DNA of 41,412 nucleotides from the NCBI GenBank assembly GCA_028822375.1, contig JAPKDW010000008.1, positions 1-41,412 of the forward strand. The letters run 5' to 3'. A program made the position numbers and the translations under genes. Below the pieces are notes generated by a model that was not told the origin of the DNA, made no database searches, and worked only from the letters and a program-made list of their open reading frames with translations. Origin of the DNA: Opitutaceae bacterium. GTDB lineage: Bacteria > Verrucomicrobiota > Verrucomicrobiia > Opitutales > Opitutaceae. Shown piece after piece: positions 1 to 41,412 of this stretch (the stretch's first letter is position 1; the number at the start of each line of letters is the position of its first letter).

Positions 1-276
1 CGATGGGGCAACGGTTCGGCTTCATGGGTAGGTTCTATAAGCGCTATTGCGGATCCGGACAAGGGTTTTATTGGGCTTTTCGGGAATCGATGGCTCGGGC
101 GGACGCCGCGCTCGGTTTGTCGGGCTCGTTTCGGATGGGCGATTGGCGTTGCGAGGCTCGTTCGCAAATACTCTCTTTGCTAGGGCTGCCGATGAACATG
201 CGGGCTGCGCCCTCCGACTGTCTCAGCGAAAATTGTCTCGACCCCGTGCCTAAGACGGGGAGATCTTTGTTCGTCC
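1..276. other. Left-edge region without a confident gene
   Basis: A plus-strand frame is open from the window edge to a TAG at 181-183 and could be the last 60 codons of a truncated gene, but I recognise no family in it. Base use differs from the rest of the window: the plus strand is G/T-rich here, while elsewhere it is C-rich. A hairpin CCCCGT / ACGGGG (242-247 / 255-260, 7-nt loop) lies just before the dinG start. It has no U-tract, so it is a weak terminator or leader candidate at best. Confidence 0.25.
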
Positions 277-2367
277 ATGATTTCTCCCAACGAAGGATCC
301 GAGAGCGCAGCGTCATCCGTCCACGTGCCGGATATCGTCGCTAAGGTTTTCGATCCCGGGGGATGGCTCCAAACAGCGCTTTCTCTCGAACACCGCCCCG
401 AGCAGAACGCCATGGCCACCGCGGTCAGCCGATCAATGGCCCGCGACCAGGCGCTCATTTTCGAAGCCGGAACCGGTGTCGGCAAAAGTCTCGCCTACCT
501 CATCCCCGGCATAATCCACTCCATCGAGTCGAAACGTCCGGCAGTCATTTCCTCGAACACCATCGCTCTGCAGGAACAAATCCAACAGAAAGACCTCCCA
601 ATCTGCCGCAAGCTCTTTCAAGCGATCCCCGAGCTCAACGCCTACGCAGACTTCAAATCGACCCTCCTCGTCGGCAAAGGCAACTACCTCTGCCCAACGC
701 GCCTCGGCAACGCCATTGCCAACAAAACCGAACTTTTTCCCAACGACGAACTCGAAGAGCTGCAACGAATCGCCGGCTGGTCCCAGCTGACGAAATCCGG
801 CCTGCGCCAGGAACTCAACCCGACCCCCAACTGGGACGTCTGGGAAATGGTCAATGCCGAAGGCTCCGCCTGCAATCGTAAGAATTGCAGCCCCGACACC
901 TGTCACTATCAACGCGCTCGCGCCGAAATGCGCAAAGCCCAGGTCGTAATCGTCAACCACAGCCTACTCTTCGCTCTCCTAAATGCCGGAGGACTCTCGC
1001 CCAACGCAAAGGGCATTCTGCTGCCCGACGATTTCCTCGTCATCGACGAAGCCCACACGACTGCCGAAGTCGCGACCGAACACTTCGGCGCCCGTATCAG
1101 TTCCTATGGCCTCGACCGCCAACTCAAGAGCCTCTTCAACCCGAAGCGCAAGTCGGGCATCGTCCGCAAGTTTGCTCACCAAAAGCAGCTTCAAACCATC
1201 ATCGACGCCCAAGAAGCTTCTCAGGAATTCTTCGGCTACCTCGCCGCTACTCGACTTGAGAAACGCCCCATAGCGCGCATTTCCGAACAAGATTGGTGCG
1301 AACCTACCATCGTCTCGCCGCTCAAAGCCGTCGTCGAAGTGATGGACAGCATTCTTGCCAAAGTCGAAGACGGAGCCATGCACGACGAGCTCAAGGACCA
1401 ACGCAATCGCGTACACTCCTCATATGCCGGCATCCGACGCTTCATAGCCCTAGCCGAAGACGATCACGTTCATTGGCTTGAACGGAGCGGCCGACGCAAT
1501 CAAATCGTCACCCTCCGCACCGCGCCCATCGACATCGCCCCCTATCTAAAAGAAGCGCTTTTCAGCAAAGAAATATCCGTCACTCTCACGAGCGCCACGC
1601 TCTCCATCGCCCAGAACATGGAACCCTTTCAACGAAAGGTCGGTGCCCTGGCCGAAGAAGCCTTTCGCGTCGAGTCGCCCTTCGACTACGAAAAGAACAC
1701 CCGCATCTACATAGCTAGCGACATCCCCGCTCCCTCCAAAGAAGACGCCCGCCTAGCCATGGACGCGCTCATAGACTACATCGACTATTGCGTGGAAAAC
1801 GTCTCCGGCGGCTCACTCGTACTCTTCACCTCCTATACCGATCTTCGCAAAGCAGGCGACACTCTGGAAACCAAATTCGCCAAGGCCGGTCGCCCCTTCT
1901 TCGCTCAAGGACAAGGTCTTTCACGCTCCGAGATGTCCCAAGGATTCCGCGATGCAGGTAACGGCGTCCTCTTCGGCACAGACAGTTTCTGGACCGGCGT
2001 CGATGTCCCCGGCCCAGCCCTGTCTCAAGTAATCGTCACCCGCCTCCCCTTCGACGTACCCACTCACCCAATAACCGAAGCGAAAGCCGAACGGATCAAA
2101 GAAAACGGCGGCAACCCCTTCGGCGAACTCACCCTACCCGAAGCTCTCGTCAAATTCCGCCAAGGCATCGGACGCCTCATCCGGAAAAAAGACGACAGAG
2201 GTATCATCACCGTCCTCGACTCCCGAATTCTCCAAAAAAGCTACGGTCGCCAATTTCTTCAAAGCCTGCCCAAATCGAAATTCATCCGCATGAATCGAGA
2301 CGACCGGGACGACCGCTTCTGCGACATCGAAGAGATCCCGCCCGCCCAACGCAATCGTCCAAGGTAG
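277..2367 (+). CDS. dinG: DinG-type ATP-dependent DNA helicase (XPD-like, Fe-S)
   Basis: Superfamily 2 helicase of the DinG/XPD group, 696 aa, predicted to unwind DNA or R-loop structures 5'->3' in repair and replication. Visible motifs are Walker A GTGVGKS (residues 65-71), four cysteines placed to hold a 4Fe-4S cluster (Cys139, Cys199, Cys204, Cys209), the DEAH box (257-260), the TSATLS motif III, and C-terminal SFWTGVDVPG and QGIGRLIR motifs typical of helicase domain 2. Length matches the family (about 640-730 aa). ATG 277 is preceded by a GGGGAG about 14 nt upstream, a rather long spacing. The TAG stop lies inside a 35-bp hairpin repeat (2361-2395). The gene stands alone, followed by a small TPR gene on the same strand. 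Family assignment is firm; the exact substrate is inferred. Confidence 0.95.
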   Translation: MISPNEGSESAASSVHVPDIVAKVFDPGGWLQTALSLEHRPEQNAMATAVSRSMARDQALIFEAGTGVGKSLAYLIPGIIHSIESKRPAVISSNTIALQEQIQQKDLPICRKLFQAIPELNAYADFKSTLLVGKGNYLCPTRLGNAIANKTELFPNDELEELQRIAGWSQLTKSGLRQELNPTPNWDVWEMVNAEGSACNRKNCSPDTCHYQRARAEMRKAQVVIVNHSLLFALLNAGGLSPNAKGILLPDDFLVIDEAHTTAEVATEHFGARISSYGLDRQLKSLFNPKRKSGIVRKFAHQKQLQTIIDAQEASQEFFGYLAATRLEKRPIARISEQDWCEPTIVSPLKAVVEVMDSILAKVEDGAMHDELKDQRNRVHSSYAGIRRFIALAEDDHVHWLERSGRRNQIVTLRTAPIDIAPYLKEALFSKEISVTLTSATLSIAQNMEPFQRKVGALAEEAFRVESPFDYEKNTRIYIASDIPAPSKEDARLAMDALIDYIDYCVENVSGGSLVLFTSYTDLRKAGDTLETKFAKAGRPFFAQGQGLSRSEMSQGFRDAGNGVLFGTDSFWTGVDVPGPALSQVIVTRLPFDVPTHPITEAKAERIKENGGNPFGELTLPEALVKFRQGIGRLIRKKDDRGIITVLDSRILQKSYGRQFLQSLPKSKFIRMNRDDRDDRFCDIEEIPPAQRNRPR

Positions 2368-2395
2368 GGCTCGATCGCCGAGCGAGCCGCAACAA
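2361..2395 (+). repeat. GTAGGG hairpin repeat, copy 1 (contains the dinG stop codon)
   Basis: 35-bp element identical to 2726-2760. It begins AAGGTAGGGC, then has a stem GCTCG / CGAGC around the loop ATCGCCGAG, and ends GCAACAA. The TAG in its GTAGGG header (2365-2367) is the in-frame stop of the upstream helicase gene, so either the repeat inserted at the gene end or the gene end adapted to it. Confidence 0.85.
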
Positions 2396-2416
2396 CATCA
2401 ACCCTTCCACCGAACC

Positions 2417-2719
2417 ATGAAATCCGAACGATTCCAGAAACTCGTCGAGGCCAATCCCGACAACGAACTCTTTCGCTTCTCCCTAGGCCAAGCCCTCATG
2501 GACGAAAGCCAAGAAACCTCCGCCATCGCAGCCTTCGACCTATGCCTCGCAAAAAAGCCTGACTGGATGGTCGCTTCGATCTTCAGAGGGAAATGCCTTC
2601 TCTCATTGAAGCAAAACGACGACGCCAAAACGGAACTTCAAAAAGCCCTCCAACTCGCCATCGATCAACACCACGAAGACCCCGAAGCCGAAGTCCGCAA
2701 ACTCCTTTCCACCCTTTAG
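2417..2719 (+). CDS. Small tetratricopeptide-repeat (TPR) protein
   Basis: A 100-aa, probably cytoplasmic protein with about two TPR helix-turn-helix units: one around residues 17-50 with the FSLGQALMDE and AIAAFDLCLAKKPDW pattern, a second around 51-85 with RGKCLLSLKQNDDAKTEL and AL. TPRs mediate protein-protein contacts. No signal peptide, membrane segment or catalytic motif is visible, so no specific function can be given. It follows the helicase by 49 bp, most of which is repeat copy 1, and is itself followed 6 bp later by repeat copy 2. No Shine-Dalgarno is visible before ATG 2417, which is common in this window. Co-transcription with the helicase is possible but not shown. Confidence 0.8.
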   Translation: MKSERFQKLVEANPDNELFRFSLGQALMDESQETSAIAAFDLCLAKKPDWMVASIFRGKCLLSLKQNDDAKTELQKALQLAIDQHHEDPEAEVRKLLSTL

Positions 2720-2725
2720 AAAATC

Positions 2726-2760
2726 AAGGTAGGGCTCGATCGCCGAGCGAGCCGCAACAA
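2726..2760 (+). repeat. GTAGGG hairpin repeat, copy 2
   Basis: Exact 35-bp duplicate of 2361-2395, same orientation, lying 6 bp after the TPR gene stop. The stem is GCTCG / CGAGC with loop ATCGCCGAG. The two copies bracket the small TPR gene. Confidence 0.85.
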
Positions 2761-2815
2761 TTGCATCCCTCCCACCAATACCGCGATTTGTCCGCGACTG
2801 CACTCTTTCCCTGCC

Positions 2816-2877
2816 ATAGGTCAGCCTCGCTGAGGCGACCCTTTTTCATCCGCTGGCGGGTCAGCGACCCGCCCTAC
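2816..2877. repeat. Paired inverted GTAGGG-type hairpins
   Basis: Two hairpins in opposite orientation. The left arm has header ATAGG and stem GCCTC-gct-GAGGC (2824-2836). The right arm has the 7-bp stem GCGGGTC-agc-GACCCGC (2856-2872) and ends in GCCCTAC, the reverse complement of the GTAGGGC header. The arrangement resembles paired REP (BIME) units. It fills part of the otherwise gene-free 2761-2993. Confidence 0.7.
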
Positions 2878-2993
2878 AATTGCAGAAAAACCGATTTGAG
2901 GTGACGCTTAAAATCGCACTCCATCAAATTCTCCCAATCGAAACTTGACTTGACTTAGATCCGAGCCAGTTTTTGCTCCCTTATTATACGGTT

Positions 2994-3068
2994 GCCAGGG
3001 TAGCTCAGTGGTAGAGCAGGAGACTCATAAGCTCTTGGTCGGCAGTTCAAATCTGCCCCTTGGTACCA
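2994..3068 (+). tRNA. tRNA with anticodon CAT (tRNA-Met, elongator-like)
   Basis: A 75-nt cloverleaf can be drawn by eye: acceptor GCCAGGG / CCTTGGT, D-arm GCTC-AGTGGTA-GAGC, anticodon loop CTCATAA (anticodon CAT), T-arm GGCAG-TTCAAAT-CTGCC, discriminator A and an encoded CCA end. The inner anticodon-stem pair is an A-G mismatch and the first acceptor pair is G-U. It lacks the three G-C pairs before the anticodon loop expected of an initiator, so elongator Met is preferred. An Ile tRNA with a lysidine-modified CAT anticodon cannot be excluded. Confidence 0.93.
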
Positions 3069-3080
3069 TATTCGTTTCGA

Positions 3081-3095
3081 TTCCGCTTAGCGGAA
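3081..3095 (+). other. Small hairpin downstream of the tRNA
   Basis: Perfect 6-bp stem TTCCGC / GCGGAA with a TTA loop, 12 nt after the tRNA CCA. There is no following T-tract, so it may be a 3' processing or pausing hairpin rather than an intrinsic terminator. The rest of 3069-3204 shows nothing I can support. Confidence 0.3.
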
Positions 3096-3204
3096 GAGCA
3101 GCGAAAACGCGCATACTGCATCGAAGAGAAGGCGTTTCTAAAAACTCCTCAGCAACGTCCTCCCACTATTTCAGAGGAGGTCCGCCCTCGGATTACAAAT
3201 ACAA

Positions 3205-4806
3205 TCAAAACGCTGGCATGCGAGAACGACACCAATAAGCCAGCCCAACAATCAATGCTAGACCTGCCCAGCAGCTAGCCACAAACCAGTCGCCGTGTTC
3301 GGTATAGAAAGTCGTTTTCCCCTTCCAGCGCTTGTCGCGATCGACTTCCCAGGTCGTTCCACCGGAAAACCAAATCTTACCGTTTTCGTCCAAGAGCTCT
3401 TCGCGCACGTTTCCGAATTCGTCGATCCAGCCAGTCCACCCATCGTTGCCAACTCTAAATACGATACGGCGATTCTCTACAGCTCTCAGTACCGAATGCG
3501 CCATGTGCTGAAACGATGCCCCACTCTGACCGTACCAAGCGCTATTGGTTGCTACGAACAAGGCTGCTGCTCCCTCTAAAACGGACTCACGAGCTAAGGC
3601 CGGAAACACATCTTCGTAGCAAATCAACGATCCGATTTTGATCGTTCGATTCGGCATCGACAATGGCAACAAAACCGGCTTATCGCCTGAATATAAATCG
3701 CCATCAATCGGAACGATCTTCTCGATCCAAGGCCAAAACGCGCGCAAAGGAATATACTCCCCAAAAGGCACCAAATGTCGCTTCGAATAATATTCTGGAT
3801 ACATCCCCCATTTCGGGCGAATCATAAAAACGCTATTGCGCCACACCTCGTCCGATTCCGCCGCCAGGGCACCCGCGAATATCGGCGTATCGATTTCCGT
3901 CGCCAAACGCTCCACCCAGGTTTGCATCGAAACGTCCCCTTTAATAGGATACGGCAAAGTAGCCTCTGGCCAGAACATGACATCCGGTTTCATTGGCGCC
4001 AAACGAAGCGTATTGCGTTCGATTTGCTTCAGAATATCCAATCCCTTCGCATTGTCCCACTTCTCGTCTTGCGGGATCGCCGGCTGCATCGCCGCCGCCC
4101 GAAACAAAGGCTCACGGTCTTGACCGGAAATATGACGCGTTTGCAAAAACGTCATCATGACGAAAATCAGCAGAGCCAAATAAAACTCGGGGCAAACCTT
4201 CTTCGAACGCTTTCGAGAATATTCGACGATGCGCAACGCATAGGCAGCGATACCTGCATTCAGTAAAACCAAACAAAACGAAACCCCCCAAGCTCCTAAA
4301 AACACCGCGCTCTGAAGCATAATCGGCCGACTCCATTGGCTTGCCGACAAAGGTAACCACGGAAAACCCGTAAATACCCATCCTCGGAAATGCTCCAAAA
4401 TCACCCACAAGGCCGCCGTTCCGAGAGCAAACGGAACGCCCATCCAAACTTCGCCCTTCAACAGCTTTCGACTTAGCCAAGCCGTGCCGAGACACCACAC
4501 AACAAAATGCAGCGCTACAATCCCAGAAAGCAGGATCAATCCTAGCCATGTAACATGCCGCAACCAAAAAATTAATACGAACCACGACACCCACCCGATC
4601 GCCAACCCCGTCCACGCCACCTGTTTATAGGATGGCTCCAATCGCAGCCACAAGAGAAGCGGTATCAGCAACACGAAACCTGCCTCGGGGATGTCGAACG
4701 GCGGGAAGGCCACGATCATACCAACCGTCGTCAAAACGATCGCGCAGACCTGAGCTATCGCCATACGATTATTGGAGAACCAATTCGAAATATCGCTAAT
4801 CAACAT
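3205..4806 (-). CDS. lnt: Apolipoprotein N-acyltransferase
   Basis: Inner-membrane enzyme that adds the third acyl chain to the N-terminal cysteine of lipoproteins before their export by Lol. The N-terminal half (about residues 15-225) is a multi-span membrane region. The C-terminal half is a nitrilase-fold domain with the expected catalytic triad: Glu281 in WPEAT, Lys342 in [11 protein letters not shown] and Cys396 in SLICYED (numbered from ATG 4806). A last membrane helix sits near the C-terminus. Total is 533 aa, close to the family norm. An upstream in-frame TTG at 4827 would add 7 residues; I prefer the ATG because neither has a clear Shine-Dalgarno. Convergent with the tRNA. The family is certain, the exact start less so. 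Confidence 0.93.
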
Positions 4807-5053
4807 TCGCCGACTAAGCAGGCCCAAATCATTCTCGTGAGCAATACAAAATGCCGACTAGCGATATCGGAGCAACTATCCAGTTGATAGACCGGAATTA
4901 GCCCAGCACGCTCCCAGAGCCGACGTCCAACAACTAGCCCTCGGTTCCTCCCTGGTTCAAATTCATTCACTGACAAGCGTGAAGATCATTCGATTTCGAG
5001 TAAATGGCACAAACCCGCCCCCATACGAATTGCTAGAACACAATAGTCCGGAT
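4807..5053. other. Upstream region of lnt, no confident gene
   Basis: About 250 bp between lnt and the small 42-codon ORF. A 56-codon minus frame (GTG at 4970, stop 4800-4802, touching the lnt start) is open here but has no recognisable similarity. I see no convincing promoter or terminator. Confidence 0.4.
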
Positions 5054-5182
5054 TCACTCTCCAACTTCGTATCCGACTTCTCTTTCGGTATCAATAAAGG
5101 TATTCACATAATCGTAGAGCTCGAAAGGGTAAACATCGGTGCCGTGAGCAGAGCGACTGACACCGATTACTTTACCTGTCAT
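5054..5182 (-). CDS. Putative 42-aa protein downstream of carbonic anhydrase
   Basis: An ATG at 5182 starts 9 nt after the carbonic anhydrase stop on the same strand and runs 42 codons to TGA (5054-5056). The product begins MTGKVIGVSRSAHGTD and continues VYPFELYDYVNTFIDTE, ending YEVGE. It is acidic at the C-terminus, rich in aromatics and beta-branched residues, and has no Cys, no signal peptide and no membrane segment. The composition looks like a folded or partner-binding protein rather than random frame noise. The tight spacing suggests co-transcription and perhaps re-initiation after carbonic anhydrase. I recognise no family. It could be a real small protein, a partner of the anhydrase, or a remnant of a longer gene. 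Confidence 0.5.
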   Translation of the reverse strand: MTGKVIGVSRSAHGTDVYPFELYDYVNTFIDTEREVGYEVGE

Positions 5183-5191
5183 GGTCAGAGA

Positions 5192-5773
5192 CTACCTTAC
5201 CCGACCTGCATCTGTAGCTTCAGGTATTTCAACTAACTCGCCCGTCTTACAATCATAGATGTAACCATAAATTGGTATTTCGGATGGGACCATCGAATTA
5301 TTGCGTATGCGCTCGACGTCTTCGATCACGCTTTTGGCATTATCACTAATGGTTAGCCAATTGACATACTTGCCGTCGGTTGTACCACCGCCAGCATTGC
5401 TATCATGCCAGCCAGATTCATCAACGCTTGATGTTTTCAGACTCCCTGACAATAGTTCACCCATAATATCTGTAGTGAAAGTTTCCATACCACAGTCAGT
5501 ATGATGAACAACGAACCACTCTTTTGTACCAAGCAACTTATACGAAATCACTAGCGAACGGATAGCATCATCGCTAGCTCTACCACCTGCATTTCGGATG
5601 ACGTGCGCATCACCTTCAGCAAGACCGGCATATTTTGCGGGATCTAAACGAGCATCCATACAGGTAAGAATTGCAAACTGCCTAGCTGGGGGCATAGGCA
5701 AACTGCCTTTATCTCCAAAGTTTGCGACATATTCAGCATTTGCTGAGACCACCTCATTAACTACTTTACTCAT
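5192..5773 (-). CDS. Beta-carbonic anhydrase
   Basis: Zinc enzyme interconverting CO2 and bicarbonate, 193 aa, cytoplasmic. The zinc-binding pattern of beta-class enzymes is complete: Cys38 and Asp40 in CMDARLD, then His91 and Cys94 in HHTDCG; the RNAGG motif lies at 60-64. The C-terminal [15 protein letters not shown] segment is typical of the Rv1284-like (mycobacterial) subgroup. The start is fixed at ATG 5773 by an AAGAGGA sequence 8 nt upstream, one of the few clear Shine-Dalgarno sites here; a longer in-frame start at 5821 would put that site inside the gene. The 42-codon ORF follows 9 nt after the stop. Confidence 0.95.
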
Positions 5774-5781
5774 ATTCTTTG

Positions 5782-5788
5782 TCCTCTT
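5782..5788 (-). promoter_or_regulatory. Ribosome binding site of the carbonic anhydrase gene
   Basis: AAGAGGA on the minus strand, 8 nt before ATG 5773. It decides this start over the upstream in-frame ATG at 5821. Confidence 0.75.
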
Positions 5789-5872
5789 GAATGTCACGTG
5801 ATCGTTTTCGCAGGTCTCCATCGCGACGATTATGGAAACCTAACAGTATCTGGATCAAACACGAGCGCCAGA

Positions 5873-5975
5873 GAAGACGCAAGTCTTCGTAGGGACGAAC
5901 TGTGAAGCTTACTCGCTGGGAGGTCCGTACAGCCGGACTCGCAACTTCGCGCTCACTCGGCGGAGCTCGCCCTTC
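5873..5975. repeat. Compound hairpin region with inverted GTAGGG-type arms
   Basis: The 5774-6077 gap holds a hairpin GAAGAC-gcaa-GTCTTC (5873-5888) running straight into GTAGGG (5889-5894), a second hairpin GTCCG / CGGAC (5923-5938), and an inverted arm (5946-5975). Read on the minus strand that arm is GAAGGGCGAGCTCCGCCGAG and then TGAGCGCGAA, which closely matches repeat copies 1 and 2 (GTAGGGCTCGATCGCCGAG...). I read it as a diverged pair of the same family. No gene is seen in this gap. Confidence 0.55.
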
Positions 5976-6077
5976 AGGTTTAGAAACTGCCATTTTCCCA
6001 TTTCTAACGATATTGAGAATCGAAACTCGTTGCCACCCTGCTCTTGACGGCTCGATGGCCGCCGACACATTAACCTC

Positions 6078-6314
6078 ATGGCAACCTACATTTATCAAAC
6101 GATTCCCTCATCCGAAGCCGAAGAGCCAACTCGATTTGAATTAAAGCAAAGCATGAATGACGACCCGCTCACACAACACCCAGAAAGCGGAGCTCCTGTC
6201 AAACGAGTCATCACAGGCGGATATGGCTTCAATGTAAGCGGTAGCGAAAAATCCGTGCCGATGCCATCCACCGGTTCCAGTTGCTGCCAGAGTGGCGGTT
6301 GCGGCTGCACTTAG
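6078..6314 (+). CDS. FmdB-like small protein lacking the zinc-ribbon cysteines
   Basis: A 78-aa protein with the FmdB-family outline: an N-terminal MATYIYQTI (usual MPIYEYRC), the QSMNDDPL motif and PVKRVITGGYGF (usual VKRVISGG). The two CxxC pairs that make the family's zinc ribbon are missing; the positions are occupied by IPSSEAEEP and THPESGAP. Instead the C-terminus carries a separate Cys-rich tail, CCQSGGCGCT. FmdB proteins have been proposed as regulators, but the role here is unknown. It ends 25 bp before the glycosyltransferase, so the two may be co-transcribed. No clear Shine-Dalgarno at ATG 6078. Family assignment is good, function open. Confidence 0.8.
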   Translation: MATYIYQTIPSSEAEEPTRFELKQSMNDDPLTQHPESGAPVKRVITGGYGFNVSGSEKSVPMPSTGSSCCQSGGCGCT

Positions 6315-6339
6315 GAAACTCCACACAAAGCCCTGCCAA

Positions 6340-7461
6340 ATGCGAATCTGCCTCATCGAGCCGTTCTACACAGGCTCTCACAAGCGCTGGGCAGACGAGC
6401 TCGTTACTCGATCTCGCCACGATATCGACATCCTTTCCCTTCCTGGACGTCACTGGAAATGGCGCATGCATGGAGCAGCAATCACTCTGGCGGACGAATT
6501 CGCGTCACGAAACCAATCCTACGATCTCATCCTAGCGAGCGATATGCTCGACCTGACGGTTTTCCTCTCCCTACTTCGTCGCGAAATTTCTCATATTCCT
6601 GTCGCCTTCTATTTTCACGAAAACCAACTGCTCTACCCTTGGTCGCCTCGGGATGCCGATACGAAGAAAGGCCGCGACTTCCACTATGCCTTCATCAACT
6701 ACACAAGCGCCCTGGCCGCCGACAAACTCTTCTTCAACTCCGACTACCATCGCACTGCTTTCCTCGCCGCTCTCCCTGAATTCCTTGATCGGTATCCGGA
6801 TTTCAATAACAAAGAAACCGTTCTCCAACTCGAATCGAAAAGCCAAACGCTTTGGCTCGGGATGGACCTCAAAGCCTTCGACGCGCATCGACTCCCGAAT
6901 AGAGGAGCTCAATCCGATCGCCCGCTTATCGTTTGGAATCATCGATGGGAATACGACAAGAACCCGATTGGTTTTTTCCGCATTCTCTATCAGCTAGTGG
7001 ACCGAGGCATCGAGTTCGATCTAGCGCTGCTTGGCGAGAGCTTCGAAGAAGCGCCTCCGTATTTCGTCGAAGCTAAAGAACGACTCGGCAGCCGTATCGT
7101 CCACTACGGAATCGCAAAAGCATTCTCCGATTACGCAAACTGGCTCTGGCAAGCCGACATCGCGCTCGTAACCTCCAATCAAGATTTCTTTGGAGGCAGT
7201 GTCGTGGAAGCCATCTACTGCGGTTGTCATCTAATTATTCCGAACCGACTAGCGTATCCAGATCATATAGACACAGATCAAAATCAATCGAATTTCTACG
7301 AGTCGGAAACAGACGCAGTCGACCTCCTAGAGAAATGGATCAAAAGCAAAGCCTGGAAGAAACCTTCGACCCTAAGCAAGTCCGTCAGGCGATACGACTG
7401 GTCAAATCAGATCGAACATTACGACGAAGAGTTTGAAACCCTTGCGGGAATCTCAAAGTAG
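6340..7461 (+). CDS. GTDC1/DUF3524-type glycosyltransferase (tRNA-queuosine alpha-mannosyltransferase family)
   Basis: A 373-aa GT4-like glycosyltransferase. The N-terminal half has the hallmarks of the GTDC1/DUF3524 domain: CLIEPFYTGSHKRWADEL at the start, LPGRHWKWRMHGAA, LASDMLDL, YFHENQLLYPW and FHYAFINYTSALAADKLFFN. In animals this family mannosylates queuosine in tRNA-Asp; the bacterial role is inferred from family only. The C-terminal half carries nucleotide-sugar-binding features: NHRWEYDKNP, then SNQDFFGGSVVEAIYCGC with the family's Glu. I chose ATG 6340 over a GTG at 6292, because the GTG start overlaps the upstream gene and adds 16 residues outside the domain. No queuosine synthesis gene is in the window. 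Confidence 0.88.
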   Translation: MRICLIEPFYTGSHKRWADELVTRSRHDIDILSLPGRHWKWRMHGAAITLADEFASRNQSYDLILASDMLDLTVFLSLLRREISHIPVAFYFHENQLLYPWSPRDADTKKGRDFHYAFINYTSALAADKLFFNSDYHRTAFLAALPEFLDRYPDFNNKETVLQLESKSQTLWLGMDLKAFDAHRLPNRGAQSDRPLIVWNHRWEYDKNPIGFFRILYQLVDRGIEFDLALLGESFEEAPPYFVEAKERLGSRIVHYGIAKAFSDYANWLWQADIALVTSNQDFFGGSVVEAIYCGCHLIIPNRLAYPDHIDTDQNQSNFYESETDAVDLLEKWIKSKAWKKPSTLSKSVRRYDWSNQIEHYDEEFETLAGISK

Positions 7462-7678
7462 CATTCGACCAATACCCTCCCGAGCGTCTTTAACATTGCC
7501 CAGTACAAATAGTATTCCGACAAAATCTCCGCTTCGCCGAGTCGCCTTCCTTCCAATAGCTCAATCGCTCCTACCACCGCGTGAATCGCGCAACTGGGAC
7601 GCCGTCCTTGCTTGCTGATCCCAATTCCGATCCCGCTCTAATTTTTGGCTCTAGTGAGGAATTAAATCCTCAAAAACG

Positions 7679-7710
7679 AAAAAAACGCGCCCCCCGAAAC
7701 GGAGACGCGC
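7679..7710 (-). terminator. Rho-independent terminator of the chemoreceptor gene
   Basis: Read on the minus strand: CGCG-TCTCCG, loop TTT, CGGGGG-(G bulge)-CGCG, followed by seven T. The stem includes two T-G pairs. It lies about 40 bp after the chemoreceptor stop. The rest of 7462-7750 shows nothing I can support. Confidence 0.8.
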
Positions 7711-7750
7711 AATAGGTGTTAATCTTTAAAATTAGCCAGATAGTTGCGGA

Positions 7751-9703
7751 CTAGTTATCCCAACCATCTTTAAAGACATCGTCGATATTGGAGTTTGCTA
7801 CCGTAGTAGCTGGAGCTCCAGTACCTCTCTGAGGAATCGAAAATGCGTTGTTCGCTCCAACCGGAGCAGCTGATTGCTGCACTTGCGGCGCGCTGAAACC
7901 TGTATCGCGCGATTTTGACGAACTCGTTCCATTGATAACCGATACGAGATCGCCAATGGCATTCTCCATCGTACGCGATTGGTCCAGCAATACTTTCGAA
8001 GAAGAAGCTGTTTCTTCGGCTCCAGCTGCATTACGCTGCGTAACACTATCCATATTCGTAATTGAATTCTGGATAAGACCTACTCCCCGGTTTTGCTCGA
8101 TTGAAGCGTCGGAAATCTGAGCGACAAGCTCGTCCATCTGTTGAGTGTGCTCAACGATCGTTTGCAAGTTCTGAGCAACACGTTCGTTTAACTCGACGCC
8201 ACGTTCGCTCTTTTTAACCGAATTTTCGATTTTCTCAGCAGTAACCGATGCCGCTTCCGCGGAACGATGAGCCAAACTGCGTACTTCGTCAGCAACTACA
8301 GCGAAACCTGCTCCAGACTCGCCTGCTCTCGCCGCTTCTACCGCAGCATTCAAAGCGAGAATGTTAGTTTGGAAGGCGATTTCATCGATCGTCTTGATGA
8401 TGTTCGCGATATTGGAACTTGAGTCCTTAATATCGTGCATTGCGACGATCATATCCTTCATGGATTCAGCGCCAGACTCGGCGGCGACACGCGCTTCACG
8501 TGCCACCCCTTTCGCCGTTTCGGCGTTCTGAGCATTCTTTTCGGTCATCGCATTCACCTCTTCAAGAGAAGAGCTTGTCTCCTCGATAGACGCGGCCTGA
8601 GCCGAGGCGTCACGAGCCAATGCTTCGCTATTTGACGAAACCTGACGCGATGCAGTGAATGTTTCGCGAGAGCATTGCTCCAATCGACCCACAATCCCAT
8701 TTACGCTACCGGTGATGTTTCTAATAATAATGATTCCGCAGGTAATACCGGCGGCAAGACCGATCAAACTAATAGCTATTACCCAAAATCTTGATTTAGC
8801 TTGGACGCTCTTGGCTGATCCAAGGAGAGCAACTTGCTCTTCACCTATACTATTCTGAACCTTTGCCATCGTTGCCGAGAAGCGTTCACCCGCAGGCAAT
8901 AGTTCCTTTGTATTAATATTTTTTATACTAGAGAGCGTGACTCCCAATACCTCAAGCCCACCAGCATAAGTGCCCGCAAGTTTCATACTACTAATTAAAG
9001 CCGATTCTTTCAATCCATCCCTCAAGCTGGAATCAAAATCGACAGCCATTTTGTAATCATCGTTGAGCGATTCCAATTGGCCGCTCAATTTTGCTACTAT
9101 CGTCTTAGCCATGGTCGAATCTTCTTCGTCGAAACTAACAATGAAACGATTTACTGCAGACTCTGTTTCGAACATGCTTTGCAAGGCCGACGATGTAGCG
9201 AAAGCTCCAGCGATATCGCCCTTCGATTGATCAGCGGCGAGCATTGCCCTCAGGAGCGTCTGAATTTCCTGGCCGCCCGGATTGATGTTAGTTTCAAGTA
9301 GATTTTCTTCAGCGCCGCGCAGCGCAATGATTTCGCTGAAGGCTTCATTGTAATCGCTCATTATCTGAGCAGAGCTCTGCAAGAGGCTTTTGCGGCTCGG
9401 CTCGGCTGTAGTAGCGATCAAATCGGAGAATGCGCTTTCGAGCTCGGCGAACATTTCATCGTGCTTATCCACTAAAGCTGGATCATTGGTGCTGAGGTAC
9501 TCTCCGATATTCGACCGCATCGTAAGAGCTGTCGCGATTTTATCCGAGGTACTATTTCCAAGGTCAACACTCTCGGAGAAGTGACCGAAGGACTTGTTTA
9601 AACTCGTAACTGCCCAAAAGGAAACACCTGCTAAGGTTACGAAGAACATTAACACCAGCAACACAGTGGCGCTGATTTTTTTGGATAGAGAGAACGTTGT
9701 CAT
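7751..9703 (-). CDS. Methyl-accepting chemotaxis protein
   Basis: A 650-aa membrane chemoreceptor. TM1 is near residues 10-32 ([19 protein letters not shown]), a periplasmic helical region of about 260 aa follows, and TM2 is around 305-327 ([20 protein letters not shown]). A cytoplasmic coiled coil ends in the highly conserved hairpin tip [20 protein letters not shown] with [16 protein letters not shown], the CheA/CheW-contact region. The stretch after TM2 is short and only weakly HAMP-like. The last 70 residues are a Ser/Pro/Ala/Gln-rich linker ending DVFKDGWDN, which could be a CheR/CheB tether but lacks the classical NWETF. No chemotaxis genes are adjacent, so this is an orphan receptor. 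The ligand is unknown. Confidence 0.93.
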
Positions 9704-9796
9704 TGCGGGATGTGTGATATGTTTGGTGGGATTCTGAGTTATTGCGGGAAATCCCAGCGAAAATCCGCCGGGCTATTGTTAAAGTGAATGAAAACC

Positions 9797-10342
9797 TCAA
9801 CCGGCTTTTCCATCATAAGAAAATTTGAACGGGACGCGCAGTTTCGACTTAACCGACTTGCCGGCGACCTTTGCCGGCTCAAAACGCCAGGCCTTAGCAG
9901 CCTTAACCGAAGGCGCTTCCAATTCAGCGTGAGTCGACTTCTGGACCTTGGCGGAAATAACCTGCCCCTTTTCATTGAGTACTAAATCGACGCTCACCAT
10001 TCCTTTGAATGCTGGATCGCGAAATTGATTCGGCAGTTGAGATATCGCGCTGGATTTAATCACTGGCTGAGAGTCCCACTTCGTGTAGACATCTACAGAT
10101 TCAAGGTGAGACGAAGCCCACTTGTTGATAACCTCTTGGCTTGCTCCATCGAAATCGACCAGAGGCGCCGTCGTTTTTTCGCCACCAGCTACATCTATTG
10201 TTACTTGCCCCTCAAGTATCTTGAAAATTTTACCATTATACGCCGTTCCGCTGCTTAGCGTAAAAATGTCGGCTGAAACGACGCTTGCAGACAATGCGAT
10301 TAGTGCTGCGATTGATAAACTGTGTAGGATGTTGTTCTTCAT
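9797..10342 (-). CDS. Secreted protein with TonB C-terminal domain
   Basis: A 181-aa exported protein: signal peptide at residues 1-24 (ends SVVSA-DIF), a short beta-rich N-terminal region (SGTAYNGKIFKILEGQVTID), then a TonB_C-type domain around 90-178 with FKGMVSVDLVLNEKGQV and KAAKAWRFEPAKVAGKSV, the pattern shared by TonB carboxy domains. It lacks the Pro-rich spacer and uncleaved N-terminal anchor of a working TonB, and no ExbB/ExbD lies nearby, so energy transduction is unlikely. A free periplasmic binding domain is a better guess. It lies 93 bp upstream of the chemoreceptor on the same strand. Confidence 0.75.
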   Translation of the reverse strand: MKNNILHSLSIAALIALSASVVSADIFTLSSGTAYNGKIFKILEGQVTIDVAGGEKTTAPLVDFDGASQEVINKWASSHLESVDVYTKWDSQPVIKSSAISQLPNQFRDPAFKGMVSVDLVLNEKGQVISAKVQKSTHAELEAPSVKAAKAWRFEPAKVAGKSVKSKLRVPFKFSYDGKAG

Positions 10343-10663
10343 ATGGATTCGTCAGATTGGGCAATTGGATTGTAAGCCTTATTCTAGGGATACGTTGATT
10401 CCATCGGAAGTGGCCCGAACAACTTAAGGTCTCCTCACGGACTTTTCAGTAGTTTTACTGAATAGGTTCCAATTCGCCCAACGACAAAGGGTAAGGGAAT
10501 CAATGAAGCAGATGGGACTATGCCTAGTTTCAGCCTCCCTGCTTTCCAGAAAAAACACAGACAATCTCTACTGAAACAACTCGTACATACCTCGCAGCAT
10601 CGCATGCAACTACGCAGGAGAGCGCACCCCCAGTTCTCAATAAAAGGAGTGCTTCTACCCTTT
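10343..10663. other. Gene-free gap between dgt and the TonB-C gene
   Basis: 320 bp with no gene I can support. A small hairpin TTCAGTA-gttt-TACTGAA lies at 10445-10462 without a T-tract. Transcription of the TonB-C gene should start at its right end. Confidence 0.4.
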
Positions 10664-11938
10664 TTAATCCAAGTCGATAATCGACGCGTACTCGGGATCG
10701 TAAAGTCGCTTGTGGATGCGCAGCGCTTGACCATCGGTCAAGTTAGCTAGGAAATCCCGGGCGACTAAGCGCTTCTGCCTAATATCATCCCCCGCTTCCT
10801 TCATCAAAGCCGCCGCCTTTTCAGGCAAAATGCGCGACTGTGGGCGATCGCCCGAAAAATAGGAATCGTCCAAAGCTCGATAAAGATCCTCGAGGACGCG
10901 ATCGCCCTTGTAGTCCATCTGCTGCAGCGGAGCGGAACGGAAAATCAAATCCAAAGCCACACGCTTGTAGAACTTAGCTACTCGTTTTGCCTGAGGATCG
11001 ATCGCGAGCTTAAACGCGTATCGATTCGTGGCGCTCGCCAACCTGCTATCCCTGCGAATCAATCGACAAGAACTTATAAATTGTCCGATCTTCGCTCCGA
11101 AGACTGCTTCCAGTCGATCACGTCGAATATCAGCGACAAAGGAATCGAACAAAGGCTGCGATTCCGCATCCAATCCTTCGCGAGACGCCCAACGCTCCAA
11201 TCGTTCCAATGTAAGAAATCCAGCTCTAACGCCGTCAACGATATCATTGATGCAATAAGCCGTGTCGTCCGACCAATCCATGATCTGGCATTCTATACTG
11301 GAGAGGCCCTTAAACGCCCCATCGCTATGCACTCCAACCAAAGACGAATCCGCACTGTGAGCGAAATCTCGATACGTTCGCTGAAAATCGTATAAAAAGT
11401 GATTTTTCGGATTGTCCCGTTCAGACATCGTGGACTTGTATTTCAAAATCCCATCGAGAAATGCCCGCGTGGGAGACATGCCCGTTTGGCGACCCACCGA
11501 TTGATAGAGGGTATCCGTAATAAGTCGTAAAGTTTGGGCATTTCCCTCGAAGCCATCGATATCCTTGAACAGTCGATGCAAGGTCCGTTCGCCACCATGT
11601 CCAAAAGGCGGATGCCCTAGGTCATGACTCAAGCAACATGCCTCAACCAAATCGGAATCGATAAAGAAGCCACCGTTGAGATGCTCTGAATCTTTCTGAA
11701 GGAAATGGCAAATGGACCGCCCTATCTGGGCAACCTCGATCGAATGTGTCAGGCGAGTCCGGTAGAAATCGTATTCCCCTGACAAATACACCTGCGTCTT
11801 CGACTGCAATTTTCGAAACGCGGCCGAATGAATAATCCGATCGCGGTCCAGTTGAAACGGCGTCCGGTAATCCTCCGGCCGAGAACCGCCCGACAAAGGC
11901 TCGAAATCATAATCGTTATAAAAGGTGTTCGTCGGCAT
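10664..11938 (-). CDS. dgt: Deoxyguanosinetriphosphate triphosphohydrolase-like protein
   Basis: HD-domain dNTPase, 424 aa, that cleaves dGTP (or other dNTPs) to the nucleoside and triphosphate, helping control dNTP pools. Metal-binding motifs are present: the early His in RTRLTHSIEVAQIGR, the HD pair in CLSHDLGHPPFGHGGE, and a later Asp in MDWSDDTAYCINDI. The N-terminal RTPFQLDRDRIIHSAAFRKL is also a family signature. I chose ATG 11938 because GGAG lies 10 nt upstream; a GTG at 11962 would add 8 residues. The subgroup is the 400+ aa type close to E. coli Dgt in layout, but substrate preference cannot be read from sequence. Confidence 0.92.
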   Translation of the reverse strand: MPTNTFYNDYDFEPLSGGSRPEDYRTPFQLDRDRIIHSAAFRKLQSKTQVYLSGEYDFYRTRLTHSIEVAQIGRSICHFLQKDSEHLNGGFFIDSDLVEACCLSHDLGHPPFGHGGERTLHRLFKDIDGFEGNAQTLRLITDTLYQSVGRQTGMSPTRAFLDGILKYKSTMSERDNPKNHFLYDFQRTYRDFAHSADSSLVGVHSDGAFKGLSSIECQIMDWSDDTAYCINDIVDGVRAGFLTLERLERWASREGLDAESQPLFDSFVADIRRDRLEAVFGAKIGQFISSCRLIRRDSRLASATNRYAFKLAIDPQAKRVAKFYKRVALDLIFRSAPLQQMDYKGDRVLEDLYRALDDSYFSGDRPQSRILPEKAAALMKEAGDDIRQKRLVARDFLANLTDGQALRIHKRLYDPEYASIIDLD

Positions 11939-12023
11939 TTTGGGAAAACTCCATTCGTGCACGGGCCCTAATCCATTTCAATGCAAAAACACCCCCTCGC
12001 ATTCCAAGTGAATCTCTGCGCCC

Positions 12024-12100
12024 TTTGTTTGCCACCCCGGAGCAAGCTCTCGACTTCGTCGACTGCCGCTCCGCCTCAGCGAGGCATCACGGCAAACAAA
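12024..12100. repeat. Nested inverted-repeat element between dgt and glyA
   Basis: A perfect 10-bp terminal inverted repeat, TTTGTTTGCC (12024-12033) and GGCAAACAAA (12091-12100), encloses three further dyads: CGGAGC / GCTCCG (12038-12043 / 12068-12073), TCGAC-ttc-GTCGA, and GCCTC-agc-GAGGC (12073-12085). The last matches the left arm of the repeat at 2816-2877. It has the look of a small non-coding mobile or REP-like unit. No gene is seen in 11963-12255. Confidence 0.55.
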
Positions 12101-12255
12101 CGCGATTTAACAAAATCAATCGTAGAAGATCCTCGTCTTAGTGGTATCGAACCAACCAGCCTCAAGCTTACAAAGCTCTATAATCAATTAAAACGCAAAC
12201 CAGCTAGACCAGAGAGGGAATTACTTTTTCTGGCCTGTACGAAAATACGATTTCC

Positions 12256-13785
12256 TCAAGAACCGAAGTGGCTCTTTAGAAATTCCAAATCCAATTCGGG
12301 ATACAGAACATACGCATCCAGCAGTGCCTTGACGCGACGCTTGCCCTCCTCGACCACGCCATCGGCAATGTCGTACTTCACCTTGCTTTGCTTACCGGCA
12401 TTCTTGCCTTTGGTCAAAACCTTCGGCGTCGTATTCGAAAGGATCAATTTAAAGACCGCTGCGATCTCTTTCATTTGCTCCACACCCATTCCGAGCGAAG
12501 TAACGGCTGGAGAACCGACCCGCAGACCACTCGTGTAGTGAGGTCCATTCACGTCGAATGGTAAGGAATTGCGATTTAAAGTGATTCCGCATTCGCGCAC
12601 CGCCGCTTCGGCTTGGCGACCATTGAGACCGAAGCCTGTCACGTCGACTAGCAACAAGTGATTGTCCGAACCACCCGTGCAAATCGTCAGCCCTTCGTCG
12701 ATCATCGCCTGGGCCATTGTTCTCGAATTCTCGACAACCTTGGCCGCGTAATCCTTGAATTCCGGCTCATTAGCTTCCTTGAACGCAACTGCTTTCGCCG
12801 CCATCACGTGAGGCAACGGACCGCCTATCACGAGCGGACAGCCTTTGTCCACGAATTCGGCGAACTCCTTCTTGCACAAAATAACGCCGCCGCGAGGACC
12901 GCGTAGCGTCTTGTGAGTCGTCGTGGTCACAACATCCGCGAACGGCATCGGATTGTAGTCGCCCTCGAAAGCGCCACCGGCAACCAAACCTGCAAAGTGA
13001 GCCATATCGACCATGAATACCGCGCCTACTTTGTCCGCGATTTCCTTCATGCGACGGAAATTCACCTTGCGCGGATACGCGCTGTAGCCAGCCAACAAAA
13101 TCAGCGGCTTAACGTCCTCAGCCTGTTTCTCAAGTTCGTCGTAATCGAGCAAGCCCGTCTCTCTGTTAACCGAGTAATTGTAGGCATCGAAAAACTGGGC
13201 CGAGATATTGAACCGATACCCATGCGTCAAGTGCCCTCCTGAGTAATAATCCAAGCCGAGCATGCGCTGGTTGCCCATCGCCGCCCGTACCTTGTTCCAG
13301 TCCTCGCGACTCATGTTGGCCGGATTGGTTTCCCCCAATTCCGCAATAAGCGGCGTTCCCACTTTCGCTTGGAGGATCGCCCAAAATGCGATCAAGTTCG
13401 CGTCCGCTCCCGAGTGGGGCTGAACGTACGCGTGCTCCGCGTCAAAAAGCTTACAAGCCTGGGCGCAGGCTTCGCTCTCGATATCATCGATATTGTCGCA
13501 ACCCGCGTAGTAGCGAGAGCCCGCAAAACCTTCGGCATACTTATCCGTGAGCAAATTGCCCATGGCCGCTTGCGTGTTGAGCGAAGTGAAATTCTCCGAG
13601 GCGATCAACTTAAGATTACTACGCTGATCCTCCAGTTCCTTGACGATCGAAGCCGCAATCGGAGCATTGACCGCTGCAACTTGTTGCAAGCTGGCAACAT
13701 AGCCAATCATTGCTGCATTCATATCCTCAGGCGAACGTGAAGACAAGTATTCGGAGACGGGTGATGACATTTGTGTGTCAGACAT
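12256..13785 (-). CDS. glyA: Serine hydroxymethyltransferase (long form)
   Basis: PLP enzyme converting serine and tetrahydrofolate to glycine and methylene-tetrahydrofolate, the main one-carbon source. The PLP lysine is Lys292 in TTTTHKTLRGPRGG; LIASENF, the YAEGFAGSRYYAGC region and the HSGADANL motif are intact. At 509 aa it is about 90 longer than the common bacterial enzyme. Extra residues include an N-terminal extension and an insertion around 135-175 (GETNPANMSREDWNKVRAAM), a form I know from Chlamydiae and Verrucomicrobia, which supports the taxonomic guess. ATG 13785 is the first start; no Shine-Dalgarno is visible. Confidence 0.97.
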   Translation of the reverse strand: MSDTQMSSPVSEYLSSRSPEDMNAAMIGYVASLQQVAAVNAPIAASIVKELEDQRSNLKLIASENFTSLNTQAAMGNLLTDKYAEGFAGSRYYAGCDNIDDIESEACAQACKLFDAEHAYVQPHSGADANLIAFWAILQAKVGTPLIAELGETNPANMSREDWNKVRAAMGNQRMLGLDYYSGGHLTHGYRFNISAQFFDAYNYSVNRETGLLDYDELEKQAEDVKPLILLAGYSAYPRKVNFRRMKEIADKVGAVFMVDMAHFAGLVAGGAFEGDYNPMPFADVVTTTTHKTLRGPRGGVILCKKEFAEFVDKGCPLVIGGPLPHVMAAKAVAFKEANEPEFKDYAAKVVENSRTMAQAMIDEGLTICTGGSDNHLLLVDVTGFGLNGRQAEAAVRECGITLNRNSLPFDVNGPHYTSGLRVGSPAVTSLGMGVEQMKEIAAVFKLILSNTTPKVLTKGKNAGKQSKVKYDIADGVVEEGKRRVKALLDAYVLYPELDLEFLKSHFGS

Positions 13786-13965
13786 TTTGGAAGCTATTAA
13801 ATGTGAATGATGAACGTGATTCTACCCAGGCGAACGATAGAATCGCGAAGCTTCCTAGCGGTCAATCCCGCCTTTATCGCCAGTCGCGAAGACGGCGAAA
13901 TCAGAAAGCGAATGCGCAATGAAAGTCAACTCCCGATCCTAAAAATGAACCGACCCGAGCGGCGA

Positions 13966-15045
13966 CTATTCCGATTCGCGCCTAACCAGAGCTCCCCAGA
14001 TATTCGCGAATACTAGATGCTGGCGAGCATCCGCCTGAGCGGCGCTCCAAGCTGGCGAAGCCAACGCATCAATCTCTACCATTCCGAAAGCGTCGATCGG
14101 GCTAATCGGTCCAGCCGCCGCTCGAGCGATCGTCTTATCAATCCACTCGTTCAAACGCTTTAACCGTGCCGCGTCGTTTCGCTGAAGAAGATAAGCCGCT
14201 TCCCAGTCCACAATCGACTCGAGGACGTCCCCGCTCAATTGACCTCCCCACAACCAATACGCCCCATCGTTCGCCCATTTCTTAATCTCAACCCATTCCA
14301 CTTCATTCATCGAAGTCAGAGGATTCACGAAACGAATTTTCGAACCGATTGCCGAAACCGATCCGAGATCATCTAAACCTGGCCGAACCCATGAAGTTGC
14401 GAGCGTATGGATAAGCGCATCGAAACGTTCGCCCTTCCGACCCACTGGAAGCCCCAAGACCGGACGATCCAACTCGATCGCGCTCGGCGCTCCGAGCTTG
14501 TCCGTCAATGCCAAGATGCGCGACTGCATGTCCAACATATTCGCAGCAAAAGCCCACGGAATCGTATCTTGATCGGATTGACGCCCCGTCGGCCAATGCG
14601 CCGCGACCACCGTTTCCCATTCGCTCGGGTTCTCCAAATAATAATCCGGATTAGCCGTATATATCTGAAGCAAATCCAGAATGCCCGCACGCCGAAGCTT
14701 CTTGTCCGACTCCGCCATTCCATACGCTATCAAAGGAATCGAAACCGCTCTGTCCTTTGATTTGAATGCGGTTAGCATAAAACGATCAGGCGCCAGTTTC
14801 AAACCGCCCGAAACATCGGAAAGCTCCTGGGTGCATTTTCCGCAACTCAAACTGTACACGAGAATCCGGCTGGGAAGCACGCTCGCCTCTCCTCCTGGGG
14901 CTAGCCAATCAAGCGAATAAGCGAACAGGGGTTGGGCCGGTAGAACGATAGGCTGGGTAGATTGAGCATTTGCCCATAATCCGGATGCAAGCGTTAGAAC
15001 TGCTAAAACCCACAGTACTTTGATGGAATATCGACTTTTCAACAT
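13966..15045 (-). CDS. Secreted CGKC-motif protein of unknown function
   Basis: A 359-aa exported protein. The signal peptide is residues 1-28 (VLWVLAVLTLASGLWANA). Soon after comes a segment like the first strand and active site of a thioredoxin fold, SRILVYSLSCGKCTQEL, with a CxxC at about residues 68-71. Later parts are helical and Trp-rich (AHWPTGRQSD, EVEWVEIKKWANDGAYWLWG) and match no family I recognise. The CGKC could be redox-active or bind metal; periplasmic location is inferred. It lies divergently from the small His-rich membrane protein at 15197, so the 150-bp gap may hold both promoters. Confidence 0.7.
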   Translation of the reverse strand: MLKSRYSIKVLWVLAVLTLASGLWANAQSTQPIVLPAQPLFAYSLDWLAPGGEASVLPSRILVYSLSCGKCTQELSDVSGGLKLAPDRFMLTAFKSKDRAVSIPLIAYGMAESDKKLRRAGILDLLQIYTANPDYYLENPSEWETVVAAHWPTGRQSDQDTIPWAFAANMLDMQSRILALTDKLGAPSAIELDRPVLGLPVGRKGERFDALIHTLATSWVRPGLDDLGSVSAIGSKIRFVNPLTSMNEVEWVEIKKWANDGAYWLWGGQLSGDVLESIVDWEAAYLLQRNDAARLKRLNEWIDKTIARAAAGPISPIDAFGMVEIDALASPAWSAAQADARQHLVFANIWGALVRRESE

Positions 15046-15196
15046 GCTTCGAAACTGAACATACGTAACGCCGCGAGCGCAAATCCGAAATCGCAGAGCT
15101 TGAGAAATACAAAATTAATCACTCCACAACCAAATCAAATCCAACGATACCCTCTAATTGACAATTCCTCCAGAATCCTCAAGAGACACACCACTC

Positions 15197-15424
15197 ATGA
15201 AATTCACTTCACGTCTCTTCATCGTCCTTTCCTTATTCGCCGCGAAAGCAGCCGCTCACCCAACCGCGCTGCCCCATGGGCACCCGCACACCGCTGAGAC
15301 CGGCGCGCTTAACTCCACCCTCGCGATCGGCGGACTCGCCCTGATCGCCGGAGCCGCTTGGTTTGCCAATTGGAAACTCTCCAAAACTGCCAAGGTCGCC
15401 AAAACGAAACGCTTCCGCCGCTAA
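15197..15424 (+). CDS. Small His-rich exported membrane protein
   Basis: A 75-aa protein: signal sequence (about residues 1-20, ending AAKAAA), a short His/Pro-rich segment HPTALPHGHPH, then one membrane helix (about 38-57, STLAIGGLALIAGAAWFANW) and a very basic tail KTKRFRR. The topology suggests an outside His cluster that could bind Cu, Zn or Ni, anchored in the membrane. I chose ATG 15197; an in-frame TTG at 15158 would add 13 residues before the signal sequence. Not recognised as a named family. It is 26 bp upstream of the ThuA gene and could share its transcript. Confidence 0.65.
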   Translation: MKFTSRLFIVLSLFAAKAAAHPTALPHGHPHTAETGALNSTLAIGGLALIAGAAWFANWKLSKTAKVAKTKRFRR

Positions 15425-15450
15425 TCCATTTCTTTCACGCAACTCGACCT

Positions 15451-16401
15451 ATGAAAAGCACTCTATTCAAAACGTTGCTCATATCGCTAGCGGCGATCTT
15501 CATCTCCAGCCTAAGTTTTGCCGACAAAGCAAACGTACTCCTCGTCGCCGGAAAGAAAAGCCACGGCTACAATGCCCATGAGCACAATGCCGGATCGCTT
15601 CTCCTCGCGAAATTGCTCAACGAAAGCGGACTCGAGATCAACGCTTCCGTATACTACAACGAGGAAAACCCCGGCTGGCCCACTAACAAAAAGCTTCTCA
15701 AAGGCATCGACTCCGTTGTCATCTATTGCGACGGCGGCAATCGACACGTAGCCAACGACCACGTCGGAGCTATCGACGCCCTTCAAGCCAAAGGCGTAGG
15801 CGTAGGTTGCCTCCACTATGGCGTAGAAACTGTCGACGGCGAAGCAGGTGACGCCTTCCTTCGCTGGATGGGCGGCTACTACCAACTCTACAAATCCGTC
15901 AATCCTCACTGGACTCCCCGGTTCGAGACCTTTCCCGACCACCCAGTCGCCAACGGAGTCAAACCTTTCGGCATCAACGACGAGTGGTATTTGAATATGC
16001 GCTTCCGCAAGGGCATGAAGGGCGTCACACCGATTCTTTCCGCCGTTCCGCCACTCGACGTAATTCCCGAAAAGGACCATCATCACAATTCCACGCCCGA
16101 TGCTCGCGCCGCCGTTGCTCGCGGCGACCTCCAACACGTAATGTGGGTATCCGAAAACGAGGACGGTAGCCGTGGATTCGGATTCACCGGCGGTCACTTT
16201 CATGACAACTGGCTAGACGACAATTTTAGAAAAATCGTGCTCAACGCTATCTGCTGGATCTCGGACGTGAAGATCCCCGCCGATGGCGTCTCTTCCAAAA
16301 AGCCAACTCTCGAAGAGCTTAAGCAGAACCAAGATTACCCGGAGGATCTCTCCAAGATTCGCGAGGACAAATACGCTCCTGAAAAGAACTGGAAACGATA
16401 G
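15451..16401 (+). CDS. Secreted ThuA-like domain protein
   Basis: A 316-aa exported protein: signal peptide about residues 1-24 (ends LSFADKAN), then a ThuA (trehalose-utilisation) class I glutamine-amidotransferase-like fold: NVLLVAGKKSHGYNAHEH, SVVIYCDGGNRHV, GVGCLHYGVE, GFGFTGGHFHDNW and NAICWISD. ThuA domains are abundant in Planctomycetes and Verrucomicrobia, usually secreted and near carbohydrate genes; in rhizobia ThuA acts with ThuB on trehalose. Activity here is unknown. I placed the start at ATG 15451 because it begins the signal peptide; the frame is open further upstream only by overlap with the small membrane gene. A second, distant ThuA copy lies at 28708. Confidence 0.85.
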   Translation: MKSTLFKTLLISLAAIFISSLSFADKANVLLVAGKKSHGYNAHEHNAGSLLLAKLLNESGLEINASVYYNEENPGWPTNKKLLKGIDSVVIYCDGGNRHVANDHVGAIDALQAKGVGVGCLHYGVETVDGEAGDAFLRWMGGYYQLYKSVNPHWTPRFETFPDHPVANGVKPFGINDEWYLNMRFRKGMKGVTPILSAVPPLDVIPEKDHHHNSTPDARAAVARGDLQHVMWVSENEDGSRGFGFTGGHFHDNWLDDNFRKIVLNAICWISDVKIPADGVSSKKPTLEELKQNQDYPEDLSKIREDKYAPEKNWKR

Positions 16402-16431
16402 CCGCGCCTTTTGCCCGCTCGAGTTCTTGAC

Positions 16432-16545
16432 TTAGATCAAGTGTTTCCGATTGACGGCTTGAACCTCCTGCTCGTCCCAATAGAAATCGAATTCATTCGC
16501 GTTGCTTGCCTCTAAACGAGCAATGCCCTGACGCTTCCATTTCAA
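16432..16545 (-). other. Possible coding remnant, minus strand
   Basis: A minus-strand frame from TTG 16545 to TAA (16432-16434) encodes about 37 residues with natural-looking composition, including GIARLEASNANEFDFYWDEQ and a tail ending NRKHLI. It is convergent with the ThuA gene and touches the start of the haem protein gene. It may be the 3' end of a lost gene or chance; I recognise no family. Confidence 0.25.
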
Positions 16546-17472
16546 TGAGACTCCTAATCTACGCCCTTGTCGCCCTCGCCTGCAACCTTCGCTCAGAAAT
16601 CCTACGAGCTCGAGCCGATCAACTACAGCAAAAGCGAAGCCGAAGATGCCATAGCCGACTGCTTTTCCAACCCGGAGAACCTCGAAGCTTGGAAAAGCGA
16701 AGGCGACAAAGGTTACCTCACCAATTTCCTCGAGGCGTTCAATATCCCCACCGCTTCCCAAGTTCTAGTCCTCTCCAAAACCAGCCTTCAAGTAGAACGC
16801 ATCTTTCCGAAAAACCCGCGGGCAATCTATTATAACGACAACATCTATGTCGGCTGGGTGCCCAGCAGCGACATGCTCGAAATCTCTGTATCGAGCCCAA
16901 CAACTGGAACCAATTTCTACTCGTTCAAACCCGTCGACGGAAAACCGAAACTCATTCGCCAAACCCACGACTGCCTACGCTGCCACGGCGGATCCTTCAC
17001 CCGCGACGTCCCAGGCCACCTGCTCCGCTCCGTTTACCCTGATGTCGAAGGCCAGCCTATTTTCAAAGCCGGCACCCATTTCACAGACCAAACCACCCCG
17101 CTCGAAAACCGCTGGGGCGGCTGGCTCGTCTCGCGTTCCCCCATGGACCACATGGGAAACACCCTCTTCAAGGAAACCGATCGAGGAGCCGACCAAGGAG
17201 AATCCTTCACGCTCAAAGACATCCAAAACCAATCTCTCTTTGAATTGCAGATGAATGGACGCATGCTCCGCTACCCTTTCAGCTATCTGATCTACTCTGA
17301 CACATTCAATAACACGCCGCCAGAAGCACTCGACTACCTCTGGGCCGAAATCAAGCGAATCCTTGAACCAACCGAGCGACGCGAAGGATACGAACGTCTT
17401 TCCTGGCGAAATAAAATCGCCATTAAAGAAATTCTTCTTCAAACCCACCCCTCCGCTAAGAAGTATTGGTGA
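16545..17472 (+). CDS. Secreted monohaem c-type protein, signal peptide split by a 1-base frameshift
   Basis: The mature protein (from about 16582) is intact: it carries one CxxCH haem site in HDCLRCHGGSF (about residue 137 of the open frame), followed by VPGHLLRSVYPDVEGQP and NRWGGWLVSRSP. The haem should be attached in the periplasm, so a signal peptide is needed. In the mature frame there is only a TTG at 16567 after a TAA at 16555. A perfect signal start, MRLLIYALVALA (ATG 16545), sits in the neighbouring frame. Removing one C of the CC at 16579-16580 joins them as ALVALAATFA-QKSYEL with an AxA cleavage site. Either a recent mutation or a sequencing error. An electron-transfer or sensing role is inferred. 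Confidence 0.75.
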
Positions 17473-17649
17473 TCTGGCCTTCTAAGCCAAAAACCAATCT
17501 TCACCCAGAAACCTTATGCCCCCTTAGCAACCCCTTCGAACGCCCCCCCTCCGATAAACCTTGCCCGAATTGTACAATGGATTGCCTAATCAATACAAGA
17601 TGGGTAACCCGTTTCAGTATATCCTCTAACGGTACTTAAATACTCTCTT

Positions 17650-18678
17650 ATGAATTATCCCAAACTCCATAACGCAATGTGGCCCGGCCTCGTAGGCAAG
17701 GGCGGTGACGAACCCGGCGCAGAACCGCCAATTAGCCTCGACCGAATGCTCGAATTAACCGCGGCAGCCGACGTCGACGGACAAAAATTCGAAGGCATCG
17801 ATTACTTCCTCTTTCACCCCCATACCGATCCCGATGCTAGCGAGGACGAGCTTAAGGCAATAGCCGACAAGATCGCCGGTCACGGTTTCACTGTCGGTTC
17901 ACTCGTAGCGCCAATCTGGCCAGGCACCGTTGGCGACGCAGCCATGGGCACCGAGGAACAACAAGGAAAGTTCCTCACCGCCATCGAAAAAGCCTGCCGC
18001 ATAGCGAAGATCTTTAATGAACACGGCGTGCGTCAATACGGTTGCATCCGCATAGACTCGGCCTCCGGAGTCGAAGACTGGCAGAAAGACCCAACCGTCA
18101 ATACGCAGCGTATCGCTGACACATTTAAAAAGGCCGCTCAAATAGCAGCCGACAATGGCGAACGCCTCGCCGCCGAAGGCGAAATCTGCTGGGCAGGCAT
18201 GCACTCCTGGAAGGACATGCTCAACCTGCTAGAAGCAGTCGGAATGCCCGAGTCGCTCGGCTTCCAGTGCGACCTCGCTCACACATACCTTTACCTTCTA
18301 GGCTATAATGCTCCAGAGCATGCGCTCCTAAAAGAAGGCTACAGCCAAGAAGCGTTCGACGCCGCGTATAAGACAATGGCCGACGCCCTACGTCCTTGGA
18401 CCATCGACTTTCACGTTGCCCAAAACGACGGCAGCGTACACGGAACCGGCTCGCACGACAAAACCGGCAAGCACTGCCCAGCCGACGATCCGAACGGTAA
18501 AATAGACATTACCAAATGCTCGGGCTACTGGCTCGAAGGCGCAGCCGAACGCGGCATCAAGCACATCTGCTGGGATGGTTGTATGTTCCCGAATGCCATG
18601 CTCGAAACGCCAAGCACCTGGAACACCATCCTCAAGTCGATGATCGACGTTCGCGACGCTCACGGCTGGAACGCATAA
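17650..18678 (+). CDS. Sugar phosphate isomerase/epimerase (xylose-isomerase-like TIM barrel)
   Basis: A 342-aa cytoplasmic protein of the AP-endonuclease-2/xylose isomerase-like superfamily. Likely metal ligands lie on conserved strands: Glu in [14 protein letters not shown], Asp/His in [11 protein letters not shown], His in [15 protein letters not shown], and a late [10 protein letters not shown]. These proteins isomerise, epimerise or dehydrate sugars, inositols or hydroxypyruvate; the substrate here is unknown. The gene starts a two-gene set with another isomerase-like gene 70 bp downstream, both ending at a strong terminator, which points to one sugar or polyol pathway. No transporter or regulator is adjacent. 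Confidence 0.85.
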
Positions 18679-18705
18679 AATATCCGAACCAAACTCACTC
18701 AATTC

Positions 18706-18739
18706 CCTAAACACCTAAAAACCTACCACCTAAACACCT
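18706..18739. repeat. 11-bp direct repeat between the two isomerase genes
   Basis: CCTAAACACCT occurs at 18706-18716 and again at 18729-18739, separated by 12 bp that are themselves A/C-rich (AAAAACCTACCA). The second copy ends 9 bp before the next start codon. It may be simple-sequence slippage or a protein-binding or translation-related leader. Confidence 0.5.
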
Positions 18740-18748
18740 CCCAACATT

Positions 18749-19570
18749 ATGGCTAACATTTCTTTAGGCGCAGAAGTCTACACATGGTTCATGCGGGAAA
18801 CCGGAGCCGCCTACGATAACAAGCTCGGTCACATGATCGAAATGGTCGAGAAAGCCGGCTTCGAAGGCATCGAACCGATGCACTTCTGGATGGGCGATCT
18901 TACCGATCCAGCTAAGCTCGCCGATAAACTCGCCCAACATAACGTCAAACTCGCCGGCATCGCCCTCGTCCTCGACTGGAACAATCCCGAAGAAACCGCC
19001 GAAGAGCGCAAGCAAGCCGACAGTGTCATCGAGACCTTGAAGCGGTTCCCCGAAACGCCTCTCTGTACCGTGCAAATGCCAAACGGCCGCCACGAGCTCG
19101 AGCAACGCCGCCTCAACCTCGTCGCTAACGTCAACGCCGTTTCGCGCCGAGCTCACGACGCTGGCCTCAAATGCTCCTTCCACCCGAATTCTCCCGATAG
19201 CTCAATCAACCGTACCGAAGAAGACTACGCAGTCATCCTCAACGGACTTGATTCCAGCGTCACCGGATGGACCCCCGACGTTGGTCACATAGTCAACGGC
19301 GGCATGGATCCACTCACCAAGATGAAAGAGTTCAGCTCCCTCATCAACCACGTCCACTACAAGGACTGGGACGGCAATCCAGAGTGGGCCTTGATGGGCG
19401 AAGGCAAAGTCGATTTCATCGGGATCACTCAATGGCTAGCCGACCAAAATTTCGATGGATGGATCATCTGCGAAGACGAGGCCGACAAAGCAATCGAAGA
19501 TCCAGATGGCGTTACTCTCCACGACGGCGAGTACTGCCAAAAGAATCTCATGCCGATCATCAAAGGCTAA
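18749..19570 (+). CDS. Sugar phosphate isomerase/epimerase (IolE/hydroxypyruvate isomerase-like)
   Basis: A 273-aa TIM-barrel protein of the xylose isomerase-like family. Candidate metal ligands: Glu in GFEGIEPMHFW, His in KCSFHPNSPD, Asp/His in GWTPDVGHIV, His in NHVHYKDWDG and Glu in WIICEDEAD. That set of Glu-His-Asp-His-Glu on successive strands is what this family uses to hold one or two divalent metals. It is the second gene of a two-gene unit and is closed by a strong terminator 26 bp downstream. It may act on the product of the upstream isomerase. The substrate cannot be read from sequence; inosose, a keto-sugar or hydroxypyruvate are family possibilities. Confidence 0.85.
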   Translation: MANISLGAEVYTWFMRETGAAYDNKLGHMIEMVEKAGFEGIEPMHFWMGDLTDPAKLADKLAQHNVKLAGIALVLDWNNPEETAEERKQADSVIETLKRFPETPLCTVQMPNGRHELEQRRLNLVANVNAVSRRAHDAGLKCSFHPNSPDSSINRTEEDYAVILNGLDSSVTGWTPDVGHIVNGGMDPLTKMKEFSSLINHVHYKDWDGNPEWALMGEGKVDFIGITQWLADQNFDGWIICEDEADKAIEDPDGVTLHDGEYCQKNLMPIIKG

Positions 19571-19596
19571 GCTTCATCACCAACCAATTTCCCCAA

Positions 19597-19625
19597 GCCT
19601 CGCAGCAAATGCTGCGAGGCTTTTT
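19597..19625 (+). terminator. Strong intrinsic terminator
   Basis: Perfect 10-bp stem GCCTCGCAGC / GCTGCGAGGC with an AAAT loop, followed by TTTTT. It closes the isomerase pair. Confidence 0.95.
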
Positions 19626-19631
19626 AATCCC

Positions 19632-19662
19632 AGGTAGGGCGGCATCGCCGAGGCCGCAGCAA
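19632..19662 (+). repeat. GTAGGG hairpin repeat, GCGGC/GCCGC form, copy 3
   Basis: 31-bp element with the same AGGTAGGGC header and the same loop ATCGCCGAG as copies 1 and 2, but with stem GCGGC / GCCGC in place of GCTCG / CGAGC. It sits 6 bp after the terminator T-tract. Confidence 0.85.
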
Positions 19663-19709
19663 AACCCAAGCAATCAATCGCCCCTTCCCTATCGTCCCCA
19701 CTCCAACAC

Positions 19710-20354
19710 ATGAACAACATCGAAGAAATCAAACGCCTCGCCTCGCCAGCTCCCATGCCACAAGGCCTCGCCTGGCATAACGGAAATCTCTGGATGGGCT
19801 CCATGACCAATAAAACCATTCATCAGATCGATCCCAACACGGGAGACTCAATCTGGGAAACACCCGCGCCCGGCACTCCTTTCGGCATAACCTCGGTCGG
19901 CGACGAACTACGCGTCCTTTGCGGCGAAACCGAAGAAGACTTCCGCATCATCCGTCGCCTGGTTCCTAGCGAAGGTTTCAATTCCAATTTCAATTTGCCT
20001 TGCCCCCAAGACACCGGATCCCAGCTCAGCTTCAACGGGCGACAACTTCACGTCAGTCAATGGTACAACAAGGTCGTCCTTGCAATCGACGACTATGGTA
20101 ACGTCCAGAAATCCTACGAATCGCCCCACGGCATCGCCGGACAGGTCATCATCGACAAGCGTATCTACCTCGTCACTACAGACAACGAAGAAACCAACGA
20201 ATACTTTCTCACCCGAATCGATTTAGAGAGCGACAACGCCACCGACATCGCAAAGATCCCTTTCCCCGCCCGAGCCCTCGCCTTCGACGGCCAAAACTTC
20301 TGGACCAATCACCGAGCAGCCGACCAAATCGTCAGCTTCAAGCGCCCCGATTGA
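19710..20354 (+). CDS. Short beta-propeller protein (SMP-30/NHL/glutamine-cyclotransferase-like)
   Basis: A 214-aa, probably cytoplasmic protein made of repeated strand motifs: GLAWHNGNLWMGSMTNKTIH near the start and ALAFDGQNFWTNHRAADQIV near the end are the same blade sequence in different positions, with PFGITSVGDELRVLCGE and QLSFNGRQLHVSQWYNKVVL between. That is the layout of a beta-propeller whose strands close the ring, but at about five blades it is shorter than usual. No catalytic residues can be assigned. Propellers of this type bind or hydrolyse sugars and lactones; a link with the upstream isomerases is possible but there is a terminator between them. Confidence 0.7.
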   Translation: MNNIEEIKRLASPAPMPQGLAWHNGNLWMGSMTNKTIHQIDPNTGDSIWETPAPGTPFGITSVGDELRVLCGETEEDFRIIRRLVPSEGFNSNFNLPCPQDTGSQLSFNGRQLHVSQWYNKVVLAIDDYGNVQKSYESPHGIAGQVIIDKRIYLVTTDNEETNEYFLTRIDLESDNATDIAKIPFPARALAFDGQNFWTNHRAADQIVSFKRPD

Positions 20355-20402
20355 TCCCGCAACAATAGACAAAATTCGTCATCGCATTCTCTAAACCCGA
20401 AA

Positions 20403-23111
20403 ATGCCAAACGCCCTCCACATCTCCCCTCTCGGCCACCTCCTCCTCTCACCAGGCATCGAAACCACCCTCGACACCCAAGACGCCAGCGCCAAAAAGGT
20501 AATCCGCGCCTTCCAACGCTCCTCCGCCGAAGGCCTCTTCACCCTCGCCGCCACCGCCACCCACTCCCTCGACCCCAGCCTAATCTACTGGAAAGACTTC
20601 GCCTCCCGGTACCTCGCCGCTCTCTGCCGCCTCAACGCTGCCGCGCTCGACATCGCCACCCACATCGAAGCCCCGCGCGAAGAAGAGCTCGCCTTCATCG
20701 CCCTCAACGCCCCTCCCACAACCGGTGCCGAATATCTGAATACAGACACCCTCGTCGCCCACTGGATCGACCTCACCCAGTGGACCCAACAAGAACTCCA
20801 AGAAAGCCAACTCCCCCTCTCCGACTGGCTAAAGAAAAATGCCCCAAAATGGCACCAAGTCGGCCGCGTCTGCTTCCACCTCGCCGAAAACCCCAACGAC
20901 CCCGAATGCCCCTTCGCCTTCATGGCCACCTACGCGCCCACCATTACCCAAACCGGCCGCGTCCAATTTCTCCCCCTCGGAAACGCCCTCCAAGAATACG
21001 CCGGCAGCCAAAACAAAACCAAACTCATCCAACTCCTCGAACCCGTCCATCACGCTTCCCAACAAATCCCATTCGTATCCCGTTTAGTAGATACAGGCGA
21101 CATCTACCATCCTCTCGCCTGGACGCCCCAAGAAGCCCACAGCTTCCTCAAATCCATCCCCCAACTTGAAGAAAACGGCCTGCTCACTCGACTCCCCAAC
21201 TGGTGGCGAACCCGAAAACGCGCCCAAGCCTCCGTCACCGTCGGCGAAGAAACCAAAAGCCTCTTCGGCGTCAACACCCTCCTCAACTTCCGCGTCCAAG
21301 TCGCCCTCGGAGACCAAAATCTCAGCCAAGCGGAAATCGACGCCCTGCTCGCCGGACCCGACGGACTCGTAAAGCTCAACGGCCAATGGATCGAAGTCGA
21401 TAAAGAGAAACTCCAACAAGCCCTCACCCACTGGGAAAAAGTCCAAGCCGCCGCCGCCGGCGGCGCCATAACCTTCGCCCAAGGCATGCGCCTCCTCGCC
21501 GGTGCCAGCCAATACACCGGCACCCAAGACGAAAACGACCCCCAAGAAATCCTAGAATGGACCGCCATCAATGCCGGCACCTGGCTCGCCGACATCCTCG
21601 CCCAACTACGCGACCCCAAAAAAATCTCCCCCAAACAAAAACATCCCAACCTCCAAGGCACCCTCCGCCCCTATCAAGAAGACGGATACAGCTGGCTTCT
21701 ACTCCTCACCCAACTAAAACTCGGCGCCTGCCTCGCCGACGACATGGGCCTCGGAAAAACCATCCAAATCATCGCCCTCCTCCTCTCCCTAAAAGACAAA
21801 ACCCTTCATCATTCATCCCTCACCCTTCATCCTTCTCTCCTCGTCCTCCCCGCCTCGCTGCTCGCCAACTGGAAAAGCGAATTCGAAAAATTCGCCCCCA
21901 GCCTCCGTCTCAAATTTCTCCACCCCTCCGAAACCCCCAAAGCCGAACTCGAAGCCCTCTCCCAAGACCCCCAAACAAGCCTCGCTCAAACCGACATCGC
22001 CCTCACCACCTACGGCATGATCACACGCCAAGATTGGATTTCGGATACAGACTGGAATCTCGTCATCCTCGACGAAGCCCAAGCCATAAAAAACCCTAAC
22101 ACCCGCCAAACCCGCGCCGTCAAAAAACTGAAAAGCCAAACCCGCATCGCCCTCACCGGCACGCCCATCGAAAACAAACTTACCGATCTCTGGTCCCTCT
22201 TCGACTTCGCCTGCCCCGGACTCCTAGGCAACGCCGCCACCTTCCACGAATACACCAAAACCCTCTCCACCAAAGAAGGCCCCAACTACGCCCCCCTGCG
22301 CCAACTCGTATCCCCCTACATACTACGCCGCCTTAAAACTGACAAAAACGTAATCTCCGACCTCCCCGAAAAAACCGAAGTCAACGCCTACTGCAACCTC
22401 GCCCCCAAACAAGCCACCCTTTACCAAAAAGCCGTCCGCGAACTAGCCGCAGGCCTCAAAGACTCCGAAGGCATCCAACGAAGTGGCCTCGTCCTCACCA
22501 CCCTCATGCGGCTCAAGCAAATCTGCAACCACCCCAGCCAAGCGACAGGAGATAACGAATACAAACCTGCCTCCAGCGGAAAATTCGAACGCCTCCGCGA
22601 GCTCTGCGAAGAAATCGCCGCCCGCCAAGAAAAAGTCCTGATTTTTACCCAATTCAAAGAAATCATCGACCCGCTCACCCTCTTCCTCGCCGACATCTTT
22701 AAACGTCCCGGCCTCAGCCTCCACGGCGGCACCCCCGTCTCTCAACGCAAAAAACACGTCGACGCCTTTCAAAAAGAAAACGGCCCCCCTTTCTTCGTGC
22801 TCTCCCTCAAAGCCGGCGGCTCCGGCCTCACCCTCACCGCCGCCAGCCACGTCATCCACTTCGACCGCTGGTGGAACCCCGCCGTAGAAAACCAGGCCAC
22901 CGACCGCGCCTTCCGGATCGGCCAAAAGAAAAACGTGCTCGTGCACAAATTCATATCCCGAGGCAGCGTCGAAGAAAAAGTCGACCGCCTCATCGCCGAA
23001 AAACGCTCCCTCGCCGACAGCCTCCTCGAAGGCGAAGCCCAACCCAAACTCACCGACCTCACCGACACCGAACTCCTAGACCTAATCTCCCTAGACATCA
23101 CCCAAAGATAG
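20403..23111 (+). CDS. SNF2-family DNA-dependent ATPase
   Basis: A 902-aa Swi2/Snf2-type translocase. The ATPase core starts near residue 415: motif I ADDMGLGKT (445-453), motif II DEAQ (557-560), motif III ALTGTPIENKLTDLWSLFDF, motif IV LIFTQFKEI, motif V LKAGGSGLTLTAASHV and motif VI ATDRAFRIGQ near 833. The first 400 residues are a separate N-terminal region of the kind seen in bacterial SNF2 proteins. A C/T-rich repeat lies inside the coding sequence (21812-21834) and encodes part of a variable loop between motifs I and Ia. The next gene, 80 bp on, encodes a SWIM zinc-finger protein, a known genomic partner of bacterial SNF2 ATPases. A role in remodelling protein-DNA complexes is inferred. 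Confidence 0.93.
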   Translation: MPNALHISPLGHLLLSPGIETTLDTQDASAKKVIRAFQRSSAEGLFTLAATATHSLDPSLIYWKDFASRYLAALCRLNAAALDIATHIEAPREEELAFIALNAPPTTGAEYLNTDTLVAHWIDLTQWTQQELQESQLPLSDWLKKNAPKWHQVGRVCFHLAENPNDPECPFAFMATYAPTITQTGRVQFLPLGNALQEYAGSQNKTKLIQLLEPVHHASQQIPFVSRLVDTGDIYHPLAWTPQEAHSFLKSIPQLEENGLLTRLPNWWRTRKRAQASVTVGEETKSLFGVNTLLNFRVQVALGDQNLSQAEIDALLAGPDGLVKLNGQWIEVDKEKLQQALTHWEKVQAAAAGGAITFAQGMRLLAGASQYTGTQDENDPQEILEWTAINAGTWLADILAQLRDPKKISPKQKHPNLQGTLRPYQEDGYSWLLLLTQLKLGACLADDMGLGKTIQIIALLLSLKDKTLHHSSLTLHPSLLVLPASLLANWKSEFEKFAPSLRLKFLHPSETPKAELEALSQDPQTSLAQTDIALTTYGMITRQDWISDTDWNLVILDEAQAIKNPNTRQTRAVKKLKSQTRIALTGTPIENKLTDLWSLFDFACPGLLGNAATFHEYTKTLSTKEGPNYAPLRQLVSPYILRRLKTDKNVISDLPEKTEVNAYCNLAPKQATLYQKAVRELAAGLKDSEGIQRSGLVLTTLMRLKQICNHPSQATGDNEYKPASSGKFERLRELCEEIAARQEKVLIFTQFKEIIDPLTLFLADIFKRPGLSLHGGTPVSQRKKHVDAFQKENGPPFFVLSLKAGGSGLTLTAASHVIHFDRWWNPAVENQATDRAFRIGQKKNVLVHKFISRGSVEEKVDRLIAEKRSLADSLLEGEAQPKLTDLTDTELLDLISLDITQR
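21812..21834 (+). repeat. Leader-type C/T-rich repeat inside the SNF2 gene
   Basis: 23 bp, starting TTCATCCCTCACCC and ending CTTCATCCTT, identical at 22 of 23 positions to the untranslated leader at 23163-23185. In frame it encodes part of SSLTLHPSLL. Confidence 0.8.
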
Positions 23112-23120
23112 AGCAGCCAA

Positions 23121-23151
23121 AGGTAGGGCGGCATCGCCGAGGCCGCAGCAA
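23121..23151 (+). repeat. GTAGGG hairpin repeat, GCGGC/GCCGC form, copy 4
   Basis: 31 bp identical to the copy at 19632-19662, same strand, starting 10 bp after the SNF2 stop and ending about 40 bp before the SWIM gene. It sits between two genes that look co-transcribed. Confidence 0.85.
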
Positions 23152-23162
23152 CCCAAATCCAC

Positions 23163-23185
23163 TTCATCCTTCACCCTTCATCCTT
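23163..23185 (+). repeat. C/T-rich leader repeat before the SWIM gene
   Basis: TTCATCCTTCACCC followed by TTCATCCTT, ending 6 bp before ATG 23192, where a Shine-Dalgarno would normally be. A related tract (TTCAACCTTCATCCTTCAA, 29819-29837) ends 8 bp before the sulfatase ATG. Confidence 0.7.
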
Positions 23186-23191
23186 AAAAAA

Positions 23192-24274
23192 ATGTCCCGC
23201 TACAACGACTATGACGAATACCCCCGCTACATCCCCGTAGCCGAACGCCAAGCCAACGCCACCAAAGAAGTCAAAAAGCTCCGCAAGCAGGGCTACGACA
23301 TCCAGCCCATCGAGTCCTTCCGCAACCGAAAGATCGCCCAATCCTTTTGGGGCCACGCCTGGTGCCGTCACCTCGAAACCTACAGCGACTATGAAAGCCG
23401 TCTCCCGCGCGGCCGCACCTACGTACGTAACGGCTCAGTTTGCCACCTCGAAATCAAATCCGGCCAAATCGAAGCCTTCGTTAGCGGCTCCGAACTCTAT
23501 GAAATCAAGATCAAAATCGACAAACTGCCTGCCGCAAAATGGACTGCCCTAAAAAAGAGCTGCACCGGTAAAATCGGTAGCCTCCTTGAACTTCTCCAAG
23601 GCAAACTCTCCGACGAAGTTATGACCTTCGTCACCAATCCAAGAGAGGGCCTCTTCCCCGATCCCCAAGAAATCCACCTCGACTGTAACTGCCCCGACTA
23701 CGCCGACCTCTGCAAGCACCTCGCCTCCGTTCTCTACGGCGTCGGCGTGCGCCTCGACGACCAACCCGAGCTCCTCTTCCTCCTCCGAGGAGTCGATCAA
23801 AACGAACTCATCGAGACCAGCCTCAGCGGAACCTTCGACGCCTCCAAACCCAGCAAACGCCGCCGCATAGCCACGACCGACCTCTCCAATATCTTCGGAG
23901 TAGACGTCTCCTCCGAAGCTCCCCTCGAAACCAAAACGCCCGACTCCCCAGCTCCTCTAAAACGCCCAATCCCCAAAACGCCCGCCAAGAAAGCAGCCAA
24001 AAAAGTCGCCCGTAAAAAGAAACGTGCCCCCAAGAAAACCACCCCTCCCCCATCCCCGAAAACCGGAAACGATATCCGCAAACTCCGCCGTAAATTCGGC
24101 ATGAGCGAATACGAATTCGGATTCATAATAGACGTCAGCGCCCAAACCATCGGCAACTGGGAAAGCAAAGGCAAATCCCCTCACAATGCTCGAAAAAAAA
24201 ATCAGCAAGAACTGGATACAATCGCCCCCCTCACAAAACCCGCAGCCTGGGATCGATTGAACGAATATTTATAA
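23192..24274 (+). CDS. SWIM zinc-finger protein with Lys-rich tail and C-terminal HTH
   Basis: A 360-aa protein. The SWIM zinc finger is Cys165-x-Cys167-x6-Cys174-x-His176 within CNCPDYADLCKHLASVLYGV. Upstream, QSFWGHAWCRHLETYSDYES and RGRTYVRNGSVCHLEI are typical of SWIM partners of SNF2 ATPases. From about 256 to 293 it is Lys/Pro/Ala-rich (TPAKKAAKKVARKKKRAPKK), like histone H1 or chlamydial Hc tails. Residues about 295-330 form a helix-turn-helix (LRRKFGMSEYEFGFIIDVSA, QTIGNWESKG), as in plant-type MerR/XRE-like DNA binders. Zinc finger, basic tail and HTH together point to DNA binding next to the SNF2 motor. I chose ATG 23192; the frame is open upstream only as a shadow of the SNF2 gene. 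Confidence 0.88.
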   Translation: MSRYNDYDEYPRYIPVAERQANATKEVKKLRKQGYDIQPIESFRNRKIAQSFWGHAWCRHLETYSDYESRLPRGRTYVRNGSVCHLEIKSGQIEAFVSGSELYEIKIKIDKLPAAKWTALKKSCTGKIGSLLELLQGKLSDEVMTFVTNPREGLFPDPQEIHLDCNCPDYADLCKHLASVLYGVGVRLDDQPELLFLLRGVDQNELIETSLSGTFDASKPSKRRRIATTDLSNIFGVDVSSEAPLETKTPDSPAPLKRPIPKTPAKKAAKKVARKKKRAPKKTTPPPSPKTGNDIRKLRRKFGMSEYEFGFIIDVSAQTIGNWESKGKSPHNARKKNQQELDTIAPLTKPAAWDRLNEYL

Positions 24275-24316
24275 CCAATATCATTTGGCCCACAGATTGT
24301 TTCGAATGAAAACTAA

Positions 24317-24430
24317 GCCCACGAATCACTCGACGTAGCGGAGCGTAGATGGCGAAGCAATCATCACGAATCCGATCAACTCCTACCTCTAGAATAGACC
24401 CATTCGTGAAAATTCGTGTCATTCGTGGGC
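24317..24430. repeat. Element bounded by a 10-bp inverted repeat
   Basis: GCCCACGAAT (24317-24326) and ATTCGTGGGC (24421-24430) are perfect inverted repeats. Inside are further ACGAAT / ATTCGT copies, with CATTCGTGAAAATTCGTG just before the right end. It holds no ORF. It looks like a small non-coding repeat in the 24275-24590 gap. Confidence 0.55.
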
Positions 24431-24500
24431 AAAACAACCCTCTAACCACTCCACTAAGCGACTTGCCAATCCCTCCAAAACGTCCGAAAAGTCATAACCC

Positions 24501-24566
24501 GTAGGGCCGTGCCGCGATCTTAAACAACTCTCTAACTCCGCGGCGTGTCGCAAGCGACAGCCCTAC
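24501..24566. repeat. Paired inverted GTAGGGC hairpin element
   Basis: Header GTAGGGC (24501-24507) and its inverse GCCCTAC (24560-24566) bound the unit. Inside are a stem GCCGCG / CGCGGC with a long loop and a tight hairpin TGTCGC-aa-GCGACA (24546-24559). It belongs to the same repeat family and lies 25 bp before the redoxin gene. Confidence 0.7.
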
Positions 24567-24590
24567 ATCGAAGACTCCCAATATAATCCA

Positions 24591-25790
24591 ATGAATGCAC
24601 TAAAACCCGCTGCTCTTTTCTTCATCACACTCCTCGTTGGTTCCCTTGCCTTCGCCGCCTCACCCAAAGACCTGCCCGATGGATTCACCACATTGGAAAT
24701 CGGTGACGACGCGCCCGGCTTCTCGCTTCCCGGAACCGACGGGAAACAATACTCCCTAAAGGACTTCTCAGGCACGGACCTTTTGGTCGTGTACTTCACC
24801 GGTACGCATTGCCCCACTTCCCACGGCGCCATGGGACGCGTGAAGCAGTTCGTAAAGGATTTTGAGAAGGAGAGTTTCTCCTTCGTCGCGATCAACCCGA
24901 ATCACTCTTCCGGGTTGCGGCCTGACGAATTCGGCCATACCGACTACGACGAAACGTTCGCCGATTCGAAACGTTATGCCGAAGACTACGAGTGGACCTT
25001 CCCGTTCCTCTTCGATGGCGACAAGCAACTGACCGCCCGGGCATACGGCTGTCTCGCGACCCCGCACGTATTCATTTTCGATAAGGAACGTAAGCTCCGT
25101 TACAATGGACGCTTCGACGATTCACGATTCGCAGATCCCGCCACGGTCAAGCACCCCGACGCCCGAAACGCAGTTGATGCTTTGCTCGCCGGAAACCCCG
25201 TCCCTGTCGAAACCACTCGTCCTCATGGCTGCTCTACCAAATGGAAAGAACGCAGCCTTCACGTCGTTGAAGAAGAAACCCAGTGGCAGTCCATCGAGGC
25301 CACAATCGAGGAGATCGACGCGGCCGGAGTCGCCGATCTCGCCAAGAACGGTACCGAAAAGATACGCCTAATTAACGTTTGGGCAACTTGGTGCCAGCCT
25401 TGCGTCGAGGAATTCCCAGACCTCACCGCCATTGCTCGCAAATTTAGCCGACGCGAATTCGAGCTCATCACCATCAGCCTCGACCAACCCAAGCAGATGG
25501 GCAAAGCCAAAACCTTCCTCGGCAAGCAACGCGCCATCATGAGCGACAAGCTCCGCAAATCCGTCGAAGCCGAAGGCCGGAGCACCAACAACTACCTTTA
25601 TTCAGGAACGAATATCGACGACCTAGCCGATGCCCTCGATCCAGATTGGCCCGGGCCAGTACCGTATTCTGTCCTGATCGACCAGAGCGGCAAAGTCCTC
25701 TATCGAAAGCTCGGCAAAATCGACCCCGAAGTCGTACGCATTGAGATCCTAGATACCTTGACGCGCCACTACATCGCTCCCATCGAATAA
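24591..25790 (+). CDS. Exported protein with two tandem thioredoxin-fold domains
   Basis: 399 aa with a signal peptide (residues 1-23, ending LAFAAS). Domain 1 (about 35-200) is AhpC/redoxin-like: GDDAPGFSLPGTDGKQYSL, then FTGTHCPTSHGAM with Cys74 as the only active-site-like cysteine (CPTS, no second Cys). Domain 2 (about 235-395) is TlpA/ResA-like with the WATWCQPCVEEFPDL active site (Cys268, Cys271) and a cis-Pro loop VPYSVLIDQSGKV. A periplasmic thiol-disulfide role is likely; the first domain could act as a peroxidase or as a docking module and the second as its reductant. Such fusions occur in Planctomycetes and Verrucomicrobia. The gene stands alone. Confidence 0.85.
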   Translation: MNALKPAALFFITLLVGSLAFAASPKDLPDGFTTLEIGDDAPGFSLPGTDGKQYSLKDFSGTDLLVVYFTGTHCPTSHGAMGRVKQFVKDFEKESFSFVAINPNHSSGLRPDEFGHTDYDETFADSKRYAEDYEWTFPFLFDGDKQLTARAYGCLATPHVFIFDKERKLRYNGRFDDSRFADPATVKHPDARNAVDALLAGNPVPVETTRPHGCSTKWKERSLHVVEEETQWQSIEATIEEIDAAGVADLAKNGTEKIRLINVWATWCQPCVEEFPDLTAIARKFSRREFELITISLDQPKQMGKAKTFLGKQRAIMSDKLRKSVEAEGRSTNNYLYSGTNIDDLADALDPDWPGPVPYSVLIDQSGKVLYRKLGKIDPEVVRIEILDTLTRHYIAPIE

Positions 25791-25944
25791 GCCTATCGCC
25801 AGAGCCGACCTTACTCCCTAGAAAACGGGGCTTGGAAGGGACGTCCTAGTAAAATAACAAGGTCCCACGAAGGCCCGATTACTAAATACCCTATTTTCGT
25901 TACACTTTTTCTACCCTTACTGAAGCCCAACCACACACCATCAT

Positions 25945-26325
25945 ATGGCTATCTACGGCACCGCTCTCCTCTCGCTCTGTCTTCTCGTCGGCATCTTTGT
26001 CGGAAAACTCATTGGTATCCTTATTGGAGTTAACGCCAATGTAGGCGGCGTAGGCATCGCCATGCTTCTGCTCATTCTCCTATCCGAGCGTCTGCAAAAA
26101 TCCGGCCGACTTGAACCGCCCAGCGAGCGTGGCATCATTTTCTGGAGCGCTATCTACATTCCCATTGTGGTCGCCATGGCGGCCAGCCAAAACGTTCTCG
26201 CTGCGATCAAAGGCGGGCCTCTAGCCCTGATAGCCGGAACGGTTTCCGTCCTCGTGTGCTTCGCTCTCGTACCGCTCATTAGCCGACTTGGAAAAGCGGA
26301 TACAACCCCCGACGCCGAATCATGA
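25945..26325 (+). CDS. madL: Malonate transporter subunit MadL
   Basis: A 126-aa integral membrane protein with about four helices. ALLSLCLLVGIFVGKLIG at the start and NANVGGVGIAMLLLILLSER are MadL hallmarks. MadL and MadM form the sodium-dependent malonate carrier described in Malonomonas rubra. The stop overlaps the madM start (ATGA at 26322-26325), indicating translational coupling. It is the first gene of a three-gene unit with madM and a malonyl-CoA ligase-like gene, preceded by a 154-bp gap where I see no clear promoter. Confidence 0.9.
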   Translation: MAIYGTALLSLCLLVGIFVGKLIGILIGVNANVGGVGIAMLLLILLSERLQKSGRLEPPSERGIIFWSAIYIPIVVAMAASQNVLAAIKGGPLALIAGTVSVLVCFALVPLISRLGKADTTPDAES

Positions 26326-27092
26326 ATACCATCATCGACGTACTCGAATCCGTACTCGCCAAATACGCCCTCGTCACTGGATTTGCAGTAATCGGCGTAA
26401 CGGTTTGGATATCCTATGTTCTTTCCGATCGACTAACCAAAGGAAGGCTACACGGCTCTGCCATCGCCATCTTCATAGGACTCGTCCTTGCCTACTACGG
26501 CGGGATCGCTACGGGAGGCTCAAAAGGGATTTCCGATATCAAAGCGCTCGCTGGCGTCGGTATTATGGGAGGCGCCATGCTGCGAGACTTAGCCATCGTG
26601 GCCACCGCGTTCGGCGTGCGTATGGATGAGTTTCGAAAAACCGGTCTCAGCGGAATCGTCTCTCTTTTTGCAGGCGTTATCATTTCCTTTATCGTCGGAG
26701 CTACGATCGCCTACGCCTTCGGCTATCGAGACGCCGTTAGCCTGACCACTATTGGCGGCGGAGCGGCAACCTATATAGTGGGTCCCGTCACTGGATCGGC
26801 AATCGGAGCCAGCTCCGAAGTCATCGCCCTGAGCGTTGCGGCAGGACTGGTAAAGTCCATCCTCGTCATGACCCTCACCCCCTTTCTCGCCAAATATATT
26901 GGCCTCGACAATCCCCGCTCCGCCTTGATTTTCGGCGGGCTAATGGGAACCACCAGCGGCGTCGCGGGCGGACTCGCCGCCACCGACCCAAAACTCGTGC
27001 CCTACGGAGCAATGACCGCTACATTCTATACAGGACTGGGATGCCTACTGGGGCCCTCTGTCATATTCATTGCAATACGAGCGCTTTTCTAG
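26322..27092 (+). CDS. madM: Malonate transporter subunit MadM
   Basis: 256 aa, about seven or eight membrane helices, with the Gly-rich ATGGSKGISDIKALAGVGIM, TTIGGGAATYIVGPVTGSAI and GGLMGTTSGVAGGLAATDPK segments of MadM. It is the larger subunit of the malonate carrier and overlaps madL by 4 bp. The acyl-CoA ligase gene follows within 25 bp. Together these two subunits should bring malonate in with sodium. Confidence 0.92.
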   Translation: MNTIIDVLESVLAKYALVTGFAVIGVTVWISYVLSDRLTKGRLHGSAIAIFIGLVLAYYGGIATGGSKGISDIKALAGVGIMGGAMLRDLAIVATAFGVRMDEFRKTGLSGIVSLFAGVIISFIVGATIAYAFGYRDAVSLTTIGGGAATYIVGPVTGSAIGASSEVIALSVAAGLVKSILVMTLTPFLAKYIGLDNPRSALIFGGLMGTTSGVAGGLAATDPKLVPYGAMTATFYTGLGCLLGPSVIFIAIRALF

Positions 27093-27114
27093 AAACATGG
27101 AAGCCGATAATATT

Positions 27115-28605
27115 ATGTCGAACGAACTTGAACTGATCAAACGGGCCGGGACACGCGGCGACACAATTGCCATCCGCTCGAATGCGGGCGAACACACCTA
27201 CGCAAATCTAGTCGATCGATCCACTTCGGTGGCATCCTCGATTCTCGGTGACGAAGATGACCTTGGCGAATCTCGTATCGCTTTTCTGGCTACTGATGGC
27301 TACGACTATGTTTCAATTCAATGGGGAATCTGGCGAGCTGGTGGCGTAACCGTGCCTCTATGCCTGTCCGCAGCTGAACCAGAGCTTGAATACACGCTTA
27401 CCAATTCCGAAACAAGCCAAGTCGTGACAACCCGAGAACTGAGCCCCAAGCTCGAGGCCCTATGCGAGCGCCTAAACCTTCAATTGTCGATATTCGAAGA
27501 GATGAACTCCGAAACGACCAATGCGCTTCCCGACGTATCCGTCGATCGGCGGGCGATGATTCTCTATACAAGCGGAACAACGAGTAAGCCAAAGGGCGTC
27601 GTAACCACCCACGCGAACATACAATCGCAAATCGAAACGCTCGTAGACGCGTGGGAATGGCAGCCCAGCGATCGCATTCCCCTATTCCTGCCGCTTCACC
27701 ATATTCATGGAATCATAAACGTCCTATCTTGCGCTCTCTGGTCCGGCGCAACGATCGAGGCATTCCCTGGATTCAAAATGGACGCCATTCTCGATCGCGT
27801 CGCCTCGGGAGTCTACACCGTATTCATGGCTGTGCCGACAATCTACGTTAAGCTCATCCAAGCGCTAGGAGCGCTTTCGAGTAGCGATCGCGCTCCCATC
27901 ATTCGCGGATTCGCAGACATGCGCTTGATGGTTTCCGGTTCGGCCGCCCTGCCAGCTAGCGTCCACGAACAATGGACCGCTTTGACGGGACAAAAACTTC
28001 TGGAACGCTATGGCATGACCGAGATCGGCATGGCTCTATCCAACCCCTTTCATGGCGAGCGAAGGCCGGGTTCCGTAGGCCAGGCCCTGCCGCTCGTTGA
28101 CGTACGCCTCGTATCTGAAAAGGGCGATCCCGTTACCGCCGAAGGCGAGCCGGGAGAAATCCAAGTTCGCGGCCCCGGCGTCTTTGATGAATACTGGAAT
28201 AAACCGGAAGTGACTGCCGAGTCCTTCGACAATGGCTGGTTCCGCACGGGCGACATGGCAGTGTTAGAAACCAATTACTACCGGATCATGGGCCGTCTGT
28301 CCGTCGACATCATTAAAAGCGGTGGATACAAATTGTCCGCTCTGGAGATCGAAGCCACGCTTTTACAACATCCCGATATCCGCGAATGCGCCGTGATCGG
28401 TGTCGCCGATGACACTTGGGGAGAAGCCGTAGCAGCCGCGGTCGTTTTGGAGGACGGCAAAACGCTCGATTTGGAAAACCTCCGATCCTGGTGCCGAGAC
28501 AAGCTTTCCAATTACAAAATCCCTCAACGCCTACTCATCGTAGAAAGCCTCCCCCGTAACGCCATGGGCAAAGTCACCAAGCCAGCGATTAAGGATCTAT
28601 TCTAA
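27115..28605 (+). CDS. matB: Malonyl-CoA synthetase-like acyl-CoA ligase
   Basis: A 496-aa ANL-superfamily (AMP-forming) ligase. Motifs: phosphate loop LYTSGTTSKPKGV, FLPLHHIHG, LLERYGMTEIGMALSNP (the acyl-pocket/adenylation motif), GWFRTGDM, GRLSVDIIKSGGYKLSALEI hinge and the catalytic Lys in PRNAMGKVTKP. The motifs fit MatB, which makes malonyl-CoA from malonate, and the madLM context supports that substrate. I prefer ATG 27115 (GGAAG upstream, and MSNEL resembles known MatB N-termini) over ATG 27097; a TTG at 27070 would overlap madM. No MatA decarboxylase is present here. Substrate is inferred from context. Confidence 0.85.
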   Translation: MSNELELIKRAGTRGDTIAIRSNAGEHTYANLVDRSTSVASSILGDEDDLGESRIAFLATDGYDYVSIQWGIWRAGGVTVPLCLSAAEPELEYTLTNSETSQVVTTRELSPKLEALCERLNLQLSIFEEMNSETTNALPDVSVDRRAMILYTSGTTSKPKGVVTTHANIQSQIETLVDAWEWQPSDRIPLFLPLHHIHGIINVLSCALWSGATIEAFPGFKMDAILDRVASGVYTVFMAVPTIYVKLIQALGALSSSDRAPIIRGFADMRLMVSGSAALPASVHEQWTALTGQKLLERYGMTEIGMALSNPFHGERRPGSVGQALPLVDVRLVSEKGDPVTAEGEPGEIQVRGPGVFDEYWNKPEVTAESFDNGWFRTGDMAVLETNYYRIMGRLSVDIIKSGGYKLSALEIEATLLQHPDIRECAVIGVADDTWGEAVAAAVVLEDGKTLDLENLRSWCRDKLSNYKIPQRLLIVESLPRNAMGKVTKPAIKDLF

Positions 28606-28707
28606 TCCAATACGCTGGAGCTCATTGTAGATTGCGCCAAGGGACGATTCACTTGAACATCAAGCCCTCGAGGCCTTTTCTCCATCACTCAATCAACACC
28701 TTTTGCA

Positions 28708-29616
28708 ATGATTAAACCTGCAGCCCTGCTAATAGCATTCCTGACTCCGCTTCTCCCTTTATCAGCCGAAGAATCGATCAACGTTCTCATGTGGGACGAA
28801 CGACAGCCGCGACAAGCGGAAGCCTACGACAATTTCCTCGGAAACGAAATCGTCGAGCGACTAAAGGCAACGACCACCGGTCTCAAGTTTCGCTCCGTCT
28901 CCCTAGACGTCCCGGAACAAGGACTTTCCAGCGACAACCTCGATTGGGCCGACGTCATTATTTGGTGGGGGCACGCTCGCCATTGGGAAATCTCTCCCGA
29001 AACCGCCCAGCGAAAACTCATCAAGCGCATCATGGCCGGCAAGCTCGATCTCATCGCCCTCCACTCCTCGCACTGGGCAACCGTATTCATGGAAGCCATG
29101 AACGAGCGAACGCGAGCCGTCGTTCGCAAACGCTACCCCAACACGGATCCCAAATTTAAAGTAGATTATGAATACATCCCCACTCCAGGCAGAATGCCGC
29201 CAACGGCCGACTCCTTGGTAACTCCCGCCTACCTCGCTCTTAGAAAAGGCAAACATCTAGCCCACGTCCGCATAGACATGCCCAACTGCTGCTTCCCCTC
29301 CTTCCGCCCCGACGGAGAACCCGGCGTCCTAAGCGTCACTGCTCCCAACCACCCCATCGCCAAAGGCCTCCCCAAAACCTTCGAAGTCAAAGCCACGGAA
29401 ATGTACAACGAACCCTTCCACGTACCCGAGCCTGACCAAGTCATCTTCGAAGAACGCTGGCGCCCCGGCGAATGGTTTCGCAGCGGCATGGTCTGGAACA
29501 TCGGAAAAGGCAAAGTCTTCTACTTCCGCCCCGGCCACGAACAATACCCAGTCTTCAAACAACCCGAAATCATCCAAATCCTAGCCAACGCCTGCCACTG
29601 GCTAGGAAGCGAATAG
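28708..29616 (+). CDS. Secreted ThuA-like domain protein (second copy)
   Basis: A 302-aa exported protein with signal peptide (about 1-19, ending PLSAEESI). The ThuA-type fold is seen in INVLMWDERQPRQAEAYDNF, ADVIIWWGHARHWEI, LDLIALHSSHWATVF, TAPNHPIAKGLPKTFEV and YFRPGHEQYPVF. It is only distantly related to the one at 15451 and lacks the GFTGGHFHDNW segment. The WGHARH and HSSHW motifs are typical of the secreted ThuA subgroup common in this phylum. Activity unknown. It lies before a sulfatase gene on the same strand, with a repeat directly after the stop, suggesting a role in polysaccharide-related uptake or degradation. Confidence 0.85.
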   Translation: MIKPAALLIAFLTPLLPLSAEESINVLMWDERQPRQAEAYDNFLGNEIVERLKATTTGLKFRSVSLDVPEQGLSSDNLDWADVIIWWGHARHWEISPETAQRKLIKRIMAGKLDLIALHSSHWATVFMEAMNERTRAVVRKRYPNTDPKFKVDYEYIPTPGRMPPTADSLVTPAYLALRKGKHLAHVRIDMPNCCFPSFRPDGEPGVLSVTAPNHPIAKGLPKTFEVKATEMYNEPFHVPEPDQVIFEERWRPGEWFRSGMVWNIGKGKVFYFRPGHEQYPVFKQPEIIQILANACHWLGSE

Positions 29617-29644
29617 GTAGGGCGGCATCGCCGAGGCCGCAGCA
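29615..29644 (+). repeat. GTAGGG hairpin repeat, GCGGC/GCCGC form, copy 5
   Basis: Same header, stem and loop as copies 3 and 4. It overlaps the last two bases of the ThuA gene stop codon (TAG at 29614-29616). It ends CAGCAC rather than CAGCAA. Confidence 0.85.
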
Positions 29645-29845
29645 CAGACAGAGGCAGAGGCAGAGACAGAACACTAGTCTCTAAAAAATGGAAAGGTTCA
29701 CTAAACACGCCAAATAACACGAAAACGAAATACATTTTGAAACCCTAAAATTCCCGAGCAAACATACCCCCGACATCTTTAACCCCAACCAATTTCACGT
29801 ATTTAGCGTACAAAATCCTTCAACCTTCATCCTTCAACGACCCCC
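29645..29845. other. Gene-free leader before the sulfatase
   Basis: Begins with a short purine-rich tandem (AGAGGCAGAGGCAGAGACAG, 29650-29669) and ends with the C/T-rich leader TTCAACCTTCATCCTTCAA just before ATG 29846. A stretch with ACACGCCAAATAACACGAAA looks like a decayed genomic repeat. No gene seen. Confidence 0.45.
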
Positions 29846-31405
29846 ATGAAGCTCTCCCTTCTCCCCCTCTCTCTATACCTCCTTCTCTCCCTCCACGCTT
29901 CGCCGCCCCCCAACATCCTCTTCATCCTCGCCGACGATCTCGGCTACGGTGACGTCGCCTGCTACAATCCCGAATCAAAAGTTCCCACGCCGAACCTGGA
30001 TCGGATGGCAACAGAAGGAATGCTCTTCACCGACGCTCACAGTCCTTCCACGGTTTGCACCCCTACACGCTACAGCATCATGACCGGACAGATGGCCTTC
30101 CGCCTAAACTATCCCGGCGTATTCACCGGCGTAGGCGGTCCGTGCTTGATAAGCGAAGATCAGCTAACCCTCCCCGACATGCTGCGCCAAAAAGGCTACG
30201 AAACCGCATTGTTCGGAAAATGGCATATCGGCATGTCCTTCCTCGATAAAGACGGAAAAGTTATCGACGTTAAGGAACGCCCCAAAGGTGTCGACCCTAA
30301 CCAAAAAATCAACCTAGGCCTAGAGGCCGTCAAACGCGTCGACTATTCTCGCCCCGTACCCGACGCTCCAATACACCGAGGTTTCGATCATTTCTTCGGA
30401 ACAGTCTGTTGTCCCACAACCGACTGGCTTTACGCCTACATGGAAGGAGACCGAATCCCAGTGCCTCCAACGAAACTCGTCGATAAAACAAAGCTCCCCA
30501 CTCACGAGTGGTCTTTCGACTGTCGCCCGGGTCTCGTAGCTCCCGACTTCGATCATGAGGAAGTCGATATGGTTTTCCTCGAAAAAAGTCTCAATTTCCT
30601 CGACCAGCACAATCAGGATAAACCGGATACGCCATTCTTCCTCTTCCATTCCCTCCAAGCAGTTCACCTTCCCTCCTTTCCCGGAAAAGACTTCCAAGGA
30701 AAAACCAAAGCCGGACCACACGGAGATTTCATTTTCGAGTTCGACTACGTAGTCGGCGAACTTCTAAAAAAGCTCGAAACGCTCGGACTCGCTGACAACA
30801 CCCTCGTGATCGTTTCCAGCGATAATGGTCCCGAAGTCCCAACCGTCATCAATATGCGTGGAATATATCAACACGACGGTGCTAGACCCTGGCGAGGCGT
30901 AAAACGCGACAACTGGGAAGGCGGACATCGCGTCCCGATGATAGCTCGCTGGCCCGGCAAAGTGAAAGCCAACTCCATCACCGACCAAACCGTGTGCCTA
31001 ACGGATATCATGGCCACCTGCGCCGCGATAGCGGACGCCAAGCTACCGAATGACGCCGCCGAGGACAGCTTCAACATACTTCCCATTCTCCTCGGGGAAG
31101 CGAAGGAGGACATTCGTAAATTCACCCTCCATCAAACGATCAAACTAGAACTCGCAATTCGGAGCGGCAATTGGAAATACCTCGACCATAAAGGATCCGG
31201 CGGGAACCGATACGAACAGGCCAGATTAAAGCCATTCGCCTTACCAGACACCGCCCCTGAAGCGCCAGGACAACTCTACAATCTCGATCAAGACCCCGGA
31301 GAAACGCGCAACGTATACTTCGAATACCCAGAGATCGCAAAAAGGCTAAAAGACCAACTCGAAGAATTCAAAACCACCGACCGCAGCGCCCCGGAGCGTT
31401 TATAA
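29846..31405 (+). CDS. Secreted arylsulfatase-family sulfatase
   Basis: 519 aa with an N-terminal signal peptide (about 1-19). Type I sulfatase motifs are complete: metal-binding ILADDLGYGD, and CTPTR (Cys71), which the formylglycine-generating enzyme would convert to the catalytic formylglycine. ALFGKWHIGM, SSDNGPEVPT and the C-terminal QLYNLDQDPGETRN are further landmarks. It removes sulfate esters, probably from algal polysaccharides, in the periplasm or outside. The real substrate cannot be read. A decayed second sulfatase follows 70 bp downstream, a ThuA gene precedes it. No maturation enzyme is in the window. Confidence 0.93.
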   Translation: MKLSLLPLSLYLLLSLHASPPPNILFILADDLGYGDVACYNPESKVPTPNLDRMATEGMLFTDAHSPSTVCTPTRYSIMTGQMAFRLNYPGVFTGVGGPCLISEDQLTLPDMLRQKGYETALFGKWHIGMSFLDKDGKVIDVKERPKGVDPNQKINLGLEAVKRVDYSRPVPDAPIHRGFDHFFGTVCCPTTDWLYAYMEGDRIPVPPTKLVDKTKLPTHEWSFDCRPGLVAPDFDHEEVDMVFLEKSLNFLDQHNQDKPDTPFFLFHSLQAVHLPSFPGKDFQGKTKAGPHGDFIFEFDYVVGELLKKLETLGLADNTLVIVSSDNGPEVPTVINMRGIYQHDGARPWRGVKRDNWEGGHRVPMIARWPGKVKANSITDQTVCLTDIMATCAAIADAKLPNDAAEDSFNILPILLGEAKEDIRKFTLHQTIKLELAIRSGNWKYLDHKGSGGNRYEQARLKPFALPDTAPEAPGQLYNLDQDPGETRNVYFEYPEIAKRLKDQLEEFKTTDRSAPERL

Positions 31406-31475
31406 GATCAACAACGTAACCACCATGAAGCCCCTCCGTCTCCCCTTCTCATTCCTTCGCGGTTAAATAAAAATC

Positions 31476-31957
31476 TTGAAAATCTATGTTCTCATTTTCG
31501 CAATCGTTGCGGTTTGCTTACCCATTTCCGCAAAACGCAACATCGTATTCATCCTCGCCGAAGACCTAGGAATCGGCGACACGAACATCTACGGTGGCGA
31601 TCGTTGCCTGATTGAGGCGCCCAACATTGACAAACTGGCCAAGGGCGGTCTCCGGTTCACCGACGCCCATGTAAGCGCTTCCGTTTGCGGACCTACCCGC
31701 ACAGCCATCATGGCCGGCACTATCCCTGGAGAAACACTCGCCACGATCGTGACGGCCCCTGGAAACTCTGCCTCCGTCCCGGTAGCGGCGCCAAAGGCCT
31801 TCACGGCAACCTACCCATACCGGAAGATGCCTGGAAAGCCGAAATGAAATCATTCGGCGAAAAACCAACCCGGTCCGATTTCCTCAAAGCCCCCTTCGTA
31901 CAACTCTTCAACCTCGAAAATATTTCCAACTTGGCAGCTCTAACGGGGTGCCCATAG
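31476..31957 (+). pseudogene. Decayed sulfatase (internal deletion and frameshift)
   Basis: The first 75 codons are a good sulfatase N-terminus: a signal peptide from TTG 31476, FILAEDLGIGDTNIYG, and CGPTR with Cys71 at the same position as in the neighbour. After MAGTIP the frame loses similarity and stops at 31847. In another frame at about 31824-31957 a typical sulfatase C-terminus resumes: AWKAEMKSFGEKPTRSDFLK and APFVQLFNLENISNLAAL. About 300 residues of the middle are gone. The remnant cannot be active. Upstream, 31434-31470 (CTCCCCTTCTCATTCCTTCG then CGGTTAAA) looks like another decayed repeat. Confidence 0.8.
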
Positions 31958-32026
31958 TTTCCTATTGCATCACCCTCACCGACTTGTAGCGTCCAGATCA
32001 ATAGCCTTTAGAGGCTTCACTGCTGC

Positions 32027-35000
32027 ATGGGGAAAACGATACAAGAATGGAAAATCGAAGTCGAAAAGACTGTCGGACGAGCGCTTTCCAAAAACGAAAA
32101 TGACTACTTCGAGGTCCTCACCGAGCTGCTCGACATGCTCGACTGGAAAGATGCCTTGCATGCCAAGGATGTCGCCTTGCTCCACTCCAAGCTTCTTTTT
32201 GTAGAAAAAGACCCCAAAGCGCCGCTTACCAACGGGCTCTGGATCGAGCAACCAGAAGACGAGTATTCGCTTTGGCAATACATCGCATTACTTCTAGACG
32301 ATCGTAACCTCGATATACCAAAATACCTCGAGGAGCATACTGACGTCAACGCAACCCGTTCGGAGATTCTTTCCCGTCAACGCCAAAAAGAAGCGCGTCT
32401 TTGGAAAAACAGACTCGGCAACTTATCCCAACGTCGCGAATTCAGCCATACCGGCTCTCTCGACGTCCGACTGAAGCTCCAGGGGCGCTCACTCAAATGG
32501 GAAGGCAAAGCCGGCGGCTATTCTGACTACGCGCCTCTCGCTGCCAAGGAAATGGCCCAGTGGCTCGCCAAGGATTTCGGATTCCTCGATCGCTTTGCCG
32601 CTCCAAGCCTCGCCCTCTGCGCTCTTTTCCAAGAATACTATCGATCGACCCAGCGAACGCGTATCGATCTAGATAAAGCAGAAGACTGCTCCTTCCTCAA
32701 TTTACTTATCCATCGAGCGGATACCCGCGACCGGATCGTCAACAAGGAAGGCATTTCCCTATCGATTCGCGAAGAGCGGCTCAAGTGGACCGGTTCCGAG
32801 GATGGACCCAACAACCTAGGGAACTACCAGCTCTCACTGGTTTTCGAAGACGGACAACCCGCTCCCTACTCGATGGCCTACCTCCCTGGCTCGCAAGCTC
32901 TCTACCTTCAAGGCGATGCCCTCTATCGCGGCCCGAACTCGCTAAAAGCAGACGCCGATCCGAATCAGCCTTTCGATATCCCGCAAGAAGCAATCGAGAG
33001 CCCCGAGGGATTACTCTTCCTTCGAAACCAAAGTCTCGAGATTCCAGAACAGCTCAAAGGACAAATCGTAGCCGTGCCGCTTCAATCGCGGATTTATTGC
33101 GATGCTGTCGAAAATAAGGACGCGCTGAATCGGCATAGCGTATTGCGCGTTTCGCTCGCAGCAGTCTCGCGCGACCAAAAACACTGGTTCGTCCTCACCG
33201 ACCAAGGCTGGGCCCCTTCGCCAAACCTCGAAACCGACGAAGAATCGGCTCCCGCGGAAAAAGGCGCCTTATTCGAGTATCCGGATGCCACTCCATATCT
33301 CACTCCGTTTCACGATTTCGAGCTGACCGAAGTCGACCAAGGAATTTGGCAACGTCCTATAGATCTAGATTTCCCCAGCGCCTTCACTCACTGGATACAG
33401 CGTTTTCCGAGCGAGCTTCAAATAATCGCCGACGATGAACTCGACACGCTCGTCGATGGAAAACCGATTGGTCGCTACGCCCTACGCATCCATTCCAACG
33501 ACAACCAAGATTGGTTCGACGTTCGCTTGGAACCTGAGCTGCTCGATACAAATCTCACCGAGAACGAACAACAGTTGCTCCTCAAGGCCAAAGGAGACTT
33601 CGTTCACCTTCCTGGCAAAGGTTGGAAACGCTTCGACCCGACCGTAGCGCCTTCCCAACAAGAGTTGCTTCACCAACTGGGTTTGAACAACGACGAGTCC
33701 ACAACCGACTCGCATTCGTTTCACGCGATGCAACTCGCGGAGACGCGCCTAGAAGATGCCGCAGAAAAAGCGCTCGTCCGCAGTATCCGAAAACGAGCCA
33801 AAGATATTTCCGCCAAAACACCTGCAAACCTTCCCAAGGGGATCCAAACTCAGCTCCGTCCTTATCAAGAAGAAGGATTCCGCTTTTTGTCCTTCCTCTC
33901 GAACAACCGATTCGGAGGTATTCTCGCGGATGACATGGGACTGGGTAAAACGCTCCAGGCCCTTACATGGCTAACTTGGCTGAAACTGCACCGTCCACCC
34001 GAAGAAAACTTCCAAGTTCTCGTCGTCTGTCCGAAATCCGTGATGCACGTCTGGAAGAAGGAAATCGAGCGCCACACGGAGTTGCTTTCGATCGCCGTTT
34101 ACGACCCAGCCTTAGTGCACTCAGTCGCCTGGAAAGCATCTGAAATCGACATCCTCGTCGCCAACTACTCCCAACTGCGCATAAACCGCTCATTCTTCCT
34201 CGAACAAGAATGGACCGTCGCCGCTCTCGACGAAGGACAATACATTAAGAACCCACAATCGCAAACGGCAAAAACCGCATGCGCACTCAAATCCGAGTAT
34301 CGTATCATTATTACCGGCACGCCGATTGAAAATCGAATTCTCGATTTGTGGAGTCTCTTCGCCTTCGCCATGCCAGGACTCTTAGGGAATCAAGCTTCCT
34401 TCAAGCGCCAGTACAAAGAATCCGACCCCGAGTCCCCCAAGCGTCTATACAATCGGACACGGCACTTCATGCTGCGCCGCAGCAAATCGCAGGTCGCCCC
34501 AGACCTCCCTGACCGTATTGAAGAAACGCTTACATGCGAAATGGAAGGCGATCAAAAAGATCTCTATACTGCCGAACTCAAGAATGTTCAGCAAAGCCTA
34601 CGTAGCATTCAATCCGACGCGGAATTCGACAAAAAACGCTTTAATATTCTCTCGTCACTGCTCCGCCTTCGCCAAATCTGCTGTCACCCGCGTCTGATCG
34701 ATCCTGCTTACGCCGACATGAAAAGCGCCAAGATGGAAGCCTTGATCGACCGTGTGTCCGAACTAATGGACGAAGGCCACAAGGTTCTCATCTTCAGCCA
34801 ATTCGTCGAGATGCTCGAAATCATTCGAGGCGAGCTTGAAACCCTTGGTTGCAAGCATCTCATGCTAACAGGCAAAACCAAGAATCGCGAAGAGTTAGTC
34901 GACCAGTTCCAAGAAGACAAATCGATCACCGCCTTCCTGCTCTCGCTGCGAGCGGCCGGCTCGGGCTTAAACCTCACTTCCGCCTCTTACGTCATTCTTT

Positions 35001-35230
35001 ACGATCCATGGTGGAATCCGGCCGTCGAAGCGCAAGCCATCGACCGGACTCACCGCATCGGCCAAGAAAATGCAGTAAACGCCTACCGCTTAATCGCGCA
35101 GGGAACAGTGGAAGACAAAATACAAAGTCTACAGCTCAAGAAAGAGACCCTGGCCAACGAAGTGGTCCAAGAGGAATCCCTCAATCAGATCCTCAACCTC
35201 GATCGCCTCAAGAGCATCCTCCAAGCCTAG
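32027..35230 (+). CDS. Large SNF2-family DNA-dependent ATPase
   Basis: A 1067-aa Swi2/Snf2 protein, larger than the one at 20403. The ATPase core starts near residue 605: motif I ADDMGLGKT (634-642), motif II DEGQ (735-738; most SNF2 have DEAH or DEAQ), motif III IITGTPIENRILDLWSLFAF, HFMLRRSKSQVAPDL, motif V LRAAGSGLNLTSASYV and motif VI AIDRTHRIGQ. The N-terminal 600 residues are a long region with no zinc finger or other named domain I can place. It is a distinct paralogue, not a copy: no SWIM gene is adjacent. A translocase or DNA-remodelling role is likely, substrate unknown. It is followed convergently by an M16 protease. Confidence 0.92.
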   Translation: MGKTIQEWKIEVEKTVGRALSKNENDYFEVLTELLDMLDWKDALHAKDVALLHSKLLFVEKDPKAPLTNGLWIEQPEDEYSLWQYIALLLDDRNLDIPKYLEEHTDVNATRSEILSRQRQKEARLWKNRLGNLSQRREFSHTGSLDVRLKLQGRSLKWEGKAGGYSDYAPLAAKEMAQWLAKDFGFLDRFAAPSLALCALFQEYYRSTQRTRIDLDKAEDCSFLNLLIHRADTRDRIVNKEGISLSIREERLKWTGSEDGPNNLGNYQLSLVFEDGQPAPYSMAYLPGSQALYLQGDALYRGPNSLKADADPNQPFDIPQEAIESPEGLLFLRNQSLEIPEQLKGQIVAVPLQSRIYCDAVENKDALNRHSVLRVSLAAVSRDQKHWFVLTDQGWAPSPNLETDEESAPAEKGALFEYPDATPYLTPFHDFELTEVDQGIWQRPIDLDFPSAFTHWIQRFPSELQIIADDELDTLVDGKPIGRYALRIHSNDNQDWFDVRLEPELLDTNLTENEQQLLLKAKGDFVHLPGKGWKRFDPTVAPSQQELLHQLGLNNDESTTDSHSFHAMQLAETRLEDAAEKALVRSIRKRAKDISAKTPANLPKGIQTQLRPYQEEGFRFLSFLSNNRFGGILADDMGLGKTLQALTWLTWLKLHRPPEENFQVLVVCPKSVMHVWKKEIERHTELLSIAVYDPALVHSVAWKASEIDILVANYSQLRINRSFFLEQEWTVAALDEGQYIKNPQSQTAKTACALKSEYRIIITGTPIENRILDLWSLFAFAMPGLLGNQASFKRQYKESDPESPKRLYNRTRHFMLRRSKSQVAPDLPDRIEETLTCEMEGDQKDLYTAELKNVQQSLRSIQSDAEFDKKRFNILSSLLRLRQICCHPRLIDPAYADMKSAKMEALIDRVSELMDEGHKVLIFSQFVEMLEIIRGELETLGCKHLMLTGKTKNREELVDQFQEDKSITAFLLSLRAAGSGLNLTSASYVILYDPWWNPAVEAQAIDRTHRIGQENAVNAYRLIAQGTVEDKIQSLQLKKETLANEVVQEESLNQILNLDRLKSILQA

Positions 35231-35239
35231 ACTTCAACC

Positions 35240-35270
35240 ATAGGACCGGTCCCGCTCAGCGTGGACCGCC
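35240..35270. repeat. Hairpin repeat between convergent genes
   Basis: TAGGACC header, then stem GGTCC-CGC, loop TCA, GCG-(T bulge)-GGACC, then GCC (35241-35270). It includes the perfect 10-bp palindrome GGACCGGTCC (35243-35252). It is a diverged member of the GTAGGG family and lies between the SNF2 gene and the M16 gene ends, where a bidirectional terminator could act; there is no T-tract. Confidence 0.5.
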
Positions 35271-35297
35271 TCGCGTGGAAAACTTAACGCTCAAACT

Positions 35298-38114
35298 CTA
35301 TTCGTATTTGGGATTCAACTTCGCAACCACGACGTTTTCGAAATTGAAATACCGCTTCGCCGCTTCCTGGATCTCATAAGGGTCGAAAACCTTCACCTGC
35401 TCTGGAAACTCGACGATCTCTTGAAACGGTCTCCCTTCGCTCGCCGCCGAAGCTAAGTTCCTTAGCCAAAAGCTATTTTCTTTCAAACTCCGCTGATAGC
35501 CACGTAGGTGAATCTCCTGCACTTTCTCCAGGTTCTTGACCCGAACTCCCCGCTCTTGGAGGTCCATTATCTGTTGAATCCCTGCAGCAATAAGCATATC
35601 CGCGTTAGCTGGATCGCATGAAAACGCGAACCCAGACGAATAACGTTCGGTAGGCTCTCGAGAAAGCGATGCATACACACCCACTCCATAAGTTCCCCCG
35701 TTTTCCTCGCGTAAGGTCTCACGCATTCGAATATTCAACAAATCACGAACGACACTCATAATGTATCGATTTCCCGACGACCATTCCGCTTCGCCATTAA
35801 ACAGAACTCGAACACTCGTCTTTTCCTCCAAACCAAATTCAATTGTCACGTTGTTTTGCCCCTTCGCAGGGTCGTCATTCAAATGTCTCCCACGTTCTTC
35901 GCGATGAGTCGACGGAAGCGATGCCAGATAGGTTTTCGAAAACGCCTTCAATTCCTCCAAGTCGATCGATCCGACGAATACAAAAGTGAAATCGCTGAAA
36001 TCTCTAAATCGACTCCGGAAAACCGCCAAAGCCAAGTCCGAGTCAATGTTTTCCAGAAGAGCCATATTCAATGGGAGGTGACGCGGATGATCTCCATAGA
36101 GCTCTTTCTCGATCGCATCTTGAAAAACCGACTGAGGCGATTGAGAGCGATTAACGATCATCGCCTTCAATCGAGACTCCAAGGCTGAAAACGCAGCCTT
36201 ATCGAGGCGCGGAGAAGTCGCTTGAAGATGCAATAGTCTAAAAAACGAATCTGCATCTCTTGGCGAATATGAACCGCGAAATCCTTCGTATTGACCATTT
36301 ATATACGGAGATACGTTGATGCTCTTTCCCGCCAAACGCTTCTCCAACTGAAGCGAACTAAATTCTCCGGCGCCGCTTTCGCCTAAAATCATAGTAGACA
36401 TCGCAGCTGAAAAGTATTCGTCGTCCATTACCAGACTATGCCCGCCTGGACTAAATGAATCCATCAAGACTTCATCGTTCTTGAAATCCGTAGGTTTCAC
36501 GATCACTTTAGCTCCATTGGAAAGCTCCCAAGTATGCGTATCCACGGATTCATCATACGATTCGGATACGATTGAACCATCACTTGGCTCATCAGCGAGC
36601 AATGGCGCATCCAAGAAGCGATCGTCATAAGGGTCCAGCTCGATCCTACCTGCCTGCTCGACCGCCGCGATCAAATCCATCTCCTTCGGAATTTCCCAAC
36701 CGCCCTTTTCAGGACCGCTAAACAACCCCACCTGACTAGTCGTCTGAGCAAACCCGTTTCCAATCGCATTCACTTCTTCAATCGTAATATTGGCCAAAAA
36801 ACTCTCCGTCATTCGCAACTCCATCTCGATCCCAGGGATCGGCTCGTCTACGGTGAAAGCCCGCGTATACTCGTCTGCATATGTATTGGAATTCGTTTTA
36901 TCGATTTCGTCGAAGGCGTTTTCCAAAGACCGCAAAACATCCGCCTTCACTCTCTCCAATTCTCCCGCCGTGAAACCATCACGGACCGCCCGATTGGTCT
37001 CGCCCATCAACGCGTCCAAACCCTCTTGATAATGATCTTCAATGAAAACCACCGACTGCTGCAAAGCCTCCTTTTCTCTAGCGATGCGGCTATTTCCCGC
37101 ACTCGCTTGAATATAAGGTGGATTCGGCTCGCGAGCTCGTTCATCCAAGCGGCGATTCAACATGCCGAAGTAGAGTCGTTCGACAAACAACAGCCGATAA
37201 ACCCCGGCGCGCTGATCACGACCTACCGGGCGCTTCAAGAGCATTCTAAAAGAAGCGATCGTCAACTCCGGGTCCGTATCAATCGAATACAAAGACTCTT
37301 CGTGATCCGGCACCTCGGAAGGGGTCCTCTCAGTAGCGTCCTCATCATTTTCCAACTTACCGAAAACATCTTTGATACGTTGCTCCACGTCCTTGCCATC
37401 AATGTCCCCCACCACAATCACGCCCATCAATTCAGGGCGATACCAATCCTTATAGAACTCTTCGAAGCGCTCCCGCGGAGCATTGCGCACGACAACCATC
37501 GAGCCAATCGGCTTACGCTGAGCGTAACGAGACTTGTAGAAAATATACGGAATTTGCTTCTCGCTCAAACGCTCGCCCGCCCCTTGACGCGAGCGCCATT
37601 CCTCCAAAATTACGCCTCGCTCTTTTTCGATCTCTACGGGATGGAGCGTCATGGATGTCGCCCAATCCTCCAAAATTTCGAAACCAGTGGACAGCAAGCC
37701 TGGCTTATCGGTCGGTAGCTCTAACATGTAAACCGTCTCGTTATGCGACGTGTAAGCATTTACGTGAGAACCGAACCGCATCCCCGCGCGCTCCATGAAA
37801 TCGATGATCGCGTTCTTCGGGAAGCGACGCGTTCCATTGAAAGCCAAATGCTCCAAAAAGTGAGCCAATCCGCGTTGGCCATCATTCTCCTGCAGGGAGC
37901 CTGCATTTACGGCCAAGCGAAGGTACACACGTCCTTCCGGCTTCTTGTTTTCGCGAACGTAATACTTCAGCCCATTATCCAGTTGGCCAACGATCATATT
38001 GGCATCAACCGGCAATGGAGCATCCAAGTCCGAAAAATCCTGAGAAAAGCCTGTAGTCAAAAGACTCAGGCCCGCGAAAACGAGCACGATACGAGAAGTA
38101 CGAAAATCGATCAT
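35298..38114 (-). CDS. Secreted M16-family zinc metalloprotease (PqqL-like)
   Basis: 938 aa with signal peptide (about 1-24, ending TGFSQDF). The zinc motif is HFLEH (His85, Glu88, His89) with the third ligand Glu165 in EIEKERGVILEE, exactly the 76-residue spacing expected. GSHVNAYTSHNETVYMLELP and two repeated halves (active N-terminal and inactive C-terminal, the second starting around residue 500 with THTWELSNGAKVIV) match the family. It degrades small proteins or peptides in the periplasm. The gene stands alone and is convergent with the large SNF2 gene. The start is ATG 38114, with no Shine-Dalgarno visible. Confidence 0.93.
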   Translation of the reverse strand: MIDFRTSRIVLVFAGLSLLTTGFSQDFSDLDAPLPVDANMIVGQLDNGLKYYVRENKKPEGRVYLRLAVNAGSLQENDGQRGLAHFLEHLAFNGTRRFPKNAIIDFMERAGMRFGSHVNAYTSHNETVYMLELPTDKPGLLSTGFEILEDWATSMTLHPVEIEKERGVILEEWRSRQGAGERLSEKQIPYIFYKSRYAQRKPIGSMVVVRNAPRERFEEFYKDWYRPELMGVIVVGDIDGKDVEQRIKDVFGKLENDEDATERTPSEVPDHEESLYSIDTDPELTIASFRMLLKRPVGRDQRAGVYRLLFVERLYFGMLNRRLDERAREPNPPYIQASAGNSRIAREKEALQQSVVFIEDHYQEGLDALMGETNRAVRDGFTAGELERVKADVLRSLENAFDEIDKTNSNTYADEYTRAFTVDEPIPGIEMELRMTESFLANITIEEVNAIGNGFAQTTSQVGLFSGPEKGGWEIPKEMDLIAAVEQAGRIELDPYDDRFLDAPLLADEPSDGSIVSESYDESVDTHTWELSNGAKVIVKPTDFKNDEVLMDSFSPGGHSLVMDDEYFSAAMSTMILGESGAGEFSSLQLEKRLAGKSINVSPYINGQYEGFRGSYSPRDADSFFRLLHLQATSPRLDKAAFSALESRLKAMIVNRSQSPQSVFQDAIEKELYGDHPRHLPLNMALLENIDSDLALAVFRSRFRDFSDFTFVFVGSIDLEELKAFSKTYLASLPSTHREERGRHLNDDPAKGQNNVTIEFGLEEKTSVRVLFNGEAEWSSGNRYIMSVVRDLLNIRMRETLREENGGTYGVGVYASLSREPTERYSSGFAFSCDPANADMLIAAGIQQIMDLQERGVRVKNLEKVQEIHLRGYQRSLKENSFWLRNLASAASEGRPFQEIVEFPEQVKVFDPYEIQEAAKRYFNFENVVVAKLNPKYE

Positions 38115-38186
38115 AAATAGTATACTTGAAATTGGAGAACGAAAAATGCCGACCGCAAGTTGCGTAAAACTTCGGAGAGCACCCCA

Positions 38187-38270
38187 ATGGACACCAGATT
38201 CCAGATGATGATCCTCGCCGAAGCGAAGGCAAGCCTCTCGTCTACGCCTTCGAACTCAAAACGTGAATGA
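38187..38270 (+). CDS. Possible 27-codon upstream ORF (leader) of the COG0523 gene
   Basis: ATG 38187 is preceded by GGAGAG about 8 nt upstream, a good Shine-Dalgarno in a window where those are rare. It runs 27 codons (MDTRFQMMILAEAKASLSST and a short tail) and stops at TGA 38268-38270, overlapping the GTPase start ATG 38267 as ATGA. The downstream gene has no Shine-Dalgarno of its own, so translational coupling is plausible. The peptide has no recognisable pattern. Could be chance; not the product of an obvious larger gene. Confidence 0.4.
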   Translation: MDTRFQMMILAEAKASLSSTPSNSKRE

Positions 38271-39541
38271 ACGGTTGCGCCATGCAAACGCGACGCTTTG
38301 AATCCCCCCAAAATATGGCACAGGCTGACAGAAACGGCATACTTCCTGTAACCGCCCTATCCGGATTTCTCGGAGCGGGCAAAACGACCTTGCTCAATCA
38401 CCTGATCCGCAACGCGGACGGCGAACGCATCGCAATCATCGTTAACGATATCGGAGAAGTGAATATCGACGCTTCCCTCATAAATTCGGAGGTAAAGCAA
38501 CTCGACGGTGAAGTCGATCAGGTCATCGAACTCAGCGGTGGCTGCATTTGCTGCTCTATCCAGAGCGACCTTGTCGCCGCAGTCTCCGAGCTCACCGAAA
38601 ACCTGAAAATCGACCGGCTTATTGTAGAGTCCACCGGCGTAGCCGAACCGGTCTCGATCGCTCAGACCTTTCTTTCCGATGACATCGCCGGGCGACCGCT
38701 CGAAGATAGCGCCCGCCTCGATTCGCTCGTAACCGTTGTCGATGCTGCGTTCTTTCTCGAAGAGTGGCGAGCGAGCGAGCAGAAAGGCCCTTCTCGCGAC
38801 CTCCTCCGCCAAGAAGACGATCGCTCGATATTCGAACTCATTCTAGAGCAAATCGAGTGTGCCGATATTCTCGTCGCCAACAAAATCGACCTGCTAGACG
38901 CCCCAGAGAGAACAGAACTAAAGGCCATTCTCCAAAGTCTCAACGAACAAGCCCACTACCACGAGGCGACACAAGGTCAGGTGCCCAAGCGCGCCTTGCT
39001 TGGGCTCTATCTGTTTGACCTCAAACGAACTCTATCGGGCGCCAATTGGCTCAGGCATATCGAAAATAGCCATGGCGAAAACGATCAAGTCAATCGATTC
39101 CGGAAAATCGAAATTCCCAATTCCTCGCTCGTCCAACCCAATCTCGGGAAATCAATTAGTTCAACCAAACAACTCAAACGCTCCATCAACACCTTCGTCT
39201 ACCGAGCCCGGCGTCCATTCGACGCGGATAAATTCGCTGCGGTAATCAATCGTTCGATACCAGGATTACTGCGAGCTAAAGGCTATTGCTGGATCGAGAA
39301 TCAAAACGAAGCAGTAGGTTTTCTGTCCATCGCCGGATCCACGACTCGCTGCGACTTCCTAGGCAACTGGTGGGCAGCCGCTCTCGAAAAAGGAAAGATC
39401 GACCGATCGCAACTCCCAGCCGAAGTCGAACGTAAATGGGAATCGCCCCATGGCGATCGACGTCAGGAACTCGTGTTTATCGGCCTCAACCTCGACGGCG
39501 AAGCCCTAAAGGAACAGATCGACGCCTGTTTGATAGATTAA
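38267..39541 (+). CDS. COG0523 G3E GTPase (CobW/ZNG1-type metallochaperone)
   Basis: 424 aa. The G3E signatures are complete: Walker A GFLGAGKTT (33-41), the zinc-binding GGCICCS (Cys93, Cys95, Cys96), ESTGVAEP, and NKID (205-208) for guanine specificity. The C-terminal CobW_C domain follows (FVYRARRPFDADKFAAVINR and then GLLRAKGYCWI, GNWWAA). These proteins use GTP to deliver Zn (or Co, Fe) to client enzymes, often under Zur control in zinc limitation. I kept ATG 38267 because it forms an ATGA overlap with the upstream 27-codon ORF; ATG 38282 or 38315 would also keep the domain whole. A zinc client in the window is the carbonic anhydrase, though it is far away. Substrate metal is inferred. 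Confidence 0.92.
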   Translation: MNGCAMQTRRFESPQNMAQADRNGILPVTALSGFLGAGKTTLLNHLIRNADGERIAIIVNDIGEVNIDASLINSEVKQLDGEVDQVIELSGGCICCSIQSDLVAAVSELTENLKIDRLIVESTGVAEPVSIAQTFLSDDIAGRPLEDSARLDSLVTVVDAAFFLEEWRASEQKGPSRDLLRQEDDRSIFELILEQIECADILVANKIDLLDAPERTELKAILQSLNEQAHYHEATQGQVPKRALLGLYLFDLKRTLSGANWLRHIENSHGENDQVNRFRKIEIPNSSLVQPNLGKSISSTKQLKRSINTFVYRARRPFDADKFAAVINRSIPGLLRAKGYCWIENQNEAVGFLSIAGSTTRCDFLGNWWAAALEKGKIDRSQLPAEVERKWESPHGDRRQELVFIGLNLDGEALKEQIDACLID

Positions 39542-39545
39542 CAAT

Positions 39546-39791
39546 CTACCAGCCAACCCAGCCTGCATTCGCCGTGCCGATCAAGGAAATATTGTAGTTG
39601 CGAATTATATACACGGGAATCTCCTTCAGGATGTTCTTCACCTACACGCATTCATTTTGCTCGAAGAAGTGAACAAACTGATTCCCATCCCAAAAGAACT
39701 CCTCGTTTTTTCCGACAATGCCGCTTGCCAAAAACAGCCCTCGTTTCGGCAGAACGATACGCGCAAAATCCGCCGATACGCGTCCAAAGAT
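39546..39791 (-). pseudogene. glk: Glucokinase C-terminal relic
   Basis: In one minus frame, from about 39791 down to a TAG at 39546-39548, the translation fits the end of a bacterial Glk-type glucokinase: FGRVSADFARIVLPKRGLFL, ASGIVGKNEEFF and then EIPVYIIRNYNISLIGTANA. Known Glk enzymes end with the same order of GGIV, EFF/F and DIPVY-I-x-LLG. A TAG at 39642-39644 interrupts the frame and a TGA at 39792-39794 precedes it; the N-terminal two thirds are missing. A neighbouring frame just upstream also looks coding-like (AFESLDAYRRI), suggesting a frameshift as well. The rest of 39549-39952 shows no gene. Confidence 0.65.
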
Positions 39792-39952
39792 TCAAACGCT
39801 CCCAACGGACTCAAGGCAAATCGATCCCATTAGAACGCTTTTCCAGGCATAAACTCGGAGCTTCTAAACCGATTTTCAGTCCATGGGAACTTTGACATTC
39901 AAACTGCTTTCCTATTCAGTTCCTACACTCGTCATTAAACGTCTATCCCGCG

Positions 39953-40678
39953 ATGAACACAAATTCGATTATCCAAACAACCCTGATCGCCATCAGCGTC
40001 CTATTGCTCCCCGTATCCGCTCACGCCGAAATCGAGAACGTCCCTCCAGCGGAATTCCTCGAACTCGTAAAACAGAACGACGGCATAATCCTCGACGTAC
40101 GAACCCCAGATGAGGTCGCTCAAGGACATATCGCTGGAGCCAGCGTTCTAAATATTTACGACAAGGATTTCGAACGGAAGCTCAACCTCATGCAAAAAGA
40201 CAAACCGATCTACGTCTATTGCCGATCAGGAGGACGCAGCGGGAAAGCCGCTCAAACCATGGACGCCAATGGCTTCCACTCAATTTTTAATCTCACCGGT
40301 GGTATCGGAGCCTGGAACGACGCGAAGCTCCCCCTCGAAAAGCCGAAAAACGTATCCGTAAAAAAGGCGGCACCCATGTCCCAAAGCGATTTCGAAAAAA
40401 AGCTAGCCGCTAAATCCGTGGCGCTAGCCGACTTCCACACGGAATGGTGCATGCCTTGCAAGCAAATGGCTCCAGTCATTGACACCCTCAAAAAGAAATT
40501 CGCAAACCAAGCGTCTATTATTCGCGTCGACCTCGACACCAGCCCTGAACTCGGCTCGACCTTCGATATCAAAGGCGTCCCCGTATTCATTCTATTCGTC
40601 GACGGCAAAGAACAGTGGCGTCACTCGGGAACAATCGAAGCCGACGACCTGCAAGCGAAGATCGCAAGCGCCCTTTAA
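39953..40678 (+). CDS. Exported rhodanese-thioredoxin fusion
   Basis: 241 aa, signal peptide (about 1-25, ending VSAHAEI). Domain 1 (about 26-128) is a rhodanese with the active-site loop CRSGGRSGKAA (Cys90). Domain 2 (about 143-241) is thioredoxin with WCMPC (Cys166, Cys169) and the cis-Pro loop GVPVFILF. The domains are joined by a short Lys-rich linker. A rhodanese carries persulfide on its cysteine and a thioredoxin could reduce it, so sulfane-sulfur or disulfide chemistry in the periplasm is a fair guess. It is convergent with the last gene, 18 bp apart. Confidence 0.9.
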   Translation: MNTNSIIQTTLIAISVLLLPVSAHAEIENVPPAEFLELVKQNDGIILDVRTPDEVAQGHIAGASVLNIYDKDFERKLNLMQKDKPIYVYCRSGGRSGKAAQTMDANGFHSIFNLTGGIGAWNDAKLPLEKPKNVSVKKAAPMSQSDFEKKLAAKSVALADFHTEWCMPCKQMAPVIDTLKKKFANQASIIRVDLDTSPELGSTFDIKGVPVFILFVDGKEQWRHSGTIEADDLQAKIASAL

Positions 40679-40696
40679 TATCCCGAAGGCCTTACT

Positions 40697-41290
40697 CTAT
40701 TCCTTTTTCTTCGGCGCCTTGTTTTTCGGCGGCGTAATCATAACGTGGGCACGGTGAGTACCTGGATTCATAATCCACGGCCCACCAGGAGCGGCAGGGG
40801 TAAGCGGAAGGCCGGTAGTCTCGGCGGTCTCGAAAGGAATGTAGAATACCCAACGCAAATGCGTATTCTCGATTTCCTTCGTCTCCTCGTTAACCTGTCC
40901 CGTCATTACATTTAAAAGCGCTTTCTTAGGCATCTTCAAAGCGCCCGATTTCGCCTCGGCCTCACGTATTTGAAAAATCTCGTCAGCCTTCTTCCCGTCC
41001 GCCTTGAGTTCGCGACCCCGAGCCATGAACGGCTCTAGACTATCGTGATAACACGCGACGCTAAATCCTTTCCGAGCCGGATCGTCCGCCAGACAGATAA
41101 GGTCGTTGGTCCCCTTTCGCAAAACAGCTAAAGTCCCATCGCTTTTAAAGCCCAGCACAGTCGAATTCTCTCGCTCGTACTCAGGAGCCGCTAAAACCGC
41201 AGTGGCAATCTGCCAATCTTCGGAAGGATAATTTTGAGCAAACGACGCAACCGTTGCAGTCAGGGCGATCAGGGAAACGTAAAACCTCAT
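40697..41290 (-). CDS. Exported protein of unknown function
   Basis: 197 aa. Signal peptide about 1-18 (FYVSLIALTATVASFAQ). The mature part begins NYPSEDWQIATAVLAAP, with LGFKSDGTLAVLRKGTNDLI and CLADDPARKGFSVACYHDSL in the middle (two cysteines), and ends in a Lys-rich tail TPPKNKAPKKKE after GGPWIMNPGTHRAHVMI. I do not recognise a named family, though the layout is regular. I chose ATG 41290 over a TTG at 41296. A long dyad lies about 70-100 bp upstream (41360-41389). Confidence 0.75.
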   Translation of the reverse strand: MRFYVSLIALTATVASFAQNYPSEDWQIATAVLAAPEYERENSTVLGFKSDGTLAVLRKGTNDLICLADDPARKGFSVACYHDSLEPFMARGRELKADGKKADEIFQIREAEAKSGALKMPKKALLNVMTGQVNEETKEIENTHLRWVFYIPFETAETTGLPLTPAAPGGPWIMNPGTHRAHVMITPPKNKAPKKKE

Positions 41291-41359
41291 GACCAAAGAA
41301 TTAACCGAATTCCAAGCGACGAGGCAATCCGTAATTTTCGAGAAAACTCCTCTGCTGCC

Positions 41360-41389
41360 ATAAAAAATGGTAAGGTTACCATTTTTTAT
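41360..41389. promoter_or_regulatory. Perfect 30-bp DNA dyad, probable operator
   Basis: ATAAAAAATGGTAA and its exact reverse complement TTACCATTTTTTAT flank a GG centre. The inner TGGTAAggTTACCA with long A and T tracts outside looks like an operator for a dimeric repressor (TGGT-N6-ACCA arms). As RNA it would give only a short, weak stem, so terminator use is less likely. It lies between the minus-strand secreted gene and whatever begins past the right edge. Confidence 0.65.
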
Positions 41390-41412
41390 TGCAGATCAAG
41401 GTCTGGGTTGAT

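Follow-up and report, generated by a model that had tools for sequence, protein, structure and literature searches.

The window, here the whole 41,412-nucleotide stretch of Opitutaceae DNA that was analysed, raises the question of whether an SNF2-family ATPase and the SWIM-finger protein encoded just downstream form one machine, and whether the basic tail and helix-turn-helix (HTH) that end the SWIM protein would target it to DNA. The first-pass annotation had read the pair in this way and labelled it a chromatin-like module, a label to be taken as an analogy. The motor, with DDMGLGKT, DEAQ and RIGQ all present in its 902-aa ORF, and the SWIM gene 80 nt further on were both located as described there. 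The features of the locus are the following.

20403..23111, plus strand: SNF2-family ATPase (SsoRad54-like), 902 aa; Pfam SNF2-rel_dom (8.9e-66), Helicase_C and DUF3670; PDB 1z63
21105..21494, plus strand: DUF3670 (SNF2 helicase protein) region, residues 235-364; Pfam, 119.7 bits
21672..22538, plus strand: SNF2-related motor domain, residues 424-712; Pfam, 222.4 bits
22587..22922, plus strand: helicase C-terminal domain, residues 729-840; Pfam, 73 bits
23192..24274, plus strand: SWIM partner protein, 360 aa, 80 nt 3' of the SNF2 gene; homologues lie beside SNF2 in many phyla
23684..23719, plus strand: SWIM finger ligands C165-x-C167-x6-C174-x-H176, invariant in 106 aligned family members
23912..24064, plus strand: Lys/Pro/Ala-rich linker, residues 241-291; 13 K, 12 P and 7 A of 51
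24053..24271, plus strand: Xre-type HTH domain, residues 288-360; HTH_3 (22.6 bits), structure model and VIA-align
32027..35230, plus strand: second SNF2 ATPase (Pfam), 1067 aa, judged to lie outside the module

Both RecA-like lobes of the 902-aa protein are intact, with SNF2-rel_dom and Helicase_C matched over nearly full profiles, and its nearest PDB structure by sequence is the Sulfolobus SNF2/Rad54 protein (1z63, 412 bits; the next, 244 bits). Together with the adjacent SWIM protein, these are the three marks by which membership in the SsoRad54-type SWIM-associated SWI2/SNF2 ATPases was judged, and all three are present. The portion of PMC5512222 available names this group and calls it widely present in mobile systems. 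The window locus differs from it in that the SWIM partner ends in an HTH preceded by a Lys-rich linker, and in that this module is exchanged among lineages; in the literature searched, part of it available as excerpts, SWIM proteins linked to SNF2 are nowhere described with a tail of the HTH, H-NS or AT-hook kind. The top NCBIfam model for the motor is NF058637 (SCO1167/SCO6262 family helicase; 566.8 bits, residues 214-897), but the equivalog cut-off of this model, 1200 bits, is far higher.

The motor also matches the PADLOC models for ZorD and DpdE (415 and 400 bits), as would be expected if the pair served in anti-phage or anti-plasmid defence, with incoming DNA sensed by the SWIM protein and acted on by the SNF2 motor. 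These matches lie mostly over the shared motor, however, and the protein is far under the NCBIfam cut-offs for defence helicases (ZorD, 295 of 1500 bits; DrmD, 89 of 950; DpdE, 30 of 500), while the PADLOC match of the SWIM protein is a single short stretch (PDC-S62, 25 bits). A defence role would also agree with the patchy distribution (presence in 5 of 57 near relatives when the own genome is counted), the plasmid-borne relatives (a conjugative plasmid predicted for 54 of 114) and a sister-subfamily fusion in a Wolbachia phage WO record, although the plasmid location is equally consistent with a selfish or maintenance role and no recurrent partner gene was found in the flanks of 80 loci. Defence is considered unlikely.

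The start of the SWIM gene was taken as the ATG at 23192; the longest listed frame opens further upstream, within the SNF2 gene. The four finger ligands (Cys165, Cys167, Cys174 and His176) are at the positions read in the first pass, and all 106 aligned family members keep them. Searched by itself, the window protein gives a borderline Pfam match to SWIM, with 19.5 bits against a cut-off of 19.6; in the genome search it scored 23.2 bits for SWIM. In structure comparisons, Foldseek gave no match at E ≤0.001 for the model of the whole SWIM protein or for that of the SWIM core alone, and VIA-align gave nothing above Z 3.1 for the core alone; residues 55-208 of the whole-protein model matched ZSWIM8 weakly (9rwz_N; Z 6.5, 98 residues, rmsd 5.5).

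That SWIM genes are paired with bacterial SNF2 genes was borne out, as the adjacency recurs in many phyla. Among the 80 best matches, ranked by similarity to the entire window SWIM protein, 72 have a same-strand SNF2 gene upstream within 400 nt; for the other eight, seven show no SNF2 in the available stretch and one has it at 615 nt. Because ranking by the whole protein favours the HTH, a separate census of 161 SWIM proteins was made with core-weighted queries (for the own phylum, five full-length rows with an HTH in the window row only; for the other phyla, the SWIM core alone). The window is counted among the 91 own-phylum proteins, and the 80 named loci draw in part on the same genomes. 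Excluded were own-phylum matches at ≤133 bits, partial matches in two Planctomycetota genomes (G1003, G843) and matches at ≤140 bits in that phylum, and proteins at ≤180 bits against the SWIM core (3 own phylum, 9 Pseudomonadota and 9 Desulfobacterota, the last being the sister subfamily). By the same measure of linkage, SNF2 lies upstream in 57/91 census members of the own phylum, 39/40 of Planctomycetota, 19/21 of Desulfobacterota and 9/9 of Pseudomonadota. The gap between the genes has a median of 10 nt over 196 adjacent loci, a few counted twice, and 50 of these overlap. SNF2 is the only recurrent neighbour found for the SWIM gene in the 80 loci, with no third gene beside the pair in more than four of them. 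Since both gene order and architecture recur across phyla, the SNF2-SWIM-HTH arrangement is not a chance one.

The association extends beyond neighbourhood. With the same 387 phylum genomes assumed behind the SWIM and SNF2 searches (the handles agree where both list them), and before any correction for shared ancestry, an SNF2 ortholog (>600 bits) was found in 91 genomes, the SWIM protein also in 91 of those 91, and neither gene in 294. The SWIM protein is present in 93 genomes in all; the two without such an SNF2 match (G165 and G243) may be misses, as the SNF2 search scored two candidates per genome only. Genomes in which the two genes lie apart, namely those of genus g65 and of most of family f27, show the co-occurrence as well. 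Pairwise distances for SNF2, taken over its last 430 residues, correlate with those for the SWIM core (r 0.85, n=184; top of 1000 permutations, 0.15), likewise uncorrected for shared ancestry, and in the sister subfamily 4 of the 10 loci examined have SWIM and SNF2 in one reading frame (L272, L273, L274, L280). The co-occurrence (91/91 and 91/93), the correlated divergence and the natural fusions support the two proteins as partners, putatively in one complex.

A second, larger SNF2 gene had also been pointed out nearby; it is real and sits 7.8 kb past the SWIM gene, and it was rejected as a part of the module. In the sister genome G002 its likely counterpart, matched by score, is on contig C29 and the module on C50, which has no second SNF2 although it runs past the expected place. 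The second SNF2 looks like a bystander.

The basic Lys/Ala/Pro tail and the C-terminal HTH read from the sequence were both recovered. The linker (residues 241-291) is a low-confidence part of the structure model and presumably flexible. The Pfam HTH_3 match at residues 295-330 is borderline on its own (22.6 bits; cut-off, 23); HTH_3 is matched at E ≤0.01 by 76 of the 106 family members, and the block-mean pLDDT of the structure model is 93-98 over residues 291-360, with helices at 292-302, 306-313, 317-325, 335-344 and 349-359, the five-helix fold of an Xre-type DNA-binding domain. Over residues 288-358, VIA-align matched this domain to the antitoxins HigA2 (5jaa_B; Z 9.4, 66 residues, rmsd 2.3) and MqsA (3fmy; Z 7.2, 63 residues, rmsd 2.5), and a Z of 7.0 was obtained against P22 c2.

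With antitoxins and repressors as its closest structural relatives, the HTH could instead be an autoregulator, the SWIM protein repressing its own operon in the manner of HigA and MqsA antitoxins, unconnected with motor targeting. Inverted repeats (6+6) upstream of the Xre-type loci number 114, against a block-shuffle mean of 67 (highest, 89), and those at loci without Xre number 69 (shuffle mean, 51; highest, 74). However, no half-site is common to more than 2 of the 62 upstream regions, a level that the shuffles reach too, and in relatives the slot of the HTH holds modules that are not operator readers (an H-NS domain, AT-hooks, SAP and bare basic tails). The resemblance to HigA2 and MqsA is one of fold; unlike these antitoxins, the window HTH is an appendage to the C-terminus of a SWIM protein, and the recurrent neighbour is SNF2 rather than a toxin. 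Autoregulation is judged to be on the improbable side. As a separate observation, some non-palindromic 10-mers are common to up to 6 of the 62 upstream regions, counted without a shuffled control.

The combination of SWIM, Lys-rich tail and HTH had been taken as more than the usual SWIM partner. The architecture is real, but it is found in many phyla, in 77 of the 80 best matches (a set biased towards the HTH) and, as a C-terminal Xre HTH, in 34 of the 156 census proteins left for module counts after five cut at a contig end were set aside; a novelty specific to the window is ruled out. On whether close homologues lack the HTH or the tail, the evidence is mixed. The SWIM protein of a same-genus sister is without the HTH and most of the tail, with a core 74% identical (69% over residues 7-259), and among seven same-order genomes examined the HTH is present in two, one of them weak (16.4 bits), and absent in five; yet the HTH is borne by most of the next-closest cores by identity, which are from other phyla, these neighbours being drawn largely from the HTH-biased set. 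This mixed distribution indicates that the HTH can be exchanged and is not essential.

The other ends found in the same position are varied. The H-NS C-terminal domain (PF00816), absent from the window protein, occupies the slot in 5/156 SWIM partners, all in the Pseudomonadota sample (47-50 bits for the four scored, against a Pfam cut-off of 25.6; L120 and L126 are among the H-NS proteins), with no other H-NS model matched in the four H-NS-type tails that have Pfam tables. AT-hook motifs, counted by regular expression, are present in 11/156 tails (Pfam AT_hook in 3/79), and a SAP domain in 1/156 (29.9 bits; cut-off, 23.9). Winged-helix-like ends are of two types (10/156 and 7/156), called A and B, names that interpret a sequence pattern and are weak assignments by sequence; their PDB profile searches gave weak matches only, many of them DNA-binding regulators. 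The remaining ends are a basic tail only, a class defined by composition (40/156), an end of fewer than 25 residues (41/156) or other (7/156). The ends are thus not all known binders of DNA: six look folded and fit no class, four of them counted as basic tail only (L122, L152, L231, L269) and two as other (L157, L270). An adjacent SNF2 gene is found in 15 of the 41 short-tailed proteins (26 without) against 104/115 in all other classes; short tail and missing linkage go together, but many of the short ones belong to one genus and no conclusion is drawn. With the tail nearly absent in these 41 proteins and in the sister, the core must have some role without it.

On the tree, the supported branches require the Xre label to have changed at least seven times. 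The label also shows strong clustering, with 16 changes where shuffles give 75, from which it follows that the Xre domain is kept over long times. The forced changes, the five same-order relatives without the HTH and the short or unclassified ends (48/156) are what a neutral, fast-evolving basic tail would leave, the HTH and the other modules being opportunistic fusions without a common function. Against such neutrality, every recognised module (Xre, H-NS, AT-hook, SAP and the probable winged helices) is a nucleic-acid binder, and the clustering of the Xre label argues for long retention; a neutral tail appears unlikely. The exchange of tails in relatives, the strongest evidence on this point, suggests rather a partner that guides the motor to DNA. 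Because unrelated DNA-binding modules fill the C-terminal slot, a DNA-targeting role, as first proposed for the HTH and basic tail, is the best reading for the tail; the variety of modules in one slot also makes it seem that selection is for a lineage-specific DNA affinity, not for one operator.

Here it is proposed, with moderate confidence, that the two genes encode one machine, an SNF2 translocase and a SWIM partner whose C-terminal module anchors or directs the motor on DNA. The SNF2 protein would be a double-stranded-DNA translocase of the SWIM-associated SsoRad54 type, with the SWIM protein as its near-obligate partner. The conserved first ~240 residues of the latter, zinc finger included, may dock on the motor, with W53, W57, D66, R70 and Y77 marking conserved faces that are candidates for the interface, and the C-terminal extension, a flexible basic linker with a DNA-binding module, would anchor or direct it on DNA; in the window protein the Xre HTH could bind DNA as a dimer, as do HigA2 and MqsA, which it resembles in structure. 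In line with established SNF2 biochemistry, the motor would next exert a pull on DNA and dislodge or move whatever is bound there, nucleoid proteins and stalled RNA polymerase being examples. A more specific form of this proposal is tentative and rather doubtful: a remodeller-like bacterial machine of SNF2 motor and SWIM adaptor, in which each lineage refits the slot with the part of its own nucleoid or regulatory proteins that reads DNA (H-NS domain, AT-hook, SAP, Xre, winged helix or histone-H1-like tail), the motor acting on the DNA that those proteins cover, where it might remove roadblocks such as xenogeneic silencers or slide them along.

In B. subtilis, ywqA presumably adjoins a SWIM gene, ywqB. 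YwqA is likened to the window SNF2 by description, not by sequence; in the part of PMC7385302 available it is a poorly characterised Swi2/Snf2 translocase for which an interaction with RNA polymerase is reported.

Pairs of SNF2 and SWIM proteins are spread over many bacterial phyla, and in the literature searched no experimental function for the pair was found. A conserved partner that varies mainly at its DNA-binding end, even to the point of carrying H-NS, offers a testable hypothesis, in which targeting is the task of the partner and the kind of end would show which DNA the motor serves. The H-NS-type ends tie bacterial SNF2 proteins to nucleoid proteins through domain fusion, and this link bears on the question of whether remodeller-like activities exist in bacteria.

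Three genes of the window are relevant here.
20403-23111, + strand: SNF2 gene, encoding DUF3670, the SNF2 motor and a C-terminal helicase lobe
23192-24274, + strand: SWIM gene, 80 nt from the SNF2 gene, encoding four zinc ligands, a Lys/Pro/Ala-rich stretch and an HTH
32027-35230: second SNF2, encoding 1067 aa, which scores highest in NCBIfam against pilus_reg_Snf2 (415 bits, below the cut-off of 1100)

By sequence, the nearest solved relative of the first SNF2 protein is Sulfolobus SNF2/Rad54 (1z63), at 412 bits, the runner-up reaching 244. The four SWIM zinc ligands lie where the first-pass annotation placed them and are invariant in 106 family members, and the Lys/Pro/Ala-rich stretch corresponds to residues 241-291, between the finger and the HTH. 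The window protein alone scores just below the Pfam cut-offs for SWIM (19.5 vs 19.6) and HTH (22.6 vs 23); both assignments are settled because family members match both profiles (E ≤0.01; SWIM in 102 and HTH_3 in 76 of the 106). In an AlphaFold model (75-sequence alignment), the HTH, residues 291-360, is confident (block means 93-98), the core mostly so, and the linker is low-confidence. A Foldseek search of this model against the PDB gave no match at E ≤0.001, and VIA-align, re-examining the Foldseek matches, gave HigA2 as the nearest fold to the HTH (Z 9.4 over 66 residues, rmsd 2.3), ahead of MqsA (Z 7.2). In the same-genus sister genome G002, the likely counterpart of the second SNF2 is on contig C29, although contig C50, which carries the module at 17-20 kb, runs to 36 kb; this speaks against the second SNF2 belonging to the module.

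The SNF2-SWIM pair is already known, and what is added here is the tightness of the pairing. Among 387 Verrucomicrobiota genomes, with at most two candidates scored per genome, the SWIM protein was present in 91/91 genomes with an SNF2 ortholog (>600 bits; per-genome counts, kinship ignored). The SWIM protein was found in 93/387 genomes, two of them (G165, G243) without such an SNF2, possibly through assembly gaps or the two-candidate limit, and 294 had neither. The same five of 57 near relatives, including the window's own genome, hold both, and SNF2 and SWIM distances correlate (r 0.85, 184 pairs) vs ≤0.15 in 1000 permutations, kinship being ignored. Many pairs are non-adjacent, as in genus g65 and most of family f27, both of Verrucomicrobiota, where the two genes sit at a great distance from each other or on separate contigs. 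Loci of these groups (L202, L221, L223, L230, L234, L238-L249 and others) retain both genes unlinked, and the g65 SWIM proteins displayed have lost nearly the whole tail. No recurrent third gene lies beside the pair in more than 4/80 loci. In a sister subfamily (Verrucomicrobiota SWIM cores of 78-133 bits, SNF2 of 450-510 bits), the two co-occur in 16/19, and finger and motor share one reading frame in 4/10 loci examined (L272, L273, L274, L280), L280 being a Wolbachia phage WO record.

A defence role for the pair, in line with its patchy distribution and with relatives on 114 plasmid records, would be possible but is judged unlikely. SWIM relatives are carried by large, often conjugative plasmids (records H3-H10), and in H3, from Bradyrhizobium, the SNF2 relative directly upstream of the SWIM relative scores 917 bits against the window's SNF2.

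When genomes were searched with the full-length protein, the 80 top matches came, by record title, from a wide range of phyla, among them Verrucomicrobiota, Gammaproteobacteria, Desulfobacteraceae, Planctomycetota, Nitrospirota, Acidobacteria and Cyanobacteria. Of these 80, 77 carry the Xre HTH, in a set picked by likeness to an HTH-bearing protein. In a census made with core-weighted queries, the Xre HTH occurs in 15/91 Verrucomicrobiota proteins (window included), 6/40 Planctomycetota, 12/21 Desulfobacterota and 1/9 Pseudomonadota, phyla being named from record titles of the centre loci. The three-part architecture proposed from the sequence held only partly among close relatives: five of seven same-order genomes examined lack the HTH (G002, G017, G044, G047, G102), whereas G217 has a clear one and G177 a weak one (16.4 bits). 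The cores that come next when ranked by identity belong to other phyla, and the majority of them do carry the HTH, but they stem largely from the HTH-biased set. Lys-rich tails are retained in G017, G044 and G047. The G002 SWIM protein (263 aa, core 74% identical to the window's) has neither HTH nor long tail, and no HTH remnant was found past its stop, where the next gene begins after a short gap.

When non-Xre census tails were read, other nucleic-acid-binding modules were found to occupy the same C-terminal place.

Tails of the 156 uncut census SWIM proteins
Tail <25 residues: 41/156
Basic tail only: 40/156 (class set by composition)
Xre HTH: 34/156
AT-hook motif: 11/156 (regular expression; Pfam AT_hook in 3/79 tails)
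Winged-helix-like type B: 10/156 (all Planctomycetota)
Winged-helix-like type A: 7/156
Other: 7/156
H-NS C-terminal domain: 5/156 (all Pseudomonadota; 47-50 bits for the four displayed, cut-off 25.6)
SAP: 1/156

The H-NS histone C-terminal DNA-binding domain (PF00816) ends the SNF2-linked SWIM proteins L120, L121, L124, L125 and L126 of the Pseudomonadota sample. In Planctomycetota, the type B domain follows a basic linker (L160, L161, L162, L164, L166, L167, L262, L265, L266, L271), and L165 has a C-terminal SAP domain. Folded-looking ends fitting no class occur in 4/40 basic-only tails (L122, L152, L231, L269) and in two of the seven tails classed as other (L157, L270); Pfam matched nothing in the L269 tail (244-870) at E 1. 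On a FastTree tree of 232 cores, weak for deep branches, the distribution of the Xre label is explained by 16 changes (14 without cut rows), compared with 75 when labels are shuffled. At least seven changes are required by supported branches; therefore, the label has persisted for long and has also been gained or lost several times. For AT-hooks, the count on this tree is eight changes.

For the Xre form, the main rival explanation is that the SWIM protein autoregulates its own operon; however, this leaves the H-NS, AT-hook, SAP and bare basic tails unexplained, and an operator search upstream of the pair found no shared operator. In this window autoregulation may still apply, as the less likely reading. 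What seems new here is a C-terminal slot in which DNA-binding modules, including H-NS, are exchanged between lineages; no description of it was found in the literature searched, mostly non-subscription journals. For the architecture, linkage, co-occurrence, correlated divergence, fusion and module exchange observed, the economical model would be a motor with a near-obligate adaptor: the SWIM core would dock on the SNF2 motor and the adaptor C-terminus would supply DNA affinity, in the Xre form through DNA binding by the HTH. The adaptor would tether the motor to DNA, where the motor may evict or slide DNA-bound proteins.
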